From NCBI GenBank assembly GCA_025458525.1, contig JALOSF010000016.1, forward strand, positions 1-39,313: a DNA stretch of 39,313 nt. The letters run 5' to 3'. The DNA comes from Cypionkella sp. GTDB taxonomy: Bacteria > Pseudomonadota > Alphaproteobacteria > Rhodobacterales > Rhodobacteraceae. The notes below the pieces were generated by a model that made no database searches, was not told the origin of the DNA, and saw only the letters and a list, made by a program, of their open reading frames with translations. The position numbers and the translations under genes were made by a program. Shown in pieces: positions 1 through 39,313 of this stretch. Position 1 is the stretch's first letter. The number at the start of each line of letters is the position of its first letter.

Positions 1-1
1 G

Positions 2-436
2 CCTACGGCGGAGGGCGTCCTGCGCGACATCGCGGCGCGCGAGGCGCCGCAGCTGATCACGACGGTCGATTCTGCAGGCACTGCCGGTTATCACGTCGGT
101 GAGCCGCCGGATCCACGCAGCGTGGCGATCGCGCGCGAGCGTGGTTACGAGTTGTCGGCGTTGCGCGCGCGACAGGTCAGTCGCAGCGACTTCGAGCAGT
201 TCGACCTGATGCTTGCGATGGACCGCGCCAACCTCGCGGCACTGCGCGCGCTGGCACCTGCCAGGTCACCGGCTCGACTCGCGCTGTTCATGCATTACGC
301 CGGCGTCGGGGCTGGCGACGAGGTGCCCGACCCCTACTACGGTGAGCGTGGCGATTTCGAGCGCGTGCTCGATCTGGTGGAGCAGGGCGGTCGCGCGCTG
401 CTCGCTCATTTGAGCGAGCAGGCGCGCCACCGCTGA
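2..436 (+). CDS. Low-molecular-weight protein tyrosine phosphatase, 5' end missing
   Basis: The reading frame is open from the first bases of the window, so the start and the N-terminal P-loop (CX5R) lie outside; the first visible residues, PTAEGVLRD, follow directly after that loop in the family. About 144 residues are visible. Family marks are DSAGTAGYHVGEPPDPR, then RARQVSRSDFEQFD, the LAMDRANL helix, and VPDPYYG, whose first Asp is the general acid of LMW-PTPs. The enzyme removes phosphate from tyrosine residues (or small aryl phosphates) in the cytoplasm, and bacterial members often act on capsule-control kinases. Codon use is much richer in GCG/CGC than in the rest of the window, and the protein resembles Xanthomonadaceae members rather than alphaproteobacterial ones. 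It probably does not belong to the same chromosome as the genes from 640 onward. Confidence 0.85.
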   Translation, partial: PTAEGVLRDIAAREAPQLITTVDSAGTAGYHVGEPPDPRSVAIARERGYELSALRARQVSRSDFEQFDLMLAMDRANLAALRALAPARSPARLALFMHYAGVGAGDEVPDPYYGERGDFERVLDLVEQGGRALLAHLSEQARHR

Positions 437-440
437 ACCC

Positions 441-636
441 TCAGTGCTCCGGCGCGCGCGGCGGCGTGGCCGTGTTCGACGGCGGCGCCGACGGCCAGAT
501 GACCTCGGGATGCTCCGCCGTCGCTTCGGGGGACGTCGATTCGGGTACCGCGGCTTCGGGAGCCGCGACTGAAACTGGCGCAGGCGGCGCAAGCGCAGGC
601 GTCGGATCCCGGGTCACTGCCTCGGTCGCCGCGGCA
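441..636 (-). CDS. Pro/Ala-rich C-terminal tail, possibly RNase E, cut at its 5' side
   Basis: On the minus strand an open frame runs down to a TGA at 441-443, four bases past the stop of the convergent phosphatase gene. It encodes about 64 residues of Ala/Pro/Glu/Thr-rich low-complexity protein. It includes PEVIWPSAPPSNTATPP and ends in PEH. This is the style of the disordered C-terminal scaffold of gammaproteobacterial RNase E. As I recall it, a phosphatase gene convergent with rne is an arrangement seen in Xanthomonadaceae, which is why I suggest RNase E. The catalytic part is absent because the sequence changes identity at about 636. A plus-strand frame also crosses this interval (AVFDGGADGQ...), but it has no family features and only joins the downstream gene by chance. 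Identity is inferred from composition and remembered context only. Confidence 0.4.
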
Positions 637-655
637 TGTATTGGGCCGATTCCGC
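630..655. other. Composition and identity junction (probable chimeric join)
   Basis: Left of this interval both strands carry gammaproteobacterial-looking coding sequence. To the right the plus strand carries a roseobacter-type protein beginning in mid-domain. The minus-strand Pro/Ala-rich frame loses its character at ~636, and the plus-strand frame becomes recognisable at GPIPQQQSLFYQKHM (from 643). No direct repeat, transposase end, tRNA or integrase marks the site. A GGATCCCGGG string lies nearby at 604-613, but it is in frame within the tail-coding sequence and may be natural. Confidence 0.6.
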
Positions 656-1158
656 AACAACAGAGCCTGTTCTACCAAAAGCACATGACGCTTCACATGG
701 TCCCGGCCTTTGACCGCGGCTTCATGCGACAGCTTGTGAATGTCTTTCTGATCCGCCATCCGGCGCGGGTGGTGGCAAGCTATGCCAAAAAGCGGGAAGG
801 GCCGACATTGGCGGATATCGGCTTTGTCCAGCAGGCAGAGCTGTTCGACCAGGTCGCCGATTGGCTGGGGCATCCGCCTCTGGTGATCGACAGCGCCGAT
901 ATCCGCGCCGCGCCGCGCGATGCGCTGTCGCGGCTTTGCGCGGAGCTGGGCATTCGCTTTACCGAGGCGATGCTGCACTGGCCCAAGGGGCCGAAGCCAT
1001 TTGACGGGATTTGGGCGCCACATTGGTATGGCGCGGTCCATCGCTCAACCGGGTTCGAGGAGCCGGAGGGCCCGCTGCCCGATTTGCCCGCTGCCTATCG
1101 GGCCATCGCGGATCAGGCTTTGCCATTCTACGAACGGCTTGCCACCTTCAAGATATGA
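637..1158 (+). pseudogene. Sulfotransferase-family protein, N-terminal part missing at the junction
   Basis: About 170 residues of a P-loop sulfotransferase-like family common in Rhodobacteraceae are present. Readable marks are LFYQKHMTLHMVP, then VNVFLIRHPARVVASYAKKREGP (the 3'-phosphate-binding region, with RHPARVVASY matching the RxPxxxxxSY pattern), and a C-terminal HWPKGPKPFDGIWAPHWY. The usual N-terminal segment with the P-loop (WSGPRN-like) that binds PAPS is absent. The frame upstream of 637 belongs to an unrelated sequence, so no genuine start exists. The gene ends at TGA 1156-1158, directly before a terminator. If the left 640 bases are a misjoin, the real gene is intact elsewhere and this is only a partial copy of the record; if they are genuine, it is a broken gene. 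The substrate is unknown. Confidence 0.7.
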
Positions 1159-1185
1159 AAAAGGGCCGGAAAACCGGCCCTTTTT
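1158..1185. terminator. Bidirectional intrinsic terminator
   Basis: A 12-bp perfect stem AAAAAGGGCCGG / CCGGCCCTTTTT with an AAAA loop. The A-run and T-run sit on opposite sides, so it can end transcription of the sulfotransferase gene (plus) and of argG (minus), which converge here. Confidence 0.9.
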
Positions 1186-1203
1186 GCAAGATCAGAGACT
1201 GTT

Positions 1204-2436
1204 TTAGCCCTTTTTTGCGACGCGGGCATTGCGCGCCGCGATCAGTTTCAGCCGCAGGGCGTTCAGGCGAATGAAGCCTGCCGCATCCTTCTGGTCGTAG
1301 GCGCCGGCGTCTTCTTCAAAGGTGACGTGCTTTTCCGAATAAAGCGTGTGATCCGACCACCGCGCCACGGTCCGGGCCGCACCCTTGTAAAGTTTCACGC
1401 GCACGGTGCCCGACACATGCTCCTGGCTCTTGTCGATCAGGGCTTGCAGCATTTCGCGCTCGGGGCTGAACCAGAAGCCATTGTAGATCAGCTCGGCATA
1501 ACGCGGCATGATGCTGTCTTTCAGATGGCCTGCGCCGGCGTCCAGCGTGATCTGTTCAATGCCGCGGTGCGCCTCGAGCAGGATGGTGCCGCCGGGCGTT
1601 TCATAGGCGCCGCGCGATTTCATGCCGACAAAGCGGTTTTCGACCAGATCAAGCCGACCAACGCCATGCTTGCCGCCAAGCTCGTTCAGCTTGGTCAGGA
1701 TCGTCGCGGGCGACATTGCCACACCATTGATCGCAACCGCATCGCCCTTCTCGAAGGTGATTTCCACCATTTCGGGGGTATCGGGCGCGGCCTCCGGGTC
1801 AACCGTGCGCTGCCAAACATAGGCCGGCGGCTCATCGCCCGGGTTTTCCAGAACCTTGCCCTCGGACGAGGTGTGCAGCAGGTTTGCATCCACGCTGAAC
1901 GGCGCTTCGCCACGCTTGTCCTTCGCGATCGGGATCTGGTTCGCCTCGGCGAATTCCAGCAGGCGGGTGCGGCTGGTCAAATCCCATTCGCGCCACGGCG
2001 CGATGACCTTGATCGCCGGGTCCAGCGCATAGGCGGACAGTTCGAACCGCACCTGATCATTGCCCTTGCCGGTCGCGCCATGCGCCACCGCATCGGCCCC
2101 GGTTTCATGGGCAATCCGCACCAGATGCTGCGAAATCAGCGGGCGCGCGATCGAGGTGCCAAGAAGATAAAGCCCCTCATACAATGCGTTGGCGCGGAAC
2201 ATCGGGAACACGAAGTCACGCACGAATTCTTCGCGCACGTCAACAATGTGGATGTTTTCCGGCTTTATCCCCAGCAGGATCGCCTTTTCGCGCGCTGGCT
2301 CCAACTCCTCGCCCTGGCCCAGATCGGCAGTGAATGTCACCACTTCGCAGCCATATTCGGTCTGCAACCATTTCAGGATGATCGAGGTATCCAGCCCGCC
2401 CGAATAGGCGAGGACGACTTTCTTCGGTTTCGACAT
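1204..2436 (-). CDS. argG: Argininosuccinate synthase
   Basis: Joins citrulline and aspartate with ATP to give argininosuccinate, the penultimate step of arginine synthesis, in the cytoplasm. The protein is 410 aa, normal for the family. The N-type ATP pyrophosphatase loop AYSGGLDTS is at residues 10-18, followed by typical stretches such as [22 protein letters not shown] and the acidic substrate-binding region around [13 protein letters not shown]. The start is the ATG at 2436 (MSKPKK). The reverse-strand AAAGGGAG lies 7 bases before it, whereas the ATG two codons upstream (2442) would be only 1 base from that site. The frame stays open further upstream, but that part does not resemble ArgG. 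It diverges from ilvA across 126 bp; a weak minus-strand promoter candidate (TTGCCC, 17 bp, TATGCC) lies in that gap. argJ sits 31 kb away. Confidence 0.97.
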
Positions 2437-2562
2437 GCGCATGCTCCCTTTGGGATTTGGGCGGGCATAAGGCGAAATGCAGCAAAGGGCAAGAAACACG
2501 GGCGTATCGGGTAACAAATTCGACGTGCTTGCCAAAACTTTGCCACTGCGGCATCCAAGGGC

Positions 2563-3810
2563 ATGACAGATTTTCCAACAGATGCCCGCCATGCCACAGA
2601 TGCGCTTCGCGATCTGTTCGAACCCACGCCCTTGCAGCGCAACGATCACCTGTCGCAACGCTTTGGCGCAGACATCTGGCTGAAGCGCGAGGATCTGTCC
2701 CCTGTCCGGTCTTACAAGCTGCGTGGCGCCTTTACCGCCATGCGCAAGGCGCGAGAGGCGAGGCCAGAGCTTGGCCATTTCGTGTGCGCCAGTGCGGGCA
2801 ATCATGCCCAGGGCGTTGCCTTTGCCTGCCGCCATTTTGGTGTGCAGGGGACCATTTTCATGCCTGTCACCACCCCGCAACAGAAGATCGACAAGACGCG
2901 GATCTTTGGCGCGGGTCTGGTTCGGATCGTGCTGACCGGCGACTACTTCGACCAGACCCTTGCGGCCGCGAAGGCCTTTTGTGCGGAGCAGGGCGCCTAT
3001 TTCCTGTCACCCTTTGACGACAGCGACGTGATCCTTGGGCAAGCCTCGGTCGGGGTGGAAATTCTGGATCAGCTTGGCCGCGCCCCCGATCTGGTCATCC
3101 TGCCGGTGGGTGGCGGCGGCCTGTCGTCTGGCGTGACGCGCTTTCTGAAGTCGGTTGACCCCACCATAGACTTTCGCTTTGTCGAGCCTTTGGGTGGCGC
3201 ATCCCTGACCGCGGCGCTGCGGGCGGGTCAGCCAGAAACCCTGACGCAGGTGAACAGTTTCGTCGATGGCGCCGCGGTGGCGCGCCTGGGTGACAAGACC
3301 TTTGCCCTGCTGGATTGGGTGAGGCCAGAGCAGGTGATCCTTGCGCCAGAGGATCGTATCTGCATCACGATGCTGGACATGCTGAACGTCGAAGGCATCG
3401 TCCTTGAACCCGCGGGCGCGCTGTCCGTCGATGTGCTGCCGGAATTGGCCGAGCAGATCCGTGGAAAGCTGGTGGTCTGCGTGACATCGGGCGGCAATTT
3501 CGATTTTGAACGACTGCCCGAGGTCAAAGAGCGCGCACAGCGTTTTGCCGGCCTCAAGAAATACTTCATTCTAAGGATGCCTCAGCGTCCCGGTGCGCTG
3601 CGCGAGTTTCTGGAAATGCTTGGTCCCGAAGATGATATCGCGCGATTCGAGTATCTGAAGAAATCTGCGCGCAACTTCGGGTCGGTCCTGATCGGGATCG
3701 AAACCAAATCCCCGGAAAACTTTACACGTCTTTTCGCGCGGCTGGACGACGCTGCCTTTCCTTACCGTGACATCACGAATGACGGCATCCTGTCAGAGTT
3801 CCTGATCTAG
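2563..3810 (+). CDS. ilvA: Threonine ammonia-lyase (threonine dehydratase), short biosynthetic form
   Basis: PLP enzyme converting threonine to 2-oxobutanoate and ammonia, the first committed step to isoleucine. It has 415 aa. The PLP lysine is K52 in [16 protein letters not shown] (asparagine loop) and the glycine-rich [10 protein letters not shown] phosphate-binding loop follow in order. The C-terminal ~85 residues (from [19 protein letters not shown]) form one ACT-like regulatory domain, so this is the single-ACT type rather than the E. coli type with two. Feedback by isoleucine is expected for the family but not shown here. The ATG at 2563 has an AAGGG unusually close upstream; no better in-frame start is visible. 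Its stop TAG (3808-3810) shares the bases CTAG with the stop of the convergent Hpt gene. Confidence 0.95.
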
Positions 3811-4133
3811 GCCGCTGACCGGTCAAGCCCCGCAAGAAACGTGCTGCGCGACTGCCGATAGGCATCGATGACGGCGGCCAAGGCAAGGTCGGTCTGCCCT
3901 GTGGCGGCCCGCCTCTCCTCATCCTGGCACATCTGGGCAAGGTGCGAAAACCCAAGGTTCAGCGCGCTGCCCTTCAGGAAATGCAGGTTGTTTTCCATTG
4001 ATTTGGCATCCGTCAGACCAGAAAGCCGCGCCACCACCTCATCCGCTTCTTCCAGAAACAGCGAAACGATGTCGCCAAAATCGTCGCGGCCGATTTCTGA
4101 TCGCAAATCCTTAACTCTTGTCCAGTCAATCAT
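3807..4133 (-). CDS. Hpt-domain histidine phosphotransfer protein
   Basis: Small (108 aa) all-helical phosphorelay protein. It carries the Hpt signature around HFLKGSALNLGF, with H51 the expected phosphorylated histidine. Such proteins shuttle phosphate between a hybrid kinase and a response regulator and have no catalytic activity themselves. The start ATG at 4133 (MIDWTRV) has AGGTGGG 7 bases upstream; ATG 4136 immediately before it is the alternative. The frame is open further upstream, but that part has no family character. It diverges from the receiver-phosphatase gene across 176 bp, so the receiver of that protein is the obvious phosphotransfer partner (inference). It ends inside the ilvA stop codon, so no terminator separates the two convergent transcripts. 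Confidence 0.85.
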   Translation of the reverse strand: MIDWTRVKDLRSEIGRDDFGDIVSLFLEEADEVVARLSGLTDAKSMENNLHFLKGSALNLGFSHLAQMCQDEERRAATGQTDLALAAVIDAYRQSRSTFLAGLDRSAA

Positions 4134-4309
4134 CATGTCACCCACCTGATCGAAAACGTCGTTGTCCTTGGGCCATCGTCTGTCTGATGCTTTAACGCTT
4201 TCCCACCGCGAGAGGGCCATACTGCGGCAAAATCGGAAAGTTTTACTGTTCACCTTAGCTTAAGGGACGGCCACCCATTCTGCCTATCGATAACGATGGG
4301 CAGGGTGGC

Positions 4310-5581
4310 ATGACGCTGACGGGATTGACCAGCAACACGATGGTAGGGCGCGATCTGGCGCTTGCGCTGCCGTTGCGTGTGTTGATCGTCGATGACAGCA
4401 AGGCCCAACGCACGATCCTTGTGATGTCGCTGTCGCGCTGGGGCTATCAGGTGACAGAAGCCGCCTCGGGCGAGGAGGCGCTGCGCCAATGCCGCACCAC
4501 CGTCTTTGACATCATCCTGTCGGACTGGATGATGGACGGGATGTCAGGGCTTGAATTCTGCGCCGCTTTTCGCGCGCTTGAACAAGAAGAATACGCCTAT
4601 TTCATCCTGCTGACGTCGAAATCCGAAAAGACAGAGATCGCCAAGGGGCTGGAGGCAGGGGCCGACGATTTCCTGACCAAGCCGGTCGCCGCGGATGAGC
4701 TGCGCGCCCGCCTGCGTGCGGGAGAGCGTATCATCGGCATGCACAAGGAACTGGTGCACAAGAACCATTTGCTGCGCGATACCCTGACCGAATTGCAGCG
4801 CGCGCAGGAAACCGTCGATCGGGACCTGATCGAGGCACGAAAGCTGCAACAGACCCTTGTCAGGGACAGATTTCGGGATTGGGGGCGGGGTGCCGCGACC
4901 CTGTTCTTGCGCACGTCTGGCCATGTCGGCGGCGATCTGGCCGGCTTTTTTGCCCTGGATGACAGGCGCATCGCGCTTTACTCCGTGGATGTGTCGGGCC
5001 ACGGCGTCGCCTCTGCGATGATGACCGCGCGGCTGGCCGGCTACTTGTCATCTGCCTCGCCCGATCAGAACATCGCGCTGCAACGGCGGGCGGATGGGTC
5101 GTTTGACCCCCTGCCGCCTGAGGAGGTGGCGGCCCGCTTCAACCGCACCATGCTCGAAGAACTACAGGTCGATCAGTATTTCACGATGATCTATGCGCAG
5201 GTCGATCTGGTCAGCGGCGACGTGGCCCTTGTGCAAGCGGGGCATCCGTTTCCGCTTATCCTGCGGGTCGATGGCGCGATTGACCGGCTGGGCCAGGGCG
5301 GTTTGCCGATCGGTCTTTTGCCCGAGGCGCGTCATGAACGAATCGAGGCGCGGCTTTATCCGGGCGACAGGCTTTTTCTGTTGACCGATGGCGTGACCGA
5401 ATGCCCGTCACCCTTGGGCGACGAACTGGGCGATGACGGGCTGGAGCGTCTGATTCGCAAGAACCACGATCTGGCCAGCCCGCAATTTCTTGACGCCCTG
5501 ATCTGGGACCTTGCCGCCCATATGGGGTCAGAGGATTTTCCCGATGATGTCTCGGGCCTGTTGTTCGACTACCGTGGATAG
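4310..5581 (+). CDS. Response regulator fused to SpoIIE/PP2C-type serine phosphatase (RbaY/HsbR-like)
   Basis: 423 aa. Residues ~22-135 are a receiver domain: acidic pair D28/D29, phospho-acceptor D72 in ILSDWMMDG, T102 and K124 in LTKP. A helical linker, probably coiled coil, spans ~140-185. From ~195 a PPM/SpoIIE phosphatase follows, with metal-binding Asp at HVGGDL (D209) and DVSGHG (D227) and later LLTDGVTE and DDVSGLL. Phosphorylation of the receiver should switch a phosphatase that dephosphorylates an anti-sigma-factor antagonist (STAS protein). In Rhodobacter capsulatus a protein of this architecture, RbaY, works with RbaV/RbaW on gene transfer agent production. Orthology is possible, but no STAS or HPK-kinase gene lies in this window. 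The neighbouring Hpt gene suggests the phosphate source. It overlaps the convergent Nudix gene by 13 bp. Confidence 0.88.
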   Translation: MTLTGLTSNTMVGRDLALALPLRVLIVDDSKAQRTILVMSLSRWGYQVTEAASGEEALRQCRTTVFDIILSDWMMDGMSGLEFCAAFRALEQEEYAYFILLTSKSEKTEIAKGLEAGADDFLTKPVAADELRARLRAGERIIGMHKELVHKNHLLRDTLTELQRAQETVDRDLIEARKLQQTLVRDRFRDWGRGAATLFLRTSGHVGGDLAGFFALDDRRIALYSVDVSGHGVASAMMTARLAGYLSSASPDQNIALQRRADGSFDPLPPEEVAARFNRTMLEELQVDQYFTMIYAQVDLVSGDVALVQAGHPFPLILRVDGAIDRLGQGGLPIGLLPEARHERIEARLYPGDRLFLLTDGVTECPSPLGDELGDDGLERLIRKNHDLASPQFLDALIWDLAAHMGSEDFPDDVSGLLFDYRG

Positions 5582-6015
5582 CGCCGAAGCGCCTCGACCA
5601 AGAAGGCGCGGTCGCCTTCGTTGGTGATGCGATCAAGCGCCTCGGCCCGCGTCATCCAGACCGCGGTGTGCCCGGGTTCCGATGGTGGGCCAAGTCGCAG
5701 GACGGGTCTTGCCAGATAGATCGCACAGATCTTTTCTGCCCATTTGTCGTATTCGGGCATATAGGTGAAGCGCCTATAGGCACCAAGCCGTTGAACAATC
5801 TCAATCTTCCAGCCGGTTTCTTCGAACACCTCGCGGTGCAGGGCCTGGATCGGGTGTTCGGCCGGGTCTATTCCGCCACCCGGAAGCTGAAACTCCGGCA
5901 TCGGTTCGGCCTGATGGGTTGTGAGCACCCGCCCTTTGTCGAGCAGCACCGCATAGACGCCCGGACGAGCGCGATAGTGTTGCCCCGGCTGCACGGGTTC
6001 GCCGAATCTTCGCAT
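5569..6015 (-). CDS. Nudix hydrolase
   Basis: 148 aa. The Nudix box is complete: GGGIDPAEHPIQALHREV followed by FEETGW, matching GX5EX7REUXEEXGU. It hydrolyses nucleoside diphosphates linked to another moiety; the substrate cannot be read from sequence. The start ATG at 6015 (MRRFGEPV) has AAGGGG 6 bases upstream; a GTG six codons earlier is less likely. The tail overlaps the end of the receiver-phosphatase gene (13 bp, convergent). It diverges from hslO across 76 bp, which contain a perfect palindrome over a -10-like element. It is one of three distinct Nudix genes in the window. Confidence 0.88.
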   Translation of the reverse strand: MRRFGEPVQPGQHYRARPGVYAVLLDKGRVLTTHQAEPMPEFQLPGGGIDPAEHPIQALHREVFEETGWKIEIVQRLGAYRRFTYMPEYDKWAEKICAIYLARPVLRLGPPSEPGHTAVWMTRAEALDRITNEGDRAFLVEALRRYPR

Positions 6016-6025
6016 GCTGTGCCCC

Positions 6026-6056
6026 TTGGTCACGGTGTTGCCCTGCCTATATAGGC
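6026..6056 (+). promoter_or_regulatory. Candidate hslO promoter with palindromic -10 region
   Basis: TTGGTC (6026-6031), 16-bp spacer, TATATA (6048-6053). The -10 lies inside the perfect 12-bp palindrome GCCTATATAGGC (6045-6056), which could be an operator or simply a symmetric -10. No matching -35 was found for the minus strand. Confidence 0.5.
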
Positions 6057-6091
6057 GCGGTATGCCAAGGCTGGCTCGCTAAGGAAACCCC

Positions 6092-7078
6092 ATGACCACT
6101 GGTTCGCAGATCGCCTGGGACGATACCGTCCTGCCGTTTCAACTTGACCTGTCCGACATCCGCGGTCGCGTGGTGCGTCTGGACGGTGTTCTGGAACAGG
6201 TTTTGTCGCAGCACAACTATCCGCCGTTGATCGAGGCGCTGGTGGCAGAGGCGGCGCTGTTGACGGCGTTGATCGGGCAGTCGGTCAAGCTGCGCTGGAA
6301 GTTGAGCCTGCAAATCCGGGGCAATGGGCCGGCCCGCCTGATCGCCACCGACTATTATGGCCCCGGCGAAGATGGGCAGCCCGCCCGGATCAGGGCCTAT
6401 GCCAGCTATGATGCGGATCGGCTTGATCATGGCGCGCTGCCGTTCAGCCAGATTGGCACCGGCTATTTTGCCGTGATGCTGGATCAGGGCGAAGGAATGC
6501 TGCCGTATCAGGGGTTCACCCCGATTGCGGGCGGGTCGCTTTCGGCATGTGCAGAGTCTTATTTTGCTCAATCCGAACAATTGCCGACGCGGTTTTCGCT
6601 GACCTTCGGGCAGACGGCCGAACCCGGCCGTGCCAGCCATTGGCGCGGTGGTGGCGTCATGTTGCAACACATGCCCAAGGCCGGGATGAGCGTTGCGGCA
6701 CAAGCAGGGTCGGGAGAAGACGGCTTGCTTACCCACAAGGACATTTTGGGCGGGGCCGAGGGGGACAACTGGACCCGGGCCAATGTGCTTCTGGATACGG
6801 TCGAGGAAATGGAACTGATCGGGCCGCAAGTGACCCCGTCAGAGCTGTTGGTGCGCCTGTTTCACGAAGAAGGGCCGCGCGTGTTCGATGCCCAGCCTGT
6901 TCGGTTCGGGTGTTCGTGCAGCGAAGAAAAAGTGCGCAACACCATGTCGATCTATTCGCAGAAGGACATTCAGAAGATGACGACGCCAGAAGGTGTGGTC
7001 ACGGCGGATTGTCAGTTCTGCGGGGCCCATTACGAACTGGATCCGACGACCCTGGGGTTTGAGGGGAAGCATGGATGA
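6092..7078 (+). CDS. hslO: Redox-regulated chaperonin Hsp33
   Basis: Holdase chaperone that is inactive when reduced and zinc-bound. On oxidation it releases zinc, unfolds its C-terminal switch and protects proteins from aggregation. 328 aa. The four zinc cysteines are in place in the C-terminal redox switch: CSC at 274/276 and CQFC at 307/310 (CXC...CXXC). The N-terminal body shows the family pattern from VLPFQLDLSDIRGR. The upstream sequence carries a good promoter candidate at 6026-6053, and AAGGAAA precedes the ATG. The last 8 bases overlap the start of the CoA pyrophosphatase gene, so the two are probably co-transcribed, opening a run of tightly packed genes that extends to the RlmD-like methyltransferase. 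Confidence 0.96.
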   Translation: MTTGSQIAWDDTVLPFQLDLSDIRGRVVRLDGVLEQVLSQHNYPPLIEALVAEAALLTALIGQSVKLRWKLSLQIRGNGPARLIATDYYGPGEDGQPARIRAYASYDADRLDHGALPFSQIGTGYFAVMLDQGEGMLPYQGFTPIAGGSLSACAESYFAQSEQLPTRFSLTFGQTAEPGRASHWRGGGVMLQHMPKAGMSVAAQAGSGEDGLLTHKDILGGAEGDNWTRANVLLDTVEEMELIGPQVTPSELLVRLFHEEGPRVFDAQPVRFGCSCSEEKVRNTMSIYSQKDIQKMTTPEGVVTADCQFCGAHYELDPTTLGFEGKHG

Positions 7079-7664
7079 GGTGGCGCGCCTTGTCCGTGCG
7101 ATGCAGCGCCCGGCGGAGGCATCGTCTGACTTCGACTTGAACCCGCTGATCAAGCCCCCGTCAGGCAGCGTTTTGCGGCCCGCGGGTGTGTTGATCCCGG
7201 TGTGGTTGCGGCCAGAAGGGGCCAGCGTCATCCTGACGAAACGGTCATCGCATCTCAAACATCATCCGGGGCAAGTTGCCTTTCCCGGTGGCAAGGTTGA
7301 TCCGACGGACGCGTCAGTCGAGGCCGCTGCCCTGCGTGAAGCGCAAGAGGAAATCGGCCTCGCGGCGCACCTTGTTGACGTGCTGGGCCATCTGCCAAAC
7401 CACGAAACGGTGACAGGGTTTCGCGTGACGCCCGTTTTGGGCCTTGTCAGAGACGCTTTTGACCCGATTGCCGAGCGTGGAGAGGTCGAGGAAGTCTTTG
7501 CCGTGCCGTTGTCCTTCCTGTTGTGCCCCGAGAACTTTTCCATCGAGCGGCGACAATGGATGGGGCAATGGCGGCGGTATTATGCTGTGCCCTACGGTCC
7601 CTATTACATCTGGGGCGCCACAGCCCGGATCTTGCGTGGTCTGGCAGACAGGGCCGCGCTGTGA
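7071..7664 (+). CDS. CoA pyrophosphatase (Nudix family)
   Basis: 197 aa. It carries the CoA-specific motif before the Nudix box (LTKRSSHLKHHPGQVAFPGG) and then the box itself, ending AALREAQEEIGL. This combination marks the NudL/PCD1 group, which splits CoA into 4'-phosphopantetheine and 3',5'-ADP, clearing CoA or damaged CoA. The start ATG at 7071 lies inside the end of hslO (8-bp overlap). The stop TGA overlaps the GTG start of the CCA-adding enzyme (GTGA), pointing to translational coupling. A methionine-initiated frame further upstream runs through hslO and is not the protein start. Confidence 0.92.
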   Translation: MDEVARLVRAMQRPAEASSDFDLNPLIKPPSGSVLRPAGVLIPVWLRPEGASVILTKRSSHLKHHPGQVAFPGGKVDPTDASVEAAALREAQEEIGLAAHLVDVLGHLPNHETVTGFRVTPVLGLVRDAFDPIAERGEVEEVFAVPLSFLLCPENFSIERRQWMGQWRRYYAVPYGPYYIWGATARILRGLADRAAL

Positions 7665-8803
7665 AGATTTCTGGCGCCTGGATCACGCAGCCCGGCACCC
7701 AAGCCTTGTGCGCGACATTGGAACGGGCAGGGCACAAGGCGCTCTTTGTGGGCGGTTGCGTGCGCAACGCCGTGCTGGGTGTGCCCGTCACCGATATTGA
7801 TCTGGCGACGGATGCCACGCCGGAAACTGTCTCTGCGCTTGCCGAAACTGCGGGGTTTCGGGCCATTCCGACCGGGGTCGACCACGGCACCGTCACCGTG
7901 ATCGCCGACGGGATCGCGCATGAGGTGACGACCTTTCGCCGCGATCTGGCAACCGACGGCCGTCACGCGACCGTTGCCTATACCGGCGACATCGCGGCAG
8001 ATGCCGCGCGGCGCGATTTTACGATGAATGCGCTTTACGCGGACAGGAACGGGTCGGTGATCGACCCTATCGGGGGGTTGCCCGATCTGCTTGCGCGGCA
8101 GGTGCGCTTTGTGGGCAACCCCGAGGCACGGATCACCGAAGACTATCTGCGCATCCTGCGCTTTTTTCGGTTTCATGCGCATTTCGGCGATCCTTCGGCG
8201 GGGATCGATGCCGAAGGTTTGGCGGCCTGTGCCACGTTATCTGCGGGAATAGAGACGCTTTCAAAAGAGCGTATCGGCGCGGAAATGCGCAAACTGCTTG
8301 CAGCAGATGATCCGGCGCCTGCGGTCGCCTCCATGGCGGCGGCGGGCGTTCTGGCGCATGTTCTGCCCGGGGCCGACACGCGTGCGCTTGCCCCCCTTGT
8401 CGATCTGGAACCCCCCGGGCGGGCGCATTGGCTGTGCCGTCTTGCGGTGTTGGGCGGAGAGAATGTGGCCGAGGCGCTGCGGTTGTCACGCGCCGAAGCC
8501 ACACGTCTGGCAAAGATAAGGGAGATGATCGGCGCCACCCACGGCCCAGCCCCGATCGGGTTTCTCTTTGGTGCTGCGCTGGGGCAAGATGCCCTTCTGG
8601 CCCGCGCGGCTGTGCTGGAAAGCCCCTTGCCTGCCGATTGGCAGGATGAACTGGCGCGCGGTGCGGCGATGACCTTTCCGGTCCGCGCGGCCGATCTGAT
8701 TGACCAATATCAGGGGCCCGCTTTGGGTGCCCGGCTGAGTGAGCTGAAAAATCGGTGGCTGGCCAGTGACCTGCGGCTGACGCGCGCGCAGCTTTTGGCC
8801 TAG
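7661..8803 (+). CDS. cca: CCA tRNA nucleotidyltransferase
   Basis: Adds or repairs the 3' CCA of tRNAs. 380 aa, starting at GTG 7661, which overlaps the preceding stop as GTGA. The class II nucleotidyltransferase head is clear: LFVGGCVRNAVLG at ~28-40, DIDLAT with catalytic Asp45/Asp47, then RRDFTMNALY (template region) and EDYLRILRFFRFHAHF (tRNA-binding helix region). The C-terminal third (LARAAVLESPLPADW...) is the divergent alphaproteobacterial helical tail; no HD phosphohydrolase motif is seen. A poly(A) polymerase function cannot be excluded from motifs alone, but the short size fits Cca. Confidence 0.93.
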   Translation: MKISGAWITQPGTQALCATLERAGHKALFVGGCVRNAVLGVPVTDIDLATDATPETVSALAETAGFRAIPTGVDHGTVTVIADGIAHEVTTFRRDLATDGRHATVAYTGDIAADAARRDFTMNALYADRNGSVIDPIGGLPDLLARQVRFVGNPEARITEDYLRILRFFRFHAHFGDPSAGIDAEGLAACATLSAGIETLSKERIGAEMRKLLAADDPAPAVASMAAAGVLAHVLPGADTRALAPLVDLEPPGRAHWLCRLAVLGGENVAEALRLSRAEATRLAKIREMIGATHGPAPIGFLFGAALGQDALLARAAVLESPLPADWQDELARGAAMTFPVRAADLIDQYQGPALGARLSELKNRWLASDLRLTRAQLLA

Positions 8804-8866
8804 CCGGTTTTCCTTGCGGCACTTTGGCGCTATATCCCACGGGTGACGCGCAAGAGGCCATTCCCC

Positions 8867-10723
8867 GTGTTTTCCTATTTTGAAAGCCTCGTTGACCCTT
8901 ATGGTCCCTACGAGCAGACCGATACGCCCCCGCGCAAGCTGTGGCCATTCCTGAAACAATACATCCATCCGTTTCGCGGGGTCTTTGCGATTACCGCGGC
9001 GCTTTCGGTGGTTTCGGCCTTCGCGGATGTGGCATTGATCTGGTATGTCGGACGTCTGGTCGATCTTTTGGCCACGACCGGCCCGGCACAGGTTTGGGCG
9101 CTGCATGGGTCAGAAATCCTGCTGGTGGGCGCGGCGATCCTGATCCTGCGGCCCATCCTGCTGGTTGCCAATGTCGCATTGTTGCACAACACCATCCTGC
9201 CCAATTTCGGGACGATGATTCGCTGGCGCGCGCATTCGCATGTGATCCGTCAGCCGGTCGGCTGGTTCGAGGGCGACTTCGCCGGACGGATCGCCAATCG
9301 CATCATGCAGACCCCACCGGCGGCGGGCGATGCGGTTTTTCAGACCTTTGACGCGGTCGCCTTTGCCAGCGTCACGGTGGTTGGCGCCGGGATCATGCTG
9401 GCCGATGCCGATGTGCGTCTGCTGCTGCCCTTGGTGATCTGGTTCGCGCTTTACGCTGCGCTGGTGCGCTGGACGGTGCGGCGCGCGGGCCCCGCGGCAA
9501 AGGCCAGTTCAGATGCCCGTTCGGCCGTGACGGGGCGTGTGGTCGATGCCTATACCAACATCCATTCCGTCAAGCTGTTCGCCCATCATGACATGGAACT
9601 GACCTATGCAAAGGATGCGATCGAACACGCGCGCAGCACCTTTGCCAAGGAAATGCGCATCGTCACCAAGATGGATCTGGCGCTGACCGTTCTGAATGGT
9701 GGGTTGATCGTGGGTGTCACGGGCTGGGCGCTCTTGCTCTGGTATCAGGGGCAGGCGAGCGTGGGCACGGTGGCGGCGGCGACCGCGCTTGTCCTGCGGC
9801 TGAACAACATGACCTATTGGATCATGTGGGCCTTCACATCGCTGGTGCAGGCGCTGGGCGTGGTGGCCGAAGGGATGGAAACCATCACCCAACCGATCCA
9901 GCTTGTGGATGCAAAGGATGCGGTGCCGCTCAAACTGACCGCGGGCCGGATCGAGATGGACCGGATCAGCCATCATTACGGCCGGGGATCGGGCGGGTTG
10001 CAGGACCTGAGCCTGACGGTGGCGCCGGGCGAAAGGATTGGTGTGGTTGGCCGGTCGGGTGCGGGAAAATCGACCTTGGTCAAGCTGTTGCTGCGGTTCT
10101 ATGACACGGAAAGCGGTGTCATCCGCATCGACGGTCAGGATATTTCGCGGGTCACGCAGGATTCGTTGCGGCGCGTGATCGGAATGGTGCAACAGGACAG
10201 CAGTCTGATGCACCGCTCTGTGCGCGACAACATCCTGTATGGGCGCCCCGATGCAAGCGAGGCAGACATGATCGCTGCGGCAAAGCGGGCCGATGCCCAT
10301 GACTTCATCCTGGCTTTGGAAGATCCCGAAGGCCGCAAAGGCTATGACGCGCATGTGGGCGAGCGTGGTGTCAAGCTGTCGGGTGGCCAGCGGCAGCGTG
10401 TGGCGCTGGCGCGGGTGATCCTCAAGGATGCGCCGATCCTGATCCTTGACGAGGCAACAAGTGCGCTCGATTCCGAAGCCGAGGCCGCCATTCAGGACGC
10501 GCTCTTTGGTGTCATGCAGGGCAAGACCGTGATCGCCATCGCCCACCGTCTTTCGACCATCGCCGCGATGGACCGGATCGTGGTGCTGGAAGACGGCAAG
10601 ATCGCTGAACAGGGAACGCATGCAGAGTTGCTTGCGTTGAATGGCCTTTATGCCCGCTTCTGGGCGCGTCAGTCGGGTGGGTTCATCGGGCTTGACGAAA
10701 CGCCCGAAGGGAAAGTGGCATGA
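8867..10723 (+). CDS. ABC exporter half-transporter, membrane-ATPase fusion (first of pair)
   Basis: 618 aa type-IV ABC exporter (MsbA/multidrug-like). Transmembrane helices occupy roughly residues 30-310 and the ATPase about 340-585. The nucleotide site is complete: Walker A GRSGAGKST, Q-loop MVQQDS, signature LSGGQRQR, Walker B LILDEATSALD with its glutamate, and H-loop AHRLST. The start is chosen at GTG 8867 (encoding MFSYFESLVDPYG), with AAGAGG 9 bases upstream; a GTG at 8843 is the longer alternative with a poorer site. It overlaps the second half-transporter by ATGA (10720-10723). The two are related in sequence and both catalytically complete, so they probably act as a heterodimer (inference). 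Substrate unknown. Confidence 0.93.
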   Translation: MFSYFESLVDPYGPYEQTDTPPRKLWPFLKQYIHPFRGVFAITAALSVVSAFADVALIWYVGRLVDLLATTGPAQVWALHGSEILLVGAAILILRPILLVANVALLHNTILPNFGTMIRWRAHSHVIRQPVGWFEGDFAGRIANRIMQTPPAAGDAVFQTFDAVAFASVTVVGAGIMLADADVRLLLPLVIWFALYAALVRWTVRRAGPAAKASSDARSAVTGRVVDAYTNIHSVKLFAHHDMELTYAKDAIEHARSTFAKEMRIVTKMDLALTVLNGGLIVGVTGWALLLWYQGQASVGTVAAATALVLRLNNMTYWIMWAFTSLVQALGVVAEGMETITQPIQLVDAKDAVPLKLTAGRIEMDRISHHYGRGSGGLQDLSLTVAPGERIGVVGRSGAGKSTLVKLLLRFYDTESGVIRIDGQDISRVTQDSLRRVIGMVQQDSSLMHRSVRDNILYGRPDASEADMIAAAKRADAHDFILALEDPEGRKGYDAHVGERGVKLSGGQRQRVALARVILKDAPILILDEATSALDSEAEAAIQDALFGVMQGKTVIAIAHRLSTIAAMDRIVVLEDGKIAEQGTHAELLALNGLYARFWARQSGGFIGLDETPEGKVA

Positions 10724-12570
10724 GTGGACTTCAGCGGCTTGGCACCCTGATTGACGCCTTTCGTCCGGCGGATGGTGAACCGCCGCAGGTGCTTTGGCCG
10801 TTCATGAAATGGTGTCTCAAGGGGTCGTGGCCCATGCTGGTTGTGGCTGGCGTGCTTTCCTCGATCGCCGGGGCAACCGAAGTTGTGTCGGCGGTGATCC
10901 TTGGCTGGGTCATCGATGCGGCGCTGGCCGCTGGGCCAGAGCAGTTCTTTGCCCAGCACGCCGCGTTGATCGCGCTTTTTGTGGTGTTCTACCTTGTCTT
11001 GCGACCACTTGCCTTTGGCATATCCGCCGCGTCGAACAGCATCATCGTCGGACCCAATGTCATGCCTTTGGTTCTGTCGCGCCTGCACCGCTGGACCCTT
11101 GGGCAGGCCGTGACCTTCTTTGACAATGATTTCGCCGGGCGCATCGCACAAAAGCAGATGCAGGCGGCGCGCGCTGTCACCGATGTGGCGACCGAGGTGA
11201 TCAACACCGTGTGCTTTGCTTTGGCATCGGTTGTCGGATCGGTGGTCTTTTTGCTGGCTATCGATGCGCGCATCGCGCTCGCGCTGGCCGTTTGGCTGGT
11301 GGTCTATGTCTTGCTCATCCGGTTTTTCATGCCGCGGGTGCGCGTGAATTCGGCTGCGCGCGCGTCAAGCCGGGCCATGGTCTCGGGGCAGGTGGTCGAT
11401 ACCATCACCAATATCAAGACGGTCAAGCTGTTCGCCCATGCCGCATTCGAGGACCGTGTCGCGCTCAAGGCGATGGAGGTGTTTCGCGACCGCAGTCTGG
11501 AATTTGGCGTCATTTCCACATGGTTCCGCTTTTCGCTGATGACGGTGGCCGGGATCTTGCCGGTGCTCCTTATCGGCGGCACGGTCGTGCTGTGGCAACA
11601 GGGGCAGGCCACGGCGGGGGCCATTGCCGCGGCGGGCGCGATTTCGATGCGGATCGCCCAGATGTCGGGCTGGGTTAGCTTTACCCTGATGTCGATCTAC
11701 ACATCGGTCGGCGAGGTTGAGGACGGGATGAAAACCCTGTCGGTGCCGCATCAGCTTGCCGATGCCAAGGACGCGCTGGACCTGCCAAAGCTGCGCGGAG
11801 AGATCGAGTTCGATGGCGCAAGTTTTGCCTATGGGCGCCGCCGTGGCGGGGTGGCTGACCTTGATCTGCGCATCCGCGCGGGTGAAAAGCTGGGCATTGT
11901 CGGGGCAAGCGGCGCGGGAAAATCGACCTTGGTCGCCTTGCTTTTGCGGCTCTATGATTGCGAAAAAGGCGCGGTTCGGGTGGATGGGCACGATGTGCGG
12001 CAGGTCACACAGGAAAGCCTGCGCCGCCAGATCGGCATGGTCACGCAGGAAACGGCCATGTTCAACCGAAGTGCCCGCGACAACATCGCCTATGGCCGGC
12101 CCGACGCCACCGAGGAGGAGATCATCGCCGCGGCAAAGGCGGCTGAGGCCGATGGCTTCATCAGCCAGATGGTCGATCACACGGGCCGCAAGGGCTATGC
12201 CGCGTTTCTGGGCGAGCGGGGCGTGAAACTGTCGGGCGGGCAGCGGCAACGCATCGCGCTGGCGCGTGCCTTTGTGAAAGATGCCCCCATTCTGGTGCTT
12301 GATGAGGCCACCTCGGCGCTGGATTCCGAGGTCGAGGCCAGTATCCAGAGCGCCCTTGACCGGGTGATGGAGGGCAAGACGGTTCTGGCGATCGCGCACC
12401 GGCTGTCCACGATTGCGGCGATGGACCGGATCGTGGTGCTTGACGACGGTCGGATTGTCGAGGAAGGCACACATGACGCGCTGTTGGCGCAAGGGGGGCT
12501 TTACGCCCGCTATTGGAACCGCCAGTCCGGTGGCTTTATCGGCATCGACGAAAAGGAAGCGGCAGAGTGA
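10720..12570 (+). CDS. ABC exporter half-transporter, membrane-ATPase fusion (second of pair)
   Basis: 616 aa, same layout as its upstream partner: membrane domain to ~310, ATPase from ~345. Walker A GASGAGKST, Q-loop MVTQET, signature LSGGQRQR, Walker B LVLDEATSALD with the catalytic glutamate, and H-loop AHRLST are all intact. Neither half has a degenerate site, unlike many heterodimeric exporters. Shared stretches (VVDTITNIKTVKLFAH against VVDAYTNIHSVKLFAH) show the two arose by tandem duplication. It starts by ATGA overlap with the first half. Its TGA overlaps a GTG start of the methyltransferase gene (GTGA). Substrate not readable. Confidence 0.93.
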   Translation: MSGLQRLGTLIDAFRPADGEPPQVLWPFMKWCLKGSWPMLVVAGVLSSIAGATEVVSAVILGWVIDAALAAGPEQFFAQHAALIALFVVFYLVLRPLAFGISAASNSIIVGPNVMPLVLSRLHRWTLGQAVTFFDNDFAGRIAQKQMQAARAVTDVATEVINTVCFALASVVGSVVFLLAIDARIALALAVWLVVYVLLIRFFMPRVRVNSAARASSRAMVSGQVVDTITNIKTVKLFAHAAFEDRVALKAMEVFRDRSLEFGVISTWFRFSLMTVAGILPVLLIGGTVVLWQQGQATAGAIAAAGAISMRIAQMSGWVSFTLMSIYTSVGEVEDGMKTLSVPHQLADAKDALDLPKLRGEIEFDGASFAYGRRRGGVADLDLRIRAGEKLGIVGASGAGKSTLVALLLRLYDCEKGAVRVDGHDVRQVTQESLRRQIGMVTQETAMFNRSARDNIAYGRPDATEEEIIAAAKAAEADGFISQMVDHTGRKGYAAFLGERGVKLSGGQRQRIALARAFVKDAPILVLDEATSALDSEVEASIQSALDRVMEGKTVLAIAHRLSTIAAMDRIVVLDDGRIVEEGTHDALLAQGGLYARYWNRQSGGFIGIDEKEAAE

Positions 12571-13787
12571 TCATGACGATTGACCGGCTGGGCCACCTTG
12601 GCGATGGCATCGCCCAGTGTGAAAACGGCCCGGTTTTTGTGGCCGGCATGTTGCCGGGCGAGGTGGTCGAAGGCGATCTGGTCGGTGACAGGCTGGTCAA
12701 TCCGCGGATCATCACGCCAAGCCCGATGCGGATCAAACCACCGTGCCCCCATGCCAAGTCCTGCGGCGGTTGTCTGATGCAGCACGCCTCGGACAGCTAT
12801 GTGGCGGATTGGAAAATCCTGATCGTCGAAGGCGCCTTGGCGGGCCAAGGCCTGCATGCGCCGCTTCGGCCGATCCTGACATCGCCCCCCCGGTCACGGC
12901 GACGGGCCACATTCGCGGCGCGGCGCACCAAGGGCGGTTCGATGATCGGGTTTCACGCCCGTGGGTCCGATGCGCTGGTGCAGATCCCGCATTGCATCTT
13001 GCTGCACCCCGACCTTATGGCAGCCCTGCCGGGTCTTGAGGAACTTGTGCGCCTTGGTGGATCGCGCAGTCAGGAACTGTCTTTGATGGTGACACGGGCG
13101 TTGGGCGGCCCGGATGTGGTGGTGACGGATGGCAAGCCGCTTGATTCGGCGTTGCGGCTGGAACTTGCGCGCGTGGTCGAAGCGCATGCCATGGCCCGCC
13201 TGACCTGGAACGACGAGATTGTGGCCCTGCGGGCGACCCCGATACAGACGCTTGGCAAGGCCAAGGTCGCGCCGCCTGCGGGGGCGTTTCTTCAGGCCAC
13301 CGAACATGGCGAACAGGCGCTGTTGACCACCGTGCGCGATGCGCTGGGCCCGCAGAAAAAGATTGTCGATCTCTTTGCAGGTGTCGGCACCTTTGCCTTG
13401 CCGCTGGCAGAGATGGCCGAGGTTCACGCGGTCGAGGGCGATGCCGCCATGATGGCCGCGCTGGACAAGGCGGCGCGCCAGACCGAGGGTTTGCGCGCGA
13501 TCAAGACCGAAGTGCGCGATCTGTTCCGCCGCCCGCTTGAACCTGACGAGTTCAAGTCTGTGACCGGGGTGGTGATAGACCCGCCACGCGCCGGCGCAGA
13601 GGCGCAGGTGGCACGGCTGGCACAGGCCAAGGTGCCTGTCATTGCGATGGTGTCGTGTAACCCCGTTACTTTTGCGCGCGACGCAAAAGTGCTGGTGCAG
13701 GCCGGGTATCGGCTGGAATGGGTGCAGGTGGTGGATCAATTTCGCTGGTCATCGCATGTCGAACTTGTCGGCCGCTTCGTTAAGTAG
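12567..13787 (+). CDS. RNA uracil-C5 methyltransferase, RlmD/TrmA family
   Basis: 406 aa. Cys60, Cys66, Cys69 (PCPHAKSCGGC) and Cys143 (IPHC) match the 4Fe-4S site of RlmD-type enzymes. The SAM motif is DLFAGVGTFALP, followed by VIDPPRAG and the catalytic cysteine ~364 in VSCNPVTFARD. Such enzymes make 5-methyluridine in 23S rRNA (or tRNA); which site is modified cannot be told. The TRAM domain of E. coli RlmD is reduced to a short N-terminal stretch (LGHLGDGIAQ...). The GTG at 12567 has GGAAG 7 bases upstream and overlaps the ABC stop; the ATG at 12573 is possible. It ends the packed gene run that begins at hslO. Confidence 0.88.
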   Translation: MIMTIDRLGHLGDGIAQCENGPVFVAGMLPGEVVEGDLVGDRLVNPRIITPSPMRIKPPCPHAKSCGGCLMQHASDSYVADWKILIVEGALAGQGLHAPLRPILTSPPRSRRRATFAARRTKGGSMIGFHARGSDALVQIPHCILLHPDLMAALPGLEELVRLGGSRSQELSLMVTRALGGPDVVVTDGKPLDSALRLELARVVEAHAMARLTWNDEIVALRATPIQTLGKAKVAPPAGAFLQATEHGEQALLTTVRDALGPQKKIVDLFAGVGTFALPLAEMAEVHAVEGDAAMMAALDKAARQTEGLRAIKTEVRDLFRRPLEPDEFKSVTGVVIDPPRAGAEAQVARLAQAKVPVIAMVSCNPVTFARDAKVLVQAGYRLEWVQVVDQFRWSSHVELVGRFVK

Positions 13788-13820
13788 CATACGCGGCAGC
13801 ACAATGTGGTTGGGGGTATG

Positions 13821-14609
13821 ATGACACGCCTAAAGGTTGCCGAATGGCTTGAGCGGCCCGTTGTGAGGAACGCGATCATCGGCGTCATTTTGTTCAACGC
13901 CGTGATTCTGGGCCTTGAAACCTCGACCACGGTCATGTCGCAGGTCGGCGATGTGATCCTGCTTCTGGACAAGATTTGCCTTGCGATCTTCGTTGCCGAG
14001 ATCGTGGCCAAACTTTACGCCCATGGGCTGCGCTATTTCCGCTCTGGTTGGAACATCTTCGATTTCGTGATCGTCGGCATCGCCCTGGTGCCCGCGGGTC
14101 AGGGGCTTTCGGTTTTGCGGGCGCTGCGGATCCTGCGGGTGTTGCGGGTGGTGTCGGTGGCACCGCGCCTGCGCCGGGTGGTCGAAGGCTTCATTACGGC
14201 ACTGCCGGGCATGGGGTCGGTGTTCCTGTTGATGGCGATCATCTTCTACATCGGCTCGGTCATGGCGACAAAGCTGTTCGGCGCGGCCTTTCCCGAATGG
14301 TTCGGCGACCTGGGCAATTCGGCCTATACGCTGTTTCAGATCATGACCCTGGAAAGCTGGTCGATGGGGATCGTGCGCCCGGTGATGGACACCTTCCCCT
14401 ATGCGTGGATGTTCTTTGTGCCCTTCATCATGGTCACGACCTTTGCGGTGGTGAACTTGCTGGTCGGTCTGATCGTGAATTCGATGCAGGATGCCCATTC
14501 GGCCGAGGACAATCAGAAGACCGATGCCTACCGCGACGAGGTTCTTGCCAGGCTGAAGGCCATCGAGGACCGTCTTGCCAAGTCCGATGACACATCCGTG
14601 AGCCGGTAG
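13821..14609 (+). CDS. Bacterial voltage-gated sodium channel (NaChBac/BacNav family)
   Basis: 262 aa, one six-helix subunit that assembles as a tetramer in the inner membrane. S1-S3 span ~15-90. The S4 voltage sensor has arginines every third residue (R100, R103, R106, R109) in LRALRILRVLRV. S5, the pore and S6 follow from ~130. The selectivity filter TLESWS (176-181) is the sodium filter of NaChBac, NavMs and relatives. S6 is VVNLLVGLIVNSMQ, and the C-terminal helix (~236-255, YRDEVLARLKAIEDRL) should form the four-stranded coiled coil. In marine alkaliphilic and halophilic bacteria such channels support sodium cycling and pH or motility control. The start ATG 13821 follows GGGGG by 4 bases; ATG 13818 is an alternative. 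Confidence 0.93.
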   Translation: MTRLKVAEWLERPVVRNAIIGVILFNAVILGLETSTTVMSQVGDVILLLDKICLAIFVAEIVAKLYAHGLRYFRSGWNIFDFVIVGIALVPAGQGLSVLRALRILRVLRVVSVAPRLRRVVEGFITALPGMGSVFLLMAIIFYIGSVMATKLFGAAFPEWFGDLGNSAYTLFQIMTLESWSMGIVRPVMDTFPYAWMFFVPFIMVTTFAVVNLLVGLIVNSMQDAHSAEDNQKTDAYRDEVLARLKAIEDRLAKSDDTSVSR

Positions 14610-14678
14610 TCCAAGATCGCTGCTAGGCAGCCCGCTGAAATTTGAGTATGCGGGACAAAAAAGGCGGAGCAGGATCGG

Positions 14679-15173
14679 ATGCGGGTTTTCAGGATTTTTG
14701 CGATTTTGGCGCTGGCGCTTGTGCTGGCATCATGCAGCAACAGCAAATTCAAAACCTACAACGGTCCGGCGGTCACGTCGGTGCAGGTGCATAAATCGGA
14801 TCGCAAGATGTATCTGCTGCACCATGACCGGGTGCTCAAGACCTACGACATCGCGCTGGGCTTTGCGCCCGCCGGCCACAAGCAGTTCGAGGGCGATGGC
14901 AAGACGCCCGAGGGGACGTATTTCATCGATCGCCGTAATCCCAATTCGGAATTCCACCTGTCGCTGGGGATTTCCTATCCCAACGCGGCGGACCGGGCCT
15001 TTGCCGCCGCACATGGCAAATCGCCGGGCGGCGACATCTTCATTCACGGCGGACCGAACAAGAAGGTGTCACGCCGCGACTGGACCGCGGGCTGTGTGGC
15101 AGTCACCGACAAGGAAATGGAACGGATCTATGCGATGGTGAAGGACGGGACGCCGATCCACATCCTTCCGTAA
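14679..15173 (+). CDS. L,D-transpeptidase-family (YkuD) lipoprotein
   Basis: 164 aa. The signal peptide ends in lipobox LASC with C19 as the lipidated residue. The remainder is a YkuD/YafK-like catalytic domain: VHKSDRKMYLLHHDRVLKTY, GDGKTPEGTYFI, H123 in FIHGGP, and the nucleophile C139 in WTAGCVAV. These enzymes form 3-3 peptidoglycan cross-links, attach or release lipoproteins, or cut such bonds; the short YafK-like form is closest to the releasing amidase DpaA, but I cannot decide. Convergent with the CAP-domain lipoprotein gene, with a hairpin at the shared end. Confidence 0.87.
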   Translation: MRVFRIFAILALALVLASCSNSKFKTYNGPAVTSVQVHKSDRKMYLLHHDRVLKTYDIALGFAPAGHKQFEGDGKTPEGTYFIDRRNPNSEFHLSLGISYPNAADRAFAAAHGKSPGGDIFIHGGPNKKVSRRDWTAGCVAVTDKEMERIYAMVKDGTPIHILP

Positions 15174-15180
15174 CCCGTGG

Positions 15181-15203
15181 CACCGGGGTCTTAGCCCCCG
15201 GTG
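15181..15203. terminator. Hairpin between convergent genes
   Basis: CACCGGGG / CCCCGGTG, 8-bp perfect stem with a 7-base loop that contains the stop codon of the minus-strand CAP gene. There is no T-run on either side, so it may mark a 3' end or slow transcription rather than act as a classic intrinsic terminator. Confidence 0.45.
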
Positions 15204-15706
15204 ACGAGGCACCACCAGATCTTGCCGCTCGGTTCCTGAAACCAGGAAAACCCGATTTCCCGCGCTGACGGGTCCAGAATGACCCCGCGTGTATCGGGTT
15301 GCTTCATCCATGCGGCTAGGGTCACAAGCTCTGTCTCGAAGGTTTCCGAGATCAGTTCCCCCTTCAACGCGCCGGTATAGCCCACGCGCTGCACCCGCGT
15401 CAGGGGCGATGACCCGTCGGACCCGAAATGCCACGGCCGGTTTTGCACCGACATGTCGCGTGCATGCGTGGCGGCTGCGGCGTTCAACGCCGCGTTAAAG
15501 GCGAGAGGCGGCGCATTCTGTGCGCGCCGCAAAGAATTCACAGCGTCCAGCAGGCGGAACGATACTTCGTTTTCGGTGCCAGGCTCGATTTTATAGACTT
15601 GGGGCAGCGGCTGGCCATCCGGGCCAAGCCGCACCGCTGCTGCCTGTTGCACGCAGGCAGACAGCACCCCTGCCGCGCCAAGTGTCAGGACCGCACGTCT
15701 GTTCAT
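15191..15706 (-). CDS. CAP/SCP-domain lipoprotein
   Basis: 171 aa. The N-terminus MNRRAVLTLGAAGVLSAC has a twin-arginine pair (R3, R4) and a lipobox LSAC (C18), so it may be a Tat-exported lipoprotein. The rest is a bacterial CAP domain: LLDAVNSLRRAQNAPPLAFNAAL, ATHARDMSVQNRPWHFGSDGSSPLTRV (the H...H pattern of the cavity) and ETFETELVTLAAWMKQP. The function of bacterial CAP proteins is poorly known. The frame is open upstream, but the lipobox fixes the start at ATG 15706. It lies between two L,D-transpeptidase genes, which hints at a cell-envelope role (inference). Confidence 0.85.
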   Translation of the reverse strand: MNRRAVLTLGAAGVLSACVQQAAAVRLGPDGQPLPQVYKIEPGTENEVSFRLLDAVNSLRRAQNAPPLAFNAALNAAAATHARDMSVQNRPWHFGSDGSSPLTRVQRVGYTGALKGELISETFETELVTLAAWMKQPDTRGVILDPSAREIGFSWFQEPSGKIWWCLVTGG

Positions 15707-15883
15707 CTTGAGTTCCGTTCTGTTCGGCCCGAAGGCATCATCACTGTCGGGCTGTTTATCGAAAGCATTGCGATATTTCAAACCCAACTCTGCGTGACAC
15801 ATCACGCTGACGCCAGTTTGATTTGCGGGATTTGGCCGACAGGAGTATGGAACCCGCAATAACTCAACTTCAGGAGACCTCGG

Positions 15884-16489
15884 ATGAGTGTCGAAGATCG
15901 GATCAAGCTGAACCGTCGTGTCTTTCTTTCCACTGCCGCCGCCGGTGTTGGCGCCGGGCTGATGCCTGCCTTCGCGATGGATGGGTCAACCGAAATGGAC
16001 AGCAGCGTTGTTGTCGGCAGCGTGCGCAACAACGTGTCCAGCTTTCGGATGCTGCGCTGGCAGGATTATTTCAGTGACACGCGCAACGGGGCGATTCTGG
16101 TCGATCTGACGTCGCGCGCGCTGCATTTCTGGTCCGAGGATCAGGCGACCTATCGGCTTTATCCGACCTCTGTGCCCTTGTCCGAAGACCTGACACGTCG
16201 CGGTCGCACCGAGGTGGTGCAAAAGGTGGTGGCGCCCAGCTGGCGCCCGACCCCGTCCATGAAGCTGCGCAATCCGGAATGGCCCGATGTGGTCGAGGGT
16301 GGCGCGCCCGACAACCCGCTTGGGTCGCACGCGCTTTACCTGTCCTGGACCTATTACCGGATCCACGGCACGCATGACACGCGCAAGATTGGCCGGCGGT
16401 CATCAAACGGATGTGTCGGGCTATACAACGAGCATATCTCGGAACTATTTGCGATGACCAAAGTTGGCACTCAGGTGTTGCTAATTTGA
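15884..16489 (+). CDS. L,D-transpeptidase (ErfK/YbiS/YcfS-like), Tat-exported
   Basis: 201 aa. It begins with a Tat-type signal (NRRVFLSTAAAG, R11/R12) ending near MPAFA. The YkuD domain covers ~65-201, with AILVDLTSRALHFWSEDQATYRLYP, H161 in RIHGTHD and the nucleophile C177 in SSNGCVGLYN. It should cross-link peptidoglycan through meso-diaminopimelate or anchor proteins in the periplasm. AGGAG precedes the ATG. A minus-strand CAP-lipoprotein gene lies upstream and is divergent (177 bp between starts). Downstream is a perfect inverted repeat at 16499-16521. Confidence 0.92.
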   Translation: MSVEDRIKLNRRVFLSTAAAGVGAGLMPAFAMDGSTEMDSSVVVGSVRNNVSSFRMLRWQDYFSDTRNGAILVDLTSRALHFWSEDQATYRLYPTSVPLSEDLTRRGRTEVVQKVVAPSWRPTPSMKLRNPEWPDVVEGGAPDNPLGSHALYLSWTYYRIHGTHDTRKIGRRSSNGCVGLYNEHISELFAMTKVGTQVLLI

Positions 16490-16498
16490 CGACAAGTC

Positions 16499-16521
16499 GT
16501 TGAAGCAACACTTGCTTCAAC
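16499..16521. repeat. Perfect inverted repeat after the L,D-transpeptidase gene
   Basis: GTTGAAGCAA, 3-base spacer CAC, TTGCTTCAAC. Ten perfect pairs but no T-run follows, so it may be a weak terminator or an operator for the small secreted-protein gene whose promoter candidate starts 9 bases downstream. Confidence 0.6.
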
Positions 16522-16529
16522 AAGCCAGA

Positions 16530-16559
16530 TTGCAAATGTCGCGCCAAGCTGGTTATGAA
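16530..16559 (+). promoter_or_regulatory. Candidate promoter of the 59-aa secreted protein gene
   Basis: TTGCAA (16530-16535), 18-bp spacer, TATGAA (16554-16559), or 17 bp to TTATGA. It would give a leader of roughly 70 bases, containing an 8-bp stem GCATGCCG / CGGTATGC with one G-U pair. Confidence 0.4.
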
Positions 16560-16636
16560 GTCGATACGAGGTACAGTCTTGGGTGCATGCCGTCGCCTCT
16601 GCAACATTCGGCGGTATGCGATAACTGGAGGTTACT

Positions 16637-16816
16637 ATGAAGAAACTTGTGCTCGCTGCCGCTCTGACGGTCGCTGCTTCCACCGCTTTCGCTGGTGGTA
16701 TGGTCGAACCGGTCATGGAGCCGGAAGTTGTCGAAGCTGCGACGTCGTCGTCGGCTGGCGGCATCGTTGTTCCGCTGCTGCTCCTGCTGCTCATCGCAGC
16801 CGCTGCTTCGAGCTGA
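16637..16816 (+). CDS. Small secreted protein, YjbE-like architecture
   Basis: 59 aa. A Sec signal peptide (MKKLVLAAALTVAASTAFA) is followed by GGM, an acidic Glu/Pro/Val stretch, TSSSAGG, a hydrophobic segment of about 16 residues (IVVPLLLLLLIAAAA) and a final SS. GGAGG sits 5 bases before the ATG, a near-ideal ribosome-binding site, and a hairpin terminator follows, so it is a monocistronic and possibly strongly expressed gene. The architecture (AxA-GGM, acidic part, TSSS, Gly, hydrophobic helix, Ser end) is the same as in the 80-aa protein at 26952-27194, the last gene of the exopolysaccharide locus. I infer a paralogue. It could be an inner-membrane peptide or a matrix component; the function is unknown. 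Confidence 0.8.
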   Translation: MKKLVLAAALTVAASTAFAGGMVEPVMEPEVVEAATSSSAGGIVVPLLLLLLIAAAASS

Positions 16817-16840
16817 TCTATCGATCACGCTTTCGGAAAG

Positions 16841-16868
16841 GGCGGTGGGGCAACCTGCCGCCTTTTTC
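16841..16868 (+). terminator. Intrinsic terminator after the small secreted protein gene
   Basis: GGCGG...CCGCC stem with a 12-base loop (TGGGGCAACCTG) followed by TTTTT. Oriented for the plus strand. Confidence 0.75.
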
Positions 16869-16936
16869 ATTTTCCGCAACAGGTTCGTTTATTTGAACGG
16901 CGCTTCCGCGATGCCCGTCACCGGGTGGGTGGCGCC

Positions 16937-18037
16937 TTAGCGCACCCAGCCTGACAGGTTTTCCGAGATGATGGCCAAAAGCGCGGTGATATGCGCATCG
17001 TCATCATTCAGGCAGGGGATATAGGTAAAGGTCTCGCCGCCTGCATGTTCAAAGGCTTCGCGGATCTCGCCGTTGATTTCTTCCAATGTCTCGATGCAGT
17101 CGGCCGAAAAGGCCGGAGCCATGACGGCGATGTTCTTCTTCCCTTGTTTGGCCAGCTCGGCCACATGCTCCACCGTATAGGGTTTCAGCCATTCCTCGGG
17201 GCCGAACACCGACTGGAACGTGGTGTCGATGCTGCCTTTTTCCCAACCCAGACGTTCGCGCAACAGGCGCGAGGTCTTTGCGCATTGGCAATGATAGGGA
17301 TCGCCAGACATCAAATAGCGCTTGGGCATCCCGTGATAGCTGGCCACCAGCACATCGGGGCGCGTCTCCAGCCCGGCATAGACCTTTTCGACCGACTGGG
17401 CCAAAGCCTCGATATACAGCGGGTGGTCAAAATATTCCGGCACCGTGCGCACCGAGGGCTGGCGCTTTTCCTTCATCAGGGCGCGGAAGAATTCGTCGTT
17501 GGCGGTGGCCGAGGTGGCGCCCGCGTAATGCGGGTAAAGCGGAAAGAACAGGATCTTTTCACAGCCTGCCTCGACCATCGCCTGCACTTTTGACGCCGTA
17601 GACGGGTTGCCATAGCGCATGCAGAAATCGACCATGACCTGTTCGCCATACTGCCCGGCAATGCCTTCGGCGATCTTGCGTGTCTGATCCTTTGTTATGG
17701 TCATGAGCGGGCTTTCGTTACGCTCGTGATTCCAGATCAGTTTGTAATTGGCGCCCGAGGAAAAGGGCCGCTTGGACAGGATCACAAGCTGCAAGAGCGG
17801 CTGCCACAACCAGGCCGAATAATCGATCACGCGCTTGTCCGACAGGAATTCGTTCAGATACCGGCGCATCGACCAGTAATCGTAATTGTCCGGCGTGCCG
17901 AGGTTGGCCAGCAGCACCCCGACCTTGGCCCGCTTGACCGGCGGATGGTCGGCAGGTGCATGGGCAAGCCGTCCGTTGCCGGGTGCGACGACAGATCCAT
18001 GGGTTTCATGGGTCATTACGTGCTTGGCATCGAGCAT
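16937..18037 (-). CDS. hemH: Ferrochelatase
   Basis: Inserts ferrous iron into protoporphyrin IX, the last step of protoheme synthesis, at the inner face of the membrane. 366 aa. Family marks: KVGVLLANLGTPD, FPLYPHYAGATSA, SYHGMPKRYLMSGDPYHCQC (containing the metal-binding His), TTFQSVFGPEEWLKPYT and the distal acidic site around FSADCIETLEEI. The start ATG at 18037 (MLDAKHVMTH) has AAGGA 8 bases upstream; the ATG at 18076 lacks a site. The N-terminal ~35 residues before KRAKVG are a non-conserved extension. It lies 58 bp downstream of the methyltransferase gene on the same strand, and its 3' end faces the terminator of the small secreted protein gene. Confidence 0.95.
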   Translation of the reverse strand: MLDAKHVMTHETHGSVVAPGNGRLAHAPADHPPVKRAKVGVLLANLGTPDNYDYWSMRRYLNEFLSDKRVIDYSAWLWQPLLQLVILSKRPFSSGANYKLIWNHERNESPLMTITKDQTRKIAEGIAGQYGEQVMVDFCMRYGNPSTASKVQAMVEAGCEKILFFPLYPHYAGATSATANDEFFRALMKEKRQPSVRTVPEYFDHPLYIEALAQSVEKVYAGLETRPDVLVASYHGMPKRYLMSGDPYHCQCAKTSRLLRERLGWEKGSIDTTFQSVFGPEEWLKPYTVEHVAELAKQGKKNIAVMAPAFSADCIETLEEINGEIREAFEHAGGETFTYIPCLNDDDAHITALLAIISENLSGWVR

Positions 18038-18095
18038 TGCGTGCGTCCTTGGCTGGTCAGAGGTTACGCTGGACATATAGGCTTACCCGGCAAGG

Positions 18096-18914
18096 TCAAC
18101 CTTTGCCGGGCGGAACGACCAGCGGCATTTCGGCCGTGTTGAGCGCATCGGCCAATCTTTGGGCGGCCGAGCCCGGCCGAAGCGGTTTTTGCTGGCTCTC
18201 ATCCGCGGCCCAGCCTGTCAGGCAGATGAATTCGAAGGTTGCGGGAATGCGGCCTTCGGGATCGGCAAAGCGCGCATGATAGAGTTCGGCAGCCCGGATC
18301 AAGACCGCGCGGCGCGTCGGCTGGCGGAGCCGCGCCGTCAGCGCATTCGCCTCTCCCATCGCGCGCAGGTCGCGCATCAGATGCAAGGCATCCCTGTAAC
18401 GGACGGTTTTCGTAAAGCTGTCGGCAACGGGAAGCGCAAAGCCGGCACGTTGCAGCAGACCGCCCAGATCGCGGATTTCCCCCATCGGCAGCACACGGGG
18501 CGACAGGCCGCCCGTTACTTCTATCTCTGCCTCGGCAAGGCAGGCGCGCAGCTCGGCCAGGGTTTGACCGCCAAACATCAGGCCCAGAAACAGACCATCC
18601 GGGCGCAGGGCGCGCCGACATTGCACCAGCTGTCCGACCGGGTCGTTGGCCCAGTGCAGGGCAAGCGCGTGGATGACAAGATCATGCGAGGCAGGTTCCA
18701 GCGCGAGGATGTCGTCATCACCAACCGGCGCGCCCAAATCGCGCCACAGGTCCGGGAAACCTGTCACGACGGCTGGCGATGTAAACGATCTGTTAACCTC
18801 GACCAGTCTTTCCTGAACCTCGGCGCGCGCTTCGTCATGCAGAAAGAACGCGCTCGCTCGGGCGCGATTGCGCAGCAGCGCGTGGCGATCGGTCAGGGAC
18901 GGGGGCGTTTGCAT
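18096..18914 (-). CDS. SAM-dependent methyltransferase, BioC/NDUFAF5-like
   Basis: 272 aa. The N-terminal LTDRHALLRNRARA segment and the methyltransferase core (SPAVVTGFPDLW..., then HDLVIHALALHWANDPVGQLVQCRRALRPDGLFLGLMFG) match alphaproteobacterial relatives of mitochondrial NDUFAF5 and of BioC. The usual glycine-rich SAM loop (DxGxGxG) is not visible; the equivalent stretch reads VVTGFPDLWRDLGAP. SAM binding is therefore uncertain, and this may be a divergent or non-catalytic member. NDUFAF5 hydroxylates an arginine of complex I subunit NDUFS7. The start ATG at 18914 is chosen by alignment to memory of the family; ATG 18926 is possible. It is head-to-head with comF only 18 bp away. Confidence 0.8.
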   Translation of the reverse strand: MQTPPSLTDRHALLRNRARASAFFLHDEARAEVQERLVEVNRSFTSPAVVTGFPDLWRDLGAPVGDDDILALEPASHDLVIHALALHWANDPVGQLVQCRRALRPDGLFLGLMFGGQTLAELRACLAEAEIEVTGGLSPRVLPMGEIRDLGGLLQRAGFALPVADSFTKTVRYRDALHLMRDLRAMGEANALTARLRQPTRRAVLIRAAELYHARFADPEGRIPATFEFICLTGWAADESQQKPLRPGSAAQRLADALNTAEMPLVVPPGKG

Positions 18915-18932
18915 GGCGCGAAACATGGGGGG

Positions 18933-19664
18933 ATGACAGGGGGAATGCAAGGCGCGCTGTTGCACATGATCTATCCGCCGCAATGTGTCGCCTGTGATGC
19001 GATGGTGGCATCGGATTTCGGATTGTGCGGTGCCTGTTGGCGCCAGACGCCGTTTGTCACCGGGCTTGTCTGTGATCTGTGCGGCACACCTTTGCCCGGC
19101 CAGGACCCGGGCCACGCGGTGCATTGCGACGATTGCCTGACCATCGCGCGGCCGTGGTCGCGCGGGCGGGCTGCGATGCTGTATCGCGACAAGGCGCGTG
19201 ACATGGTGCTGCAACTCAAACACGCGGATCGGCAGGATCTGGCACGCCCGGCGGGCGCCTGGCTGCTGCGTGCGGCGCAGCCGATCCTTGAACCGGGGAT
19301 GCTGGTTGCCCCGATTCCCCTGCACTGGCTGCGGTTGTTGCGGCGACGCTACAACCAGTCGGCGCTGCTGTCGGCGCAGCTGGCGCGCCTTGCCGGGCTG
19401 GATCATTCGCCTGACCTGCTCCAAAGGGTGCGCAATACCCAAAGTCAGGAAGGCCGCGACCGGGATGGTCGTTTTGTCAACATGGCAGACAGTCTGCGCG
19501 TTCACCCAAGGCGGCGTGCCCTGCTGGACGGGCGGCACATCCTGCTGGTGGATGATGTAATGACATCGGGGGCGACCCTTGCCGCCGCGGCAGAGGCCTG
19601 CATCGCGCAGGGCGCGCGGGCGATTTCCACGCTGGTGCTATGTCGCGTTGCGAAAGAAGGTTAA
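18933..19664 (+). CDS. comF: ComF-family phosphoribosyltransferase-like protein
   Basis: 243 aa. The N-terminal zinc-ribbon-like cysteines (YPPQCVACDAMV, LCGACW, CDLCGTPLPG, HCDDC) are followed by a type I PRTase fold with LLRRRYNQSALLSAQLAR and the PRPP-binding motif ILLVDDVMTSGATL. Gram-positive ComFC aids DNA uptake during transformation; in roseobacters the role is unproven, and transfer-agent or natural-transformation links are only possible. The start is either ATG 18933 or ATG 18945, both with G-runs very close upstream. The frame is open far upstream, but that part overlaps the minus-strand methyltransferase gene and is not ComF. Probably co-transcribed with glutaredoxin. Confidence 0.88.
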   Translation: MTGGMQGALLHMIYPPQCVACDAMVASDFGLCGACWRQTPFVTGLVCDLCGTPLPGQDPGHAVHCDDCLTIARPWSRGRAAMLYRDKARDMVLQLKHADRQDLARPAGAWLLRAAQPILEPGMLVAPIPLHWLRLLRRRYNQSALLSAQLARLAGLDHSPDLLQRVRNTQSQEGRDRDGRFVNMADSLRVHPRRRALLDGRHILLVDDVMTSGATLAAAAEACIAQGARAISTLVLCRVAKEG

Positions 19665-19708
19665 ATCCCTATAGTTCCGCGCAAAGACAGTCTTGCGCAG
19701 GCCAAGCC

Positions 19709-19966
19709 ATGAAAACCGTTGAAATCTACACGACGCCCTATTGCCCCTATTGTATCGCAGCCAAACGCTTGCTGACGCAAAAGGGCGTCGCGTTTTCGGA
19801 AATCGATGTCAGTCGTGACCCCGCCCAGCGCCAGGCGATGATGCAGCGCGCAAAAGGGCGCCATACGGTGCCGCAGATCTTCATCGGCGGGCAGCATGTG
19901 GGTGGGTGCGATGATCTTCATGCGCTGGATCATCGGGCGGCGCTGGATGCCATGCTGGCCGACTGA
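19709..19966 (+). CDS. grxC: Glutaredoxin 3
   Basis: 85 aa dithiol glutaredoxin with active site CPYC (C12, C15), TVPQIFIGG (cis-Pro loop) and GGCDDL (glutathione-binding). It reduces protein and glutathione mixed disulfides in the cytoplasm using glutathione. It lies 44 bp after comF; its TGA shares one base with the ATG of the nitrilase gene (TGATG), so translation is probably coupled. Confidence 0.95.
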   Translation: MKTVEIYTTPYCPYCIAAKRLLTQKGVAFSEIDVSRDPAQRQAMMQRAKGRHTVPQIFIGGQHVGGCDDLHALDHRAALDAMLAD

Positions 19967-20796
19967 TGCGCATAGGTCTGGTGCAACTCAACGTGTCGGA
20001 TGACCCTGTCGCAAACCTGCGGCAGTGCGTTGCCTTGATCCGTCAGGCGGCAGAGGCTGGGGCCGGGTTTGTGCTGACGCCTGAATGCACCAATGCCCTG
20101 TCGTCCAGCAGGGATCATCAAAGAACCATCTTTCATGCCGAGGAAGCCGACCCCACCCTTGCCGCCTTGCGGGATGAGGCGGCAAAGCTGGGCATCTGGC
20201 TGCTGATCGGCTCGCTTGGCATCAAGACGGATGATTCGGACGGTCGATTTGCCAATCGGTCATTTCTGATCCGCCCTGATGGCGCGATTGCCGCCCGTTA
20301 TGACAAGCTGCACATGTTCGATGTCACGGTGTCAGAGACCGAGGTCTATCGCGAATCTGCCGGCTATCGCCCCGGGGATCGGGCCGTTGTTGCCGATACG
20401 CCCTTTGGCAGGATCGGGCTGTCGATCTGCTATGACGTTCGCTTTGCCTATCTTTACCGCAGTCTGGCCAAAGCAGGGGCACAGATCCTGACCGTTCCCG
20501 CGGCGTTCAATCACATCACGGGGGCCGCCCATTGGGAGTTGCTGTTGCGCGCCCGTGCGATTGAAACAGGATGCTTTGTCCTCGCGCCCGCGCAAACCGG
20601 CTTTCATCCTGAAACGGCTGGCAAGGGCCGCAAGACCCATGGCCATTCCCTGATCGTCTCGCCCTGGGGCGAGGTTCTGGCCGATGGTGGCACGGATACC
20701 GGCGTCGTCCTTGCGGAGATCGATCTTGCGCTGGTCGATTCGGCGCGCGGGCGTATTCCGTCGCTTGATCACGATTGCAGGTTCCTGGGGCCATGA
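19966..20796 (+). CDS. Carbon-nitrogen hydrolase, Nit1/Nit2-like amidase
   Basis: 276 aa nitrilase-superfamily enzyme with the full catalytic triad: E40 (TPECTN), K114 (YDKLHMFD) and C155 (LSICYDVRF). The DKLHMFDV and ICYDVRFAYLYR contexts are those of the Nit1/Nit2 branch: deaminated-glutathione amidase (Nit1) or omega-amidase (Nit2). A position beside glutaredoxin favours the glutathione-repair role (inference). It starts by TGATG overlap with grxC and ends by ATGA overlap with the MarR gene, forming a coupled grx-nit-marR unit. Confidence 0.92.
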   Translation: MRIGLVQLNVSDDPVANLRQCVALIRQAAEAGAGFVLTPECTNALSSSRDHQRTIFHAEEADPTLAALRDEAAKLGIWLLIGSLGIKTDDSDGRFANRSFLIRPDGAIAARYDKLHMFDVTVSETEVYRESAGYRPGDRAVVADTPFGRIGLSICYDVRFAYLYRSLAKAGAQILTVPAAFNHITGAAHWELLLRARAIETGCFVLAPAQTGFHPETAGKGRKTHGHSLIVSPWGEVLADGGTDTGVVLAEIDLALVDSARGRIPSLDHDCRFLGP

Positions 20797-21242
20797 CCGA
20801 CCGCGAACGCACCGAGGAAATCGCTGTCGCCTTGTTTGGCGAGTTGTTCATGGCGGATCAATTGGCCCGCAACCGCATATCGAAGGTCTTGCCCAAGGGC
20901 ATGGAGCTTTCGCATTTTGGCGTCTTGAACCATTTGGCGCGCTTGAACGAAGAACGCACCCCAGCACAGCTTGCGCGGTCGTTTCACGTGACGCGCGGCG
21001 CGATGACCAATACCTTGGCCAAGCTGGAATGGGCCGGGCATATCCATATCCGTCCCGATTGGGATGATGCCCGGCGCAAGTTTGTCGCGATCAGCCCTTC
21101 GGGCCGGGCCGCGCGGGACGCGGCCGTGCAGGCGGTGGCCCCGCTGATCGGTGAGGTTGTGCAATCGCTCGGCGCCGATCGGGTGAAGGCTCTGGTCCCG
21201 GTGTTGCGGGAAATGCGCACCCGTCTGGAAGGGGATGGGTAA
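20793..21242 (+). CDS. MarR-family transcriptional regulator
   Basis: 149 aa winged-helix repressor-like protein. Recognition-helix region: TPAQLARSFHVTRGAMTNTLAKLEWAG. Wing: HIRPDWDDARRKFVAISPSGR. The N-terminal and C-terminal helices for dimerisation are present. Normal MarR length. Overlaps the nitrilase gene as ATGA. Its ligand and targets are unknown. It is followed 25 bp later by the first exopolysaccharide gene, so it might control that locus, but operon continuity from grxC is equally likely. Confidence 0.88.
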   Translation: MTDRERTEEIAVALFGELFMADQLARNRISKVLPKGMELSHFGVLNHLARLNEERTPAQLARSFHVTRGAMTNTLAKLEWAGHIHIRPDWDDARRKFVAISPSGRAARDAAVQAVAPLIGEVVQSLGADRVKALVPVLREMRTRLEGDG

Positions 21243-21266
21243 GATCATGGCGCAAGCGGCGCAAAG

Positions 21267-21896
21267 ATGACACCGGCCAAGCGGGTTTTCGATATTGTCG
21301 CGGCCCTGTTTCTGGGCGCGGTTCTGGCGCTGCCTTTTGCCGTTCTGCTTGTCTATCTGTTGGTCAGACAAGGCCGCCCGATCTTTTACGTGTCTGAACG
21401 CATGCGCGCGCCGGACAGGCCGTTCCAGTTGTGGAAGTTGCGCACGATGCGGGTTGTCGAGGCGGATGCCGGCGTGTCGGGCGGCGACAAGGCCGACCGG
21501 ATCACGCCGATGGGCCGGATGTTGCGCAAGTATCGGGCCGACGAAATCCCGCAGTTGTGGAATGTCCTGAAAGGCGACATGAGTTTCGTAGGGCCCCGAC
21601 CACCGCTGCGAAGTTATGTCGAACGCTTTCCCGACATCTATGCCCGGGTTCTGCAATCGCGGCCCGGTGTGACGGGACTTGCCACATTGCACTATCATCG
21701 GCACGAGGAGCGATTGTTGAAGGCTTGCACCACCCCCGAGGAAACGGATGCGACCTATTCCCGCCGCTGCGTCCCGCGCAAGGCGCGTCTTGATGAAATT
21801 TATAGCAAAAGGCGGAATCTTTGCATGGATGTCATGCTGATGATCCAGACGGTGCGCGGGGTAAGCCGGTCGCACGGCAAAAGGTCTGGCGATTGA
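21267..21896 (+). CDS. Undecaprenyl-phosphate sugar phosphotransferase (small monotopic phosphoglycosyl transferase)
   Basis: 209 aa. One hydrophobic segment (~10-33) and the catalytic domain of the bacterial sugar transferase family: RMRAPDRPFQLWKLRTM, KYRADEIPQLWNVLKGDMSFVGPRPPL (with the catalytic Asp-Glu pair in RADEIPQ) and RPGVTGLATL. It transfers a sugar-1-phosphate from a UDP-sugar to undecaprenyl phosphate, starting repeat-unit assembly on the inner membrane. This is the short PglC-like form, lacking the four-helix N-terminal domain of WcaJ/WbaP. It precedes the PglF-like dehydratase gene, which may supply its UDP-sugar, as in other glycan loci. Confidence 0.9.
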   Translation: MTPAKRVFDIVAALFLGAVLALPFAVLLVYLLVRQGRPIFYVSERMRAPDRPFQLWKLRTMRVVEADAGVSGGDKADRITPMGRMLRKYRADEIPQLWNVLKGDMSFVGPRPPLRSYVERFPDIYARVLQSRPGVTGLATLHYHRHEERLLKACTTPEETDATYSRRCVPRKARLDEIYSKRRNLCMDVMLMIQTVRGVSRSHGKRSGD

Positions 21897-21986
21897 TCCA
21901 CGGCATGTTTCAGTTTATGTCAGATGTATAAAGTATTTTGATCTGCGCGTCGGACATGACCTCTTATTGAATCGGGGCAGCTTGCA

Positions 21987-23915
21987 TTGACCGCTCGTAG
22001 CACAAAATTTCTGCTTTGGTTGCTGGGCAGGCTGTCACGCCTGCACCGCCAGCTGATTCTCTTGATGCTTGATACCGTGCTGGCCCCTTTGTCACTTCTG
22101 GCCAGCTATTACCTCATGTATTCCGTGCATGTCGCGCCGACCATGGTCGTTGCGGGCGCTTACGGATTTCTGGCTGTGACGCTGTTTTCCCTCGTCGGAT
22201 CGCCGCTGCTTGGCATCCCGATGATCAAGCTGAAATCCTATGAGGCGATTGGCGCGATCAAGACCGGGATTCTCGGATTGTTTGCCGCCTCTGGCCTCTG
22301 GCTTGCCAAGGAGATTGTGGGATTTCCCCTGCCGCCAGCCGGCGTTCTGCTGTTCTTGCTGATCTTCGTCCTGTCCATGGTGGTGACGCGCTTTGCGTTG
22401 CTGAACCTCTTGCTTGCGGTGCATCGTCAGGGACAGGTGCGCCGCAACGTGGTCATCTACGGGGCGGGCAACACCGGGACCATGCTGGCATCGGCGCTCA
22501 AGTCGCATGAAAGCATTCATGTGGTTGCCTTCGTTGACGACAGCCCGTCGATGCATGGCATGACCCTGGTCGGTCACAAGGTTTATCCCGCACAGCAGCT
22601 GGAGCGGATCGTGTCGCGCTATGATGTGGAGCGGGTGCTGCTGGCCATGCCATCGGCGCCGCTGCCGCGTCAGGCGGCGATTGTCCGCGATCTGGTGTCG
22701 CGGGGTCTGGATGTGCATGCCCTGCCTTCCTTTGCCCAACTGGTCGGAACCGAAGTAATTCTGGATACCCTGGCGCCGGTTGCGCCCGGCGTGTTTCTGG
22801 GGCGCGACCCGGTCAACGATCTTCGGCCAGAGGCAAGCGATGCCTATGGCGGCAAGTGTATTCTGATCACCGGAGCAGGTGGGTCTGTCGGGTCAGAGCT
22901 GTGTCGGCAGTTGCTGCGATACAAGCCCAAGACCATCGTGCTGTTCGATGTGAGTGAAATCGCGCTTTACACCATAGAACGGGAGCTGGCGGGCCGGGCC
23001 GATGCGGCCGAGATAAACTTCATCCCGATCCTGGGCACCGTGACAGAAGCGCGACAGGTAAGGGCCCTGCTTGCCGAACACGCGGTGGACGTGATTTTTC
23101 ACGCGGCGGCCTACAAGCATGTGCCGCTGGTCGAATCGAACCCGATTGCCGGTCTGGTCAACAATGTTCTGGGCACCCGAACTTTGGCCGAGGCCGCCCT
23201 GGAAGAAGGGGTGAAGCGCTTTATCCTGATTTCGACGGACAAGGCCGTTCGGCCCACGAATGTGATGGGCGCATCCAAGCGCATGGCGGAATTCGTGGTG
23301 CAAGACATGGCGCGCCGGTCGAACAGCACGGACTTTTCCATCGTGCGCTTTGGCAATGTGCTGGGCAGTTCCGGGTCCGTTGTTCCCTTGTTCCGTGAAC
23401 AGATCAAGCGCGGTGGTCCTGTCACCCTCACCCATGAGGATGTGACGCGCTATTTCATGACCATCGCCGAAGCCGCCAATCTGGTGCTGATTGCGGGTGG
23501 CTTGTCCATGTCGCGCGGGCCGCATGAGGGCGATCTTTTCGTGCTGGACATGGCGCAGCCGATCAAGATCCGTGATCTGGCAGAGCGGATGATCAAGGCT
23601 GCCGGCTACAGTGTCAAATCTGCCGCGAACCCGGATGGCGATATCGAAGTGGTCGTGATCGGTCTGCGGCCCGGGGAAAAACTGCACGAGGAACTCTTGA
23701 TAAAGCCCGGCATGCTGACCACCCCGCATGAGAAAATCCTGCGTGTGCAAGAGCATGGCTTGACCAGCGTTGAAATGAGTTCGGCCCTGCGAGAGCTGCG
23801 TAATGCCGTTGCGGTTGGCAATGCCGCTGCGGCACGGGCGGTTCTGGAAACCTATGTCGAGGGTTTTGGCGCGCTGGATACTGAAAACGGGCGTTCCGCG
23901 ACCGTGGTTGCCTAG
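21987..23915 (+). CDS. Membrane-bound UDP-sugar 4,6-dehydratase, PglF/WbpM/CapD type
   Basis: 642 aa, starting at TTG 21987 (no ATG before residue ~27). Four or so membrane helices lie in residues 20-145, then a first Rossmann region (IYGAGNTGTML, 157-167) and the SDR catalytic domain from ~290 with ITGAGGSVGSEL (296-303 glycine loop) and AAAYKHVPLVE. The usual YxxxK is MGASK (M427, K431), the Met substitution typical of PglF/WbpM/FlaA1 dehydratases. These act on UDP-N-acetylglucosamine to give 4-keto-6-deoxy sugars for bacillosamine, quinovosamine or fucosamine. The 90 bp upstream are the most AT-rich stretch nearby and hold a TATAAA (21927), but no clear -35. Probably makes the first sugar of the secreted polysaccharide. 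Confidence 0.92.
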   Translation: MTARSTKFLLWLLGRLSRLHRQLILLMLDTVLAPLSLLASYYLMYSVHVAPTMVVAGAYGFLAVTLFSLVGSPLLGIPMIKLKSYEAIGAIKTGILGLFAASGLWLAKEIVGFPLPPAGVLLFLLIFVLSMVVTRFALLNLLLAVHRQGQVRRNVVIYGAGNTGTMLASALKSHESIHVVAFVDDSPSMHGMTLVGHKVYPAQQLERIVSRYDVERVLLAMPSAPLPRQAAIVRDLVSRGLDVHALPSFAQLVGTEVILDTLAPVAPGVFLGRDPVNDLRPEASDAYGGKCILITGAGGSVGSELCRQLLRYKPKTIVLFDVSEIALYTIERELAGRADAAEINFIPILGTVTEARQVRALLAEHAVDVIFHAAAYKHVPLVESNPIAGLVNNVLGTRTLAEAALEEGVKRFILISTDKAVRPTNVMGASKRMAEFVVQDMARRSNSTDFSIVRFGNVLGSSGSVVPLFREQIKRGGPVTLTHEDVTRYFMTIAEAANLVLIAGGLSMSRGPHEGDLFVLDMAQPIKIRDLAERMIKAAGYSVKSAANPDGDIEVVVIGLRPGEKLHEELLIKPGMLTTPHEKILRVQEHGLTSVEMSSALRELRNAVAVGNAAAARAVLETYVEGFGALDTENGRSATVVA

Positions 23916-23960
23916 GGCACTGCAACTTTGCACCACAGGCCGAGAAACGCGATCACCCCA

Positions 23961-23988
23961 TTGTGTTGCGTCATGGGTCCAATATGAT
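23961..23988 (+). promoter_or_regulatory. Candidate promoter of the yjbH-like operon
   Basis: TTGTGT (23961-23966), 16-bp spacer, TATGAT (23983-23988, one mismatch to TATAAT), 30 bases before the yjbH-like ATG. It suggests that the export genes can be transcribed separately from the synthesis genes. Confidence 0.5.
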
Positions 23989-24018
23989 CGGGCCAATGTT
24001 TTGAGAGGCTGCATCAGG

Positions 24019-26232
24019 ATGACCATTCCACGTTTGACGGGTGTTGCCGTAGCCCTGGTTTTGATGGGTGCCGCCAGTGCATCTGCCGAAACGCGGCCGA
24101 CGCTGAACCTTTATGGCGGCACCGGGTTGATCGACATGCCCTCTGCGGAAATGCAGCCCGATGGCATCCTGTCGGGAACGACCAGCCATTTCGGCCCGAT
24201 CAGCCGCACCACGCTCAGCTTTCAGATCACGCCGCGCCTGTCGGGCAGTTTTCGTTTTCTGGGCATACGCGACTGGAACCAGCGCTTTTGTCCGCCAAAC
24301 TGTTCGGGCGTAAACAGGTTCGACACCTATTACGACCGCTCTTTTGACCTTCGGTATCAGGTGTTTGACGAAGGTCGGTATCGCCCGGCGCTGGCCATCG
24401 GTTTGCAGGACTTTGTCGGCACCGGGGTGATCGCGGGCGAATACATCGTTGCAACCAAGCATGTGACGCCAGACCTGAAGGTCAGCGCCGGCCTTGGCTG
24501 GGGGCGCTTGGGCAGCTACAAGCCGATCGGAAGTCCGCTGGGCGACCGCCCGCCACTTGATGTCGGCAAGGGTGGCAATTTCAACTTCGACCAGTGGTTT
24601 CGCGGGCCTGCCGCGCCCTTTGCGGGCATAGAGTGGCAGGTCAACGACCAGTGGACCGCCAAGGCCGAATATTCTTCTGATGCCTACCGCGAAGAATCCG
24701 CCCTGCGCGGCACATTTGATCGCCGCAGCCCGCTCAACTTTGGCATCGAGTATCAGCGCAACGATTCGCTGCGATTCGGCGCTTACTACATGTATGGCAG
24801 CGAGGTCGGGATCGCTGCACATTTCATCCTGAACCCCAAGAAACGGGCGGGCGGTGGCATTGTCACCAGCGCCCCCGACGCAGTCGCGCGCAGACCGTCG
24901 CGCGGGGCCGATCCAGAGGCTTGGTCAACCACATGGTTGGGCGACAGCGAAACGCAAGAGGGCCTTCGCGCCCGTCTGGCGCAGCGGCTTGAAAAAGACG
25001 GGGTGCAGGTCGAATCCGTCCGTTTCGAAGGATCGACAGCCCATGTGCGCATCCGCAACCTGACCAATGATGCCGAGGCGCAGGCCGTGGGGCGCACGGC
25101 GCGGGCGATGACGCGTGTGGTGCCCGCCGCAGTCGAACAGTTCGTCATCGTTCCCGTGGTCAATGGCATGCCGGTGTCGCAAGTCGTGCTAAGCCGCTCT
25201 GACCTTGAAGCGTTGGAGTTTGACACCCAAGCCGCCGAAAAGCTGCTGTCCCGCGCGCAGATCCTGTCGGCGCCCGCCTTTTTGAATGATGGGCTGCGGG
25301 ATCCGCAGGCTTACCCGAAGTTCACCTGGGCGCTGGGCCCAACCGCACGGCTGCGGGTGTTTGACCAGAACTCTCCGTTCAAGATTGCGGTCGGCGCGGA
25401 ACTGCGCGGCAGATATGAAATCACGCCGGGTCTGGTGTTGTCGGGGGCCGTGACCAAACATGTGCTGAGCAATCTGGACGATCGCCCGCCGCTGCCGGAT
25501 CGGAACGGGCTGCATCCGGTGCGTTCGGCCAATTATTTCTATGACCGCGACGGCGACCCCGCGCTCGATAATCTTTCGTTGACCTACTACACCAAGCTCG
25601 CCCCCGAGGTGTATGGCCGTGTCTCGCTTGGTTATCTGGAACGGATGTATGGCGGTCTTTCGACCGAAGTCCTCTGGATGCCGACAGAGCGGCGCTGGGC
25701 CATCGGCGCAGAGCTGAACTATGTCGCCCAACGGTCGCCCAACCAAAGGCTTGGCTTCAAGCTGCCCTTGGAAATGTTTGAAACCGATGGCTGTTCACCC
25801 AATTTCGCGACCGCTGCCTGTGGTGCGCGCGACAGCTATCGTGTGGTGACAGGGCATGTGTCGGGCTATTACAAGTTCGACAATGACTTTCAGGTTCAGG
25901 TGGACGTTGGCCGTTATCTTGCCGGTGATGTCGGGGCGACGCTTTCGTTGAAGCGTGAATTCGACAATGGCTGGCGCGTCGGGGCCTTTGTGACCAAGAC
26001 CAACGTCTCGGCCGAGGAATTTGGCAGCGGCTCGTTCGATAAGGGAATCACCATCGAAATCCCCTTTGCCTCGCTGCTTGGAAAACCCAGCACCAGGACG
26101 CAATCCACATTGTTGCGGCCCTTCGGTCGGGATGGAGGCCAGAGGCTGTCGGTCGAGGGGCGTCTTTATGATGAAGTGCGGGGCTATCAGAAAGATGGTC
26201 TGACCGAGCAATGGGGACGGTTCTGGAAATGA
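24019..26232 (+). CDS. YjbH-like outer-membrane exopolysaccharide secretion protein
   Basis: 737 aa. The signal peptide ends near ASAE (residue ~24), then the YjbH/GfcD family opening TLNLYGGTGLIDMPSAEMQPDGILSG. Dense alternating aromatic/polar strands run to the end (YYTKLAPEVYGRVSLGYLERMYGG, GHVSGYYKFDNDFQVQVDVGRYLAGDVGATLSLKREF), typical of a beta-barrel lipoprotein-type exporter, although no lipobox Cys is seen in this one. Relatives in E. coli (YjbH, GfcD) help export exopolysaccharide or group 4 capsule. The start ATG 24019 is fixed by the signal peptide; the frame is open further upstream. It overlaps the yjbF-like gene by ATGA. Confidence 0.9.
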   Translation: MTIPRLTGVAVALVLMGAASASAETRPTLNLYGGTGLIDMPSAEMQPDGILSGTTSHFGPISRTTLSFQITPRLSGSFRFLGIRDWNQRFCPPNCSGVNRFDTYYDRSFDLRYQVFDEGRYRPALAIGLQDFVGTGVIAGEYIVATKHVTPDLKVSAGLGWGRLGSYKPIGSPLGDRPPLDVGKGGNFNFDQWFRGPAAPFAGIEWQVNDQWTAKAEYSSDAYREESALRGTFDRRSPLNFGIEYQRNDSLRFGAYYMYGSEVGIAAHFILNPKKRAGGGIVTSAPDAVARRPSRGADPEAWSTTWLGDSETQEGLRARLAQRLEKDGVQVESVRFEGSTAHVRIRNLTNDAEAQAVGRTARAMTRVVPAAVEQFVIVPVVNGMPVSQVVLSRSDLEALEFDTQAAEKLLSRAQILSAPAFLNDGLRDPQAYPKFTWALGPTARLRVFDQNSPFKIAVGAELRGRYEITPGLVLSGAVTKHVLSNLDDRPPLPDRNGLHPVRSANYFYDRDGDPALDNLSLTYYTKLAPEVYGRVSLGYLERMYGGLSTEVLWMPTERRWAIGAELNYVAQRSPNQRLGFKLPLEMFETDGCSPNFATAACGARDSYRVVTGHVSGYYKFDNDFQVQVDVGRYLAGDVGATLSLKREFDNGWRVGAFVTKTNVSAEEFGSGSFDKGITIEIPFASLLGKPSTRTQSTLLRPFGRDGGQRLSVEGRLYDEVRGYQKDGLTEQWGRFWK

Positions 26233-26876
26233 GATACGCCGCCGCGATTGCGCTGATCTGCGCCCTGTCCGCTTGTGGGAACCAGACTGATTCGCTCGGC
26301 GGCACCGATGTCGCCAAAGCCCTGTTTTCCGCCACGACCGCGCGGGCAACGGGGACTGCGCCCGGAAACAGCCTTGGCCTCACGCGTCAGGCGTTGGAGC
26401 AGGTTCTGACCCCGGTTCAGCTTGCGACCATCGATCAGCGTGGCCAGCAGGCCTTGCTGGGCGAATTGGAGGTCAATCAGGACGTGGTGACATGGTCCAC
26501 CCTGGACGATGTGACTGTTTCCTTTCGCAATGGTGTGATTGTTGCAACACGCGGATTGGGCAATGATCTGATGGCTGCGGCGGGTCCGGCGGTTCAAGGG
26601 CGCTCTGGCACGGTCAACCGCGTCTACACGCATCTCAACGGCGAGGATCAGCCGGTTCGCCGGACATTTGCCTGCACCGTCCTGCCGCGTGGAACAGAAA
26701 CCATTGAAATCATAGAGATCGCCTATGTGACTTCGCGCGTATCGGAACGCTGCACCTCGGGGGATCTGACCTTTCAGAATGACTTCTGGCTGTCGTCTGA
26801 CCAAAAAATGCGCAAATCCCGGCAGTGGATCAGCGAGGATGTGGGATTTCTGACAATTGAAGACCTTCGCCGCTGA
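26229..26876 (+). CDS. YjbF/GfcB-like lipoprotein
   Basis: 215 aa. The signal peptide ends in lipobox LSAC (C16). The rest matches the YjbF/GfcB family in order and size: LTRQALEQVLTPVQLATIDQRGQQALL, then VTWSTLDDVTVSFRNGVIVATRGLGNDLM, then CTSGDLTFQNDFWLSSDQKMRKSRQWISEDVGFLTIEDL. In E. coli it is needed with YjbH/GfcD for polysaccharide secretion. It starts within the end of the yjbH-like gene (ATGA). The order here is H-F-E, reversed compared with E. coli yjbEFGH, and no YjbG/GfcC-like gene is seen. Confidence 0.9.
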   Translation: MRYAAAIALICALSACGNQTDSLGGTDVAKALFSATTARATGTAPGNSLGLTRQALEQVLTPVQLATIDQRGQQALLGELEVNQDVVTWSTLDDVTVSFRNGVIVATRGLGNDLMAAAGPAVQGRSGTVNRVYTHLNGEDQPVRRTFACTVLPRGTETIEIIEIAYVTSRVSERCTSGDLTFQNDFWLSSDQKMRKSRQWISEDVGFLTIEDLRR

Positions 26877-26888
26877 TGCAAGCTGGAA

Positions 26889-26906
26889 AGGGTTTTACTG
26901 AACCCT
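26889..26906 (+). other. Intergenic hairpin before the YjbE-like gene
   Basis: AGGGTT, loop TTACTG, AACCCT. A 6-bp stem without a T-run, 46 bases before the small gene. It could protect or process the transcript so that the small protein is made at a different level from the two proteins before it. Confidence 0.35.
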
Positions 26907-26951
26907 CGAATGTGCTACTTACAAACCAACGTCTTGGAAATGGAGATTGCT

Positions 26952-27194
26952 ATGTCCCGCATCACTGCCTTTGTTGCATCTATTGCTCTGGTCGCTTCGG
27001 TTTCGGCAGCTTCGGCTGGTGGCATGAACGCAGCCGCCGAGGAGGAAGAGCCCATCGTTGTGGTTCAGGAAACCTCGTCCTCCTCGGCTCCGGGCTTCAG
27101 CGCCGGTGGTCTGGGTGGCGGCGCTGTCGTCGCCGGTCTGGCAGGCGTGGCTTTGCTCGCCGCTCTGGCCAACTCGTCCTCGGGCAGCCACTGA
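26952..27194 (+). CDS. Small secreted YjbE-like protein of the exopolysaccharide locus
   Basis: 80 aa. Signal peptide MSRITAFVASIALVASVSAASA, then GGM, an acidic run (AAAEEEEPIVVVQE), TSSSSAPG, a Gly-rich part, a hydrophobic segment (GAVVAGLAGVALLAALA) and a Ser-rich end. GGAG lies 6 bases upstream. E. coli YjbE is also ~80 aa, Ala/Gly/Ser/Thr-rich and exported, and belongs to the same operon type, hence the comparison; direct sequence similarity is weak, and this is mainly an argument from position and composition. A near-copy in architecture is encoded at 16637-16816. Strong terminator 18 bases after the stop. Confidence 0.78.
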   Translation: MSRITAFVASIALVASVSAASAGGMNAAAEEEEPIVVVQETSSSSAPGFSAGGLGGGAVVAGLAGVALLAALANSSSGSH

Positions 27195-27211
27195 ACACCT
27201 AAATTCGCGTG

Positions 27212-27235
27212 AAGGCCCGCTTCGGCGGGCCTTTT
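27212..27235 (+). terminator. Intrinsic terminator closing the yjb-like operon
   Basis: AAGGCCCGC, loop TTCG, GCGGGCCTT running into TTTTT. UUCG tetraloop and T-run: a textbook strong terminator. Confidence 0.95.
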
Positions 27236-27275
27236 TGCTTTGGTGCGTTGCGGTGCCCCGTTGCGTGATGATCGC

Positions 27276-27304
27276 TTGCAATTCGCGCGGGATCGCTCTA
27301 TTTA
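27276..27304 (+). promoter_or_regulatory. Promoter of the rimP-nusA-ylxR-infB operon
   Basis: TTGCAA (27276-27281), exactly 17 bp, TATTTA (27299-27304). It would start transcription near 27311, giving an ~80-base leader that holds the hairpins described below. Confidence 0.6.
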
Positions 27305-27356
27305 ACGTTCAACAGCGGTTTCGGGGTCCACACTCGAAGCTACCGAAAAATCTTCC

Positions 27357-27378
27357 CGGGCCGCATGGCCCGTTTTTT
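27357..27378 (+). terminator. Leader terminator/attenuator upstream of rimP
   Basis: CGGGCC, loop GCAT, GGCCCG followed by six T (27373-27378). It lies between the promoter and rimP, ending 13 bases before the rimP ATG, so it would stop most transcripts unless read through. An upstream pairing TTTCGG (27320) with CCGAAA (~27343) could form a second hairpin. NusA is encoded in this operon and controls such terminators, which suggests autoregulation (inference). Confidence 0.75.
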
Positions 27379-27391
27379 GTTTGTGGATGCC

Positions 27392-27997
27392 ATGACCGAC
27401 CTTATCGCCAAAACTGCCATCGACCGCCGGCTTGCCGGTATTGTCGGCCCCGTGATCGAAGGGCTGGGGTTTGAGCTGGTGCGTGTGCGGCTGATGGGGG
27501 GCAAGACGCGCATCCTTCAGATCATGGCCGACCGTGCCGAAGGCGGGATCGAGGTTGACGATTGCGCAACGATTTCGACCGCTGTTTCGGCGGTCCTCGA
27601 TGTGGAAGACCCGGTTGAAGACAATTACGTTCTGGAAGTGTCTTCCCCCGGCATCGACCGTCCTTTGACCCGTCTCAAGGATTTCGACATGTGGAAGGGC
27701 TGGGAAGCCCGGATCGAGACGACCGAGCTTATCGACGGGCGCCGCCGGTTCAAAGGCACCCTTGCCGGTGTCGAGGATGAGGAAATTCTCATTCAGATCG
27801 AAGAAGGCGGCGAGGAGGTTACGATCGGATTGCGCTTTGACTGGTTGTCTGATGCCAAACTGATCCTGACCGACGAGCTGATCGCCGAAATGCTGCGCCA
27901 GAAAAAGGCAAGCGGCACCTTTGACGAATCGCAGTTCGACGAGATCGAAGAAATCGAAGGCGAGGATGACGAGCCCGCCGAAGAAACCAAACACTAA
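27392..27997 (+). CDS. rimP: Ribosome maturation factor RimP
   Basis: 201 aa, needed for 30S subunit maturation. Family stretches: [57 protein letters not shown] and the C-terminal Sm-like barrel with [20 protein letters not shown]. The tail (from ~180) is strongly acidic. The start ATG 27392 ([14 protein letters not shown]) agrees with relatives. An in-frame ATG at 27365 lies in the loop of the leader hairpin and would add nine residues; it is less likely but would couple the hairpin to initiation. First gene of the rimP-nusA-ylxR-infB operon. Confidence 0.95.
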
Positions 27998-28013
27998 GAC
28001 CGGGAGTTGACCG

Positions 28014-29621
28014 ATGGCGATTACCTCTGCCAACCAGCTTGAGCTTTTGCAGACCGCCGAGGCCGTGGCGCGCGAAAAGATGATCGACCCGGATCTGGTG
28101 ATCCAGGCGATGGAGGAAACGCTCGCCCGTGCCGCCAAGTCGCGTTACGGCAGCGAGTTGGACATCCGCGTGAAGATCGACCGCAAGACCGGGCGCGCAA
28201 CCTTTGCCCGCATCCGCACCGTGGTCGAGGATGAGGCGCTGGAGAATCACCATGCCCAGCTGACCGTCAAGCAGGCGAAAAGCTATCTGGCCGATCCCCA
28301 GATCGGTGACGAGGTCATCGACGAGGTGCCGCCGGTCGATCTGGGCCGGATCGCCGCGCAATCGGGCAAGCAGGTGCTGTTGCAGCGCGTGCGCGAGGCC
28401 GAGCGGGACCGTCAGTTCGACGAATTCAAGGACCGCAAGGGCACGATCATCAACGGCGTCGTCAAGCGCGAGGAATACGGCAACGTCATCGTCGATGTGG
28501 GCCGGGGCGAGGGTATCCTGCGCCGCAATGAAAAGATCGGCCGCGAGGCTTATCGCATCGGCGACCGGATCCGCTGCTATATCAAGGATGTGCGCCGCGA
28601 AGCGCGGGGTCCGCAGATCTTCTTGTCGCGCACCGACCCGCAGTTCATGGCCGAGCTGTTCAAGATGGAAGTGCCGGAAATCTATGATGGCATCATCGAG
28701 ATCAAGGCTGTGGCCCGTGACCCCGGGTCGCGTGCCAAGATTGCCGTGATTTCCTATGACAACTCGATCGACCCGGTGGGCGCCTGCGTTGGTATGCGCG
28801 GCAGCCGGGTTCAGGCTGTGGTGAATGAACTTCAGGGCGAAAAGATCGACATCATTCCGTGGAATCAGGATCAGGCGACTTTCCTTGTGAACGCATTGCA
28901 GCCTGCCGAGGTGTCCAAGGTCGTGATCGACGAGGAGATCGGCAAGATCGAAGTCGTGGTGCCGGACGAGCAGCTTTCGCTGGCCATCGGTCGCCGCGGG
29001 CAGAACGTGCGTCTGGCCAGCCAGCTGACCGGCCTTGACATCGACATCATGACCGAGGCCGAGGAATCGCAGCGTCGTCAGGCCGAATTCGCCGAGCGCA
29101 CCAAGCTGTTCATGGACACGCTGGATGTGGACGAGATGATGGCGCAGCTTCTGGTCTCCGAAGGGTTCACCAACCTTGAGGAAGTGGCCTATGTCGAAGA
29201 AGACGAGTTGTTGTCGATCGACGGCTTTGACGAAGGCACCGCAGCCGAATTGCAGGCGCGCGCCCGCGACTATCTTGAAGAACAGGCCCGCAAGGCGCTT
29301 GAGAATGCCCGCAGCATGGGTGTCGAAGAAAGCCTTATCAACTTTGACGGGCTGACGCCGCAGATGCTTGAAGCCCTGGCCAAGGACGGGATCAAGACGC
29401 TGGAAGACTTCGCCACCTGCGCTGACTGGGAGCTGGCTGGCGGCTGGACCACGGAAAATGGCCAGCGCAAGAAAGACGAAGGCATTCTTGAAAAGTTCGA
29501 TGTCAGCCTGGAGGAGGCGCAGACACTGGTGATGACCGCGCGGGTCATGTTGGGCTGGGTCGATCCGACCGAGATGGACGCGGCCGAAGACGACGCCGAA
29601 ACCGAGGAGGCCGAGGCCTGA
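28014..29621 (+). CDS. nusA: Transcription termination/antitermination factor NusA
   Basis: 535 aa. N-terminal RNA-polymerase-binding domain (~1-130), S1 domain ([25 protein letters not shown]), two KH domains ([34 protein letters not shown]) and a C-terminal part with two acidic helix-hairpin-helix-like repeats ([42 protein letters not shown]), normal for proteobacteria. It binds RNA polymerase and modulates pausing, termination and rRNA antitermination. GGGAG precedes the ATG, 16 bp after rimP. The stop codon lies within an 11-bp inverted repeat (29611-29634). Confidence 0.97.
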
Positions 29622-29634
29622 TCTCAGGCCTCGG
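29611..29634 (+). promoter_or_regulatory. Hairpin over the nusA stop codon and the ylxR ribosome-binding site
   Basis: CCGAGGCCTGA, TC, TCAGGCCTCGG: 11 perfect pairs (inner ones cannot all form across so short a loop). The TGA of nusA is in the left arm, and the first two bases of GGAG (29633-29636), the site for ylxR, are in the right arm. Ribosomes finishing nusA would open it, so ylxR translation is probably coupled to nusA. Confidence 0.55.
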
Positions 29635-29644
29635 AGCAGCGCGC

Positions 29645-30289
29645 ATGACGCGTGGCGGGCGGGACAAGGATCGCGACGAACCGGAACGCAAATGCATTGT
29701 GTCCGGGGAAAGCCAGCCAAAAGCGGGTCTGATCCGCTTTGTGCTGGGCCCGGAAGGCATGATCGTGCCGGATATTCTGGCACGCCTGCCGGGTCGGGGC
29801 ATCTATGTCGAGGCCGATCGGTCGGCCCTTGCCAGGGCGGTCAAGAAAAACCTGTTCTCGCGCGCCGCACGCCAGCCTGTTACAGTTGCGGATGATCTGC
29901 CTGATATGGTTGAACGCCTGTTGGCACAGCGGGTGATTGATCTTATATCGCTGGCACGCAAGGCGGGTGACGCATTGTGCGGTTACGAAAAGGTCAAGGA
30001 TTGGCTGATCAAGGGTCAGGCCAGGACCTTGATTCAGGCCAGCGACGGTTCTGAACGCGGGAAAGAAAAACTTCGCCCGCCGAATGGGCCGGAATCCCTG
30101 ATTTCCTGCCTGACGGCGGGGGAATTGGGTTTGGCATTCGGCCGCGAACGTGCCATACACGCCGCGCTTGCGGCTGGTGGACTCAACAACCGTGTTGTAG
30201 AGGAAGCGGCAAGGCTTGTCGGACTGCGTGGGGCAGAGGACAAGCAGGTCGGCGACATGATCGCCGGGAAGGATACGAAGGACGCATGA
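29645..30289 (+). CDS. YlxR-family RNA-binding protein with L7Ae-like C-terminal domain
   Basis: 214 aa. N-terminal YlxR/DUF448 domain ([42 protein letters not shown], ~14-60), then an L7Ae/L30e-like domain (~95-190: [40 protein letters not shown]...). Both are nucleic-acid-binding folds. In Firmicutes these are two separate genes (ylxR, ylxQ) in the same operon position; here, as in other alphaproteobacteria, they are fused. The role is probably in translation or RNA control. The ATG is 23 bp after the nusA stop, and its site is partly sequestered in a hairpin. It overlaps infB by ATGA. Confidence 0.92.
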
Positions 30290-32877
30290 GCGATACAGAC
30301 GGCAAAAAACCCCTTGGTTTGGGTGGCGCACCTCGTTCTGGTCAGGTGAAGCAAAGCTTCAGCCATGGCCGGACGAAAAGCGTCGTGGTTGAAACGAAGC
30401 GCAAGCGCGTGGTCGTTCCCACAAAGCCGGGCGCAGCCGCGGGCGCAACGGGTGCAGGCGGCGGGTCGCCCTCGCTTGGTGATCCGGCGAAACGTCCTGC
30501 GGGGATTTCAGACGCCGAGATGGAACGCCGTCTGGCGGCGTTGCGGGCCGCAAAGGCACGCGAAGCCGCCGACAACGAACGCCGCGCCGAAGAAGAGCGT
30601 CAGCGTGAGGAAGATCGTCAGCGTCGCCGCGAGGAAATCGAAGCCAAGGAGCGCGAGGAGCGGGAGCGTCTGGAAGCCCTGCGCCTGAAGGCCGAGGAAG
30701 AAGAACGCGCCGCGCGCGCCGAGGCAGAGGCCCGCTTGGCCGCCGCAGCCCAGCGCAAGGCAGAGGTGCTTGGCACCCGCCCACGCTCGGCCGAGAAGCC
30801 CGCGCCAGAGCCGAAGCAAGCCGCGCCGGCCGAAAGTGCCGCCCCGTCGCGTTCGCAAGACGCAGCCGGGCCGCGCGGTGTTGCCGCAAAGGCCCCCCTT
30901 GCCCCCGCGCCCCAGCGCAAGACCGACCGTGAGCGCGAGGAGCGCGAGCGCAGCGCAAAGGCAAAGGGCGATGACAGCCGTCGTGGTGGCAAGCTGACCT
31001 TGTCGGCGGCGCTTGATGGCGAAGGTGGCCGGACGCGCAGCCTTGCCGCGATGAAGCGCAAGCAGGAAAAAGCCCGTCAAAAGGCGATGGGTTTTGGCAA
31101 CAAACCCGAAAAGCAGGTGCGCGACGTGCAGCTGCCCGAAACCATCGTGGTGTCGGAACTTGCCAACCGGATGGCGGAACGTGCGGCTGATGTGGTCAAG
31201 TCGCTCATGAAAATGGGCATGATGGTCACGATGAATCAGGCCATCGATGCCGATACCGCCGAGTTGGTGATCGAAGAATTTGGCCACAAGGCGGTGCGCG
31301 TGTCCGACGCCGACGTCGAACAGGTGATCGATACGGTTCAGGACAAGCCAGAAGATCTGGCGCCGCGTCCGCCGATCGTGACGATCATGGGTCACGTTGA
31401 CCATGGCAAGACCAGCCTGCTGGACGCGATCCGCAAGGCGAATGTGGTCGCCGGTGAGGCGGGTGGCATCACCCAGCACATCGGTGCCTATCAGGTCAAA
31501 ACCGCCAATGGCGCCTTGGTCACGTTCCTCGACACGCCCGGTCACGCCGCCTTTACCAGCATGCGGGCCCGTGGCGCACATGTGACGGATATCGTCATCC
31601 TGGTGGTTGCGGCCGATGATGCGGTCATGCCGCAGACGGTCGAGGCGATCAACCACGCCAAGGCGGCGAAAGTGCCGATGATCGTGGCCATCAACAAGAT
31701 GGACAAGCACGGCGCGGATGCCACCAAGGTGCGGACCGATCTGCTGCAACACGAGGTCGTCGTGGAGGCGATGTCGGGCGACGTGCAGGATGTCGAGCTG
31801 TCGGCCAAGACGGGCATGGGTCTGGACAATCTGCTTGAGGCGATCTCGCTTCAGGCCGAGATCCTGGAACTCAAGGCCAACCCGCACCGTGCCGCTTCGG
31901 GCGCTGTCATCGAGGCAAAGCTGGATGTGGGACGCGGCCCCGTCGCAACCGTTCTGGTGCAGAACGGCACCCTGCGCAAAGGCGATATCTTTGTCGTCGG
32001 CGAACAGTGGGGCAAGGTGCGCGCGCTGGTCAACGATCAGGGCGAAACGGTGCTGGAGGCTGGCCCCTCGGTTCCGGTCGAAGTGCTTGGCCTTTCGGGC
32101 ACGCCTTCGGCTGGCGATACGCTGAACGTGGTCGAAACCGAAGCGCAAGCGCGTGAAATCGCTGATTATCGGGAAAAGGCGGCCAAGGACAAACGCGCCG
32201 CTGCCGGTGCGGCCACCACGCTGGAACAGCTTATGGCAAAGGCCAAGGCCGACCAGTCGGTCGCCGAATTGCCGGTTGTCATCAAGGCCGATACCCAAGG
32301 CTCTGCCGAGGCTATCGTGCAAGCGCTGGAAAAGGTTGGCAACGACGAGGTTCGGGTGCGCGTGCTTCACTACGGTGTTGGCGCCATCACCGATACCGAT
32401 GTGGGTCTGGCCGAAGCATCGAACGCGCCGATCATCGGGTTCAACGTGCGGGCCAATGCGTCTGCGCGCCAATCAGCCAACCAGAAAGGGGTCGAGATTC
32501 GCTATTACTCGATCATCTATGATCTGGTTGATGACATCAAAGCCGCCGCCTCTGGCCTGCTCAAGGCCGAAGTGCGTGAAACCTTTATCGGTTATGCGCA
32601 GATCAAAGAGGTGTTCAAGGTTACGGGCGTTGGCATGGTTGCCGGCTGCCTTGTCACCGAAGGTGTCGCCCGCCGGTCGGCCGGTGTTCGCCTGCTGCGT
32701 GACAGTGTCGTGATCCACGAAGGCACGTTGAAGACGCTGAAGCGTTACAAGGACGAAGTGAAGGAAGTGATTTCGGGTCAGGAATGCGGCATGGCGTTCG
32801 AGCGCTATGAAGACATTCGTCAGGGCGATGTCATCGAAATCTTCGAGCGCGAAGAAGTGCAGCGCACCTTGGCCTAA
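30286..32877 (+). CDS. infB: Translation initiation factor IF-2
   Basis: 863 aa. A long charged N-terminal region (~70-260) rich in Arg/Glu/Ala, probably helical and partly disordered, then the IF2 N-domain and the GTPase: [16 protein letters not shown] (G1), [12 protein letters not shown] (G2), [10 protein letters not shown] (G3), [10 protein letters not shown] (G4) and SAKTGMG (G5), followed by the beta-barrel domains, and the fMet-tRNA-binding C2 domain from about 775. It brings fMet-tRNA to the 30S subunit. The start ATG 30286 overlaps the ylxR-like gene (ATGA). Internal in-frame starts for shorter forms, as in E. coli, are possible but not identified. A long terminator follows. Confidence 0.97.
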
Positions 32878-32893
32878 GGCGAGGTTCAGAAAA

Positions 32894-32931
32894 ACATCAA
32901 AAAGCCGGGGTTTCCCCCGGCTTTTTGATGT
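32894..32931. terminator. Long bidirectional terminator after infB
   Basis: A perfect 17-bp inverted repeat, ACATCAAAAAGCCGGGG / CCCCGGCTTTTTGATGT, with a 4-base loop. A-run and T-run flank the GC core on both sides, so it serves infB (plus) and the small convergent gene (minus). Confidence 0.95.
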
Positions 32932-32940
32932 GCGGTGACT

Positions 32941-33081
32941 TCAAGCGGCGCGCGAGGCGCTGACCGGATGCCCGACGAACAGCTTTTCATCAACCCTGAT
33001 GACAAGTTTGCCATCCGCCAGGGTTCTGACAAGCAGACCTTGAATAGAAACGCAGCTTCCGATTGCAATCGTTCTGAGCAT
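32941..33081 (-). CDS. Small conserved-looking protein, 46 aa
   Basis: ATG at 33081, TGA at 32941-32943. The protein starts MLRTIAIGSCVSIQGLLVRT and goes on LADGKLVIRVDEKLFVGHPV, ending SASRAA. GGGGGA lies 7 bases before the ATG, and the gene runs straight into the bidirectional terminator it shares with infB. The predicted chain is beta-rich with one cysteine (C10) and no signal peptide or membrane helix. The pattern IGSCVxxQGxLVRxLxDGKxxxxVxxKxFxGxPV looks like a compact Sm/SH3-like barrel with conserved Gly positions, and I have a memory of similar short proteins in Rhodobacteraceae, but cannot name a family. Function unknown. It is short enough to be missed by automatic gene calling. Confidence 0.7.
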   Translation of the reverse strand: MLRTIAIGSCVSIQGLLVRTLADGKLVIRVDEKLFVGHPVSASRAA

Positions 33082-33191
33082 GAGCCAATCCCCCATCAGC
33101 CTTGCAGACCTACAGATATCGCAAATCTTCTGTAAATCTATTAAGAAAGTGTCGCATTGCCCATGTTTTCAACAATTTTTGCAAAGACAGG

Positions 33192-33590
33192 TCAAAGCCA
33201 GTCGCGCAAGATGGGAATCAAGGGGAGGTCGGCAGGCGGCATCGGGTAATCCCGCAGATTTTCTGCCCGCACCCAGGCGAGCTTTTGCCCCTCGCGGCCC
33301 TGAACGATGCCTTCCCATTTGCGGCAGGCGAAAAGCGGCATCAAGAGATGGAAATCCGGGTACCCATGGCTGGCAAAGGTGAGCGGCGCAAGGCAGCTTT
33401 GCCACGTGTCGATGCCGAGTTCTTCCTTCAATTCGCGAATCAGGGCCGCTTCCGGGGATTCTCCGGCCTCGACCTTTCCGCCCGGAAATTCCCACAGACC
33501 AGCCAGCGATTTACCCTCGGGCCGCTGTGCCAGAAGGACACGGCCATCAGCATCAATCAGCGCAACGGCAGAGACGAGAACAATCTTCAA
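33192..33590 (-). CDS. mutT: 8-oxo-dGTP diphosphatase (MutT)
   Basis: 132 aa Nudix protein: ALIDADGRVLLAQRPEGKSLAGLWEFPGGKVEAGESPEAALIRELKEELGI contains the complete Nudix box in MutT context (LWEFPGGK). It hydrolyses 8-oxo-dGTP so that it is not built into DNA. The start is TTG at 33590, overlapping the argJ stop as TTGA, so it is translated by coupling after argJ; no strong ribosome-binding site is seen. Third gene of a minus-strand parvulin-argJ-mutT unit. Confidence 0.92.
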   Translation of the reverse strand: MKIVLVSAVALIDADGRVLLAQRPEGKSLAGLWEFPGGKVEAGESPEAALIRELKEELGIDTWQSCLAPLTFASHGYPDFHLLMPLFACRKWEGIVQGREGQKLAWVRAENLRDYPMPPADLPLIPILRDWL

Positions 33591-34978
33591 GAGCGGTAAT
33601 CCGCGTTGATCTCGATGTAACGGCTGGTCAGATCGCAGGTCCAGACGCGGCGCGATGCGCGGCCCAACCCCATATCGACCCGGATCAGGATCTCATCCTT
33701 GCGAAAATGCTCGGCGCCGTCTTCTTCGCGATAGGCCGGGTTGCGCCAGCCGTTCTTGGCCACCACAACATCGCCGAACCGAATGGTCAGACGGTCGCGA
33801 TCCGCCTGTGCCCCGGATTTGCCGATTGCCGCGACGATCCGGCCCCAGTTCGGGTCTTGCCCGGCCACAGCGGTTTTGACCAGCGGCGAGTTCGCGATGG
33901 CAAAGGCGGCCTTTGCAGCATCGGCATCTGTTGCCGCGCCGGTCACATGAACCTCGACCAGCTTGGTCGCACCCTCGCCGTCTCTGATCACCTGAAGCGC
34001 GAGATCCTGCATCACGCCATGCAGCGCCGCTTCAAAGGCCTTGGCCACCGCGCCTTTCAAGGGTGCGGCCGCGCTTTGCCCGGTGGCGGCCAACAGCAGC
34101 GTGTCCGAGGTCGAAGTGTCGCTATCGACTGTGATCGAGTTGAAGGTGGCGTCAACGTTGCGTGACAGCATCTTTTGCAAGGCGGCCGGCGTGGTCTTTG
34201 CATCGGTAAAGATGTAGACCAGCATCGTCGCCATATCGGGGGCAATCATGCCCGACCCTTTGGCGATGCCTGCGATGTGGATCGGCCCGCCTTCGCCCTC
34301 GATGGTGGCCGACGCGCCTTTGGGGAAGGTGTCGGTTGTCATCATGGCATGGGCCGCCATCTCGATCGCATCGTCGCGCAGCGTGGCGACAAGATCGGGC
34401 AGGACAGCGGTGATCTTTTCATGCGGCAAAGGCTCGCCGATCACCCCGGTCGAGGAGGAAAACACGCGGCTTGCCGGCAGGTCGAGCGCGGCTGCAACAC
34501 CGCCCGTCACCGCAGCGACCGCCTCATCGCCAAGTTTGCCGGTAAAGGCGTTTGAATTGCCAGAGTTGACGATGATCGCCGCCCCCGCCCCCGGGGGCAC
34601 CTTGGCGGCCAGTTTTTCCTGACAATCACGCACACAGCCCGAACGCGTGCTTGACCGGGTGAACACCCCTGCAACTGCCGTGCCGGGCGCAAGGCGGATC
34701 AGCATCACATCCTTGCGGTTTGCATATTTGATCCCGGCTTCGGCGGCGGAAAATTCCACCCCCTTGATCAGGGGCAGCTTGGGGAAGCCATCCTTGGGTG
34801 CCAGCGGCGACACGGGTTTGGCCTGCTTCAGCTTGACGCCAATCTTGCCCGCAACCTCTGCCACTTCCTCCCGGACCTCCTCGGCCACTTCGGAGACGGC
34901 ATCGGTCACTTGCGACTTCAGCTTGCGAAGTTTCTTCTTCAGCGTCTTTGCTTCGGCCTTCCAATCGGTCTTCGCCAT
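33587..34978 (-). CDS. argJ: Glutamate N-acetyltransferase / amino-acid acetyltransferase ArgJ with extra N-terminal helix
   Basis: 463 aa. Transfers acetyl between N-acetylornithine and glutamate (arginine cycle), and often makes N-acetylglutamate from acetyl-CoA. The ArgJ core begins near residue 55 (PVSPLAPKDGFPKLP). The self-cleavage site is intact: KGSGMIAPDMATML, with Thr251 as the new N-terminal nucleophile. Other marks are IIVNSGNSNAFTG and FNSITVDSDTSTSDT. Residues 1-52 (MAKTDWKAEAKTLKKKLRKL, then a Glu/Val-rich stretch) form a charged, probably coiled-coil helix absent from the ~405-aa enzymes I know. GGGGGA 5 bases before ATG 34978 supports that the extension is translated. A GTG or ATG near residue 50 is not seen. 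Confidence 0.94.
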   Translation of the reverse strand: MAKTDWKAEAKTLKKKLRKLKSQVTDAVSEVAEEVREEVAEVAGKIGVKLKQAKPVSPLAPKDGFPKLPLIKGVEFSAAEAGIKYANRKDVMLIRLAPGTAVAGVFTRSSTRSGCVRDCQEKLAAKVPPGAGAAIIVNSGNSNAFTGKLGDEAVAAVTGGVAAALDLPASRVFSSSTGVIGEPLPHEKITAVLPDLVATLRDDAIEMAAHAMMTTDTFPKGASATIEGEGGPIHIAGIAKGSGMIAPDMATMLVYIFTDAKTTPAALQKMLSRNVDATFNSITVDSDTSTSDTLLLAATGQSAAAPLKGAVAKAFEAALHGVMQDLALQVIRDGEGATKLVEVHVTGAATDADAAKAAFAIANSPLVKTAVAGQDPNWGRIVAAIGKSGAQADRDRLTIRFGDVVVAKNGWRNPAYREEDGAEHFRKDEILIRVDMGLGRASRRVWTCDLTSRYIEINADYRS

Positions 34979-34993
34979 GGCTTCCCCCCGGGA

Positions 34994-35839
34994 CTATTTG
35001 TCCAGCAGCGTTGCATCACGAAGCAGGGCCGGGTCAAGCCCTTCGCCGGGGCGCGTCACCTCGGCCGCATCGGTCAGCGATTTGACATGCGCCTCGACCG
35101 CGCTGCGTTCGATTTCGGCGGCCAGCTCGTCCCGCGTTTCCTCCAGCGTCGGTGCGGCGGCAACGCGCGTTTCCTTGACGAGGATCAGGTGATAGCCGAA
35201 ATCCGACTTGACCGGGGCAGTCACCTTGCCAGGTTCGGCAGCGATAACGGCATCTTCGAAAGGCTTGACCATCATGCCAAGCCCGAACCAGCCCAGATCA
35301 CCGCCGTTGGCGCCCGATCCGGTGTCGGTCGAGTTTGCCTTTGCAAGCTCGGCAAAATCGGCCCCACCGTCCAGCTGTGCCTTCAGCTCGTTTGCCTTTT
35401 CCTCGCTGTCCACAAGGATATGCGCGGCATTGTATTCGGTGGCCGGGGCCGCGTCCTTGAACCTTGCGTCATAGGCTGCCTGCAAGGCTTCGTCTGTGAC
35501 CGCCGTTTCGATCACCGATTGTATCGCAACGCCCGACAGATAACCCCGACGCTCGTTTTCAAGCGCCAGTCTGTCACGCTTTGCGACTTCGGTGATCGAC
35601 TGCTCCAGCGCGGTCTGCTGGATCAGCTGATCCAGAATGCCCTTGAACAGCACATCATCCGGCAAGGCCTGATACTGTTGCGGCAGGCTTTCCCGCAGGG
35701 CGATCATGTGGCCCAAGGTGATCTCGGTGCCGTTGACCGATGCCACGACCGTATCGGCCGTCGCGTCCTGTGCCATGGCGGGCGCCGTCATCGCACCGAT
35801 GACCGCGCAGCTTGCCAAAAACCTGGTCCATTTCGTCAT
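34994..35839 (-). CDS. Periplasmic parvulin-type peptidyl-prolyl isomerase (PrsA/SurA-like)
   Basis: 281 aa. Sec signal peptide (MTKWTRFLASCAVIGAMTAPAMAQ, cleavage after AMA). N-terminal SurA/PrsA-like helices (SVNGTEITLGHMIALRESLPQQYQALPDDVLFKGILDQLIQQ) and a parvulin domain ~137-230 (YNAAHILVDSEEKANELKAQL, GGDLGWFGLGMMVKPFEDAV, SDFGYHLILV). It helps fold secreted or outer-membrane proteins in the periplasm. AGGAGG lies 8 bases before ATG 35839. Divergent from secA across 184 bp and followed by argJ 15 bp later. Pairing with secA links export and folding. Confidence 0.92.
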   Translation of the reverse strand: MTKWTRFLASCAVIGAMTAPAMAQDATADTVVASVNGTEITLGHMIALRESLPQQYQALPDDVLFKGILDQLIQQTALEQSITEVAKRDRLALENERRGYLSGVAIQSVIETAVTDEALQAAYDARFKDAAPATEYNAAHILVDSEEKANELKAQLDGGADFAELAKANSTDTGSGANGGDLGWFGLGMMVKPFEDAVIAAEPGKVTAPVKSDFGYHLILVKETRVAAAPTLEETRDELAAEIERSAVEAHVKSLTDAAEVTRPGEGLDPALLRDATLLDK

Positions 35840-35878
35840 TTTCACACCCTCCTGATCGGGCAGCGACCCCACCAAACA

Positions 35879-35907
35879 TTGACTATGGCGGGCCAGTCCC
35901 TTAAATC
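35879..35907 (+). promoter_or_regulatory. Candidate secA promoter
   Basis: TTGACT (35879-35884), 17-bp spacer, TAAATC (35902-35907). Leader of about 110 bases before the secA ATG; no SecM-like upstream reading frame was found. Confidence 0.5.
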
Positions 35908-36023
35908 GCGGGGGTCGCGTGCGATGGGGCCGGCCGGCCTTCTGAGGCTTTCTATGGAAGGCGGTGGGGGCGGGCAAGGCCCTTGGATCACACGATCCTG
36001 TCAGGAATACCCACGGAGAACAT

Positions 36024-38735
<2,712 letters not shown>

Positions 38736-38742
38736 AGCTGAT

Positions 38743-38766
38743 ATGGGGCGGCGTTTGCTGCCCCAT
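38743..38766 (+). terminator. Hairpin after secA
   Basis: ATGGGGCGGC, loop GTTT, GCTGCCCCAT: 10 pairs with one G-U. Only a short pyrimidine run (TCCT) follows, so termination may be partial. Confidence 0.6.
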
Positions 38767-38861
38767 TCCTGCCATGGACCGTAGAAACATTCCCTGAAAC
38801 TGCCACCGATTGGCCCTGTTTCCTTGTCAATCTGCCTTTGACCAGAGCGGTGGAGGCTACG

Positions 38862-39313
38862 ATGAAGATGCAGCGCAAGGTGACGCTGGTGTTGGCAACG
38901 GGCGCCATGGCGCTTGGTGCCGGGCACTATGTGCAAAACAAGGCTGCCTTGCGGACGGCGGCAGAACCGCCAGAGGTGCGGGTCACATCGGTTGAACCTG
39001 TCGCTGCCGGACCCGCCGATTTCACGGCACCGACCGGGGGTGCCGAGCAGGCGGCTTTGCCGACAGATGTCTCTCCAGCGCCCGACGCCGCGCCGGTCGA
39101 TCTGCCGGCGCCTGACCGTCTGGCTGCCGCAGATCCGATGCCAGAGCCGCAAGCCCCGATTGCCGCCCCACAACCGCCTGCAATGGCACAAGCCCCCGAT
39201 TGCGCGATCACGCTTGACCTTGTGCCGCAGCCCGATGCCATGATGGCCCTCAGCCTGCTTGCGCCGTGCCATCCTGAGGAGCGTGTCGTTCTGCGTCATG
39301 CGGGTCTTGCCGT
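38862..39313 (+). CDS. Proline/alanine-rich exported or membrane-anchored protein, 3' end outside window
   Basis: At least 150 residues, open at the right edge. GGAGG lies 5 bases before the ATG. The N-terminus MKMQRKVTLVLATGAMALGAGHYV is a signal peptide or anchor. Residues ~33-113 are low-complexity Pro/Ala/Asp/Glu. Then a folded-looking part begins: PDCAITLDLVPQPDAMMALSLLAPCHPEERVVLRHAGL, with two cysteines that could form a disulfide in the periplasm. The frame at 38914-39243 in another phase is only a shadow. I do not recognise a named family; I recall similar proteins beside secA in Rhodobacteraceae. Function unknown. Confidence 0.75.
   Translation, partial: MKMQRKVTLVLATGAMALGAGHYVQNKAALRTAAEPPEVRVTSVEPVAAGPADFTAPTGGAEQAALPTDVSPAPDAAPVDLPAPDRLAAADPMPEPQAPIAAPQPPAMAQAPDCAITLDLVPQPDAMMALSLLAPCHPEERVVLRHAGLA

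Follow-up and report, generated by a model that had tools for sequence, protein, structure and literature searches.

A gammaproteobacterial stretch at the end of an alphaproteobacterial contig, very probably a join made in metagenome assembly

The window analysed here is a stretch of 39,313 bases that makes up contig C187 in full, one of 197 contigs in a draft genome of 3,430,244 bases (completeness 87.46%, contamination 3.16%) that appears to be a metagenome assembly. The window is of two origins, with a break at about 624/625; the native gene order is kept in six congeners and the native left neighbour lies on another contig. Bases 1 to about 624 very probably stem from the chromosome of another organism and were attached to one end of a host contig by a wrong join in metagenome assembly. 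The chimeric edge is almost certainly artefactual and not real biology of the host. Since the window comprises the entire contig, the foreign stretch forms one end of it. A chimeric left edge had been foreseen in the original prediction and was borne out, 1–624 being gammaproteobacterial and the sequence from about 625 onwards being the host's own and matching its own genus. When the two sides were taken separately, as had been proposed there, the best relatives of the left side were in a gammaproteobacterial order and those of the right side in the host's own genus, so that the lineages on the two sides differ as in a chimeric contig. Coordinates of the features are given in table 1.

Table 1. 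Features at the left end of the window.
Feature	Position	Strand	Remark
low-molecular-weight protein-tyrosine-phosphatase gene, 3' part, foreign; cut by contig end	1..436	+	Pfam LMWPc
RNase E-like gene, C-terminal end, foreign, convergent with phosphatase; cut at junction	441..624	-	tail motif
junction	624..635	.	12 bases assignable to either side; possible microhomology
fused 230-aa ORF, artefactual, crosses junction	466..1158	+	reading frame open across join
native sulfotransferase-domain gene without first ~60 codons	625..1158	+	Sulfotransfer_5

The foreign left part and its relatives

The plus-strand frame at 2–436 was matched by Pfam LMWPc with E 7.1e-31 over profile positions 13–144 of 144, and a Pro/Ala-rich minus-strand frame stops at 441–443, ending EHPEVIWPSAPPSNTATPPRAPEH before its stop codon; these are the phosphatase 3' part and the convergent tail that had been predicted. 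The 58-residue tail alone gave no Pfam or NCBIfam match. Its sequence (EVIWPSAPPSN...APEH, stop) resembles the YVVWSSAPP... tails of long convergent genes that follow the phosphatase of its relatives. Four such relatives (L011, L013, L021 and L022) carry a convergent frame of 821–850 residues at most about 60 bases past the phosphatase, the relatives with this long frame being gammaproteobacterial or unclassified proteobacterial metagenome-assembled genomes (MAGs); MKRMLVNATQ..EELRVA stands near the start of the frame, which we take to be RNase E (rne), and its tails are of the type KPYVVWSSAPP...EE, stop. The foreign part is thus made up of the truncated ends of two genes that are neighbours on gammaproteobacterial contigs. 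Of the 122 phosphatase loci compared, 14 have the motif V[VI]W[SP]S ahead of a convergent stop, on a wider cut that takes in L120 (motif partly under the match) and L130 (outside the tree). At least 10 of the 14 come from the order of the Steroidobacteraceae MAG G420 (Gammaproteobacteria), while L012, L018, L022 and L023 are not known to be in it, and L119, the closest single locus (65% identity), is without the motif.

The best relatives of the phosphatase, up to 63–65% identical, were in the order of G420. In the order sample around this MAG, 72 of 296 genomes matched at E ≤ 1e-38 (best 63%), and in its class sample 13 of 369 at the same threshold, at least two of which (G420 and G448) are also in the order sample. 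No near source genome for 1–624 was found, the best protein identity being about 65%. The contig search for phosphatase relatives used the best 80 of at least 559 confirmed relatives. In a tree of 120 rows and 140 columns, from which L124 and L129 (repeats of L011 and L013), L130, L135 and L136 were left out, the window stood beside L018 and L122 within a set of nine (support 88/71) to which the Steroidobacteraceae locus L013 also belongs; none of the starred branches includes the window. With moderate confidence, the relationships of the sequence point to a gammaproteobacterium related to Steroidobacteraceae as the donor. The original prediction had named a gammaproteobacterial source of the Xanthomonadaceae type: the class agrees with the order-level best relatives, but Xanthomonadaceae, which were covered as part of the class and phylum samples only, were not confirmed, and the donor appears to be nearer to Steroidobacteraceae.

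The G+C fraction was 0.707 in 1–624 versus 0.610 in the rest of the contig. CGCG occurred 18 times in 1–624 (elsewhere mean 7.0 and maximum 17 per 624 bases) and GCGC 19 times, a number reached in 9 of 762 windows of that size, so the predicted GCG/CGC-heavy, deviant composition was recovered. Two of the 762 windows were as rich in G+C and three as far away in trinucleotides, and all equally deviant windows start at 30,325–30,425, inside the gene at 30,286–32,877, which is presumably infB. Composition is therefore insufficient as proof of foreign origin and was used as supporting evidence only. The stretch 30,325–31,050, with up to 72% G+C, covers the Ala/Glu/Arg-rich N-terminal part of this infB-like gene and is probably ordinary.

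The break and the native sequence

Mean identity to the six congeners whose flanks were fetched was determined in blocks of 15 bases and was 0.41 at 610–624, 0.78 at 625–639 and 0.68 at 640–654; nine blocks left of 625 gave 0.18–0.48 and fifteen right of it 0.56–0.93. The step thus falls at 625 and the break lies at about 624/625, some 12 bases to the left of the position (~636–643) first proposed. As the foreign minus-strand frame is still plausible across 624–635, these bases may belong to both sides. The earlier warning that a fused 230-residue protein would be wrongly annotated was justified, since the ORF crosses the junction and its Sulfotransfer_5 domain is partial: the profile match begins only at position 50 of 226. 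A perfect 16-base inverted pair connects 215–230 in the foreign phosphatase with 1029–1044 in the native gene; its arms code for ordinary protein stretches and both lie away from the join, which makes chance the likely origin of the pair.

The sulfotransferase gene was found in 10 of 12 congeners with 66–81% identity, the two without a match being drafts of 82–83% completeness. The congener protein aligns to the window gene from its residue 61, leaving about 60 extra native N-terminal residues in the congeners. The plus-strand sulfotransferase-family gene is broken at its left, as predicted. The absent 5' part was not found elsewhere in the host's own genome, nor was an intact second copy. Judged from the congener sequences, the native gene would begin within a gap that is missing from the contig. 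Flanks were fetched for six of the ten matching congeners (G001, G002, G003, G004, G006 and G007; not G005, G010, G011 and G012), and on the 3' side of the gene all six matched the window collinearly as far as about 2,500. In G001, G003 and G004 the collinearity extended to 7,273–8,821, near the end of the fetched stretch. DNA similarity to the other three (G002, G006 and G007) ends at 2,498–2,508, so gene order in the genus varies right of about 2,500. An inverted repeat of 12 bp, perfect and accompanied by runs of A and T, lies between two convergent genes at 1158–1185 and is likely a shared (bidirectional) terminator.

Against plasmid records the sulfotransferase gene gave distant matches only, and the top match of a secA-like window gene was Qingshengfaniella alkalisoli (72.8% over 98%), a member of a genus of Rhodobacterales, Alphaproteobacteria. 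This agrees with the label 'roseobacter' given to the host in the original prediction, which we also adopt. The right end of the window had no match among the other contigs of the host's own genome.

In all six flank-fetched congeners the kilobases upstream of the sulfotransferase gene are a conserved native segment, and the host's own genome carries this segment as contig C107 (6,086 bases). Base 1 of C107 was projected to 345, 345, 358, 367, 368 and 372 bases before window position 625 in the six congeners, extrapolated from the alignment start wherever the alignment began past base 1; a native continuation is thus present elsewhere in the assembly, at a projected distance of 345–372 bases from the break. 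The tie between C107 and the window rests on the congeners, and the approximately 350 bases between them were not found in the assembly searched. Bases 5988–6086 of C107 equal bases 1–99 of C65, an exact end overlap of 99 bases, and the two contigs are neighbours in the six congeners and were left unjoined by the assembler; the length of the overlap would fit de Bruijn assembly with k near 99. The native order is most likely C65, C107, a gap of about 350 bases and then window position 625, and in this order the foreign 624 bases occupy the place of the gap. The junction of foreign and native parts, whose presence in a related genome had been named as grounds for dropping the prediction, was absent from all six congeners. 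At DNA level, the single match of 1–624 among the 12 congeners was one of 39 bases (E 8e-4) in G009, the other 11 giving none.

Elsewhere in the same draft, C169 (L108) and C107 (L107) carry homologous copies of one region, 82% identical over 2.2 kb, which we take to be a malic-enzyme-like gene; this suggests that contigs of a related second strain were binned in, or that the copies are paralogues.

Origin of the join

We infer a laboratory or assembler origin of the join. The original prediction had read the edge as a misassembly or an in-vitro chimera, and the native left neighbour on C107 supports this. The native neighbour would have been lost in the gap of about 350 bases and the contig end extended with foreign sequence, the source of the extension being either a chimeric read or library fragment or a false path through the assembly graph at low depth, beside the gap. 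The chimeric fragment may be favoured, as an overlap of 12 bases would be too short for a join at k = 99; a longer shared word is possible.

Two other origins were weighed. Genuine horizontal transfer would have inserted a gammaproteobacterial chromosomal fragment into the strain's sulfotransferase gene. In the record the two sides are contiguous, a second, intact copy of the gene was not found in the host's own genome, as would be the case after a true disruption, and related phosphatases occur in 41 plasmid records, so that such genes can travel; however, the foreign DNA stands at a contig end only, its two truncated genes are chromosomal neighbours elsewhere, the longest match in 12 congeners was 39 bases, and the native neighbour C107 is present and ends beside the gap. 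Transfer is therefore very unlikely, and the same small probability is given to its more specific form, a real and recent insertion in one strain by non-homologous (microhomology-guided) recombination into the alphaproteobacterial sulfotransferase gene. A mobile element as the vehicle found little support. The foreign part had no match among phage records, and among plasmid records two weak partial DNA matches (67–70% identical); the related phosphatase proteins in the 41 plasmid records were all below 60% identity. No tRNA was found across the window, repeats in 1–1300 were short ones with none at the join, and profile scanning of four reading frames of 1–1158 gave no mobile family. No integrase or transposase was recognized in 1–1300, which weighs little since the foreign stretch is just 624 bases long and its far end lies outside the record.

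The left part might also be native but very divergent host sequence, that is, the host's own phosphatase together with a local rearrangement. The host's family has low-molecular-weight phosphatases with up to 55% identity to the window copy, so the phosphatase alone is no proof of foreign origin; two loci labelled Actibacterium reach 51% (among the best 80 of at least 559 relatives), and the window phosphatase is the sole match of its kind in the host's own genome. The tail motif and the phosphatase identity of up to 65% nevertheless point to the Steroidobacteraceae order, seven of the eight host-family phosphatases used in the tree form a separate starred group, and RNase E/G-family matches are already present in the host's own genome on two further contigs, C132 and C94. 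Taken together, this makes a native origin very unlikely, and a wrong join in assembly is the reading adopted here.

For use of the record, 1–624 should be trimmed, and the phosphatase, the minus-strand tail and the ORF at 466–1158 should be discarded as host annotations. Without trimming, a phosphatase, a fused 230-residue protein and a fragment of RNase E are credited to the draft, all of which the host most likely lacks, and the contig could pass for a case of gene transfer between classes.

The foreign part shares with the gammaproteobacterial phosphatase/rne pair the order of a phosphatase 3' end followed by a convergent RNase E-like 3' end with V[VI]W[SP]S, and differs from it in that the window copy is cut off at both ends and runs into a gene from a different class. 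Chimeric contigs are a known product of short-read metagenome assembly (PMC7111523, PMC3100316) and are usually diagnosed by coverage and paired-read support. The window resembles those described in these sources in that two organisms are present in one contig and the phylogenetic profile differs on each side. In the simulations of PMC3100316, assemblies contained a noticeable number of contigs that mixed species; the organisms mixed were often closely related, and for two of the four assemblers mixing was mostly within the same genus or species. By comparison with these simulations, a join between different classes, as in the window, is less usual.

Follow-up and report, generated by a model that had tools for sequence, protein, structure and literature searches.

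A hairpin over the nusA stop codon as the likely spacer of a split ribosome-binding site for ylxR in Rhodobacteraceae

In most of the Rhodobacteraceae sampled here the nusA-ylxR junction carries an RNA hairpin that contains the nusA stop codon and is mostly preceded, at the foot of its 5' arm, by a strong Shine-Dalgarno (SD) sequence encoded in the last nusA codons. We propose that ylxR likely has a split ('accommodated') ribosome-binding site in which the hairpin is the spacer, and that the hairpin would aid translation of ylxR and not silence it. The junction was analysed in the window, by which we mean the whole stretch of DNA studied (39,313 bases). Pfam assigned the coding identities RimP, NusA, YlxR/DUF448 and IF-2, giving the operon order rimP, nusA, ylxR, infB. 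The closest named relatives of the source genome are Pseudotabrizicola, with a YlxR that is 90% identical. The features of the locus are as follows.

28014..29621, + strand: nusA coding sequence, stop TGA at 29619-29621 (Pfam NusA_N, KH_5)
29605..29610, + strand: AGGAGG, the proposed SD of ylxR, in nusA codons GAG GAG GCC; its last base adjoins the 5' foot of the hairpin
29611..29634, + strand: predicted hairpin, with 5' arm 29611-29620, loop 29621-29624 and 3' arm 29625-29634
29633..29636, + strand: GGAG, a weaker linear SD, 8 nt before the ATG, with two bases in the 3' arm
29635..29644, + strand: linker between hairpin and ylxR start, 10 nt
29636..29656, + strand: small predicted hairpin with the ylxR start codon in its 5-nt loop
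29645..30289, + strand: ylxR (DUF448, Pfam) coding sequence, start ATG at 29645
30286-32877: infB, IF-2 by Pfam

The hairpin is formed by an exact 11-nt inverted repeat, CCGAGGCCTGA and TCAGGCCTCGG, separated by 2 nt. Folding of the repeat as RNA gave a 10-bp stem with an AUCU tetraloop (-20.3 kcal/mol, z = -5.7), an energy matched by 0/200 shuffles. The stem probability was 1.00 in the window and averaged 0.96 over the 131 junctions of the canonical set (stem of 9 bp or more). The first-pass annotation had described a perfect 11-bp repeat with the nusA stop in one arm and half of a GGAG in the other. The sequence agrees with this: the TGA occupies the loop-proximal end of the 5' arm, and two bases of the GGAG at 29633-29636 lie in the 3' arm. 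The element that was overlooked is the stronger SD, AGGAGG, abutting the 5' foot. The hairpin sequence is single-copy in the source genome (87% complete; up to 3 mismatches searched), and a repeat family was rejected on this ground. The idea of a k-turn in the loop was abandoned on inspection by eye. There were no Rfam matches at the gathering score in the window, and the one sub-threshold match lay on the other strand (E 0.52). No description of a nusA-ylxR hairpin was found in the titles and abstract openings of the open-access literature, among the matches listed.

Conservation was assessed on 202 nusA-ylxR junctions including that of the window, 185 of which are distinct. Besides the window's own, they were drawn from 80 named loci (the best 80 of 410 relatives), 13 of 14 genus-level loci (an incomplete one was left out), 28 loci from an order-level search and 80 additional regions. 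The order-level search matched 196/196 genomes, and 86 junctions, mostly lower-ranked, lie outside the sample. Starts and stops were assigned automatically, and 2 of the 185 starts are invalid start codons. With a hairpin defined by energy as -8 kcal/mol or better, 6 bp or more and spanning the nusA stop, 160 of the 185 distinct junctions carry one. Counted by length, a stem over the nusA stop reaches 7 bp or more in 159, 9 bp or more in 132 and 10 bp or more in 114 junctions, while the corresponding rates in 9,250 shuffles were 7.8%, 1.2% and 0.38%. The position is also constant, the 5' arm ending on the second base of the nusA stop in 131 of 176 stems (redundant set).

The alignment used to measure covariation comprised 147 distinct segments out of 159; all had been chosen beforehand for carrying a stem of at least 7 bp, which biases the share of paired cells upward. 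In these 147 preselected rows, 69 cells had changed on both sides with the pair kept, compared to 15.1 +- 3.3 in shuffles. The covariation score was 0.226, compared to 0.139 in shuffles and 0.05-0.10 with the partner slid. A 105-tip YlxR tree (FastTree) requires a minimum of 12 changes from one Watson-Crick state to another across five pairs. The first-pass annotation had offered covariation in related genomes as a check, and the expectation is borne out by the stem in 160/185 junctions and by recurrent compensatory changes. Non-Watson-Crick pairs, tallied in 132 junctions chosen by Watson-Crick count only, were G.U in 65 cases, A.C in 3 and other in 20. This excess of G.U over A.C indicates that selection acts on the sense-strand RNA and not on DNA. 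RNAalifold on the raw MAFFT alignment returned only a 4-pair consensus (-1.26 kcal/mol), which we attribute to misregistration of rows whose loops differ in length.

The hairpin appears to be a feature of the family. Among 28 loci outside the Rhodobacteraceae, none has a stem of at least 9 bp over the presumed nusA stop; two had an 8-bp stem, and the stop assignment is doubtful in about six of the 28. A covariance model of the hairpin produced matches at E <= 0.1 in 32/115 class-level genomes under stricter filters, including the source genome and one family member. None of the matches outside the family lay at the nusA-ylxR junction, with two genomes (G279, G305) having no YlxR match to compare, and the same arrangement was absent from the four that were read by eye. 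Two further matches in the source genome, elsewhere, were weak (E 0.02 and 0.05). A stem at a stop codon is not unique in itself. Crude gene calls in two relatives gave stems of at least 9 bp at 14/193 (260 kb) and 3/89 (140 kb) gene ends, and of at least 10 bp at 6/193 and 2/89; the six include the nusA hairpin and its antisense shadow, and the two include the nusA hairpin. The perfect, conserved stem at nusA is unique, conservation having been compared for this stem alone. At one other gene end (G003:C9, 136015-137230, - strand, within L242) the stop lies inside a strong stem, CGGGTGGCCTGAGCGGCCACCCG, followed by GGGGATG; no gene was called close downstream.

SD strength was scored by anti-SD energy, with -6 kcal/mol or better taken as strong and -9 as very strong. 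A sequence taken to be the 16S tail with its anti-SD, TGGATCACCTCCTTTCA, is present in the source genome; it differs in its last base from the usual tail. The AGGAGG of the window scored -10.4 kcal/mol. Over the 131 canonical junctions, the mean energy of 7-mers peaked at the foot (-9.15 kcal/mol) and was only -0.4 to -2.4 kcal/mol for 7-mers ending 4 to 40 nt farther upstream. A strong SD was found just upstream of the 5' foot in 117/131 canonical junctions, and 145 of the 160 junctions with a hairpin have a foot SD of -6 or better.

This SD is spelled by nusA codons -5 and -4 and the first base of codon -3, which together read GGAGG. The third base is G in 95% of hairpin junctions at codon -5 and in 91% at codon -4, compared to 10% and 8% at codons -6 and -7. 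Codon -5 ends in G in 148/155, and where it does not encode Glu it is mostly GCG, CAG, ACG or GTG. Glu at codons -4/-5 is written GAG in 247/267 instances in hairpin junctions, against a background farther up of 260/783; in junctions without a hairpin the figures are 24/36 and 78/142. These codon counts indicate that the foot SD is selected at synonymous sites. It also occurs together with the hairpin: GGAGG stands at the fixed place in 124/160 junctions with a hairpin and 7/25 without (Fisher p = 2e-6, kinship ignored). In 7 tree-based pairs, a mean of 3.7 agreed with this association, 0 were opposite and 3.3 showed no difference, in a test that is one-sided in direction and underpowered (median p = 0.125).

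Folding of the hairpin would cut the SD-to-start spacing from about 34 to about 10 nt. Across the sample, the SD core ends at the hairpin foot in 109/144 junctions; the linear SD-start spacing is 33-35 nt in 91/144, and with the hairpin removed it is 9-11 nt in 97/144. The linker is 9-11 nt in 94/131 canonical junctions. Regression of foot-to-start distance on hairpin length gave a slope of 0.43 +- 0.09 for all 143 junctions. A split by linear SD, chosen after this overall slope was seen, gave a slope of 0.78 +- 0.11 where no strong SD other than the foot SD exists (n=87) and -0.07 +- 0.14 where a linear SD is also present (n=56). With stop and start 17 nt or more apart, a very strong linear SD (-9) is found in 9/36 junctions without a canonical hairpin and in 10/131 with one (p = 0.007). 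Among the 26/202 junctions without a 7-bp stem, the nusA-ylxR gap is 5 nt or less in 9. The combination of GGAGG, a stem of -14 kcal/mol or better, a 5-12 nt linker and a start codon was found only at nusA-ylxR in about 440 kb (the window plus 260 kb and 140 kb of two relatives), with one other GGAGG case at a stem of -12.4 kcal/mol. As a point against, five control cores in place of GGAGG also gave 7 stem-plus-start matches at the looser limit of -10 kcal/mol.

The foot SD and the spacing data suggest that the hairpin most likely assembles the ylxR ribosome-binding site. The starting point can be read directly from the sequence: a strong GGAGG in the last nusA codons ends where a stable hairpin under selection begins, and from the 3' foot of this hairpin it is about 10 nt to the ylxR start. 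A 30S subunit would then pair with the foot SD; with the hairpin looped out, its P site would receive the ylxR start codon. A ribosome finishing nusA would melt the hairpin and cover the SD, and the site would re-form on its departure. As the nusA stop is inside the stem, each nusA ribosome would have to open the hairpin. Because it would at the same time cover the SD, ylxR initiation would alternate with, or be handed over from, nusA termination. Since folding brings the foot SD and the start together, breaking the stem should lower, not raise, YlxR. From comparative sequence data we infer that the 30S uses the foot SD with the hairpin folded, that the nusA ribosome has this effect and that the arrangement may have a regulatory purpose.

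Split sites are known from phage T4, where, in the sections of the source considered here, an RNA structure cuts the SD-start spacing from 27 to 11 nt for gene 25 and from 22 to 5 nt for gene 38, mutations that destabilise the structure reduce initiation, and it is retained in close phage relatives (PMC3014915). As in T4 gene 25 (at the gene 26-25 junction) and gene 38, the nusA-ylxR junction has a strong SD that is too distant, with an RNA structure between that makes the spacing usable, and close relatives share the structure while distant ones are without it, as far as those sections describe the phages. Its looped-out spacing of 9-11 nt is near the 11 nt of gene 25, the two being compared by geometry alone. 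A distant strong SD, a selected intervening hairpin and a looped-out spacing in the functional range, three of the marks of a split ribosome-binding site, are all seen in the nusA-ylxR sequences. Unlike the T4 cases, nusA-ylxR belongs to a chromosomal core operon across a bacterial family, with the SD coded in nusA, and the upstream stop lies inside the stem (this comparison leaves aside the T4 gene 26 stop). In E. coli thrS, an upstream single-stranded domain is needed beyond the hairpin, whereas in nusA-ylxR the SD itself sits upstream of the hairpin. thrS is likewise a chromosomal mRNA with an accommodated hairpin, a split site at which the ribosome is said, in the part of the source used here, to accommodate the hairpin without unfolding it (PMC3936740).

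Several observations weigh against a split site. The 10-nt spacing exceeds the aligned optimum of 5 nt, as given in the relevant part of PMC3936740. The foot SD is predicted to be only partly open, with an unpaired probability of 0.70 in the window and a mean of 0.61 over the 131 junctions; for the start codon the mean is 0.62. A linear GGAG is also present in the window, where the best linear SD is CGGAGC at -5.8 kcal/mol. When the 185 junctions are classed by strong SD, those with a hairpin comprise 88 with the foot SD only, 57 with both foot and linear SD, 7 with a linear SD only and 8 with neither, and those without a hairpin comprise 14 with a linear SD and 11 with none; 57/160 hairpin junctions thus have both sites and 15/160 lack a strong foot SD. 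The overall slope is only 0.43. Linear SDs at the looser cut-offs are not significantly more frequent where a canonical hairpin is missing (-6, p = 0.13; -7, p = 0.10), and the tree-based pairs of hairpin and GGAGG fall short of significance.

The first-pass annotation had assigned the hairpin the opposite function, proposing that it sequesters the ylxR site until a ribosome terminating nusA melts it. Its view that the role concerns ylxR translation is most likely right, and the ribosome at the nusA stop, which would cover the whole 5' arm, should indeed melt the hairpin. The part that fares poorly is the hiding of the ylxR SD, given a foot SD in 117/131 junctions. Sequestration was the model that we tested first; accessibility favoured it mildly, and it was demoted after the codon and SD profiles. 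The fixed place of the nusA stop in the stem (131/176) fits it, as does the best linear SD, which overlaps the 3' arm by one base or more in 126/159. With the hairpin (n=159), 23.7 kcal/mol are needed to open positions -18..+13, and without it (n=26) 15.7; blocking the terminating-ribosome footprint relieves 10.0 and 7.7 kcal/mol, respectively. Non-AUG ylxR starts, 39/159 with the hairpin and 1/26 without, would fit dependent initiation. The mechanism is of a known kind, and as in f1 VII-IX, MS2 coat-lysis and rpmI-rplT, the end of the upstream frame takes part in a structure close to the downstream start, according to the portion of the review drawn on here (PMC12548453). However, in RNA-unfolding coupling as described there the downstream site is hidden, while in nusA-ylxR the start codon is outside the stem, as is the strongest SD in most junctions, and folding shortens the distance. 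Sequestration gives no reason for a selected GGAGG outside the stem, and the linear SD that it would hide is weak in most species sampled (strong in 10/131 in the linker alone, and in 52/131 when three 3'-arm bases are counted). Refolding should also outpace 30S binding, a kinetic objection raised as well in the excerpted review, and the start would be too close to the stop for a second 30S while the first stays. Because the strong SD lies outside the stem and comes closer to the start on folding, the role first proposed is probably reversed, and we consider sequestration unlikely. The window carries both SDs, and the weaker one may be sequestered.

The ylxR start codon, in the loop of the small predicted hairpin, is 98% unpaired in the window. 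Around the start, inverted repeats like that of this hairpin were also seen by eye in near relatives and not in several distant ones. Starts of TTG, GTG or apparently CTG were noted in hairpin junctions, for example L026, L041, L043, L050, L062 and L158.

A split site with its SD inside nusA also bears on coupling between the two genes. The nusA stop and the ylxR start are 22-25 nt apart in 139/176 hairpin junctions. In the sections of PMC10666635 used here, reinitiation drops steeply with distance: three E. coli pairs lose 40-80% of it at +14 nt, it is weak at about 20 nt, and in H. volcanii it is close to zero at 22-23 nt. Once the nusA ribosome has left, rapid refolding of the hairpin is expected. 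Positive nusA-ylxR coupling via hand-over is no more than possible; if coupling is positive, a hand-over with an SD-held 30S would be the form that fits the geometry. The GGAGG would pair with the terminating nusA 30S, 8 nt before the stop; the 50S and tRNA would leave; and refolding of the stem would push out the nusA stop and bring the ylxR start into the P site of the 30S, which would still be tethered. We give this tethered variant rather little credence. If it were true, folding would replace about 24 nt of scanning and allow tight coupling where ordinary reinitiation is weak.

The GGAGG may instead act on the terminating nusA ribosome, by pausing it or anchoring its 30S, with the hairpin as a separate barrier or insulator. 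The GGAGG ends 8 nt before the stop, so that the anti-SD could pair during stop reading, and post-stop structure correlated negatively with coupling in one screen, as reported in the portion of PMC12548453 used here. Against this, the GGAGG accompanies the hairpin (124/160 compared to 7/25) and its foot, and the foot-to-start distance tracks hairpin length where the foot SD is the sole strong one; an action on the nusA ribosome appears a poor candidate. Hairpins drive NusA pausing, and the Rhodobacter puf mRNA has intercistronic stability hairpins; a GC-rich stem of suitable size between nusA and ylxR-infB could in this way serve mRNA processing or stability, or a NusA-sensitive transcription pause. 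We regard this as very improbable: a stem bearing the stop would be melted by every nusA ribosome, the U-tract of an intrinsic terminator is absent (the stem is followed by AGCAGCGCGC), and the foot SD and the 9-11 nt linker are left unexplained. The 24-bp sequence is nearly palindromic, but a protein site on DNA has next to nothing in its favour given the sense-RNA pattern of G.T and A.C exceptions (65 and 3, with 20 other), and neither has chance given stems of 10 bp or more in 114/185 junctions compared to 0.38% of shuffles.

A split ribosome-binding site thus remains the likely reading. Start prediction and RBS models usually seek an SD that is close to the start in the linear sequence. 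A covarying example found throughout a family, and in a core operon, would demonstrate that hairpins serve bacteria to bridge a distant SD. It would also show that the ribosome-binding site of one gene can consist of synonymous codons at the end of the gene before it, and that a stop codon within the bridge lets the site sense ribosomes on the upstream gene. Natural variants, losses and replacements of the site make direct tests of the mechanism feasible.

Three minor observations concern ylxR and its neighbours. The C-terminal half of YlxR (residues about 95-214; 29645-30286) is without a Pfam match; alphaproteobacterial YlxR may carry an L7Ae-like domain. ylxR and infB overlap by ATGA (30286-30289), a -4 nt spacing that is tied to termination-reinitiation coupling in the part of the source used here (PMC10666635). 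An antisense open frame of 235 aa (29624-30331, - strand) runs over ylxR and ends within the same hairpin, because the palindrome yields a stop on both strands; it is probably a shadow frame of GC-rich DNA.
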